A stretch of 38,312 nt of DNA from a bacterium (lineage in GTDB: Bacteria; Sysuimicrobiota; Sysuimicrobiia; Sysuimicrobiales; Segetimicrobiaceae): contig DATGJN010000037.1 of NCBI GenBank assembly GCA_035295165.1, positions 1 to 38,312 on the forward strand. The letters are read 5' to 3'. The position numbers and the translations under genes were made by a program. The notes beneath the pieces are model-generated. The model searched no databases. It worked only from the letters and a program-made list of their open reading frames with translations, and was not told the DNA's origin. Positions 1 through 38,312 of this stretch are shown here, in pieces (the first letter of the stretch is position 1; each line of letters starts with the position of its first letter).

Positions 1-90
1 TGTCACGACCGGTGCTAGACTCCTCAAAGAGCCGGAGTAAAATTCCCCACCCCGACTGAATCTGGGTCACCAAATCCCTGCGAGGAGGAG

Positions 91-1338
91 GTGGCCCGAC
101 TGCTGCGAGGTGGGGACGTGGATGATGTTCGGACCTTTCATCGCCAAGGCCTTTCGATCTCGGAGATCCACCGGCTGACAGGCTTTGATCGCAAGACGAT
201 TCGCAAATACCTGCTGCATCCAGAGCGCCCGCGCTACGGCCCGCGGACGCCGCGGCCGAGCAAGTTGGAGCCGTACAAGCCGTTCATGGCGGAGCGGCTG
301 CAGGCCGGCGTTTGGAATGCGCGGGTGCTGCTGCGTGAGCTGCGAGCACGAGGATATGCCGGCGGCTACACGATTCTCACGGACTATCTGCGGCCGCAGC
401 GTCAGGCCGCCTGGGCGGTGGCGGTGCGGCGCTTTGAGACGCCGCCCGGCCAGCAAGCCCAAGTCGACTGGGGGCATCTCGGCACGCTCGAGCAAGAGAC
501 CGCCAGGCAGAAGCTTTGGGGATTTGTCTTCACCTTGGGCTACTCGCGGGCGATGATGGTCGACGTGGCGCTCGATCAGCAGCTGGGGACCTTCCTGCGG
601 CTGCACGAGGAGGCGTTCCATCAATTAGGCGGGGTGCCCGCAGAGATTCTCTACGATCGCGTCAAGACGGTCTGGCTGGGGACCGATGAGCGGGGCGAGG
701 TCCGCTGGCATCCGGTGTTTCTGGACTTCGCCCAGTACTGGGGCTTCCGGCCGCGGCTCTGCCGGCCCTATCGGGCTCAAACCAAGGGCAAAGTGGAATC
801 CAGCATCCGCTATGTCCGGCGCAGCGGCCTTCCAGGCCTCGACGCCGCATCGCCGGAGGATCTGCGCACGCAGCTGCGCGCGTGGGCCTGGGAGATCGCC
901 AATCGGCGCGTGCACGGGACGACCCACCAAGTCGTCTGGGACGCGTGGCAGGCCGAGGTGCCGCACCTGCAAGCGGTGGCCGGCCGGCTCCCATATCCGT
1001 ATCTCCCGCAGTGTGTCCGGCGTGTGGCACGGGATGCGTACGTCACTTACCAGACCAATCGCTACTCGGTGCCCTGGGCGGCGGCCGGCCGCGACGTCGA
1101 GCTCCGAGCGCGCGATGGCCAGCTGGAGATTGTGCAGCAGGGCGAGCGGCTGGCGCTCCATGCGCTCTCTCCGGCGCGGTACCAGGTGCTCACACAGACC
1201 GCCCACCACCACGGGATCCCGCTCGGGCCGGTCGGGCGGCCGTCGCGCACGATGGTGCACATCCAGTTGAGCGCGCCGACGGTGGAAGTGCGCCCGCTCG
1301 CCGTCTATGACACGGTGGCCGGAGGCGAGCGGCCATGA
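91..1338 (+). CDS. istA: IS21 transposase IstA
   Basis: This is the DDE integrase of the IS21 pair; it cuts and joins the element ends with help from IstB. The N-terminus (about residues 11-45) holds a helix-turn-helix of the type ISEIHRLTGFDRKTIRKYL, followed by an rve-type core. Likely catalytic residues are D126 (in QVDWGHL), D189 (in LYDR) and E235 (in KGKVESSIR). The C-terminus contains a typical IS21 segment with NRYSVPW. At 415 aa it has a normal length. The GTG at 91 follows a purine-rich run, GAGGAGGAG, that sits too close for ideal spacing; GTG 118, after GAGGTGGGG, is an equally good start and keeps the helix-turn-helix. The stop overlaps the istB start as ATGA, which implies translational coupling. 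Confidence 0.93.
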   Translation: MARLLRGGDVDDVRTFHRQGLSISEIHRLTGFDRKTIRKYLLHPERPRYGPRTPRPSKLEPYKPFMAERLQAGVWNARVLLRELRARGYAGGYTILTDYLRPQRQAAWAVAVRRFETPPGQQAQVDWGHLGTLEQETARQKLWGFVFTLGYSRAMMVDVALDQQLGTFLRLHEEAFHQLGGVPAEILYDRVKTVWLGTDERGEVRWHPVFLDFAQYWGFRPRLCRPYRAQTKGKVESSIRYVRRSGLPGLDAASPEDLRTQLRAWAWEIANRRVHGTTHQVVWDAWQAEVPHLQAVAGRLPYPYLPQCVRRVARDAYVTYQTNRYSVPWAAAGRDVELRARDGQLEIVQQGERLALHALSPARYQVLTQTAHHHGIPLGPVGRPSRTMVHIQLSAPTVEVRPLAVYDTVAGGERP

Positions 1339-2153
1339 CCGTCCTGACGCGCGTCCACACCGCGCTCGAGACCCTAGCCTTGGCCGAGATGGCCGCGGTG
1401 GTCGAAGGCCACCTCGAGCGCGCCGCCAAAGAGAGCCGGCCCTACGCGGATGTGTTGGCGGATCTCCTCGAGCGCGAGGTCGAGGCCCGGCGGGCCCGCT
1501 ACCTCCGCACCCGGATGCGCCTCGCGCATCTCCCGTACACCAAGACCCTCGACCAGTTTGATTTCAGCTTCCAGCCCAGCATCGACGAGCGCCAGATCCG
1601 GGAGCTCCAGACGCTCCGGTTCGTGCATGACGCGAGCAATGTGATCTTCCTCGGACCGCCCGGGGTCGGGAAGACGCATCTCAGCGTCGCGCTCGCCACG
1701 GAGGCCATCCACGCCGGCTTCGGCGCGTACTTCCTCACCGCCCACGAACTCGTCAGCGACTTGGGGCGGGCGGCGCGGGAGGGCCGCCTCGACCGGCGCC
1801 TGCGCATCTACCTCGCCCCCAAAGTCCTCGTGATCGATGAGATGGGCTATCTGCCGCTCGACGATCTGGGGGCGACCGTATTCTTTCAGCTCGTCAGCGC
1901 CCGCTATGAACGGGGCAGCATCATGCTCACCAGCAACAAAAGCTATGGCGAATGGGGCTCGATTTTCGGCAACCCGATCATCGCCACCGCCATCTTGGAC
2001 CGTCTGCTCCACCATTCGACGACGGTCAATATCCGCGGAGAGAGCTACCGGCTCAAGGAACGGAAGAAGGCTGGCCTGCTGCTAGCGGCCCAAGGCACCG
2101 AGCCCAGCCCACCGATGCGATCATCGCGCACCGGCCGGGCGGACAGGAGGTGA
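1335..2153 (+). CDS. istB: IS21 helper ATPase IstB
   Basis: This is the AAA+ ATPase that assembles on target DNA and stimulates IstA. Walker A is GPPGVGKTH at about residues 107-115 and Walker B is VLVIDEMGYLPL at about 164-175. A later NKSYGEWGSIF segment is typical of IstB. The N-terminal about 90 residues are charged and helical, as in the family. The 272-aa length is normal and no lesion is visible. Its ATG overlaps the istA stop by four bases, the usual IS21 arrangement. Only about 68 bases separate its stop from the right end of the element. Confidence 0.94.
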   Translation: MTVLTRVHTALETLALAEMAAVVEGHLERAAKESRPYADVLADLLEREVEARRARYLRTRMRLAHLPYTKTLDQFDFSFQPSIDERQIRELQTLRFVHDASNVIFLGPPGVGKTHLSVALATEAIHAGFGAYFLTAHELVSDLGRAAREGRLDRRLRIYLAPKVLVIDEMGYLPLDDLGATVFFQLVSARYERGSIMLTSNKSYGEWGSIFGNPIIATAILDRLLHHSTTVNIRGESYRLKERKKAGLLLAAQGTEPSPPMRSSRTGRADRR

Positions 2154-2221
2154 TATCGAACACCTGACGGGCTGGGGAATTTTCAACCGGCACTACGCGG
2201 AGATTTCAACCGGTGTTGACA

Positions 2222-2571
2222 TTATACCGTCCCTACCTGTCCGCGCAGGACCGAACCCTACTCGCGACAAGACACGCTCAGGCCTCCCCGGGTCATGCTG
2301 CTCTCTGTCCCACCATGCTGCCCGTACCCACGACTGATCCCCCCTGGTCTTCTCTGGATGCCCCTTCCTCCAGTACTAGCAGAGTCGGGCCTCCAGGGGT
2401 TCGCGTCGACCGGTTCGCCTGGCTTCGACAGCCTCGGCTGCGGCCTGGTGGTTTGCCTCAGGTCCTTCAGATTCCGCCTCGCGACGGACACCTACCCTTT
2501 TCGGCTACGGTCCGCATCCAGCTGGACCGGCGGGTCTTTCACCTGCGAGAGAACAGCACTGCCGGGCACAC
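2222..2571 (-). mobile_element. Group II intron 5' fragment (domain I region), cut by IS21
   Basis: Read on the minus strand from 2571, the sequence starts GTGTGCCCGGCAGTG, a bacterial group II intron 5' end of the GUGYG type. Landmarks I recognise from intron domain I follow: GGTGAAAG, CCGTAGCC, GGTGTCC, GCGAGGCGGAATCTGAAG, then GAGGCAAACCACC. ACCCGGGGAGGCCTG near 2285-2300 matches the stretch that normally lies just before the reverse transcriptase/maturase gene. The intron is then interrupted at 2221 by the IS21 right end, so the maturase and domains V-VI are missing or lie beyond the window. Open frames in this stretch are intron RNA, not protein. Upstream of the intron tip lies a CTAGTACTAG palindrome. 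Confidence 0.72.
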
Positions 2572-2761
2572 TAGTACTAGTAGCGCTTCCGCAATTGATC
2601 AAGGTGAGGTGAGACAACGGCCCAACGGGTACGTCGGCTTCAAGGACCAGGTCTACAGCCCACTCTATGGCGGCCGGGAGGTGACTATGGCCGCAAGCGC
2701 TGGAAAACCGCACTCTGACCCTCAGGCACCAATGGAAACTGGGGGTTGATCGGCGCAGCAC

Positions 2762-2975
2762 TTACAGATATGGGTCGAGATCCAACCCTGCGCAATGGAA
2801 GTAGATGGCCGTCTTGAAGTGCTCGACGTTCCTGAAGCCCCAGGCGGTCTTCTTGACCCACTGAATCGTGGCGTTCACTGTTTCGAGACCAGCATTAGTG
2901 ATCCGGTGCCGCAAGTAGGTCAAGACGTTCGGGAAGTGCCGTCGGAGCCGCGGTTCCCGATCGTTCCCCCATAGC
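2762..2975 (-). pseudogene. ISL3-family transposase, C-terminal remnant
   Basis: A reverse-strand frame ending in TAA at 2762-2764 reads about 60 residues with the ISL3 C-terminal signature: HFPNVLTYLRHRITNAG, then a VN-T-IQWVKKTAWGFRN stretch, then HFKTAIYFHCAGLDLDPYL. This is the conserved end of the DDE domain in IS204/IS1001/IS1096-type transposases. About 350 upstream residues are missing: an in-frame TAG appears near 3008, and sequence beyond about 2975 no longer resembles the family. The 2572-2761 stretch downstream is probably the IS right flank, but I could not define an inverted repeat. Confidence 0.75.
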
Positions 2976-3455
2976 TGCCACCTCCCCGGTCTGGATGGGT
3001 GCTCAGTCTACAGGCAGTGCCACAGAATCGCAATGCGTACGCGCTATGCTAGCATGGAGCCATGCGGAGGCAGCGGAGGACACGGTGGAGCCTGGCGCGG
3101 GTGGCGCGTCTCGATTGGATCGCAACGCGCAGCGCGTATGGTATGGAAGACGGGCCCTAATATGCTAGTCTACGATGGATCAAGAGTAGCATTTGTGCTG
3201 GATGCGTCCGGGCCGTTTGCTGGTCGTGTTTCTGAGATCTGTGTCTTCGTACCGGGACAGTACAAGACGATCTTCCAGCAGATGCGCCAGTCGGCCGGGG
3301 AGTAAACTCGCCGGGCACCAACGGCAGAAGCGTTCGCTCGTTCGCAAGTCTGTCACTGACGCTGGCAATGTGACCGGCGGTGGTGCTCACTCCGATTACC
3401 TCCGAACCGTCGCTGGCCACGGCATCGGGGCGGCGCCGCGTTTTTTGACGTGTCC
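2976..3455. other. Stretch with no confident gene
   Basis: A plus-strand frame of 90 codons (3033-3305) is open, but it has no recognisable domain and no clear ribosome binding site. A TATGCTAG string occurs near 3046 and again near 3161, without further repeat structure. The segment lies between the ISL3 remnant and the end of the sensor phosphatase gene. I see no terminator hairpin with a T-run for that gene. Confidence 0.4.
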
Positions 3456-6400
3456 TTATTCTCCCAGCCGCCGCACGGTGCGTGGTTCCACATCTACGAC
3501 GTGTCGACGATCGGCAACGGCACTCCAAAGGCGCACCGTCGTCCCCGCGAGTGTCGTTTCGACTTCGACAGTGTCTACCAACGCCTTCATCACACCAAGC
3601 CCGTAACCGCTCCCATCCGCGGGCCGACCCGGTCGCCACCTCCCGTCGTCTGCCACGTCGATGCGAAGCATCGATCCGTCTCGTCGCGCGGCAATGTGCA
3701 CCAGGCCCGTTGTGGTGCCGTAGGCGTGCTCGATCACGTTGTTGACGGCTTCTCCAACCGCAACTGTGATCGCGGCTGCGCGGTCGTGATCGAATCCGGC
3801 GTCTGCCATCAACCGCCGGAGCGCCTGACGGATCAGCACGGCGCTGCGAGGAGCGGCCTCGAGTGCCATCTCAAACCGGTCCAGCGGCGTGGCGCGCACA
3901 GCCACCGTAATGACGGCGACATCGTCCCGTAGGGGGACGCCCGAGAGCAAGCGTCTCACGATGGCCTCGGCGTGATTCTCCGACGGTTCGGCCAACTCTT
4001 GCCCAGCCGCAGCGACCAACGCCGCTTCGCCAGCGATCGGGTCGCGGTCGTTCTCGGTGAGCCCGTCGGTGTAAAGAACCAGCAGACTCCCCGGAGGAAG
4101 CTGGAGCGTTTGAAACGGCGGCAACTCCATTCCCAAGTATCCCAAGGGCCCCCCCCCGCACGCAGGGAGCTTGGCCGATAGATCACGGCCGACAAGGATC
4201 GGGGCCGGGTGTCCCGCCGTCGCATAGGCAAGCGTGGATGTCGCCGGATCTATCACCGCAAATAACGCGGTGGCCATTGCCTCGTCGCCCTCGGTCATGG
4301 TGAGCACTTCGGCCACCCGCTGAAGCACCGTCGCGGGGTTCGCGTGCTCCAGCGCGGCGGTGCGGATTGACTGGCGCAACTGCCCCATGATAACGGCAGC
4401 CCGCAGACCCCGTCCCGTTACATCCCCGATCGAGAGGCCGATGTGCCCGTTAGGTAGCTGGAACGCATCGTACCAGTCGCCCCCGATGTCGGCCTCGCGC
4501 GCCCCTCCGGACCGGTGCGTGGCGTGCACGGCAATGCCTGGAAACTGTGGCAGCGCGGCCGGCAGCAGCGCCCGTTGAAGTGTATCCGCGACCCGATGTT
4601 CGCGGGCAAATAGCCGGGCCCGCTCGATTGCCTGCGCGCACTGCCGCCCGAGCGTGAGCATGAACTCAAGATCGTCGGATCCAAACCGCCGGGGCTCGCG
4701 AAAGTTCAGATAGAGCGCGCCGACCGCACGTCTCTGCGAGATCAAGGGAATCACCGCCCGGCCACCGCCACGCAACGCAACCGGTTGTGTCTCGTGATCG
4801 GCGTAGCGGGTCGCTAAATCGTCCTCGGTCCCGTCCCAAACAACCAGTCCGGTCCGCATCGCCGCGGCGATACCAGGAACCCGATCGAGCGGGAAACGGC
4901 GCCAGCGTTGCACGATCTCGGAAGGGTACCCGACCGCGCGGACCAGTTCCAACGTGGATTCGTCCGGCTCAAGCAGCGATAAGCTGGCGGCATCCCCACC
5001 GAGCGCTTGGAGCGCGTTGACCACGATCACGTCGGCGACCTGCTCCAGCGTAGTCGCTTCGGACAGGGCGGCGGTGATCGCCTGCAATCGCTCGATGCGA
5101 TCTGCTGCCCGCTCAGCGGCCTCGCGGGCCACCCGCTCAGCCCGCCGCGCCTCTTCAGCCTCGGCTTTGGCTTGCTCCTCCGCAGCGTACCGCAAGGCGA
5201 GTTCGATGGATCCGCTCAGAATCGACGCGACGTGTCTCATCAGATCCATGTCAACAGTCGCGAACGCATGCGGTTCTGTCGAATTGATTTCCAGGATCCC
5301 GAAGGGCAACCCGGCCCCCAGGAGCGGCACGGCGAGGTAGGACCGCAAGGGCGTTGTCGGTGTAAGGCCCTCAGCGAGGAGATCGGCGCTCAGAAATGGT
5401 TCCCCACGATCAACAACTTGCCACACCCGACTGGGGCCGCGGGGTACGCGCTGCCCCAACGCCTGTGCTGAAAATGACCCCGCCGCTGCCCGCAGAACCA
5501 GATCATCGCCCTCACGTAGGATGATCGAGCCGCCGGTTAGACGCACGACGGGACGGAGGTGGTCGAGCACGGCGATCAGCATCTGTTGCAGCTCGGTCTG
5601 CCCACTAATGGCGGCGGCGACTGCGTGAAGCAACCGGTCGTGCTCCTGCAGTCGTCGCCGCCTAGCCTCCGCTTGCTTGCGCTCGGTAATGTCCCGGTTC
5701 GTCTCCAGCACGAACCGTCGCCCATCACGTTCGGTCAAGATGGCGCGGCTGTCGACGATAACTTTGCGGCCATGCCTCGTCACTTGGTGAAGTTCACCTT
5801 CCCAGCGGCCGGTTTTGCTGAGAGCTTGGATGTACGCGGATGTACCGTCGGGGTACTCCGTCCGCAGCAGCTCATGAGATACTCGACCAACGGCCTCTTC
5901 GGGTGCGAACCCGTAGAGGTCCTCCGCACCCCGGTTCCAGTACAGGATGGTACCTTCGACCTCCCAGGTGAAGATTGCGTCGTACGTGATGTTCAGCAGG
6001 TCGGCCTGCGCATGCAATTGCTTCTCGATCTGCTTGGTGTGGGAGATGTCCCGGGCGATCGTGGAGGCGCCGATAATGCGTCCCAACGCATCCTTGACCG
6101 GGGAAATGGTGAGCGAGACGTCAACCCGGGATCCGTTCTTCTTCACGCGGACGGTCTCGTACCCCTCAATGCGTTCCCCGCGTTTAAGCCGCGCCATAAG
6201 CGCCGGAATCTCGTTGGGCTGCTCTGGCGGAACGAGCACCGATACGGGTCGACCGAGTATCTCGTGAGGTGCATAACCGTAGAGTCGCTCCGCTCCCGTA
6301 TTCCATGAGAGAATGATGGCGTCGAGCGTCTTGCTAAAGATCGCATCGTCCGACGATTCCACGATCGCGGCGAGATGGAGAAAGGTACGTTCGTTCTGGC

Positions 6401-6794
6401 GACGCCTTGCATCAGCATCGCGCTTGTACCCCAAACTGAGGGCCGCGAAGAGCGCACCGAGGACGAACACAGCGTGCGTCAACACTGACATGTCCGTCAA
6501 TGCCAATGAACGTGGCGGTGGCACGATAAGGAACGAAACCAACAGGATGGACAGCGACGCTGTGACTAAGCCCACGAGATGGCCTCCCACGTACGCCAGC
6601 ACTGAGATGAGCGAAAGATAAATGAGGAGCAACCCTGACCGTGGGACGTGGAAGAAGTTGCCCACCAGGGTCAAACCGATTGTGGCGAAAATCGAAATCA
6701 AAGCGCAGTTCAGGCGAAGTGTTCGGGTGTCACGGCGACACCGGTCCAGTGTCGTGCGCGTCGTGTCATGTGGGAGAGACGCGGAATGACGCAT
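3456..6794 (-). CDS. Membrane PAS-PAS-GAF-GAF-SpoIIE phosphatase fused to RsbW-like kinase
   Basis: This is a 1112-residue signalling protein. Residues about 28-125 form four hydrophobic segments like the KdpD-type DUF4118 membrane module. Two PAS domains follow (about 140-255 and 262-375; both show WN-GAE-LYG motifs), then GAF (about 395-545), a charged Glu/Ala/Arg coiled coil (about 548-585), GAF (about 590-735), a PP2C/SpoIIE phosphatase (about 755-960; IGGDWYDAF, IGDVTGRGL, LRDDVAVITVAV) and an HATPase_c kinase domain (about 970-1095; N box EAVNNVIEHAY, VADDGRW, GYGLGVMKALVD). In partner switching the phosphatase reactivates a STAS antagonist and the kinase inactivates it; here both activities sit in one chain. 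The substrate is probably the STAS protein encoded 35 bases upstream in the same operon. No sigma factor is present in the window. The frame is open throughout. Confidence 0.92.
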   Translation of the reverse strand: MRHSASLPHDTTRTTLDRCRRDTRTLRLNCALISIFATIGLTLVGNFFHVPRSGLLLIYLSLISVLAYVGGHLVGLVTASLSILLVSFLIVPPPRSLALTDMSVLTHAVFVLGALFAALSLGYKRDADARRRQNERTFLHLAAIVESSDDAIFSKTLDAIILSWNTGAERLYGYAPHEILGRPVSVLVPPEQPNEIPALMARLKRGERIEGYETVRVKKNGSRVDVSLTISPVKDALGRIIGASTIARDISHTKQIEKQLHAQADLLNITYDAIFTWEVEGTILYWNRGAEDLYGFAPEEAVGRVSHELLRTEYPDGTSAYIQALSKTGRWEGELHQVTRHGRKVIVDSRAILTERDGRRFVLETNRDITERKQAEARRRRLQEHDRLLHAVAAAISGQTELQQMLIAVLDHLRPVVRLTGGSIILREGDDLVLRAAAGSFSAQALGQRVPRGPSRVWQVVDRGEPFLSADLLAEGLTPTTPLRSYLAVPLLGAGLPFGILEINSTEPHAFATVDMDLMRHVASILSGSIELALRYAAEEQAKAEAEEARRAERVAREAAERAADRIERLQAITAALSEATTLEQVADVIVVNALQALGGDAASLSLLEPDESTLELVRAVGYPSEIVQRWRRFPLDRVPGIAAAMRTGLVVWDGTEDDLATRYADHETQPVALRGGGRAVIPLISQRRAVGALYLNFREPRRFGSDDLEFMLTLGRQCAQAIERARLFAREHRVADTLQRALLPAALPQFPGIAVHATHRSGGAREADIGGDWYDAFQLPNGHIGLSIGDVTGRGLRAAVIMGQLRQSIRTAALEHANPATVLQRVAEVLTMTEGDEAMATALFAVIDPATSTLAYATAGHPAPILVGRDLSAKLPACGGGPLGYLGMELPPFQTLQLPPGSLLVLYTDGLTENDRDPIAGEAALVAAAGQELAEPSENHAEAIVRRLLSGVPLRDDVAVITVAVRATPLDRFEMALEAAPRSAVLIRQALRRLMADAGFDHDRAAAITVAVGEAVNNVIEHAYGTTTGLVHIAARRDGSMLRIDVADDGRWRPGRPADGSGYGLGVMKALVDTVEVETTLAGTTVRLWSAVADRRHVVDVEPRTVRRLGE

Positions 6795-6829
6795 CGGATT
6801 CGCTCCCGGTAGACCAGAATAGAGCCAGG

Positions 6830-7246
6830 CTAGCCGACTTCCGAGTGCCCACCCGCGGGTTTTTCGAGGTGCGCGTGTCCGATAGGACCGTCGATGCGTT
6901 GCAGGAATGTCTCAACGTCGGGGAAGACGGTAAGATGCAGATCGAGCGCGGCGATCTCCATGACGAGGCGCGCGATGTGGGAGGGGTTCGCGACGGCCAA
7001 ATACACCCCCCGCATGGATGCTTTTCTCAGGTATCGAAAAAAGAGCCCGATCCCGCCACTATCGATGTAGGTCACATCTTTGAGCACCAAACAGATCGGC
7101 TTTCCCAAATCGAGCGCGACTTCGAGCGTTTGTCCAAGGATGTCGCGAGCACTGATATCCAGTTCCCCCGAGACGTGGATAGTCGTCGCGCCCCGGATCT
7201 CTTCACTGCGACACTCGAGCCCTTTTCGACGGTGTGCACGGTCCAT
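6830..7246 (-). CDS. STAS-domain anti-sigma factor antagonist (RsbV/SpoIIAA type)
   Basis: This is a 138-aa cytoplasmic STAS protein. Motifs are TTIHVSGELDISA (about residues 21-33) and the phosphoacceptor loop TYIDSGGIGLF, where S63 follows D62 as in RsbV and SpoIIAA. In that family the unphosphorylated form binds the kinase/anti-sigma partner and the phosphorylated form is released. I chose the ATG at 7246 because GGGGGTG lies just upstream and the STAS fold begins about 20 residues later; an in-frame upstream start at 7273 would add nine residues. The gene is the first of a two-gene operon with the sensor phosphatase/kinase and has a strong promoter directly upstream. Confidence 0.9.
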   Translation of the reverse strand: MDRAHRRKGLECRSEEIRGATTIHVSGELDISARDILGQTLEVALDLGKPICLVLKDVTYIDSGGIGLFFRYLRKASMRGVYLAVANPSHIARLVMEIAALDLHLTVFPDVETFLQRIDGPIGHAHLEKPAGGHSEVG

Positions 7247-7278
7247 CGCCACACCCCCGTGAGCGGTTTTCAACAGCT

Positions 7279-7306
7279 AGTATATAAAGCGCGTTTTGTT
7301 TGTCAA
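7279..7306 (-). promoter_or_regulatory. Sigma-70-type promoter of the STAS operon
   Basis: On the minus strand, a perfect -35 box TTGACA (7306-7301) is followed by 16 bases and a -10 box TATACT (7284-7279). The start codon of the STAS gene lies about 33 bases beyond the -10 box, or six if the upstream start is used. The local sequence is AT-rich against a GC-rich background. This is the cleanest promoter in the window. Confidence 0.78.
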
Positions 7307-7363
7307 GTGGCTTTTAATAGGCTGCAGCACGTGTCTAATGCCACGGGGATGTCCTTCTGAAAG

Positions 7364-7720
7364 GTGACACACTGTAGTGGCGTAGGCGGCGAACCTGAGG
7401 TCGAAAATCGCGAAGAGCGCGCGTCGAATAACCCTCTGGGCGAGGGAAAGCAACGGCTCGTCCCATCCGAATACCGCAAGGGCCGTAAGACTCGTTTCAC
7501 CTTGCGTATCTCCGAGGAGCTACTCGAGGAGATCCGGGACGTCGCTGTTGCTCTCTCGGGACCGCCAAATAGGCTGACCCTCTCCGACTTGGCGGGAAGC
7601 GCTCTGCGGAGAGAGGTCGACCGGCTCAAGCGCCTGTATAGATCTGGCAAAGAATTTGCGAAACGGGATCGGTTTTTGCGCCGGGTCGCCTGCCGATCGC
7701 GAAGTCGTAGGCGTTGTTGA
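7364..7720 (+). CDS. Ribbon-helix-helix-like small protein, C-terminus overrun
   Basis: This is a 118-codon frame starting with GTG. The middle (about residues 38-95) is strongly helical and basic: KGRKTRFTLRISEELLEEI followed by LTLSDLAGSALRREVDRLKR. The short beta-like FTLRI stretch followed by two helices resembles ribbon-helix-helix DNA-binding proteins, but that is inference. The last about 15 residues are Arg/Cys-rich and lie across the broken 3' end of the next, oppositely oriented pseudogene, so the natural C-terminus has probably been replaced. It is divergent from the STAS operon. The N-terminal about 35 residues are poorly structured, and the true start may be further in. Confidence 0.45.
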   Translation: MTHCSGVGGEPEVENREERASNNPLGEGKQRLVPSEYRKGRKTRFTLRISEELLEEIRDVAVALSGPPNRLTLSDLAGSALRREVDRLKRLYRSGKEFAKRDRFLRRVACRSRSRRRC

Positions 7721-8739
7721 TCGTGGTCTCCGTCCGCAGGGCACGGCCTTCTTTCAGGTATTGTTTGATCCGGCAGTCTTTGTACTCCACGCGCACCGAG
7801 GGGATCACGCCGTCGGTTACGATGCGGGTGCGAAACCGCCCCGGCGTCCGTTTGGTGATCCGGTGCTGGAAGAGCAGCTGGATCCGATCGGGCTCGGCCG
7901 AGATCCAGATTCTCACGAATGACCGTCTCGAAAAGGAGCCGCCCCGTCTGCGGCCGGTTCCGGCCCTGTGTGAGGGCGCACTCCACCTGCAAAAACCGAC
8001 AGGTCGTACCGATAGCCCGCCGCCCGGTCCCGCGCCGTAAAGGGGTGGGACAGTCGCCGCAGCTACTTTCGCACGACCCGGTCGATCTTCTGGGGGGTGA
8101 GCGCGGCACAGATCGCCTGCAGGCGCTTCGGCTCGGCACAGGAGAGCACGCCGTTATCCAACGCCTGGAACGCGATCCCGGCTTTGGTCAATTGCCGCTT
8201 CACGTACTCGTGCCCATTGAGACACACCTTGGCCTGGTAGGGAAAGTAGCCGGCAAACTTGATGAACAACGGCCCGAAGTCATCGTCGATCAAGTAGAAG
8301 TAGTAGTGATTGACCAGGGCGGTCGTGCGGTAGATCCACGGATACGACTTGCCCGTCTCGGGGTTCCGGCGCTTTTGCGTGCGACAGGTCATGAGCTTTT
8401 CCTGCGCCTTGCCGACGAACAGCTCCCCGCTCGATCCCGTAAAGCGCGCGCGGTACCGCGCGGCGCTATCGTCTTTGCGCTCCCCTTTCCGGAACGTGAC
8501 CAGCGGGGGTGCTCGTCTGCGACAAACTGCTCAATGGCGCGTACGAATGCGGCGCTGATCGGGGCCATGAGCGCCGAGGACACCACCAGCGCGCCGCGAT
8601 GCCGTCGGAAGAAGCCGACCACGCCGCCTTCGTTCTGGAGCTGCGGGGCGTAGGCATTGAGGTAGATCCGAGCGATCCCCTCGGTCTCCAGCGTGACGTG
8701 ATCCTTCAGAATCGTCGACACGGTCAATGCTATACTCAT
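7688..8739 (-). pseudogene. Decayed conserved hypothetical protein (unnamed family)
   Basis: Pieces of one protein lie in successive frames. ATG at 8739, with AGGAG upstream, begins MSIALTVSTILKDHVTLE and runs through LQNEGGVVGFFRRHRGA and SALMAPISAAF. After a shift near 8490-8390 come EKRRNPETGK-like, ALVNHYYFYLIDDDFGPLF and GHEYVKRQLTKAGIAFQALD. After stops near 8063 another frame gives ENLDLGR, and another (7916-7690) gives HRITKRTPGRFRTRIVTDG, YKDCRIKQYLKEG and ALRTETTINNAYDFAIG. I recognise these blocks from a family of roughly 450-residue hypothetical proteins without assigned function. At least three frame changes are present, and the 3' part after about 7690 is lost. Confidence 0.65.
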
Positions 8740-8960
8740 AGGGAGGCTCCTGGCGTGCGGGACGTCGGCCTTATGGCCACTAACCGCTTCGGGCGGTTCC
8801 AGTTCCACGGGCTGTGGTTCTCGCCACAGACCCACCGCTCCCGCCACAGGGGCCTCAGTGTTTGGCAACGCAACACCCGGGCAAGGCCTCATTCAATGAT
8901 TCCTTTGACCACATGCCTCGGTGGTCTGAGGCGAAGCCTCGTTAGTTGTAGTTTGACCAG

Positions 8961-9876
8961 TCATTCGTGACACACGGACTGCAACTTCTCGCGGAGCCGT
9001 TCGTAGGGCGTTTGTCCCTGAAGGGATCCGTGAGGAGGTTCGCAGTTATGGAAGCGCTCCCACTCTTCGAGCCGGGCATTGAACTCTGCGACCGATGAGA
9101 TCACGACGCCCTGGAGCTGGCGATAGAACTCCTCATCGTCGATTCGATGGGAATGCTTGTCTTCCCGTTCGAGTATGGGCGTCGCGGTCGGATGTATCGA
9201 TGCTGAATCCCCTTGTCGAGAATGTGCCAGTGGAACTGGGGCCCAAACTCAGGCCCGTTGTCCGTCTGAAGGCACTCGACACGAAAGGGAAGCTCACTGA
9301 GGACATAATCGATAAAGGCGATTGCACTCTGCTGGGTGTTCGCATTGAAGATCTTCAACACGCGCAGCCGCGTGCAGCCATCAATGACCGTGTACTGGTA
9401 GTACCATCGGGCACGTCCCGCCACGGGGGCGAGGAATTTCACGTCGACCTGTGACTGGTGGCTAGGCAATGGTTTCTCGTACCGCTGGAACCGTGTCTCG
9501 CGGTTCCGATAGCGCATGTTTGAGGCCAAGCGGCTGACCCCGGCACGCCGCAGAATGCGCCAGATACCCGCGGGGCTACGGTTGAACGCGTGGTAGCGCT
9601 TCAGGTACATCGAGATCCGACGCGGACCAAAATGAATGGTAGTAGCGTCGCAGATAGAGAATCTTCTCGACGACATCGGCTGGCGTCGCTCTGGGGAGTG
9701 ATGGGGCCGGGGGGACCCGTTCCGAAGACCGCTCTCGCCGGCGCTCTGGTAGGGGCGATGATAGGTCTGTCGGCTGATCCGAAGTATCGGCAGATTTTGG
9801 CGACATTGCCTGTGACCTCTTCCACCTGCCGAAACTATCCAAGCCGGTGCCCGATGGCCCGTTCATCCGGACGCAT
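8961..9876 (-). pseudogene. IS481-family transposase, frameshifted
   Basis: The start MRPDERAIGHRL at 9876 hits an in-frame TAG after 13 codons; the same frame resumes with FRQVEEVTGNVAKICRYFG, an IS481/IS3-like helix-turn-helix. After a shift near 9790 come fragments resembling RQTYHR, then ILYLRRYY, then HFGPRRISMYLKRYHAF. The rve core (SQVDVKFLAP, ECLQTDNGPEFG) is intact up to about 9150. There the frame moves again, and the remaining frame reads DDEEFYRQLQG, FNARLEEWERFHN and PPHGSLQGQTPYERLREKL to a TGA at 8961. D and D of the catalytic triad are visible; the E region is damaged. It cannot be translated in one piece. Confidence 0.8.
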
Positions 9877-10113
9877 GGTCCACCTCCCTGGTAGGCGTAG
9901 CGTTCCTACCCCATGTGTCACGGATGTCCTGCAGTTCTAGAGCTAGAAACGTTCGAGGTCGCGCAGCATCACGGTGACGGCGTAGCACCCGCCACGAAAG
10001 AAAGGGCCTGTTCTTCTCTAAGACACCCGTTCGCGTTGTTTCACCTGGAGGGCTTACACTCAACGAGGACACCCATACTCGCACCACCCCGCCCTGCCGA
10101 GCACCGATACCTG

Positions 10114-11451
10114 CTATCTACCCCACGTGGCCGCCAACGCCACGACTGCCGCAGTCATCACAACCGTTGTCGACCATCCCACGACATTTAGGGCCATCCC
10201 GTTTACCCGCTTGCCCATCACCTCTGGGTTGTTGGAGATTAGCATCAGCAGCACGAGCAGCGGCGGGGTAAGAAAACCGTTGATGATCGCGGTCCAGAAG
10301 AGCGCGTCGATAGTGTTGATTCCCACATAGTTGATGAGCATGCCGACGAGCGTCGAACCCACTATGACCGCGTAAAACTCTCTGGCGCGGTACGGCTTCC
10401 GGTCCAAGCCGTGCCGCCAGCCATAAGCTTCAGCTACTGCATACGCCGCCGATCCCGTCAAGATTGGCACAGCCAGAAATCCGGCGCCGATTAACCCGAG
10501 CGCAAACAGAGTCCGTGCCGCGTTTCCGACGAACGGACGAAGGGCTGCCGCGGCGTCGGCGGCCGACTTGATATCCGTTTTGCCGTGTGTGTACAACGTC
10601 GCGGCGGTGGTCAGGATAATGGAATAGGCGATGAGATTCGAGAGAAACATGCCGATGTTGATATCCCATGCGGCATAGGTCAGCTCGCAATCCGTCGCAC
10701 CCCTCCGCTGCCACAGCCGCCGTTGGCCGATTGAGATCAGTTCTTCGACTTCCTGACTTGCCTGCCAGAACCACATGTACGGCGAGATCGTCGTTCCCAA
10801 CAAGGCCACGAGCACCGAGAGAAACGTCCTGTCGAATCTAAGCATGGGGATGAACGTTCCTCGGAGCACGTCTGGCAGGTGCGGTTTGGCAAACAGCGAG
10901 GCGCCAACGTAGGCAAAAAGAGCTAGCGTGATCCATTTGAAGATGCTGGCTATCAAACGGTACGATCCCCACACTTGCAGAGCGACAATGAGCAACGAGA
11001 TTGGCAGAACGAGAGCTACGATCGGAATCGGAACCAGCAAATTGATTGCCGCCCCGATCGCCCCGATATCCGCGCCGGCGTTGATTGTGTTGGCGACCAC
11101 CAGGCCGAGGATCGCAGGATAGAGCACCACACGAGGGTAATGCTCCCGCAATACGCCGGTAAGCCCTTTTCCGGTCACCATGCCCACTTTGGCCGAAATA
11201 AACTGGGTTGCCGCCATCAACGGAAGGGTGAATAGGATCGTCCAGAGCGTCGAATAGCCCAGAGATGCGCCGGCGACGGCATAGGTACCCACCCCTGACG
11301 GATCGTCGTCCGACGCCCCAGTGACTAATCCGGGCCCTACGACTCGCAGCATCTTGAACAGGCGATTTGGTTCTCGGGCGATCTCGTGCTCCCGGGCACC
11401 GGCACCTGGCAGGGGGACGCTTGCTCCTTGCAGTTCCGCACCCTTGGCCAC
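10114..11451 (-). CDS. NRAMP-like divalent metal transporter with altered metal-site motifs
   Basis: This 445-aa membrane protein has about eleven hydrophobic segments in the LeuT-like NRAMP arrangement. The first unwound helix carries GASDDDPSGVGTYA (D48-G53) where Mn/Fe transporters have DPGN. The sixth helix carries TTISPYMWFWQASQE (about 221-233) where they have (A/M)PH. NTINAGADIGAIGAA and KWITLALFAYVG are typical NRAMP-superfamily stretches. It probably moves a divalent cation across the inner membrane, but the altered site makes Mn/Fe specificity uncertain. GTG 11451 is the start, with GAGGGA nine bases upstream. It is monocistronic and flanked by mobile debris. The frame is fully open. 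Confidence 0.85.
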   Translation of the reverse strand: MAKGAELQGASVPLPGAGAREHEIAREPNRLFKMLRVVGPGLVTGASDDDPSGVGTYAVAGASLGYSTLWTILFTLPLMAATQFISAKVGMVTGKGLTGVLREHYPRVVLYPAILGLVVANTINAGADIGAIGAAINLLVPIPIVALVLPISLLIVALQVWGSYRLIASIFKWITLALFAYVGASLFAKPHLPDVLRGTFIPMLRFDRTFLSVLVALLGTTISPYMWFWQASQEVEELISIGQRRLWQRRGATDCELTYAAWDINIGMFLSNLIAYSIILTTAATLYTHGKTDIKSAADAAAALRPFVGNAARTLFALGLIGAGFLAVPILTGSAAYAVAEAYGWRHGLDRKPYRAREFYAVIVGSTLVGMLINYVGINTIDALFWTAIINGFLTPPLLVLLMLISNNPEVMGKRVNGMALNVVGWSTTVVMTAAVVALAATWGR

Positions 11452-12004
11452 GCTTATGGTCCCTCTTCACTCGGTTCTGGAACCGAAAGACTCGACGATC
11501 TGGACGAAACAACTCAAGACCATCCGCCTCAAGCCGGCACGTTGCGAAGCCTTACGTGCAATACATGTCTACCCTGACCCTTGAGTGTCAAACCATCCTA
11601 GCGCCGGGCACGGAGCCGCCGGGATGCCGTGCCGCGTTCGCTCGCACAGTGCGACAAGAACCAGACGCGGAACCTCTCACTGGGTGTGTGGTTCCGCGTC
11701 CGTCATGACGTTTTCGACCGCCCGGACGGCCGCATCGAGCGCATCGATCCGCGTTTTCAGCGATTCCCCGCGCGCGAGTTCCCCGCCTGCCTGTTCACCG
11801 ACCAGTCGTTTGAACGATCTCCCAGATCCACCGACCTTCTCTGTGCCGCGTCATTGGAACACAGAACCACTGTCCACGCTGGTACATGTTCCCGTGCCTC
11901 CCACGACAATGTTCGTCAACCACTACCGAACCTGGGGGCTGGCGCATATAGGGGCACCCGCGCGAATCTGTCGCGCACCGGACGTCGCGGGTTGAGCTAA
12001 TGTC
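11452..12004. other. Gene-poor stretch with a possible small-ORF remnant
   Basis: No complete gene is supported. On the minus strand a frame from about 11850 to TGA 11677 reads a plausible helical tail (SFKRLVGEQAGGELARG, then LKTRIDALDAAVRAVENVM) but has no start codon after the previous stop at 11851-11853. It may be the C-terminus of a small gene whose N-terminus was lost to a frameshift. The stretch upstream of the NRAMP gene contains no clear promoter. Confidence 0.35.
11664..11700. repeat. Perfect 11-bp inverted repeat
   Basis: GACGCGGAACC at 11664-11674 is mirrored by GGTTCCGCGTC at 11690-11700, with a 15-base loop. No T-run follows on either strand, so it is not a standard intrinsic terminator. 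It spans the stop codon of the minus-strand small-ORF remnant. Confidence 0.6.
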
Positions 12005-13353
12005 AAAGGGTGTGGAAATTGCTTCAAGCGGCGACCCCTCGTTTTAATGTCTTGGTCACCTCAACACCGTTCGTGAACTGAACACCATCGAGCACCTTGG
12101 CGACCAGGTGGGGCGCATCGATGCGCCGCCACCGACGTTCTGCCCGGCGCACGAATTGGAAGTCCAGATAGAGTCCCGTTTGCGCTTTCCGCATCTGCCG
12201 CGTCGTCCGGGTCCGCAGGCGCACTGGATCGAAGACCCACTCGATCGGATTGGACGTGCGCAAATTCTTCCAGTGCTCCCGCGGGAAGTCGTAGTAGGTG
12301 AGCAGCTCGTGTTGATGCTCGACGAGGGACGCCACCGCTCGCGGGTAGTCCCACTCGAACTGCCGCGCGAAACGTTGATTCCGTTCAGTCGCCTCGGTCC
12401 GCGTCGACGCCGCGTAGATGTCCCGGAGGAGCGGCTTCGCCTCCGGCTGGAGCCGTTGCGGCAGATTGTCCAGCACGTTCAGCATCTTGCGGCACCAGCA
12501 GAGCTGGTGCCGCGCCTCAGAATAGACCTCCCGCACCGCGCCCCACAAGCCCAGCCCGCCGTCGCCATTGAAGTCTCGTACTATTTTCAGCCCGCGGCGG
12601 CGCGGCTCTCGCAAGACATCGCGCCAGCTCTCGCGAGACTCTCGGTAGTCTTCGACCATCGCCAGCAGCTCTTTCTGGCCGTCTTCGGTGACGCCGATGA
12701 CGATGAGGATGGCGGTCTTCTCATCGGCGGGCCCGGCCTTCAAATAGAGCCCATCCGCCCAGCAGTACGCGCAGCGCGCCTCAAGGGGACGCCACGCCCA
12801 GGCTTCGTACTCCGCCTGCCAGTGCGCCTTGAGGCGCACGATCGAAGTGGGACTGAGCGGAGCGGCCTCGCCCAGCAGCGCCCGGAGGGCGGGCTCGAAG
12901 TCCTCGGTCGCCAGGCCCTGGAGGTACAGCTCGGGCACCAAGGCGTGGATGACGTCGCTGGTCCGCTGGTAGCGGGGCAGCACCTGGGAGTGGAAGGGCT
13001 CCTCGGTATCACACACACGCGCGGGGCCCGGACCTCGAGCGTGCCGCAGCCCACCGCGATCTTGCGCGGCTTTCCCGCGCCATTGCCATAACCGCGTCGG
13101 CGCCCGGCCCCGTGCTCATAGCGCGCCCGCCCGAGATACTCCTCCACTTCCTGTTCCAACGCGTTGATCAGCATGCGCTGCGCACCCTCACGCGCCAGGA
13201 CGTCCAGGGTCGACTGAATTTCCTCCTTGTCCACCCCCCGCTGCGGCTGGTATCCTGACACCGGCGTACTCCTTTCCCCTCCCCGGCCAGGGAGGTTTCC
13301 GATGTGGTGGATGCTCTCGGAAAGGGTACGCCACTTGAATTTCCACACCCTTT
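12005..13353 (-). mobile_element. IS256-family insertion sequence
   Basis: The ends are inverted repeats: AAAGGGTGTGGAAATT at 12005-12020 on the plus strand, and its reverse complement at 13338-13353, with further partial matching (TTCAAG) inward. The element contains a single transposase gene on the minus strand, which is frameshifted. I find no matching 8-9 bp target duplication in the flanks. Confidence 0.82.
12024..13261 (-). pseudogene. IS256 transposase with one 2-bp frameshift
   Basis: This is a mutator-type DDE transposase. The first part starts at GTG 13261 with AAAGGAG upstream and reads through INALEQEVEEYLGRARYEHG and the GTLEVRAPRV block. At about 13010-13020 a GTGTGTGTG run shifts the frame; removing one GT would restore APRVCDTEEPFHS. 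The second part is open to TGA 12024 and includes YCWADGLYLKAG, VIGVTEDGQKELL, FNGDGGLGLWGAV, HQLCWCRKMLNVL and RTSNPIEWVF. Joined length would be about 412 aa, normal for IS256. It is either slipped-strand decay or a read error in the dinucleotide run. Confidence 0.85.
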
Positions 13354-13519
13354 GCTCCGCGGGTTTCGTGATCCGCTAGACAGCGCCGAGATGTGACAAA
13401 TATCGTCGATCGTTTATCATTGATGAACCGCCGGACTCTTCCCCTTTTAGAGCGACGTGATGCCCAATCGGTTGAAACTGGCGCCTAGTGGACCGAGTCA
13501 TTGATGCGTGATACACATT

Positions 13520-13612
13520 CGACTCCGGGTTGTTGTAGGTCCAGAGGAAAGGCTCAACTGGCGTCTTGTTGCGGTGTGTGTAGGCTAAGACCGTTTGCTC
13601 AAGGTCAGGCAT
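13520..13612 (-). pseudogene. IS630-type transposase C-terminal fragment
   Basis: A reverse frame reads DLEQTVLAYTHRNK, then PVEPFLWTYNNPES. IS630 transposases end with a helix of the form L---I--YI--YN--AKPF-WTY, and the match in spacing is good. The rest of the transposase is absent; the frame continues for another 45 codons of unrelated sequence. It is too short for a firm call. Confidence 0.45.
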
Positions 13613-13739
13613 GAATGCAGCATGGCATGCGCCACCTAATCGTGTCAGTTATTTCAGACTCGTGCCACTTGCAGTCTCCTCGGGGGGCTCGGGCGCCAAC
13701 GAGTTTTGCATTTGGAGACCGGATGAGCTTCGCGTGGCA

Positions 13740-14063
13740 TCATTCAGGTCGTTCTGTCTCAGCCGCGGTTTGCACCATCGCAACATCTTCAATCCCGTCT
13801 GCAGGCGTTGTGATGTTCAGCGGAACGGACCAGCGCAGTTCGATGTCCATCGTGCCTTTGCCTCCGTTCTCCTCGGCGCAAATCTTCAGTTCGATCGCCC
13901 CGCCAAGATGATACGCGAACCGGCGTCCTCCACTACGGAAGATCAGCGCCCCATGCAGGAGGCCGAGACAGATCCTGTTCATCAACTCTGCTGCCTCAGC
14001 ATAAGGAAGTGACGCAGTTGCGTGCAATGACTCTTTCACGTCCTCCCTCGATCGCTTGGTCAT
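13740..14063 (-). CDS. amphi-Trp domain protein
   Basis: This 107-aa protein starts at ATG 14063, with a G-rich GGTGGGGG site about 13 bases upstream. It has the amphi-Trp layout: an N-terminal helix with SLPYAEAAELMNRICLGL, then a hairpin with GALIFRSGGRRFAYHLGG, then IELKICAEENGGKG and TMDIELRWSVP containing the late Trp. The family is small and cytoplasmic, and its function is unsettled. The C-terminal about 30 residues are acidic and unstructured. The frame is open further upstream, but without a better start. It stands alone between degenerate stretches. Confidence 0.72.
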   Translation of the reverse strand: MTKRSREDVKESLHATASLPYAEAAELMNRICLGLLHGALIFRSGGRRFAYHLGGAIELKICAEENGGKGTMDIELRWSVPLNITTPADGIEDVAMVQTAAETERPE

Positions 14064-15133
14064 GGTGCGTGCAACCCCCACCCAGCAGCAGGGAGGCCCC
14101 GAACACCGGGCGCATGAACCAGCCGACGGCAAGTCGTGAACGTGTGCGCGGATGCCTGCCACACTGCCAAGTGCCCCTTGTGCGGCTGGGTCTTCACCGT
14201 TGCCGCGTTTTGCGCCGCACCAGCGCATTCGACCATTGTGCCGCCCGCGCCCACTTGTGCCGCTCGAGCCCATCGTGCCACAGACTCTTTCACGTTCTCA
14301 GTCTTACCCACGACTGTCTCCGCATCCGGAGTCCATCTCCTTAACCGAGGGCAAAAGCATGTAGACGCCAGCGTCTACTACCAACCGTTCTCCCAACGCC
14401 GGTTCGATGGCTGGGCGAGCCGGCCTTCGTGTCCTCCGTTGCCGGGCACGCGGCCCGACTCCCGCTCTACCTTGTGGCCGCAGGACACGAATCGAGATGG
14501 CACCCGAGCGAAGGCTTCGACATATAGCACCTCGTCTTGGGATTGCCTTAGCCCGACGACTCTTGAGGTCGACGCAACGAAGCCCCGCGTTGGCCGATTG
14601 TCAAAGGCACCAGGCGGAAAGCGAGCAGTACTGTGCCGACCAACACAAGATCAAAACAACACCTACTACAGCCGTGACCGTCAGCGTTGCCCGCACCAAC
14701 GTGGTCAACAACGCTGTGAGTAGCGCCACAAGCGCCGTCACCGGTTCCCATGACCACACCGCCTGCACCCCTGAACCAGCGGCATTCGCGCGAACGTAGT
14801 GGGCCGCCGCAAACGAGGAAGAAGCCGGGCACGCGCTATCCAGAACCTTCCCTCCGCGGGTAGATACCAGCTGCGTGGTCTCATTGGCGGTTGACCGCGG
14901 ATACGGCAACCGCAGGATGCGCGACGTGCAGCGCGGGCCACACAGGCCTCGATCGGCGCACACACACGGGCGTTCGCTATATCGACGAAGAGCCGGAGCA
15001 ATACCGTGGCCGCTCGCGACCGCGACGACATCACGCCTGATGGCTTGTTTCTTTGAGCGTCCACGAGATCCCGTGGCCCGACGTGTCATTGCGGCGCTCT
15101 CCGCGTCGTACGCGGCCGCATTGCCCAAGCACG
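14064..15133. other. Degenerate stretch between small genes
   Basis: Several frames are open on both strands but none shows a known domain. Around 14100-14310 the minus strand has a helical Ala-rich frame (NVKESVARWARAAQVGAGG) without a good start. A candidate membrane peptide at 14601-14759 is listed separately. Composition suggests former coding sequence that has lost its frame. Confidence 0.35.
14601..14759 (-). CDS. Candidate single-span membrane peptide
   Basis: This is a 52-codon frame from GTG 14759, with AGGGG about eight bases upstream. Nearly the whole middle is hydrophobic (ALVALLTALL, then LTVTAVVGVVLILCW), enough for one or two membrane spans. It resembles no family I can name. 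The same frame is open far upstream but low in complexity there, so this start is a guess. It could also be the tail of a larger broken gene. Confidence 0.3.
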   Translation of the reverse strand: MWSWEPVTALVALLTALLTTLVRATLTVTAVVGVVLILCWSAQYCSLSAWCL

Positions 15134-15274
15134 TCAGCGCACCGTCCAATCTCCGGCGGCGAGGAAATCCTTGGCCGCGCCGATGGATTCGTCGCGAAGG
15201 CGCTCAAGGGCCGCGATGGTTTGCCGGAGCGTCTGTCCTTCAATGGTCTTGGGGAACCTCTCGGGCAGCATCAT
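15134..15274 (-). CDS. Small helical protein, unknown function
   Basis: This 46-aa protein starts at tandem ATG codons (15274), with GGAGG eleven bases upstream. It reads MMLPERFPKTIEGQTLRQTI and then a helix with ALERLRDESIGAAKDFLAAG, ending DWTVR. Composition and the strong ribosome binding site argue for real coding. I do not recognise the family. It has no close neighbour on the same strand, so no operon can be inferred. Confidence 0.45.
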   Translation of the reverse strand: MMLPERFPKTIEGQTLRQTIAALERLRDESIGAAKDFLAAGDWTVR

Positions 15275-16025
15275 CCATCGCTTATCCTCCGTTCGGCAAG
15301 GGAAACCTTCCGTACGAACGCTCTGATTTGGTCGCCGCGTATCTGCGACACGACGTCGCCCCGTGCGCGCCACCCATGGGTGAGCATCCACCCGCATGTG
15401 CCCGCCGCAAGCGCGTGGCGGCCAACGCCCGTTGACACCGCCAGCTCGAGATCATCACACCCCAGGTTTTGCGCACCGCGCCAACGCTACAGCGCCACGG
15501 GGCTCCCTGGCCCGCGCAGGATAGCCGTTATCCTCCTGACGAGGCTCCGCTCTCGTCGAGCAGAGCCCCGTAAGCAGAGTCGACTGCGATCTCTCTGCGA
15601 CCGGCTTCGTTGGGCCGTGCTCATCGCACTGTTCCGAATAGCTTTCGTGTTGCGTGTACTGCTACTCAAGCGAACCGTCCCCCGCGTCGCGACATTCTCG
15701 CCGCCAACCATCCTGTAGTCAACGTCAATCGTATCACCGGTTTTCAATTGGTTCGACCGAATAGTTCTGTTGATTCGTCTCCACGTTTCATGTCTGCCCT
15801 GTGGCAAGCACCAGGCCGACCGCGACGGCCGCCGTTAACACACATGGCTAATATGAACCTCATAGTCAATACCTCACCTCCAACGACAAGACGTGACGTT
15901 CACAGGGCCTTTTCCGAGTGTGGTCCGACTAGATGTTTCTCCTTCGCGGCTACAGGCGCGCGCTACCCACTGACGCCAATGCCGTGTGGGCTGACATTGA
16001 CACGTCTGCGGTAGCTTCACTTCGT
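15275..16025. other. No confident gene
   Basis: A reverse frame of 106 codons (15807-15487) contains NQLKTGDTIDVDYRMVGG but turns into an Arg/Ser-rich tail and has no known domain. Nothing else stands out. The stretch lies downstream of the glycosyltransferase gene, with no clear terminator. Confidence 0.35.
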
Positions 16026-17120
16026 TCACGCACCTGCGGTTGCGCCCAGTCTCTTTTGTGCCCAGCGCTCCGACGCCGGCCGGAGCACCGGCGACACATC
16101 ACCCAAGACGTGTCCATATACAGTTTCGTACCCGTCCACCATGGCTTCGATCGAAAACTGCTCGGCCGCGTGCCTGCGACACACCCGACGGTCGATGCGA
16201 GGAATCCTGTCCACCGCGGAGACCATATCTGCCAGCGTGTTGCAGATATATCCTGTTGTTCCGTCAATCAGAACCTCGGGCACCGATCCGTGTCCCATGG
16301 CTATCACCGGCGTGCCACATGCCATGGCTTCGATCATCGTGATCCCGAACGGTTCCGGCCAATCAATGGGGAATAGGTATGCATATGCGTTGCCCAAGAA
16401 CTCATTCTTCTGATGTTCCTCGATTTCACCCAAGTATTCCACCAACGGCTCAGAGAGCAACGGTTCGATAACCTCAGCGAAGTACGCTCTGTCGGCAGGA
16501 TCAACTTTTGCCGCCATCCGGAGCGGCATCCCAACCATCCGCGCGATCGCAATGGCACGGTCAGGACGTTTCTCGGGCGACATTCGTCCGAGAAATGCCA
16601 GATACTGTCCCTGGCGCTCTTGCAGCGTGAAATGGTTGAGGTCGATCCCGTTGTACACGGTCGCCACCCAGTTGGCGCCAGGCAATGGAGCGCGTTGTGC
16701 GCGGCTTACCGATATGACCGGGATTTCCGGGAACTCCGCAAAGACGTGTGTCACCTCTGGGAGATCAAGCCGTCCGTGCAGTGTCGTCACCACCGGTATT
16801 GGGATGACACGCGCGCAAGGAAACGCAAGATAGTCCACGTGGCTATGGATAAGATCAAAATCACGGGCCATGCGGCTCACCTTGCCGAGTTGCGCAACCG
16901 TATACGCAACACCATGAACCGCGCCTCCGCCCAGACGCAGCCCTCGCGCCGCGCACGGGATCAATCGACCAGGCGTCTGAGAATCACCGCTGGCGAATAA
17001 CGTGACGTCGTGACCGCGACGCAGGAGCTCTCGTGCCAATCCGTCAACGATCCTCTCGGTACCACCGTACGTGTGAGGCGGAACAGCTTCGTACAGCGGT
17101 GCAATCTGGGCGATCCTCAT
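16026..17120 (-). CDS. GT4-family glycosyltransferase
   Basis: This is a 364-aa GT-B glycosyltransferase, a retaining type that probably uses a nucleotide-sugar donor. The N-terminal acceptor domain begins MRIAQIAPLYEAVPPHTYGG and contains GGTERIVDGLAREL, RRGHDVTLFASGDS and LIHSHVDYLAF. The C-terminal donor domain has YLAFLGRMSPEKRPDRAI, FPIDWPEPFGITMIEAMACG (the EX7E motif) and TPVIAMGHGSVPEV. ATG 17120 has AGAGGA seven bases upstream. Relatives with this N-terminus are often near debranching enzymes, and one lies about 3 kb away here. A role in glycogen-like or other glucan metabolism is inferred; the acceptor is unknown. Confidence 0.9.
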   Translation of the reverse strand: MRIAQIAPLYEAVPPHTYGGTERIVDGLARELLRRGHDVTLFASGDSQTPGRLIPCAARGLRLGGGAVHGVAYTVAQLGKVSRMARDFDLIHSHVDYLAFPCARVIPIPVVTTLHGRLDLPEVTHVFAEFPEIPVISVSRAQRAPLPGANWVATVYNGIDLNHFTLQERQGQYLAFLGRMSPEKRPDRAIAIARMVGMPLRMAAKVDPADRAYFAEVIEPLLSEPLVEYLGEIEEHQKNEFLGNAYAYLFPIDWPEPFGITMIEAMACGTPVIAMGHGSVPEVLIDGTTGYICNTLADMVSAVDRIPRIDRRVCRRHAAEQFSIEAMVDGYETVYGHVLGDVSPVLRPASERWAQKRLGATAGA

Positions 17121-17757
17121 CGAGTCCTCTTTCCGTCGGACAGGCCAAGCCCCCGACACATAGCGACGATCTCGAGTCGTGTAATTGCGTTTACCCGTGG
17201 CGCGCGCCGTGCGCCCGGCGGTCGTCACCCGAGTTGTGTGTTTCCCATTCTCTAGTAAGAGAAACGAATTTGCGGTCTTTTCGAGACACGACGATTGGCG
17301 AGACTTGTTCTGCCCGACTTGCACCGGTGGTCGCACGTGTGCCGCCTCATGCGCCACGGGCACGGTCTCGGCCGCACTAGCTCGTGTCCGTAAGATATCC
17401 TCTTGCAGCCGAACGCGTACGGCGCCGGGCTTGCTGTCCCAAGGACTCCTTCGTGCGTGTCTCGAGCGCACAGGGTGTCGATTGTCAAAACGCAATGCCG
17501 GACGTTCTTGCGAAGACGTCTTGATCACCGGGATGTAGTGATGGCCCCGGCACTGCGCCGCACTTTTTCCGTATGCTGTATCCAGGGCGAGCCCACGGCC
17601 AACAGGAACGCCCCGGGTGCGCGAGCTCCCCCTCGAGGTTTAGACAAGGAGACCACGGGTACACGGATTTTGATGACCCGTGCGCCCAATCGGGAGGCGA
17701 CAAACTACGCCGTGGACAACACTGCGCCCGCCCGACACCGACGAAGGAGGTCTAGCG
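17121..17757. other. Intergenic region between divergent genes
   Basis: This 637-base region separates the leftward glycosyltransferase from the rightward PPC-domain gene and probably holds both promoters. No canonical box pair is convincing. The open frames here have no recognisable domain. Confidence 0.4.
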
Positions 17758-18195
17758 ATGGACGCTCAGCGCTTCGGTAGATGCCGTGTCATGCGCCTCG
17801 ATCCCGGCGATGAGATCATGGCCACGCTGCTTGATTTCGCTACCCACGAAGGACTCGGTGGCGCGACCGTCCACGGCATTGGTGCTTTCAGTCGGGTCGG
17901 GCTGCGATACTTCGACATTAAGGAGAAGCGGTACAAAACTCGCACATTGGATGAACAAGTCGAAGTCGTGAGCCTGCTGGGAAGTATCGGTCTCGACCGG
18001 AACGGTCCAGTGATTCACATCCACGCGTCGGTAAGCGATGCGCAAACCTGTACCCATAGTGGGCACCTGAGTGAAGGCATAGTCCGACCGACTTTGGAGC
18101 TCTTTTTGACCATGCTCGACGGCGAACTCCGCCGCAAAAAGGATCCTGACACTGGGCTCGAGTTGTTAGACCTGCCTCGCCCTGCGGTTCGATAG
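17758..18195 (+). CDS. PPC (DUF296)-domain DNA-binding-like protein
   Basis: This 145-aa protein starts at ATG 17758 with AGGAGG eight bases upstream. It matches the PPC/DUF296 fold: VMRLDPGDEIMATLLDFA, GGATVHGIGAFSRV, VVSLLGSIGL, then IHIHASVSDAQTCTHSGHL with the clustered His residues of the family, and a tail with IVRPTLELFLTML. Bacterial members form trimers, and the plant relatives (AHL proteins) bind DNA. The bacterial role is not settled and may involve metal binding through the His cluster. The gene looks complete. An IS5-like element follows at once, so any original downstream partner was displaced. Confidence 0.85.
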   Translation: MDAQRFGRCRVMRLDPGDEIMATLLDFATHEGLGGATVHGIGAFSRVGLRYFDIKEKRYKTRTLDEQVEVVSLLGSIGLDRNGPVIHIHASVSDAQTCTHSGHLSEGIVRPTLELFLTMLDGELRRKKDPDTGLELLDLPRPAVR

Positions 18196-19295
18196 GTGCC
18201 CGACCGTCAACACTGGCGTGCAGATGAATCAACAGCAACACCTGATGGTGTGAGTCGGAAATGTGTGACACAGGGCCCGCAGGATCATCCGTTGCGCGCC
18301 ATCCGGGTCATGGTCGATCAGGTGCTGCTCGAGTTGTCGCCGACATTCGCTACCCTCTACTCCCAGGTCGGCCGGCCGTCGATTCCGCCGGAACAACTGC
18401 TGCGCGCGTTGCTGGTACAGGTCTTGTACACGGTGCGGAGCGAGCGGCAGCTGATGGAACAATTGGACTACAACCTGCTCTTTCGCTGGTTCGTCGGGTG
18501 GAGTATGGATGAGCCCGTGTGGGACCCGACGACGTTCACCAAGAACCGCGAGCGGTTGCTCACTGGGGATATCGCCCAGGCCTTCTTTGCGCGCGTGCTG
18601 GCCCAGGCGCGCGAGCGCAACCTGCTGTCGACGGAGCATTTCACGGTCGATGCCACGCTGCTGGAGGCGTGGGCGGGGCTCAAGAGCTTTCGCCGGAAGG
18701 ATGCGCCCGACCAGCAGCCGCCCGACGATCCCGGGAACCCCACGGTGAATTTCCATGGCGAACGCCGCCGCAATGACACGCATGCGTCGACGACCGGCCC
18801 GACGCCCGGCTGTTCCGGAAAGGGACGGCGCGGGAAGCCAAACTGTGTTACCAGGGCCATGTGCTGATGGAGAACCGGGGCGGCCTCGTGGTGCAGGCCC
18901 AAGCGACGACGGCGACCGGCACGGCGGAGACCGCCACCGCGACCACGCTGGCGGAGGCGCTGGGCGGCGCCCGGCGGAAGACCGTGGGCGCCGATAAAGC
19001 GTATGACACGCGCGCTTTCGTCGCGGCGATCCGCGAGGCCAACGTCACGCCGCATGTGGCCCAGAACACCAGCCGACGGACCAGTACGATCGACAATCGC
19101 ACGACGCGCCATCCAGGCTACGCGATCAGCCAACGGGCGCGCAAACGCGTGGAAGAAATCTTCGGCTGGCTCAAGACCGTGGGGCTCATGCGCAAGCTCC
19201 GGCATCGGGGACTGGACCGGGTAGACTGGATGTTCGTGTTCGTCTGTGCCGTGTACAATCTGGTGCGGATCCGCAATCTCACGGAGGCGGCCTGA
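18196..19295 (+). pseudogene. IS5-like transposase with a single-base deletion
   Basis: The N-terminal DUF772 part reads DHPLRAIRVMVDQVLLELS, QLLRALLVQVLYTVRSERQL and FRWFVGWSMDEPVWDP, followed by HFTVDATLLEAWAGLKSF. Near 18795 one base is missing from a C-run; restoring it would give THASTTDPDARLF-type sequence. The frame then resumes with GADKAYDTRAFVAAIR, RTTRHPGYAISQRARKRVEE and IFGWLKTVGLMRKL. The catalytic D, D and E are split between the two frames. The true start lies between 18196 and about 18270; GTG 18196 directly abuts the PPC stop. No inverted repeats were defined. Confidence 0.85.
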
Positions 19296-20242
19296 TGAGA
19301 GGACCGCGTCTCGCAGCGCTGTTGCGCACGAATGTGCGCACCGGATCCAGGGAACGGATCGATTGGGGTCCCTTCCACACGTCCTGCACTCACGACGCCG
19401 TCGCGGGAATGGATCGCCCATACCTTGTCCCCGTACAGCGTCGCAGCGCGCCGATGATCTTTGCAAACAGAGTAGGTCCGCATCCCGGACGCCACGAGCG
19501 GGACCGTACACCGGGTCAATGGCATTGATGAGGCGGATTTGGCAACTTGAGCCAAAGGTTTGCCGTCACGCCACCGGGGAACAGGAACATTGAGGTTCCG
19601 CCCTGGGCAGCCCGAGATGGAGGCACATGCGCCGTTCAGATCCTCTGTCGTTTGCAGATGATTCGTGCCGATGATTTCGAAAGTTGCTTCCCAGGCGAAC
19701 CAGAATCCCACAGGCGATGAAACAGGGATCGGGGTGGTCGTATCGAGTGCGTCTTTTGTGAACGCGTGTTCGAAATCGATAGCATGTACGTCGGGCGCGG
19801 CAGTCACGGGAAACATGGGCGCGCTGCTGTGCCCGGACTGTCACGAGATGGCTGTCTCAGTCGAGGTGTTCCAGGCACGGCTGGACGCGGGCAGCGCCGA
19901 ACGGCTCCTCAAAACTGGCATGAGGACTGCGGTGCTACTGTTTCGGGGGGCGATTGTGCTCACCTGGAAAACGCTGGGATTTGCCACGGCCGTGAGCCGA
20001 ATCCCAGCATACGGTGTGGGAGCGGGATCCTCGCGGTTGGGTCCAGCGTGGTTGGCGCGTCGTATATCAACACATCGCACTTCGCGGAAAACGAGCGCCG
20101 ATGCCGTGTCCGTCCTCTCCGATGGAAAAGCGGGAAAGGCCGTCCTTTGGGACCCGCGAGGACGATGTTGTAAGCTTGAGCATCGGATAGGCACTACGCT
20201 AGCCGCGACCACACGAAGTCCCCTCTCGGGAGATGCCTGGGA
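19296..20242 (+). other. Gap with a possible frameshifted zinc-ribbon ORF
   Basis: No complete gene is visible. One plus frame reads ECVFCERVFEIDSMYVGRGS (about 19747-19806), and the next frame reads GALLCPDCHEMAVSVEVFQA, then LLKTGMRTAVLLFRG (from about 19818). Together they would form a CxxC...CxxC ribbon if one shift near 19800-19820 were repaired. No start codon precedes the first part in frame. The remainder before the debranching enzyme is featureless. Confidence 0.35.
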
Positions 20243-22396
20243 ATGGCAGAAGCCATACTGAGCGAGATCAAGGTTGGCCCGCAGGTGATCACTGTGAATC
20301 ACGGGAGGGCCTTCATGGTCTCGGGGCTGGACGGCGCCATCCGTGGCTCGGCGGAACAGGGACTATTCATGCAGGACACTCGGGTGTTGTCGCACTATCG
20401 CATGCGGATTAACGGGAGAGCATGGAAGCTTGTGACGTCCGCCCCTGTGGGACACGCGGCGGCTCGGTTCGAGTTCACGAATCCGATGCTCACGGGTCCC
20501 GCTCAATCCGTACCCAGACATGTGTTGGGATTGAGTCTGAGCCGTACGATCGACGAAAGTGTGCGCGAGGAGTTCGACATTGTCAACTATTACCATGCGC
20601 CGCTCGACCTTGTATTCACAATCGAAATCGGTTCCGATTTTGCGGACCTATTCGAAGTGCGAAGGAATTATCCGAGGATTCCGCGACACGTCAGTACAGC
20701 GTGGGATGCGCGCGATCAAGAATTGACTGCCCAATATGTGCGGGACGCCTATTCGACCAAGTTTCGCTATCAACTCGCAGGAACGGCCACGCTCGCGCTG
20801 CGCGAGGGCCACAAACTGTTGCTCCATTTCACGCTTAATCCACATGAGCACCGGCGCCTCCGTGCTCGGATGATTCCGGAGGTCCCACCAATCCACCATG
20901 CGTTCGCATGGCTTGACCGAATGCAACATGCACGTGAACCTCGGTCGAGGAAACCACAGAGTTCACTGGCACAGTTTCTAACGAGCGACCGCGCGCTCAC
21001 CCGAACCCTCGCGCAGTCAGCCGACGACCTCATCTCCTTGGTGTTGGACCGTTGGGATGGCACTCCCGGCGTGCTGTCGGCTGGGGTTCCATGGTTCGTC
21101 GCGTTGTTCGGTCGAGACGCGCTAATCGCGGGGTTACAAACTCTTCCGCTCCATCCGGGTTTCGCGCTTGGCGCACTCGACGCATTGGCCGCGTATCAGG
21201 CGGCATCCTCCGACGACTTCCGCGACTCTGACCCTGGAAAGATCCTGCACGAGCTCAGGGTCGGAGAACTGGCACGATTCGGTGAAATCCCACATACCCC
21301 GTACTACGGCAGCGCAGACGCGACGATCCTCTACCCCATTCTCCTTCACGAAACCTACTGTTGGACGGGTAACCATGACTTGCTAACACGGTACATGCCC
21401 GTCGCGCAGCGTTGCGTTGACTGGGTCGACCGGTACGGCGACCTGGACGGCGATGGGTTCCAAGAGTACCACACGCGCTCACGACGGGGGATCCAACATC
21501 AGGGGTGGAAGGACTCAGGCGATGGGACCGTGCATGCGGACGGACGGCGGGTTGAGCCGCCGGTGGCCCTTTGTGAGCTCCAGGGCTATGTCTACGACGC
21601 TAAGCGTCGCATGGCCGCCCTCTACGATGAGCTCGGACGCGGTTCCCAAGCGGACCGCCTGCGTGAGGCCGCCGAGATGTTACGGACACGGTTTAACGAT
21701 GCATTCTGGCTCGAGGGCGAAGGCACATATGCCTTTGGTCTCGATTCGCAGAAGGCGCGGATCACGAGCATCGTTAGTAACGCCGGGCACTGCCTGTGGT
21801 CAGGCATCGTTCCGGTCGGCCGTGCCCGCCGCGTCATTGCTCGCCTCTTCGAGGACGACATGTGGAGCGGGTGGGGTGTTCGCACCCTCAGTGCCACGCA
21901 TGTCGCGTTTAATCCGTTCGCGTACCAGCGCGGGGCGGTCTGGCCACATGATAACCTGCTCATCGCAGTCGGCTGCCGTCGCTACGGCGACGTCGACGCG
22001 GCAGCGCGAATCGCCCGCGGCATCTTCGATGCCGCAGCAGGGTTTCAGGGCCACCGCATCCCGGAGCTCATCGGCGGCCAGGCGAGGCGCGACCTAGGAT
22101 TCCCGGCACAGTACCTGGGCGCCAACATTCCTCAGGCATGGGCCGCCGGCAGCACCATCGCCTTGATCGGTGTGCTTCTGGGGCTTCGACCGGACGCCCG
22201 ACACCATCGGCTCTATGTGTCACCGAAGCTCCCGGCATGGCTCGACTGGGTGGAGGTGCGGGCACTCCGTGTCGGGGACGCACGAATCAACCTACGTTGC
22301 GGGCGGGAAAACGGTCGATCGCTGATCGAAAGCTGCGAGACTACGGGGCCGGTTGAGGTGATTCCCATTGACTCTCGAGGCGTGTGTCCGATCTAA
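20243..22396 (+). CDS. Amylo-alpha-1,6-glucosidase-type glycogen debranching enzyme
   Basis: This 717-aa protein probably hydrolyses alpha-1,6 branch points of glycogen or a related glucan. The N-terminal about 230 residues form the beta-rich GDE_N domain (TVNHGRAFMVSGLDGAI, LFMQDTRVLSHYRMRING). The C-terminal part is an (alpha/alpha)6 barrel: GVPWFVALFGRDALIAGLQT, LRVGELARFGEIPHTPYYGS, LDGDGFQEYHTRS, GWKDSGDG, NAGHCLWSGIVP, YQRGAVWPHDNLLIAVG and AWAAGSTIALIGVLLGLRP. Asp and Glu side chains in these motifs are the likely catalytic pair, by analogy with the family. ATG 20243 is preceded by a weak purine site. It is intact and monocistronic here, downstream of broken sequence. Metabolic partners in the window are the GT4 gene and perhaps the PPC gene. 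Confidence 0.92.
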   Translation: MAEAILSEIKVGPQVITVNHGRAFMVSGLDGAIRGSAEQGLFMQDTRVLSHYRMRINGRAWKLVTSAPVGHAAARFEFTNPMLTGPAQSVPRHVLGLSLSRTIDESVREEFDIVNYYHAPLDLVFTIEIGSDFADLFEVRRNYPRIPRHVSTAWDARDQELTAQYVRDAYSTKFRYQLAGTATLALREGHKLLLHFTLNPHEHRRLRARMIPEVPPIHHAFAWLDRMQHAREPRSRKPQSSLAQFLTSDRALTRTLAQSADDLISLVLDRWDGTPGVLSAGVPWFVALFGRDALIAGLQTLPLHPGFALGALDALAAYQAASSDDFRDSDPGKILHELRVGELARFGEIPHTPYYGSADATILYPILLHETYCWTGNHDLLTRYMPVAQRCVDWVDRYGDLDGDGFQEYHTRSRRGIQHQGWKDSGDGTVHADGRRVEPPVALCELQGYVYDAKRRMAALYDELGRGSQADRLREAAEMLRTRFNDAFWLEGEGTYAFGLDSQKARITSIVSNAGHCLWSGIVPVGRARRVIARLFEDDMWSGWGVRTLSATHVAFNPFAYQRGAVWPHDNLLIAVGCRRYGDVDAAARIARGIFDAAAGFQGHRIPELIGGQARRDLGFPAQYLGANIPQAWAAGSTIALIGVLLGLRPDARHHRLYVSPKLPAWLDWVEVRALRVGDARINLRCGRENGRSLIESCETTGPVEVIPIDSRGVCPI

Positions 22397-22657
22397 CAAC
22401 GGTATGATGCTTCCTGGTGCGTCTACCACGCGTCGGTCGATCGTTCGTTGCACCGTGACGATCCGATGCGGTTACGTTCAGTCTACCAGTGGTCGTCCCA
22501 GTTTCCAGTTCTCGGGTCTCGGCGCGCGTCGCAGCACGGGCGCGTTTGAGCGGTCGACTGTTGGGGACACATGACGTGTGCGCTAGGCACGTACGGATCC
22601 CATCGGCGCGAACTGCGTCGTGTGCGACATGACGAATGGGAAACGGAGGAACCAACC

Positions 22658-23026
22658 ATGAGCACTGGTGCACGCATGGCTGTGGGTGGGGCGCTTTTGG
22701 CGCTGGCGATTGCGTCTGTGGTGGGACTACACCTGGAGCTTGAGGCGGCCCAGACATCCCAGCCAAACCAACCCGTCCAACCGAGTCAGCCCAGTCAACC
22801 GAGTCAACCCAGCTAACCGAGTCAGCCCAGCCAACCGAGTCAGCCGAGTCAACCCAGTCAGCCGAGTCAACCCGGCCAACCGTCTCTGGAGGGGCTCGGC
22901 TCTGGCACGACCACCGCGCTTGCGCTCATTGTCCTGCTACTCGTGACTGTAGCGATTGCCATCGCGCTGCGGGGCCGTCGCGAAACCGTCGTGATTGACC
23001 GGATCCAGAATAAACCCGGCGAGTAG
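22658..23026 (+). pseudogene. Ser-Gln-Pro repeat protein with two membrane segments and one internal stop
   Basis: ATG 22658 follows GGAGGA. The frame encodes an N-terminal hydrophobic segment (MAVGGALLALAIASVVGL), then Ser-Gln-Pro repeats, then TAA at codon 53 (22814-22816). Past that stop the same frame stays open for 69 more codons: more repeats, a Gly-rich hinge, a second membrane segment (TALALIVLLLVTVAIAIAL) and a basic tail ending in TAG at 23024. The stop sits exactly where the repeat calls for Gln, so a CAA-to-TAA change explains it. A 122-residue protein with both ends anchored was the likely ancestor. The short product of 52 residues may still be made. I know no family for it. Confidence 0.65.
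22757..22882 (+). repeat. Ser-Gln-Pro coding repeat
   Basis: Tandem 9-base units of the type AGTCAACCG or AGTCAGCCC run with small variations across the whole interval and code for (S/N/V)-Q-P. One unit carries TAA in place of CAA. Confidence 0.85.
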
Positions 23027-23156
23027 CGGGGCGATCGAATATGGGAGATCGCAGCGCTGCGGGTCCGTCGCGTGTCGGGCCCGCATGCGAGCGCCGCGCG
23101 TTTAGGTAACATTGGACGCTGCACACGCGACCACAATGCGCCGGGGAACCAACGTA

Positions 23157-23699
23157 ATGAAAGATCTCACAATGCATGTCGATGAGGTCGCACGCCAACT
23201 CACCCAGGACATTGCGGGTGACGCCGCGGCGCACGACGGCGCCTATATCCGGAAAGTCGTGCAACCGGCCCTCCTTGGCCTTATGGATGGGTCGGTTTCC
23301 ACGCTGGCACCGCTCTTTGCTACCGCGTTCGCTACACACAACGCCCACACCGCGTTCCTCGTAGGTGCCGCCGCCGCGCTCGGCGTTGGCATCAGCATGG
23401 GTTTTGCCGAAGCCATGTCGGACACCGGTGAACAAACGGGCCGTGGACACCTGTTTATCCGCGGGACGATTACCGGTATCATGACGTTGCTCGGTGGTAT
23501 GATGCACACTTCACCGTTCCTGATCCCAACGTTTGCCGCAGCGTTACCGCTCGCCTACGTCATCGTCGGGATCGAGTTGATGGCAATCGCGATGGTGCGT
23601 AATCGGTATTTCGGGCTGAGCATTTGGCTCTCCACCTTGCAGGTTATCGTTGGTGGGGGCCTGGTCTTCCTCGCCGGCGTCCTGATCGGAAGTTCCTGA
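23157..23699 (+). CDS. VIT1/CCC1-like metal transporter
   Basis: This 180-aa membrane protein has about five hydrophobic segments. VIT1-family features are VQPALLGLMDGSVSTLAP and LGVGISMGFAEAMSD, whose acidic residues line up with the metal path of Fe/Mn vacuolar-type transporters. The N-terminus has a short amphipathic helix with GAYIRKVVQPA. It probably exports or sequesters Fe or Mn. ATG 23157 is chosen (GGGGA 12 bases upstream); ATG 23136 is in frame and possible. It follows the SQP-repeat gene by 130 bases on the same strand, but co-transcription is not proven. Confidence 0.75.
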   Translation: MKDLTMHVDEVARQLTQDIAGDAAAHDGAYIRKVVQPALLGLMDGSVSTLAPLFATAFATHNAHTAFLVGAAAALGVGISMGFAEAMSDTGEQTGRGHLFIRGTITGIMTLLGGMMHTSPFLIPTFAAALPLAYVIVGIELMAIAMVRNRYFGLSIWLSTLQVIVGGGLVFLAGVLIGSS

Positions 23700-23873
23700 A
23701 GTTCGTGAAGAAGTACGCACCGGCAAACATCGCTCTAACATCTAGCCCAACTTCCGCAGTAAGGTCGCGCTGGAAAAATCTGTTGGCCTTCTTCTGGCGG
23801 GCCCTGCCGCGGGAAAGGGTCGTTTTATTGGGGTCGCGCAGTCGGTCTCTACTGTGATGGGTCGCTATTGCCA

Positions 23874-25653
23874 TGTAGTGAAGAAAACCCCTCTTTGCAA
23901 CAGTTCGCGCGCTTTGTATGATCAGGGCAGCGATGTACGTACGGCGCTGCTCTCGGACGCTGAACGGGAAGCGCTACGGGTATTGGGCGCTGGTGGAATC
24001 CTATCGCACCGCGCGGGGGCCGCGACAGCGTGTCGTCGCCCATCTCGGGGATGTCGACGAACACGGCCGCATGGCACTGCCGGTCGAGGGACCGCCCGCG
24101 CAGCAACAGTCGCTGTACGACACCACCATGCCCGAGTGGGTCGACGTGGATCTCACCCGCGTGCGCGTGGAACGGACCCGCGACTTCGGCGGTCCGTGGC
24201 TCGGCTACACACTGCTCCAACGGTTGGAACTGCCCCGCTTCCTCGCCGAGACGCCGCCGACCGACGGCGCCGACATCCCGTGGCCGGCGATGGCGATGGT
24301 GCTCGTGCTGGGCCGCTTGTGCGCGCCCAGCAGCGAACTGCATTTGGCCGAGCACGTCTACGAGGGCAGCGCGCTCGCGGATGTGTTGGGCGTGCCGGCG
24401 GCCAAGGTCAATGAAGATCGGCTCTATCGCGCGCTCGACCGCCTGCGCCCGCACAAAGCCGCGCTGGAGCAGCATCTGGAAGCACGGCTCGGTGAATTGT
24501 TCCAGGTCCAGTACGACCTGCTGCTCTACGATGTGACCTCGACCTACTTCGAAGGGGACGCCGCGCAGAACCCGCAAGCGCAGCGGGGCTATTCGCGCGA
24601 CCACCGGCCCGACTGCAAGCAAGTCAATTTGGCCCTCGTGGTCACGCGGGACGGTCTGCCGCTGGGCTATGAGCTGTTCGCCGGCAACAAGGCCGACGTG
24701 ACGACATTGCGCGAGATCGTCACCACCATGGAGGCGCGGTACGGCCACGCCGACCGGATCTGGGTGCTGGATCGCGGCCTGGTAAGCGAGGAGCACATTC
24801 GCTGGCTCAAAGCGCACGGCCGGCGGTACATCGTGGGCACGCCGAAGACGCTGCTGCGCCGGTTCGAGCGAGAAGTAGCGAGCGCCGCTTGGAACCAGGT
24901 CCAGGATGGCGTCGAGGCCCAGATCTGTGCCGGGCCCGACGGCGATGAAGTCTTCGTCCTGTGTCGGAGCATGGCGCGGTAGGCGAAGGAACGGGCCATG
25001 CATGACCGGTTCGAACACCGCATCACCGAGGGGTTGGAGAAACTCGCGGCGGCGTGCCAGAAACGCCCCCACTCGTCCGTGGCGATCGCGCAACGCGTTG
25101 GGCGTCTGCTGGGCCAAAACTCCCGTGCGGCCAAACTGTTTGCGGTCGAGGTCGGCACGGATCCGCGTAGCGCCGCAACCGTGCAGTGGACGACATCATG
25201 GGCGTGGCGCGACTGGTCCCGGCTCAGCGAAGGGTGCTACGTGCTGCGCAGTAATCTCGTCACCTGGACCGCAGAAGATCGGTGGACCGCGTAATCCACC
25301 TCACCGACGCGGAAACGGCGTTCCGGATTCAAAAATCCGACCTGCAGCTCCGGCCGATCTGGCATCAAAAGGAAGCTCGCGTGCAGGCGCACATCCTCGT
25401 GTGCTTCCTCGCCTACGTGCTGTGGAAGACCCTGGGACGCTGGTGTCATGCCGTCGGGCTGGGCAATGAGCCGCGGAAGGTGTTCACCGAGGTCCAAGCG
25501 ATTCGTCTCGTCGGCGTGGTGCTCCCAACCCGCACCGCCCTCGCGCTCCGCAAACGCTGCGTGAGCCGCCCGACCGAACACCAAGCCGTCCTGCTCCAAC
25601 AGCTCGGACTCAGCCCCCCACGCACCTCGAGGCGGTCCCAGTGTAGTGAAGAA
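23874..25653. repeat. 12-bp direct repeat around the IS1634 gene
   Basis: TGTAGTGAAGAA occurs at 23874-23885 and 25642-25653 in the same orientation. IS1634 ends should be inverted, so this is not the expected terminal repeat. The right copy lies inside the 3' end of the transposase gene. Confidence 0.5.
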
Positions 25654-25671
25654 TGGGCCCCCTTTTTTTGA
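23933..25671 (+). pseudogene. IS1634-family transposase with a stop and a frameshift
   Basis: The start is ATG 23933 (an in-frame ATG 23918 also exists). The first part reads YWALVESYRTARGPRQRVV, LLLYDVTSTYFEGD, YSRDHRPDCKQVNLALVVTR, ELFAGNKADVTTLREIV and IWVLDRGLVSEEHI, all typical of IS1634. TAG at 24980-24982 interrupts the frame after CRSMAR, and it resumes with KERAMHDRFEHRI. Near 25290 one base is missing (TAATCCAC where TACATCCAC is expected), and the next frame continues IHLTDAETAFRIQKSDLQL and RVQAHILVCFLAYVLWKTL. Joined length would be about 580 aa, normal for the family. Two lesions make activity unlikely. Confidence 0.88.
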
Positions 25672-25713
25672 AAAATAAGGGTTTTTGCCCTCCCACTGCG
25701 GAACTTGGGCTAG

Positions 25714-27248
25714 GTGTGTGTCCGAGAAATGACATTCGGACAGGACTTTAGTATGCGAAAGTGGAATTTCTTCCCATGCCGGACAAAGAATATCGCCCGT
25801 ACCATCCGAATCAACTCCTCCTGCTGCCGCCGTCGCTGCACGACTGGCTCCCGGACGACCACCTGGCCTATTTCGTGAGCGATCTGGTGGACAGCTTCGA
25901 CCTGAGCGCCATCGAGTCGGCCTACGAGGACGAGGCGCGCGGGGCCCCACCATACCACCCGGCGATGATGGTGAAGCTCCTGGTGTATGGCTACTGCACG
26001 GGCGTGTACAGCTCGCGGCGCATCGCCCGGCACGTGGAGGAAGATGTCGCCTTCCGGGTCCTGGCCGCCGGCAACGCGCCCGACTTTCGGACGATCAGCG
26101 ATTTCCGCCTCCGCCACCTCAACACGGTGACCGGCTTGTTTGAGCAAACGCTGCAGCTCGCCCGCAAGGCGGGGCTGGTGAAACTGGGTCACGTGGCCCT
26201 GGACAGCACGAAGCTGAGGGCGAACGCGAGCAAGCATAAGGCGATGAGCTATGGCCGGATGAAAACGGAAGAAGCCCGGCTGGCGGCGGAAGTGGCGGCG
26301 ATGCTGAAACAGGCCGTCGCCACCGACGCGGAGGAGGATCGGCGGTACGGCCGCGACGTCCGCGGGGACGAACTGCCGGCCGAGCTGCGCCGCCGGGAAG
26401 ATCGCCTGCGGAAGATCCGCGAGGCCAAAGCCGCGTTGGAAGCGGAGGCCAAAGCGCGCGCCGAGGCCGAGCGGGCCCAGCGCCGCGAGGATCCGCCAGC
26501 GCCCACCGGTCGTCCTCCCAAGCCGCCCCGAGAAACCCCGCCGGACCAAGCGCAGTACAATTTTACGGATCCGCAGTCGTGTATCGTGCGGAATGCCGAT
26601 GGCGCGTTCATCCAAGGCTACAATGCCCAGGCCGCCGTGGACGCGACGCACCAGCTCATTGTCGCCACCGATGTGACGGCGCAGCCCGCAGACGCTTGTC
26701 ACCTGGGGCCGATGGTGACGGCCATCAAGCAGACGACCGGGCATCGGCCACGCCGCCTGACGGCCGACGCGGGCTACTTCAGTGAAGCGAATGTCACCGC
26801 CAAGTCCGTCCGGGGCATCGACCTCTACGTCGCCGTCCGGAAAGACAAGCACACGCAGGTCCCGGAGCCTGCCCCGCGCGGGCGGATTCCCCAGCACTGC
26901 TCGAGCAAGGAGCGCATGCAACGCAAGCTGCGCACCATAGCCGGACGGAAGGTGTACAGTCGTCGCAAGGCGATCGTGGAGCCGGTGCTCGGCCACATCA
27001 AAGCGGCCCGCGGGTTTGACCGGTTCCGATTGCGCGGGGTGTGGAAAGTGAAAGGCGAATGGACGTTGGTGACGCTCGCGCACAACATCTGTCGATTGTT
27101 TCAAGCACGACCGCAGCTGCAGGGACTGATGAGAACGGCAATAGCATAAAGGGAGGCAGGAAATGCCCGGCACCATCTCTGTTCCGGCAGCACCAGCTGT
27201 CTCGCCGCCCTCTCTAAGCCTGTTCCATGTCATTTCTCGGACACACAC
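25714..27248 (+). mobile_element. Intact IS1182-family element with CTAG duplication
   Basis: The left end GTGTGTGTCCGAGAAATGACA (25714-25734) and the right end (27228-27248) are perfect inverted repeats of 21 bases. Both are bordered by CTAG (25710-25713 and 27249-27252), the expected 4-bp target duplication. The transposase is open. This is the only element in the window that looks recent and undamaged apart from the IS21. Confidence 0.92.
25776..27149 (+). CDS. IS1182-family transposase
   Basis: This 457-aa DDE transposase has an N-terminal DUF772 region (PNQLLLLPPSLHDWLPDDHL, AMMVKLLVYGYCTGVYSSRR). The core follows: VALDSTKLRANASKHKAMSY (first Asp), a long charged helix rich in Glu, Arg and Ala, DPQSCIVR, GYNAQAAVDATHQLI, RRLTADAGYFSEANV (second Asp) and AIVEPVLGHIKAARGF (Glu). 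Length and order are normal. The ATG 25776 start gives the usual MPDKEYRPYHPNQ opening; GTG 25761 upstream is less likely. No lesion is seen. Confidence 0.94.
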   Translation: MPDKEYRPYHPNQLLLLPPSLHDWLPDDHLAYFVSDLVDSFDLSAIESAYEDEARGAPPYHPAMMVKLLVYGYCTGVYSSRRIARHVEEDVAFRVLAAGNAPDFRTISDFRLRHLNTVTGLFEQTLQLARKAGLVKLGHVALDSTKLRANASKHKAMSYGRMKTEEARLAAEVAAMLKQAVATDAEEDRRYGRDVRGDELPAELRRREDRLRKIREAKAALEAEAKARAEAERAQRREDPPAPTGRPPKPPRETPPDQAQYNFTDPQSCIVRNADGAFIQGYNAQAAVDATHQLIVATDVTAQPADACHLGPMVTAIKQTTGHRPRRLTADAGYFSEANVTAKSVRGIDLYVAVRKDKHTQVPEPAPRGRIPQHCSSKERMQRKLRTIAGRKVYSRRKAIVEPVLGHIKAARGFDRFRLRGVWKVKGEWTLVTLAHNICRLFQARPQLQGLMRTAIA

Positions 27249-27520
27249 CTAGCGGTCGCGGACGTCGACGAGAGATTCCGTTGCGTCCTCGCGGTTAAAC
27301 ATAGCTATTCTTTTGGCACGGCGGTCAAGCTATCAGCGGTGCGCGGTAGAGACCCCGACCGCCTGGGCGCCTGTGTAATGTTCGTCCAAATACTGGACGC
27401 GCGCGTTGCGCTGTACGGATCTGCGCGCAGAAACGCGGGCGCGTTCGATCCCACACATTTGCGAGTGGAACCGGGCGCACCTCCGCGACCTGGTACGCTG
27501 CCAGTCTGGACGCGTTCTAA

Positions 27521-27739
27521 TTACGGCATCGCGCCTCGAGCCGCATTCTCATGGTCGAACTCCTTTAGTCGCCGCTCTGCCTCTTCGCGCGCAATGCCAT
27601 AGCGCTCCTGAATTTTCCCGAGAAGTTTATCATAGTCGCCCTCGACCTGTTCAAGATCGTCGTCCGTCAGCTTGCCCCACTGCTTTTTGACGTGTCCCCG
27701 CAACTGCCGCCACTTCCCCTTCAACTGGTCCCTGTTCAT
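27521..27739 (-). CDS. CsbD-like stress protein
   Basis: This 72-aa hydrophilic protein opens MNRDQLKGKWRQLRGHVK and continues KQWGKLTDDDLEQVEG, YDKLLGKIQERYG, REEAERRLKEF, the CsbD signature. Members are induced by general stress in many bacteria; the molecular role is unknown. ATG 27739 has GGAGG eight bases upstream, which favours it over the longer upstream frame. It lies 53 bases downstream of the Lmo0937-like gene on the same strand, a likely stress operon. Confidence 0.88.
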   Translation of the reverse strand: MNRDQLKGKWRQLRGHVKKQWGKLTDDDLEQVEGDYDKLLGKIQERYGIAREEAERRLKEFDHENAARGAMP

Positions 27740-27792
27740 CCTTAGCCTCCTGTTTGAAAATGTCTCGCCACGCCGTGCTCGCCGAGCATTCG

Positions 27793-27942
27793 TCAAACAA
27801 CTGTGCGTCGGGCCGTTAGCAAATTGTATACGAGTACGATCAATGCGACGACCAAGAGCAGGTGAATCAGCCCGCCGGCAACGTGCAGGCTAAAACCGCC
27901 TAACCACAGAACCAACAGAAGAACGAACAGCGCCCACAGCAT
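27793..27942 (-). CDS. Lmo0937-family small membrane protein
   Basis: This 49-aa peptide reads MLWALFVLLLVLWLGGFSLH, AGGLIHLLLVVALIVLVYN, LLTARR. It has two hydrophobic segments joined by a short Gly-rich turn, the usual Lmo0937 layout. Function is unknown; relatives are common beside CsbD and other stress genes, as here. ATG 27942 is preceded by GGAGGGAGG at good spacing. The frame is open upstream, but this site fixes the start. Confidence 0.8.
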   Translation of the reverse strand: MLWALFVLLLVLWLGGFSLHVAGGLIHLLLVVALIVLVYNLLTARRTVV

Positions 27943-28297
27943 GATCGACCTCCCTCCGCTCGGCGTCTGGCACCTTCGCCCGCACCACGTGTTTGCCCAC
28001 TCAAATACGCTGCAAACGTCCGATATTGATTGGGCCACAAGTAACCGCGTTCGCATCCGAGCCGACCCCAGCCAGTGCATCACGGTCCCGAATGCAGCAC
28101 GACTCCTAGCCGAGATCGGCCGAGGAACGCCACACGGTTTTGCGCCGGTCACAGTGGGTAAGACCGAACTGGCTTCGTCTGACGAATGAACCGAGATACG
28201 CGGCAAGCCGCGGGGCACTCCCGGCATGTGGCATGTGTTAAGCTTGATTTTACCCGTTTCCGAGCGGCGGTGCCGGGAGGCCAGCGTGGTCCCATCG
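27943..28297. other. Upstream region of the CsbD/Lmo0937 pair
   Basis: No gene is supported. It should contain the promoter of the small stress genes (minus strand), but no clear box pair is visible. Weak frames on both strands lack domains. Confidence 0.4.
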
Positions 28298-28529
28298 ATG
28301 CGCAACGCCGACGACGCCCACGACAAAGTAATCGCCGGCGCGTTCTTTGCCACGATCGAGACCCAGTTGCTGCGACGCGGAGCGTTCCTGAGCCGCGGTG
28401 CCACACGAAGAGCGCTGTTCGACTACATCGTGGGGTGGTACAATCCTCACCCGCCGACCATCCGCCCTCGGGCATCTCTCCCCAGCGGAGTACGAGACAA
28501 AGTGGCCTAACCAGACCATGGTAGCGTAA
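28298..28529 (+). pseudogene. IS3-family OrfB C-terminal fragment
   Basis: The frame reads VIAGAFFATIETQLLRRGAF, then RRALFDYIVGWYNPH, the end of the IS3 integrase core (AESFF-TLK-EL and F-YI--FYN--R). After the Pro-rich step near 28450 the frame slips, and the other frame supplies SALGHLSPAEYETKW to TAA 28527. Only about the last 75 residues are present, and the first catalytic residues are absent. Confidence 0.72.
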
Positions 28530-28887
28530 CGCCACACCCTCCACGGAACCGGCAACTCCAGTTCAGGTTTTCACCTCCTCTCAGATGGCGTAAAGCCAGA
28601 GTATTTTTCAGGTTCATCCGGTAAAAACGGGAAAGCCTTATAACTACACACCACCAGGCTAAAGACCTTGCCGTCATGACCACTCCCCATTTTGCCGGGT
28701 TTCCCGATTTTGCCTGAAGAACCATTTTTCAGCTACGTATGTGGCGGACACGCATATCAGTCAAGAAGGTATGGCATTCGACGAGGATGCATAGCCTCGG
28801 GCACCCGCGGTTGAGCAGGGTAGATAAGGGAACACCATTTAGTGTCTGATGTCCGAGAGTCATGACGCGCCTTGCGCGAGGAAGCTC
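28530..28887. other. AT-richer stretch, unexplained
   Basis: This region (especially 28560-28740) is less GC-rich than its surroundings. It contains short repeated fragments such as GGCGTAAAGCC and GGGAAAGCC, and minus-strand text like GGGAAACCCGGCAAAATGGGG that resembles mobile-element ends. I could not assign a family. Confidence 0.35.
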
Positions 28888-29133
28888 ATGCCGTTGATTG
28901 CCAGTACAGGAAAGTGGATGAGGATTGTTCGGTCCGCACTGGTCGTGTTGGCTCTCTTGGTGATCGTGACTGTCTTGTGGACTAGCTCGATCGTATCTCG
29001 TATCGGGGCGAGCGTCGCTATCGTAGCGACGTTGTTTCTCGCCTGGAGGGCATACGAGTGTGTCTTAGCGATGATCGAGAGGGTCGCAGAGATCAGAAGG
29101 ACCAGGCGCAAGGATTCCCTGCGGACCCCTTAG
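28888..29133 (+). CDS. Small membrane protein, unknown function
   Basis: This 81-aa protein starts at ATG 28888 with GAGGAA five bases upstream; an in-frame ATG at 28849 would add 13 residues. It has two hydrophobic segments (VRSALVVLALLVIVTVLW and IGASVAIVATLFLAWRAYEC), then a basic tail. The topology suggests both ends in the cytoplasm. I do not recognise a family. It points opposite to the following cluster. Confidence 0.5.
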   Translation: MPLIASTGKWMRIVRSALVVLALLVIVTVLWTSSIVSRIGASVAIVATLFLAWRAYECVLAMIERVAEIRRTRRKDSLRTP

Positions 29134-29652
29134 ATTTTCGTTCCCGCATCGACGGGCGAGAATGATGAAGAATGGTAGGCGAACACGGATCAATCGGCCA
29201 AGCCGAAACCTTGCAGGCGAAAAAGCAACGCTGTAAGCCCTCACCGTCCCTAGCCCCTTAGCGAGGGTCCAAATGAGAATACTCTTGAGGCTCAAGGGTA
29301 TCAAGAGGGCGAGATCGGGAGCGAACGAGAGGGCTTCAATGATGCGTGAATTTGGGGAGTGGACGGCAACGGCGGTAGTTGACGAGCATCTCGGCGGTCG
29401 TTGGTTGTGGAGACTTATCAGATATCCGAACGGACGACAGGCAGACGTGTTCGGTAAGGTGTAGCGCGAGGGTGTTAACAGCCAACGAAGGACGAGGTTG
29501 AAAAAGAGGCAACACAAGCGTTGGAGGGAATCTCGATTGCTGGTGTAGAGCAAGCATAGGACGGCCGAGAGTTAGGTAGCGACGTGCCTGGCTGGGCAAC
29601 GTTTCTCTAGCCCGTTGCCATCCATGGATGAAAGGCTATTGTTAGGCACTCC
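29134..29652. other. No confident gene
   Basis: A plus frame of 63 codons (29273-29464) contains MREFGEWTATAVVDEHLGG but lacks a domain and a ribosome binding site. The minus strand has only a weak frame. The stretch lies beyond the end of the leftward membrane cluster. Confidence 0.35.
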
Positions 29653-29973
29653 TTATTGCCAGGTTTGCTTGAGAACTTGCGGGCGGCGAGAGGCCCGGCG
29701 CTGCGTCAACAACACCACACGCAGCAGGACCCCCCATTCCTCAAAGGACACACTGCTAGCGTTGAGGTTTTGCTGGATCTGGTCCAGGGCCACATCGGTC
29801 TTGAGAGCGGCACTTTCGCCCTGCGTATTCGACGCGTTGCGCCAAGCCGCTTTGATGCGGTCCTCGATTTCATTGCCGCCCTTCGTCCACGTCAAGTACG
29901 CATTCGTAGACGGCAAGCGTTCCGTCATTGTTGCCTGAACTCGCATGACGGCAGTCGGATGTCCGTTGATCAC
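29653..29973 (-). CDS. Small hypothetical protein coupled to membrane gene
   Basis: This 106-aa frame starts at GTG 29973, whose GTGA overlaps the TGA stop of the upstream membrane gene, so translation is probably coupled. Sequence includes WTKGGNEIEDRIKAAWRNA and ALDQIQQNLNASSVSFEEWG, then a basic tail. No signal peptide or membrane span is visible. I do not recognise a family. It is the last gene of the leftward cluster. Confidence 0.5.
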   Translation of the reverse strand: MINGHPTAVMRVQATMTERLPSTNAYLTWTKGGNEIEDRIKAAWRNASNTQGESAALKTDVALDQIQQNLNASSVSFEEWGVLLRVVLLTQRRASRRPQVLKQTWQ

Positions 29974-30679
29974 CAGATCAAGGGGTGGAGCACAATATCA
30001 AGATCGCGCGATGCGACGGTGGCAAGGTCGCTGGTGACCAGGCGTTCAAATATGCCGCCGACAAAGAACGTGAGCAGGATGGTCGGAACCGGTAGCAAAA
30101 CGCTTGTGGGAGTCCGGTGAACATGTAGCCCAACTGATTCCAACTCATGCTGAATGTCCCCAACCTGAGTCGCATAGTCAACCGTTCGCATGACGATGGG
30201 GAAATGTCGGGTTGGCCACTGACGGAGGAGGTTTCGCACTTGCAACGCCGGTGCCATGAACACGGTGACGATGAGGGTCAAGGCGATGCCTGCTGCGAAG
30301 CGATATCCGTTCAAGGCGGTTTGCCATTTCGATGCCACGTCGGTCGGCCGAAGCCAGGGGTCATGGAGCAACAACGTGGCGCTTCCTACTAGCAGCGGAA
30401 TGGTCGTTGCGCCAGCCTGCATGGCCAAGCGCACCCAGTTATCGTCGACCCACCGCGGAATGCGGACGAACGCCAACATGAAGGTCGCGATCGGGGGCCA
30501 CGCGATCCCGGCGACGATGATCGCCCACACGATCGATCCGAACACGACCAATACAGATAGATTTGGCGCTGCTGCGGTATCCGTCCGAAGAGCAGTACGG
30601 TTGCCCACCCGAGCGCCGTCGTGACGATCCGGTTCGTCGATTGGAGCACGAACACGAGTAGGGCTTGAAGGATCACCAT
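29970..30679 (-). pseudogene. Multi-span membrane protein with 4-bp contraction
   Basis: ATG 30679 begins MVILQALLVFVLQSTNRIV and runs TTALGWATVLLFGRIPQQRQ IYL. At about 30555 the frame breaks, and the neighbouring frame continues SVLVVFGSIVWAIIVAGIAW, TFMLAFVRIPRWVDDNW, AGATTIPLLVGSATLLLH, GIALTLIVTVFMAPALQVRN and LLPVPTILLTFFVGGIF. Adding one more TCTG to the single TCTG present would join the two as IYLSVLVVFG. Joined length would be about 237 aa with about five spans. It resembles a conserved hypothetical membrane family without assigned role. The lesion could be decay, a switch or a read error. Confidence 0.65.
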
Positions 30680-30738
30680 GAGCTATCATCGGTTGGACCG
30701 CGACGAGCCGTGAGGTGCTCCATGCTCCATGACCCGGG

Positions 30739-31119
30739 TCACGTGCCGCGATGTGGTCGCGCGCGTGGTCGAATCCAACGACATCCTTCCCTGAACGCGG
30801 CAAGCACGCCAACACCCGATGCCACGGTCGGTTGCAGGACGTCTCGGATGAGGTGGCGTGTGGCGTTCTCGAGTCGTGCGATGCCCGACAGAAGCAGTGC
30901 ATGGGTCTTCGCAACGGTCTCGAGGGCGTCCTGAACGCGGCCGGACACGGTCCGGAGATTCGTTACGAGATTCGGCAAGGCGTGATCCGCGACCGACAAC
31001 AGAGCATGGATACGCATCGCGATGCGCCAAGCGATGACGAGGATCGTTAGCATCACCGCGACAGCAATGAGACAGGTGGCGGCGATGATCGCGAGACTGA
31101 CATCGGCAATATTAGACAT
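30739..31119 (-). CDS. DUF948-like membrane-anchored helical protein
   Basis: This 126-aa protein has an N-terminal span (LAIIAATCLIAVAVMLTILVI) followed by a long helix with ALPNLVTNLRTVSGRVQDAL, ETVAKTHALLLSGIARLEN and HLIRDVLQPTVASGVGVLAA. This is the layout of DUF948-type proteins, which is an inference from shape rather than a firm match. ATG 31119 has AGGAGGG eight bases upstream. It overlaps the end of the preceding gene by eight bases (ATGTCTAA), so the two are translationally coupled. Confidence 0.6.
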   Translation of the reverse strand: MSNIADVSLAIIAATCLIAVAVMLTILVIAWRIAMRIHALLSVADHALPNLVTNLRTVSGRVQDALETVAKTHALLLSGIARLENATRHLIRDVLQPTVASGVGVLAAFREGCRWIRPRARPHRGT

Positions 31120-31387
31120 CGACGTCCCTCCTATGGGGCCATTCAGTCGAATCGGATGCTACGACGTCAAGCTGTCGAACCTTCGGTCGAGCCGGCAGGA
31201 CCATAGTCGCGATAATCAGCCCCGCGAGCCCGGCAACCGCCCACGACAGAGGCATGTCACTTACGCCATTCATCCCGCGAATGCGGACGGTAGCAACAGA
31301 ACGCCACCGTAGTGCCTCCCGTGCCTCGTTGAGTGCTGACCCAAGATGAACGAACGAAGTTTGAAGCCGCGTCAGGTCAATCTCCAC
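31112..31387 (-). CDS. Small membrane-anchored protein, unknown function
   Basis: This 91-aa protein starts at GTG 31387 with GGGAGG six bases upstream. An amphipathic N-terminal helix (VEIDLTRLQTSFVHLGSALN, EAREALRWR) precedes one membrane span (SWAVAGLAGLIIATMVLP) and a charged tail. The layout resembles DUF3618-like proteins, but identity is not established. It is coupled to the DUF948-like gene downstream and lies 110 bases downstream of the AI-2E-family gene. Confidence 0.55.
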   Translation of the reverse strand: MEIDLTRLQTSFVHLGSALNEAREALRWRSVATVRIRGMNGVSDMPLSWAVAGLAGLIIATMVLPARPKVRQLDVVASDSTEWPHRRDVDV

Positions 31388-31497
31388 GTGATTCCTCCCA
31401 GAAAACCACGAGTGCGTGGCATTTTCGCCCCGTGCTGGCCAATGAGAACACATGGTGTTGGGACAGATGGTCCGGCACGGTTGGTTCTAGTTGCTAT

Positions 31498-32616
31498 TCA
31501 CCGCACGGCCGAGCTCGTCTTCGGCAGCCCGGCTACCTCTTCATTGAGTTCGGCTGGCAGAACCGGGGCAACGGGAAGATTGATCTCGTGGATAACTTCC
31601 TCGACGATCACCTGCACCGCGGCGGCAACGGGAAGTGCCAGCAGTCCACCAAGGAGTCCCATCAGTTTCACGCCGACGAGCAACGCGACGATCGTTAGGA
31701 GCGGTGAGAGCCCGAGGACGCGGGACATGAGTCGAGGGATCATGATATGCGACTCCACATTCATCGCAACGACGAAGAATACGGCCACGGTAAGCAAGTG
31801 CCAGGTGGGTTGTCCAAGGGTCACGAGAACCGCGACGATGCAGGCAAGGGTGAGCCCAACGAGGGGAATGAGTTCCCCGATCCCGGCAATCACTCCAATC
31901 AGAAATGGATAGGGTACGCCGATAACCAGAAGAACAAGGGAAACTGGGACGGCCACGAGCACAGCGAGCAGCAACTGCCCGCGAAGCCACCCACCGAACT
32001 TCATACCGATGCGATGAAGAAGTAGGCCCACCCGAGGACGTTCCTTGTGAGGAACCAGCATGAGAAATGCAGTCCTGATCGCGGTTCCTTCAAGCAACAT
32101 ATAGAAAGCGACCACGAGCATAGTAATGACGGTTACTACGCCGCCCACCAACCGGAGCGCCACCACGGCAGCGCCCGTTCCCAGTGTCGCAGCGTTCGCG
32201 GTCTGTAACGTAAGGTGATCAACGGTGCCGGCCAAATCGGGAATCCACGGGCGATGAAGTCTGACGGCCGCTAGCCAGTTTCGAGCGTGCGCAGCCAGTT
32301 GCGGCGCTTGCTCGAGCAATCTGGCGCTTTCGCCAACGGCCGGCATAATAATCATGGCAGAGACGAGCGCAATGACGGCAAACAGCGCTAAATACAGGAC
32401 CAAGATGGCGATTCCACGAGAGGGTTGGAGTCTTCCTAGGATCCGCCACTGCTCCACGATTCCCACAAGCGGTGCGAAGCCGGTCGCGAGGATGGCGGAT
32501 ACAAGCAAGAGCACAAGAATCTCGGCAGTCTCGCGCACGACCCAGGCGAGGGCCCCCGCAAGAGCAACGACGGCGAGGACCGTAGCCGTTGCGCCGATCC
32601 ATTGCCTCTGTGTCAC
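31498..32616 (-). CDS. AI-2E-family transporter
   Basis: This 372-aa integral membrane protein has about seven to eight spans. The N-terminal pair (VLAVVALAGALAWVVRETAE, ILVLLLVSAILATGFAPLVG) and the C-terminal block (PYPFLIGVIAGIGELIPLVG, MNVESHIMIPRLMSRVLGLS, GLLGGLLALPVAAAVQVIVEE) are characteristic. Members include presumed autoinducer-2 exporters and Na+/H+ antiporters, so the family name should not be taken as substrate. The start codon at 32616 has no strong site visible. It is intact and probably heads the leftward membrane cluster, or follows the 86-aa gene 113 bases upstream. Confidence 0.88.
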   Translation of the reverse strand: MTQRQWIGATATVLAVVALAGALAWVVRETAEILVLLLVSAILATGFAPLVGIVEQWRILGRLQPSRGIAILVLYLALFAVIALVSAMIIMPAVGESARLLEQAPQLAAHARNWLAAVRLHRPWIPDLAGTVDHLTLQTANAATLGTGAAVVALRLVGGVVTVITMLVVAFYMLLEGTAIRTAFLMLVPHKERPRVGLLLHRIGMKFGGWLRGQLLLAVLVAVPVSLVLLVIGVPYPFLIGVIAGIGELIPLVGLTLACIVAVLVTLGQPTWHLLTVAVFFVVAMNVESHIMIPRLMSRVLGLSPLLTIVALLVGVKLMGLLGGLLALPVAAAVQVIVEEVIHEINLPVAPVLPAELNEEVAGLPKTSSAVR

Positions 32617-32729
32617 ACTGTCATCCCCCGCACCGTGACCCGTGCCACATCGCCCGTAACCGCTATGCTGGTCGCCACGATTCCCTAACCTCGTCTGCCA
32701 CCGGGGTTGGCTCGATCATCGGACGCGTG

Positions 32730-32990
32730 CTAGTCGCTGCCGAGTTGTTTCACCAGCTTGTTGTACAGCCCCATGATGAGAATCGCCGGGGCCCAGTGTC
32801 CGATGAACTGCGCTGCATCCTTCCGTCCTGAGAGCATGAGCATCAACGACACCCCCATGGCGGCAACAGCGACACCTAGGTACGCGCTTGAAGGAATCGG
32901 GGCCGTAATTGCCTCGATGGCCTTGGTCAGTTCGTGTTCCTTTGGCTTCAGACTGGATACCCCATCACGCAGTTTCTCCGCGTTCTCCAT
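32730..32990 (-). CDS. Small membrane protein, unknown function
   Basis: This 86-aa protein starts at ATG 32990 with AAGGGG eight bases upstream. A charged helical N-terminus (MENAEKLRDGVSSLKPKEHE) precedes two hydrophobic segments (SAYLGVAVAAMGVSLMLML and WAPAILIMGLYNKLV) separated by SGRKDAAQFIGH. I have no family name for it. It lies upstream of the AI-2E-family gene on the same strand and may share its transcript. Confidence 0.6.
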   Translation of the reverse strand: MENAEKLRDGVSSLKPKEHELTKAIEAITAPIPSSAYLGVAVAAMGVSLMLMLSGRKDAAQFIGHWAPAILIMGLYNKLVKQLGSD

Positions 32991-33319
32991 TTATGCACCC
33001 CTTTCTGGTCTCGATCAGTAATGTACCTGTACCCTACCGGCACGCCTTCAAACACTCCCGATTCGGTTAGTGCGTGTGGCCGGTGTCTAATCTGCCGAGC
33101 ACGAGCGATAGAGAGAGCGCGCGCCCGGCGATGGTCGGGAGCGGGCACGGATAGACGACTACACCGTCTTGCTCCGAACACGGGATAGCAGCAGCGTGTT
33201 AATTTTTGTCGCTACCTGTCAGGGTCCCCGAAAGGGGTTTGCGGTGTTCAAAAATGGGAAAACCGCCGTTGCAGTGTAAGGTACGTCATTCCACTGATCC
33301 ATCGAAGGGGGTCAAATCG
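32991..33319. other. Divergent intergenic region
   Basis: It separates the leftward small membrane gene from the rightward Met-rich gene and should hold both promoters. The AT-richer part near 33195-33260 (GTTAATTTTTGTC) is a plausible promoter area for the Met-rich gene. No exact box pair is claimed. Confidence 0.4.
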
Positions 33320-33661
33320 GTGAAGAAGCTCCAGCTCGTGGCCTTGGGGGTTATGATCGGGTTTGTGTGTACGATCGCACTTGGTGGGCTCTCGATTGGC
33401 TTGGCACAGCAACAAGGACCGAATCCAGCGGAAGCGCAGAAGTTGCTGGATAAGGAAAAGGCGAACCTAAACCAAATGGGCATGATGTATACGCAAATGC
33501 AGACCGACATGAACTCGACCATGCAGATGCCGATGACGCCAACGGAAAAGGCCATGATGAAGCAGATCAGCGAGTTGGCCAACATGGTGCACATGCTATG
33601 GCAGTCCAACAACGATCTGCTGAACGCAATCCAAATGAATATGGGCGCGAAGAACAAGTAG
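33320..33661 (+). CDS. Exported Met-rich protein
   Basis: This 113-aa protein starts at GTG 33320 with AAGGGGG nine bases upstream. A basic N-terminus and a hydrophobic core (KKLQLVALGVMIGFVCTIAL, GGLSIGL) form a signal peptide with likely cleavage near AQQQG. The mature part is helical and contains about 14 Met, many in MxxM or MM spacing (NQMGMMYTQMQTDMNSTMQM, MTPTEKAMMKQ). Met clusters of this kind bind Cu(I) in some periplasmic proteins; that role is inferred only. No known family is recognised. A strong terminator follows directly. Confidence 0.7.
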   Translation: MKKLQLVALGVMIGFVCTIALGGLSIGLAQQQGPNPAEAQKLLDKEKANLNQMGMMYTQMQTDMNSTMQMPMTPTEKAMMKQISELANMVHMLWQSNNDLLNAIQMNMGAKNK

Positions 33662-33679
33662 GCGTTCGTAAGGGACCGG

Positions 33680-33720
33680 GGCCGACTCTTGCTTCAAGCG
33701 GGAGTCGGCCTGTTTCTTTC
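33680..33720 (+). terminator. Intrinsic terminator after the Met-rich gene
   Basis: A perfect 9-bp stem GGCCGACTC (33680-33688) and GAGTCGGCC (33702-33710) with a 13-base loop is followed by TGTTTCTTTC. It lies 19 bases after the stop codon. Confidence 0.85.
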
Positions 33721-33794
33721 ATCGCGCGTCATGCGAGTGTTCGTGTGGGATGTTCGGCAGGAGTCCAATACCAAACACGGGGTAGCCAATATGT

Positions 33795-34079
33795 ATGCGC
33801 TGCCCCTACTGTGGCTCACCCGATGATTGCCCGCACGTCATTCTCGCTTTCGGGACGCGCACCAAGTCTCGTTGGCAGTACACTCGCATCGAACGCGGGA
33901 TAGACAGTTATCGTTCTCACCACGGGCTGAAACTCACGAGTGCGACCCTTGCGGCACTCCGGCAATTCTGCAAGATCGAACCCGGAGTGATCTATCCGAC
34001 GGAGTGGGGCGTCATGCTCGGCGCGAAGTGGCTAACGTCCTCCGAGAGCACGGGTTCGCGGTGGACTGGGGAGACCTAG
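33795..34079 (+). CDS. Small Cys-motif protein, C-terminus possibly shifted
   Basis: The frame starts MRCPYCGSPDDCPHVIL, a compact zinc-binding-like CPYC...CPH cluster, followed by a mixed 80-residue body. The encoded tail (WLTSSESTGSRWTGET) looks poor. The next frame reads VANVLREHGFAVDWGDLVR to TGA at 34085-34087, and adding one base near 34030 would join it as LGAEVANVLREHGF. ATG 33795 has no strong ribosome binding site. Function is unknown. Confidence 0.45.
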   Translation: MRCPYCGSPDDCPHVILAFGTRTKSRWQYTRIERGIDSYRSHHGLKLTSATLAALRQFCKIEPGVIYPTEWGVMLGAKWLTSSESTGSRWTGET

Positions 34080-34215
34080 TGCGCTGACTCCAAGCCATAC
34101 GGCATATAATGGCGGGTCCCCACCGACCTTGCATCTATTGGTTGTGTCTCACCGTGAGGTTTGCCCCCGAGCAGAACGATGCGACGCTGCTCCTTGGCGC
34201 GCACGTGTTCACTGT

Positions 34216-34689
34216 TTAGTCATTGCGGAATTTGTTCTCCCTCGCTGGCGACCTCCCATGGGCTCGAAACTGCATCGTTGGTTTGGGACGACTGGCGTAT
34301 GCGCTTCGGGAGGGGAGGCGTGGGGGTGACAGGTGGTCGGGAGTGACGATATCAAGCTTGTCGTATATCGAAAACGCCGTCTGAAGGTTCAAGGCTTCTA
34401 GGACACTTCGCGCAGCCCGATCAACACCGGCGAGAGCGATGCGCGGCAAACGATGCCGATAGTCCAGTAGTGGGCGAAACCCGAATGCGTCAATGGAAGT
34501 TAGATGTGAGCACTCCAGCACAATAGGCAAGCCATACGTCATCGCATACGCTAGCGCCTCTGCGAATACATGGGCTGTTTCCCCGTCAAGTTCCCCTACA
34601 ACGGTGACGAGGGTTACGTCGTCGAGTGGACCGACATCGCAGAGAAAAACCGAGGGCCCCAATCTATCGTGAGGCGAAGATGTATGCAC
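34216..34689 (-). CDS. STAS-domain protein lacking the phosphoacceptor serine
   Basis: This 157-aa protein starts at GTG 34689. The STAS core runs from about residue 24 to 120: VTLVTVVGELDGETAHVFAE, GLPIVLECSHLTSIDAFGF, RIALAGVDRAARSVLEALN. At the loop where RsbV and SpoIIAA carry D-S, this protein has D67-A68-F69-G70, so the regulatory serine is missing. It may act as a constitutive binder or regulate something else. A 35-residue basic tail follows the domain. It is not adjacent to a kinase; the phosphatase/kinase is about 27 kb away. There is no clear promoter. Confidence 0.75.
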   Translation of the reverse strand: MHTSSPHDRLGPSVFLCDVGPLDDVTLVTVVGELDGETAHVFAEALAYAMTYGLPIVLECSHLTSIDAFGFRPLLDYRHRLPRIALAGVDRAARSVLEALNLQTAFSIYDKLDIVTPDHLSPPRLPSRSAYASRPKPTMQFRAHGRSPARENKFRND

Positions 34690-35567
34690 CGGTGCACCCC
34701 GCTACTTGTCGACGCCCGACAGGATAGGAGCCACAATGAACGCTCCCCACAGTATCGTGTACACGTCACCTATGAATGACTGTGGCATCGATGCTGTCGT
34801 TCTTGCCACGGCGCGAGCCATCACCCACCCCGCCGACAAGGCAGTCTGGAGATTGCATATTCTTCCTATCCAACAATGGGGGTTTGAAACTCCGTCAGAT
34901 CCACTCCTTGCCAGAGAGCAAATTCGGCATCGGTGCCCCCTTGGAGAAGGTCGTCTGCGGCCGGTCTATAATGATCTCGGAATTGGCCGATTTTGGCCTC
35001 TGGACCGTGCGGGAGTCCCAAAGATGCCGGGGTTGGTAGTCCGGACCCCTTGCTAGCCCGTATCCAGCACGGCCTAGAGAAGACCTCTTTGTCGTTCCCG
35101 ACCGACCCGTTTCCCATTGTGCCGGCGGTGTCGGTCCCGGCCAGCCTGCATGGCGTGGAACGCACAGAACTTGGCATTGACCGCTCGGACCGAACGATCG
35201 CACGTTTCCTCTCCCTCGGACCCCGGGCACGTTCGGTCCGGGAGACCACGCCCACGGCCTTTCGTTGGTCTGGTTACAAGCGACGTTCCGATCCACCCGA
35301 GCACCAACACCTCCGGGTCCTTGGCGTCCAGCACATCCAGCACATGGTCGCACGTCACGAACGATACTCCGCGTGAATCCTGGAGATCCACAAGCAGAGG
35401 GTGAATCGTCCGCTATGGCGTTTCGGTGTCGCAACCATTTCGCATCGAAGCACCAAAACCGTTCAGTTGATTCGCTCACGCCCGGCCACCTCGAGAATTG
35501 CTATTGCAAATGCAACGGGGTGGGGTCCGATCGCCCCACCCTTTGAACGTGCGTTTAGGCTGCGCCC
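34690..35567. other. No confident gene
   Basis: A plus frame of about 107 codons (34736-35056) and overlapping minus frames are open, but no domain is visible in any. A minus stretch near 35300-35391 (DLQDSRGVSFVTCDHVLDVL) reads well locally and may be a fragment of a lost gene. Confidence 0.35.
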
Positions 35568-36118
35568 TTATGCCCCGCGATAGCCGGCACCGGGATCCAG
35601 AGCACCCACGCCAATGCGCACCTCTCCTGGAATCTGGTTCTGGTTCGGGCTTGCTCCGGAACCAAGGCCAGAAGCACCGGACGAACCCACACCCATCTGC
35701 CCACCGGGCCCACCGTTCGCCATCATGGTGTTGCAGACGGACTGGTTGTATCCACCCCGCGAGTTGTTCGCAGCCCACGCCTGCTGTGGGGAGTACCCGG
35801 CCGCCTGCTAGGACATGCCGTTGATCTGCCCCGGAGGATACTCGCCGCAGCCGCCGGTGGGGCCGCGGCGTTGATCTGGGGAGACGCGAAGCTCGACGAG
35901 GTAGCCCCGGCCGCCTTCGGGGACGATCCCACACCAGGCGCGGACGTCCGCCGATACGCGTCTGGGCTCAGCATCGTGCTAGGGGACACGGGTAGATGCG
36001 CGATGTCCGTTGCGCCGTACCGTGGAGCACCGAGATGCATCGCGTTCAAGATGCTGTCGAGATACTTTGGGTCCCGAAACGGACTCGGAACCGGGGACCA
36101 CTGACCGATAGGGCTCAT
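35568..36118 (-). pseudogene. Gly/Ala/Ser-rich hypothetical gene, frameshifted
   Basis: ATG 36118 overlaps the TGA of the upstream gene as ATGA and has GGAAGGAA upstream. The frame reads MSPIGQWSPVPSPFRDPKYL, IAHLPVSPSTMLSPDAYRR, then an Ala/Ser-rich part. Near 35850 the neighbouring frame takes over with GEYPPGQINGMS, an in-frame TAG, QAAGYSPQQAWAANNSRGGY, MMANGGPGGQMGVGSSG and PNQNQIPGEVRIGVG to TAA at 35568. The tail is low in complexity, like a structural or surface protein. No family is recognised. Confidence 0.4.
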
Positions 36119-36648
36119 CGTCGTTCCTTCCACCTTGTTCTCGTGGTCGAAGTTTTCAACGTCATCAGGTTCGTGCCGTTCACCGTGACACCCAGCGCGA
36201 AAGCGATTGTCCGTTTCTCGGAGTCGGTCATTGTGAGCAGCGCCCCCGTCACGAATTCCCGGGCCCGTCCCCACCCTTCGGCGACATCACTACCTGGATC
36301 GGGTGCACAACGGATCGTCCGAGCAAACACTCCGATAGGCTGCTCCGAGGTCTCCGCACTGTCCCAGGCGGTTTCGACATCGTCCCATGTCGCGCATCGC
36401 GGGGTCGGATCGCCTTCCGCCACAATCCCTCGGGTACGGTGGGAGAGAACGGATCGGCGGGGTTGGGACGTGACGGACGGGACGGAGTGAAATTCTCCAG
36501 GCGGCTCACCGCGCCAAGCGCATTGGAGACTGCGCCCGACGCCGCGGATCGAAGATTCCGGGCTCCGTGGTTGGTCGCCGCTTGAAGCTGGGCGGACGGC
36601 GTAGGCTGTCCGGGGTTCGCCCAACCCTGAATCCAATTGCGCGAGCAT
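36115..36648 (-). pseudogene. Hypothetical gene cut by MITE-like element and frameshifted
   Basis: The end of this gene reads TWDDVETAWDSAETSEQPIG, VFARTIRCAPDPGSDVAEGW and ALLTMTDSEKRTIAFALGV to a TGA that overlaps the next start (ATGA). Its upstream part reads best in another frame: LQAATNHGARNLRSAASGAV, SNALGAVSRLENFTPSRPS. A shift near 36420-36450 would join them. The N-terminal side stops at the MITE-like element at 36649, and similar Ala-rich sequence continues beyond it. Function is unknown. Confidence 0.4.
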
Positions 36649-36757
36649 CTAGTGTCCTGAATCAGAGATCCGCTAACATGGTCTGGTGAGATTCGCTTGT
36701 ATTATCACCACCTCGGGGTTCAGAATTATGGAATCAACTTTCGACTCAGGACACTAG
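36649..36757. mobile_element. 109-bp MITE-like element of IS630 type
   Basis: Perfect 12-bp inverted ends CTAGTGTCCTGA (36649-36660) and TCAGGACACTAG (36746-36757) enclose 85 bases without a gene. The outer TA in CTAG at each side fits TA target duplication by IS630/Tc1-type transposases. GTGTCCTGA resembles the TAGTGTAGCGTCCTGA end of the partial IS630 element at 38174-38189, a possible source of transposase. Confidence 0.65.
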
Positions 36758-37060
36758 CAACTTGCTAGCTACCGTGCCCCGAACAACAGCCCGCGCGGGA
36801 GTTGAGGTTGCGAGACCTTGCGCGGCCCGCCTTGCTACGTTTCTCAGACCCGAGGAAGCGATACCGGGCGCTCCTTCCAAACCAGCCCGCGATCCCTCCG
36901 AGGAGACCTCGCAGACGGATGAGGCCATCGCCGAAAGCCCGAAGATCGCCGAAGTGCCCGCGAGGTCCAACGGGCTCTTTCAGCCCCAAATACGTGCTCC
37001 AGAGTCGAGTGAGGTCCGCGGGACCCAGGTCGTTGTTATTATAGCTGGTGTGTTCGGCAT
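36758..37060 (-). pseudogene. N-terminal part of the interrupted hypothetical gene
   Basis: ATG 37060 (AAAGGA upstream) begins MPNTPAIITTTWVPRTSLDS and meets TGA after 26 codons. The adjoining frame continues DLAGTSAIFGLSAMASSV, GLRNVARRAAQGLATSTPAR and AVVRGTVASKLL up to the MITE-like element. Its Ala/Ser-rich style matches the sequence on the other side, so it is probably the same gene or operon. One further frameshift is needed. Function is unknown. Confidence 0.35.
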
Positions 37061-37094
37061 GCACGTGTTCCTTTCGCATTGTCTGATTGTCAGG

Positions 37095-38091
37095 CTAGTG
37101 CCGGTTCAATTTGATTGATCGGAATAGGTACAGCGGGCAGGTGGTGCTGCCCGTCCGGTGGTTGCGCCACGTGAGGTACCGGCTGATGCGACGACGGCGG
37201 ACCAGATGCGTGGGATCATCCGACCCGGCCACGGTGAACCGGCGCATCGTGCCGAGGTGCGACTCGATAAGATTCAACCAGCTCGCATACGTCGGCTGGG
37301 GGACGACGGTGATCCGCTGCGTAGCAGGCGCGCAGCCGCCGGAAGGCGGCCAAGACATCCCGCGCCGTCTTCCGGCGCCGGCACGTGCCCATCCGACAAT
37401 CGCCGTGCACGTCATAGACGCCCAGGAATTGCTCGGTCCCCTGCGTGCGGCGGTACGTGGCCCGCTGGCGGCGGGGGTGGCCCACCCGCGCCAGCCCGAC
37501 CCGGGGGATCGGGTGCAGTTCCAGCGGCCCCACTCGTCGAAACAGATCCCCGCTCCGCCCCGCGGCCGCCGCTCGTAGAGACGGAGGATGCGCGTTTTTT
37601 GCTTCGAACGCCGGATCGGGCCACGCTTTCCAGGTCTTGAGCCGCTGGGGCGTCACCCCTTCCCGCCGCAACACCCGCCGGACCCACTCATCCGTGATCG
37701 GCGGCAAGAGGCCCCGGTGCTTGCAGTACGCGGTGAGCTTGCCCGTGGACCACTCGGTAAACGGCAGCCCCAGATCGGCCGGGCGACTGAGGGCGACTTT
37801 GACGAGCTCCCGGATCTGCGGGCCGAGGAGAATCGGCTCCCGGCCCCACGGGTTCGTCGGCCGCTCGAACGTCTCGAACCCGGAGGTGTTGAAGCGGTGA
37901 ATCCACTGGTACACGGTTTGCGCGTGGCAGCTCAGCCGATCGGCAATGACGGGGACGGTGCGCCCCCGCGCCGCTCCGGCGATGATCTGGTAGCGCTGGT
38001 ACAAGCGCATGGGCAGCGTGCGGGTCCGGAGCTTGGCCTGGAGCTGGCGCTGTTCGCTGGGGCGCATGCGACGAAGGGTGAGCGGGTGCAT
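37095..38091 (-). pseudogene. IS630 transposase with homopolymer frameshifts
   Basis: ATG 38091 has GGAGG six bases upstream. The helix-turn-helix part reads RLYQRYQIIAGAARGRTVPV, DRLSCHAQTVYQWIHRFN, TEWSTGKLTAYCKHRG and ITDEWVRRVLRREGVTPQR. Near 37600 one base is missing from an A-run, and the true continuation KTRILRLYERRP then ICFDEWG lies in another frame. A missing C near 37535 shifts it back to PLELHPIP. A last shift near 37400-37300 leads to TYASWLNLIESHLGTMRRF and RRISRYLTWRNHR. The final TAG lies in the element end. It needs at least three repairs. Confidence 0.85.
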
Positions 38092-38175
38092 GGGGGCCTC
38101 CGCTGCAGCGACGTATGGGGCGTCCGGTTGCCCCCCATCATCCCACCTGCGCCAAACCAAATTGGCGGAGCACTA
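37096..38175 (-). mobile_element. IS630-family element with TA borders
   Basis: The left end CTAGTGCCGGTTCAATTTG (37095 onward) and the right end, read inward on the minus strand from 38176 as CTAGTGCTCCGCCAATTTGG, are imperfect inverted repeats. Each is bordered by TA (37096-37097 and 38174-38175), as expected. The element contains one damaged transposase gene on the minus strand. Confidence 0.78.
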
Positions 38176-38197
38176 GTGTAGCGTCCTGAAAGTACGG

Positions 38198-38312
38198 TTA
38201 CATAACACGGAGCGGATCTCCCGTGTAGGTCCACGCGAACGGTTTGGCATCGACATTGTACTCGGCGATGGCACGCAAGATGGTCTTGATGAGCTCTTGC
38301 CTGGAGGGAAAG
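38198..38312 (-). pseudogene. IS630-family transposase C-terminus, cut by the window edge
   Basis: The minus frame ending in TAA at 38198-38200 reads QELIKTILRAIAEYNVD then AKPFAWTYTGDPLRVM, the classic end of an IS630 transposase. The remainder lies beyond the window. Its end sequence TAGTGTAGCGTCCTGA (38174-38189) abuts the other IS630 element at a shared TA. Whether the gene is intact cannot be told from here. Confidence 0.8.

Follow-up and report, generated by a model that had tools for sequence, protein, structure and literature searches.

A membrane sensor-phosphatase-kinase that seems to have lost its tethered STAS substrate and gained a STAS neighbor of another lineage

Within the 38,312-nt stretch of DNA analyzed here (the window), a promoter, a STAS gene and the gene of an 1112-aa protein follow one another on the minus strand. 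The preliminary description, in which a STAS protein with an intact D-S precedes a single membrane protein with PAS, GAF, PP2C and RsbW-like domains, is confirmed by two open reading frames at this place with Pfam support, and the domain numbers are refined to two PAS and two GAF domains:

7279..7306, minus strand: sigma-70-type promoter, TTGACA-16 nt-TATACT (11/12 consensus)
6830..7246, minus strand: STAS gene, anti-sigma-antagonist type, 138 aa from ATG 7246 (147 aa if from TTG 7273)
7058..7060, minus strand: codon of the presumed phosphorylated Ser in YID-S-GG, by alignment with the D-S of RsbV (Ser63 from ATG, Ser72 from TTG)
3456..6794, minus strand: fused sensor-phosphatase-kinase, 1112 aa, beginning 35 bp past the STAS stop codon
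6405..6701, minus strand: DUF4118 membrane region, residues 32-130 (Pfam)
6045..6377, minus strand: first PAS domain, residues 140-250
5667..6008, minus strand: second PAS domain, about residues 263-376
5202..5594, minus strand: first GAF domain, residues 401-531
4623..5057, minus strand: second GAF domain, residues 580-724
3897..4451, minus strand: SpoIIE/PP2C phosphatase, residues 782-966 (Pfam SpoIIE, E 3e-41), with GGDWYD just upstream (residues 771-776)
3528..3860, minus strand: RsbW/SpoIIAB-like kinase, residues 979-1089 (Pfam HATPase_c_2, E 2e-21)

The clean sigma-70-type promoter noted earlier stands, being the only match of at least 11/12 in the 38 kb window (7306-7279), and no such match was found in 20 simulated windows. 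Due to its position the TTG at 7273 is an unlikely start for the STAS gene, and ATG 7246 is preferred. No RNA element scored above the gathering score in the window. The STAS protein matches the Pfam STAS family (E 2e-11) and lies just under the cut-off of the NCBIfam anti-sigma antagonist model TIGR00377 (53.1 bits against 53.45); its D-S is kept in 48 of 49 aligned STAS sequences, L117 being the exception. In the enzyme, six PP2C aspartates (773, 776, 791, 910, 957 and 958) and the kinase residues E1015 and N1019 are kept in all 53 aligned homologues, the window included, and D1049, G1051 and G1065 in 52; the remaining one, L062, is truncated at a contig end. The alignment thus reveals no loss of ATP-binding residues in the HATPase domain of the window. 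A decaying copy or pseudogene was ruled out, as the reading frames and the checked catalytic residues are intact and dN/dS against a close paralogue of the same genome (C34) is about 0.15-0.25, with dS (0.9-1.5) close to saturation.

This kind of system is already known, and the present copy is a variant without a tethered STAS. The best solved match over the phosphatase and kinase is Rv1364c of Mycobacterium tuberculosis (PDB 3ke6, E 9e-37), in which a single chain likewise runs from sensor through PP2C to RsbW-like kinase, as described in PMC9138534. Rv1364c ends in a STAS domain, whereas the window protein stops 23 aa beyond its kinase, has no STAS domain on the chain and is preceded by a separate STAS gene; its sensor half is also much larger and includes a membrane region. 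HsbR/HsbA and CrsR/CrsA, according to PMC6482189, likewise have PP2C and a kinase/anti-sigma domain in a single polypeptide and the STAS as a protein of its own, but HsbR and CrsR carry a receiver domain, which is absent from the Pfam matches of the window protein and in whose place stand DUF4118, PAS and GAF. In SypE/SypA of Vibrio fischeri a dual kinase/phosphatase also acts on a single-domain STAS, the target of which is given as unknown in PMC10120452, although SypE has an N-terminal kinase, a central receiver and a C-terminal phosphatase. Finally, in the SigB/SigF operon type of partner switch the sigma factor and RsbW share a cluster, while the contig of the window (C37) has no sigma match.

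In order to trace the ancestry of the module, trees were built for the enzyme core and for the STAS domains. In the core tree, from which Rv1364c itself was left out, the window enzyme nests with the C34 protein and proteins of genomes G001 and G002 (support 100/99), all three from the same genus and all with a fused C-terminal STAS. The window STAS, in trees of 101 columns, groups instead with another STAS of its own genome, C115 (100/86), apart from the fused ones. Placing it with the fused STAS was rejected by AU tests (p 0.0013 and 0.0059), for which the groups had been defined with the tree already known, and these tests reject the idea that the upstream STAS is the displaced C-terminal domain. 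Between 2200 and 3470, past the stop codon of the enzyme, no STAS remnant was found. On these alignments and trees, the enzyme seems to have lost its own tethered substrate and gained a foreign STAS neighbor. The earlier interpretation is supported in part: its term "self-contained" becomes doubtful because the enzyme's clade carries a C-terminal STAS that is absent here and the neighboring one comes from another lineage. Whether the enzyme domains evolved faster once the STAS was lost was also examined; the excess of window-specific changes was suggestive when unpolarized (p 0.003) and not significant once polarized with outgroups (p 0.31).

Among 46 PP2C-kinase homologues, the window included, 44 carry a STAS on the same chain or in an adjoining gene of the same strand (18 fused, 21 downstream and 5 upstream). 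The opposition of kinase and phosphatase in one sensor beside a phosphorylatable STAS, as first proposed, is plain from the sequence. A SigB/F-type (SigBFG) sigma factor and an RsbW-like gene adjoin 5 of the 7 modules whose STAS lies upstream or is not linked, versus none of the 39 with a fused or downstream one; these counts are not independent, since L222, L229, L231 and L232 form one clade in the core tree, and L200 is truncated at a contig end, where a fused STAS is possible. Outside the 46, an Eremiobacterota locus (L060) is a counter-example, with its STAS downstream and a SigBFG factor next door. All seven sigma factors tested, neighboring or from the window's own genome, pass TIGR02980.

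The genome has 20 sigma region-2 matches, all of them on contigs other than that of the window, in agreement with the earlier remark that no sigma factor is nearby. Two SigBFG factors exceed the cut-off, on contigs C75 and C99, and none of the 13 STAS matches of the genome is found on either contig; the STAS proteins of these sigma factors must therefore be encoded elsewhere. The output of the module, left blank in the preliminary description, is narrowed by these two factors on other contigs and by the sigma-adjacent relatives, rather than settled. Both SigBFG genes are flanked by RsbW-like proteins scoring below the curated cut-offs of the RsbW models. Among 20 sigma-adjacent RsbW-like proteins of this and related genomes, 19 have lost the N-box Asn, the G1 Asp and the first G2 Gly altogether and one keeps all three, while the N-box is kept in 53 of 53 fused sensors. 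The 19 motif-poor proteins all retain the N-box Glu, 12 the second G2 Gly and 8 the G1 Gly; the C99 protein of the window's genome keeps its kinase motifs. These domains, residues, lines of descent and losses of STAS and of motifs are read from the sequences. Loss of motifs is no proof of lost activity, nor are intact motifs proof of activity; Rv1364c, going by the title of one paper, has reportedly lost its kinase activity. A division of anti-sigma and kinase roles between two RsbW homologues is described for RsbW1/RsbW2/RsfB of M. smegmatis in PMC7693655, although that kinase is not part of a larger chain and the one here is fused to phosphatase and sensors.

Our best explanation, to which as a whole we give a probability of about 0.48, is that the ancestors of the enzyme were Rv1364c-type proteins carrying their own STAS at the C-terminus, that this domain was lost and a STAS of a different, stand-alone lineage now adjoins, that the tethered switch became one acting in trans, and that kinase activity moved to the sensors, the module tuning a SigB/F-type response in trans. 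As we infer its catalysis, substrate and output, the membrane sensor would phosphorylate a STAS anti-anti-sigma protein through its RsbW-like domain and dephosphorylate it through its PP2C domain, the most likely substrate being the STAS encoded just upstream, which the kinase would have to bind. Signals read by the DUF4118/PAS/GAF half would shift the balance of the two activities, and unphosphorylated STAS would bind an anti-sigma factor encoded elsewhere, thereby freeing a SigB/F-type sigma factor. As most sigma-adjacent anti-sigma factors in the order have lost their kinase motifs, the kinase would come from such sensors; two stand-alone RsbW-like proteins of the genome (C50 and C10) keep the N-box and could be the kinase instead.

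The close relationship with C34 (68% identity in the PP2C domain and 72% in the kinase) admits another substrate, namely the STAS domain of that paralogue, on which the enzyme would act in trans, adding a further sensor to that switch, while the STAS upstream would be a separate passenger. The D-S is kept in the C34 STAS, and the switch-loop and flap segments of the two enzymes are partly similar. Nevertheless, the enzyme gene and the STAS gene 35 bp upstream of it have one promoter in common, and the residue aligned with P752 of SpoIIE, a specificity site according to PMC11418112, is Asp916 in the window and Arg in C34, G001 and G002, at a site that varies across the family; we regard this substrate as unlikely. 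A sigma-free contig would also suit a switch resembling SypE/SypA or SiaABC, non-sigma systems for which precedents are given in PMC10120452 and PMC9239204, with the STAS directed to an effector other than an anti-sigma factor. The sigma factors beside homologues in relatives, and the two SigBFG factors whose contigs hold none of the STAS matches, make this improbable too. Least of all do we expect a closed module whose fused kinase domain doubles as the anti-sigma factor and binds a distant sigma directly: HsbR and CrsR bind RpoS in this manner (PMC6482189) and PMC7693655 reports SigF binding in vitro for Rv1364c, but both SigBFG genes of this genome are already flanked by separate RsbW-like proteins.

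Extending the preferred reading, in which the switch came to act in trans, we tentatively propose, with less confidence than in that reading itself, that the window module represents a natural intermediate in a substrate swap, in an uncultured order where anti-sigma factors are mostly kinase-dead clamps, and where serine kinase and phosphatase reside in sensors that exchange STAS partners over evolution. The way in which one STAS protein becomes the common substrate of a kinase and a phosphatase is described as an open question in PMC11418112, which also reports that the interfaces of the two enzymes on it overlap only partly and may evolve independently. If true, such an intermediate could be used to learn how the two specificities co-evolve, and should the kinase lie in the sensors and not in the anti-sigma factors, the dual function that textbooks give RsbW would not apply to most of the order. 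The window enzyme, without its tethered substrate, and C34, which retains it in the same genome, form a matched pair for testing. As to the sensor half, only four of the proteins examined match the first GAF domain, which is 75% identical to one of them, from genome G005.

The STAS gene and the sensor gene are both encoded on the minus strand at the position given in the preliminary description, on a contig (C37) that is in its entirety the window, in a genome of 4.79 Mb:

6830-7246, minus strand, STAS protein
3456-6794, minus strand, sensor-phosphatase-kinase of 1112 residues, with the domain order DUF4118-PAS-PAS-GAF-GAF-SpoIIE(PP2C)-HATPase_c_2

The D-S motif claimed for the small protein is intact, and the proposed sigma-70-type promoter was likewise recovered: TTGACA-16-TATACT is the only match of at least 11/12 to the consensus in the window, and no such match occurred in 20 first-order Markov simulations. 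The transcript start that it implies favours ATG 7246 over TTG 7273 as the start of the STAS gene, and since only 35 bp separate the STAS stop codon from the sensor start codon, the two genes likely form one operon.

Switches carrying phosphatase and kinase in one chain are established for Rv1364c (PMC9138534), HsbR/HsbA (PMC6482189) and SypE/SypA (PMC10120452). Rv1364c is alignable across both enzyme domains (PP2C and kinase) of the window protein, and RsbW (6m36) shares the E, N and D-x-G residues of the window kinase. A total of 55 PP2C-kinase proteins were collected, 46 from the window's own and related genomes and nine from contigs of named genomes, and 53 with a core of more than 250 residues were aligned, the first protein of locus L061 and that of L117 being omitted. 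The PP2C aspartates and the N-box Glu and Asn of the kinase are invariant (53/53); the G1 Asp, G1 Gly and second G2 Gly are present in 52, the exception (L062) ending at a contig end, and the first G2 Gly in 51. The roles of these residues are those described for SpoIIAB, RsbW and SpoIIE. Loss of ATP-binding residues, which the preliminary description had named as evidence against its proposal, was not seen in this alignment. The Trp of a D-x-G-x-W motif in the fused kinases (W1053 in the window protein) is kept in 49/53.

The 46 proteins comprise 43 loci taken, non-randomly, among the matches listed in a search of 61 genomes, so as to include most of the stronger ones extending into the kinase, and three from the window's own genome (window, C34 and C99); some stretches end at contig ends, including L200 on its C-terminal side. 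In this set a STAS domain is fused C-terminally in 18 proteins and encoded directly downstream in 21, while five have a same-strand STAS gene upstream (window, L200, L229, L231, L232) and two have no linked STAS (C99, and L222, which stops at a contig edge). The nine from named genomes have STAS downstream (four), fused (one) or none on the same strand (four). A SigB/F/G sigma factor gene and an RsbW-like gene adjoin five of the seven modules with upstream or unlinked STAS, the exceptions being the window and L231, versus 0/39 modules with fused or downstream STAS (Fisher 1.5e-5, kinship ignored, with L222, L229, L231 and L232 forming one clade).

A search of the window's own genome for sigma factors, suggested in the preliminary description, yielded two of SigB/F/G type that exceed the cut-off, one on C75 and one on C99. 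Both have an RsbW-like neighbour that RsbW models match below their curated cut-offs, and none of the genome's 13 STAS matches lies on these contigs. All seven sigma factors tested (C99, C75, L200, L222, L229, L232, L060) pass the TIGR02980 cut-off. We examined, in this and 42 related genomes, 25 stretches with such a sigma factor, namely all 23 over the cut-off plus L303 and L304 just below it. An RsbW-like protein adjoins the sigma factor in 20; none was found within the stretch in three (L286-L288), and in two (L293, L294) the sigma gene is at a contig edge. A weak match in L232 (9505-10080) was not RsbW by alignment and was dropped before the count. The N-box Asn, G1 Asp and first G2 Gly are all kept in one of the 20 (C99) and all lost in 19, many of the 20 being close kin and thus not independent events; all 20 keep the N-box Glu, 13 the second G2 Gly and nine the G1 Gly. 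In contrast, the fused sensors retain the N-box Asn in 53/53. The simplest reading of these residue patterns is that the anti-sigma factor has turned into a clamp and the sensor would provide the kinase. Such a division has precedent in M. smegmatis, where, according to PMC7693655, SigF is held by RsbW1, which lacks kinase activity, and the kinase role falls to RsbW2.

That the sensor would phosphorylate and dephosphorylate the STAS protein in trans, thereby freeing a SigB/F-type sigma factor, is our preferred explanation, with a probability of slightly under one half. Against it count L060, an Eremiobacterota locus not among the 46, which runs contrary to the adjacency pattern in having both a downstream STAS and a SigB/F/G sigma factor, and two stand-alone proteins of the window's own genome, on C50 and C10, whose N-box is intact and which are other candidate kinases. 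Taking these into account slightly lowers that probability and slightly raises the low one of a rival explanation, in which the fused kinase domain would itself act as the anti-sigma factor. The RsbW-like neighbour in L060, outside the 20, also has no N-box Asn.

The STAS partner of the window enzyme, judged from sequence comparison, appears to be a swapped one. The paralogue on C34 shares 68-72% identity with the window enzyme in PP2C and kinase and has a STAS domain at its C-terminal end. The core tree groups the window protein with this paralogue and with relatives in two same-genus genomes (G001, G002), all STAS-fused (100/99). Beyond its own kinase domain the window protein has only 23 more residues, and a search downstream gave no STAS remnant. 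The STAS protein encoded upstream groups with stand-alone ones on C115 (50% identity) and C77; joining it to the three fused STAS domains or to the wider fused group was rejected (p 0.0013 and p 0.0059), both groups having been chosen post hoc with the tree already known. The STAS tree does not place the product of a separate STAS gene just upstream of the C34 paralogue (L131, 6522-6911) near the window STAS. The sensor half has a mosaic make-up: GAF1 matches only four proteins in the set searched (L193 at 75%, L222, L229, L200), and the remaining parts have their best matches in other proteins. Opposite SpoIIE P752 in the alignment, by a numbering counted from D628 and D746, the window enzyme has Asp916 and C34, G001 and G002 have Arg, a hint only, as the site varies across the family. 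This count reaches E675, I723 and P752, matching the names in PMC11418112, which reports that SpoIIE and RsbU discriminate STAS substrates ~4000-fold and ~400-fold, respectively, via three loops. In the literature covered, which includes few subscription papers, we found no report of a STAS partner swap of this type, nor of fused sensors occurring together with kinase-dead anti-sigma factors.

A broken copy of the enzyme's C-terminal end lies on C99 (3961-4460; 87% DNA identity, two internal TGA) and carries part of the module's 3' flank (80% identity); as the downstream flank is shared, the STAS loss may predate the duplication. This fragment is ~4.4 kb from the RsbW gene with intact motifs, itself adjoining a SigB/F/G sigma factor. 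Window 3128-3337, downstream of the module, is ~80% conserved on C99 and may represent the remains of a small plus-strand gene. The contig ends at window 38172-38312 and C99 14925-15065 are identical over 141 bp, which probably reflects a shared repeat at which the assembly broke. The window encodes a second STAS protein (34216-34689, minus strand) with D-A in place of D-S (SIDAFGF), and thus without the usual site of phosphorylation; in the tree it falls with one on C45 (100/98), likewise D-A. Transposase-type genes (an IS21 pair, rve, Mutator family, DDE_Tnp_1 twice and HTH_23) are found at:

91-2153
9101-9676
12024-13016
23918-24982
25761-27149
37216-38160

Perfect inverted repeats of 27 bp (25709-25735 and 27227-27253) lie either side of one of them.
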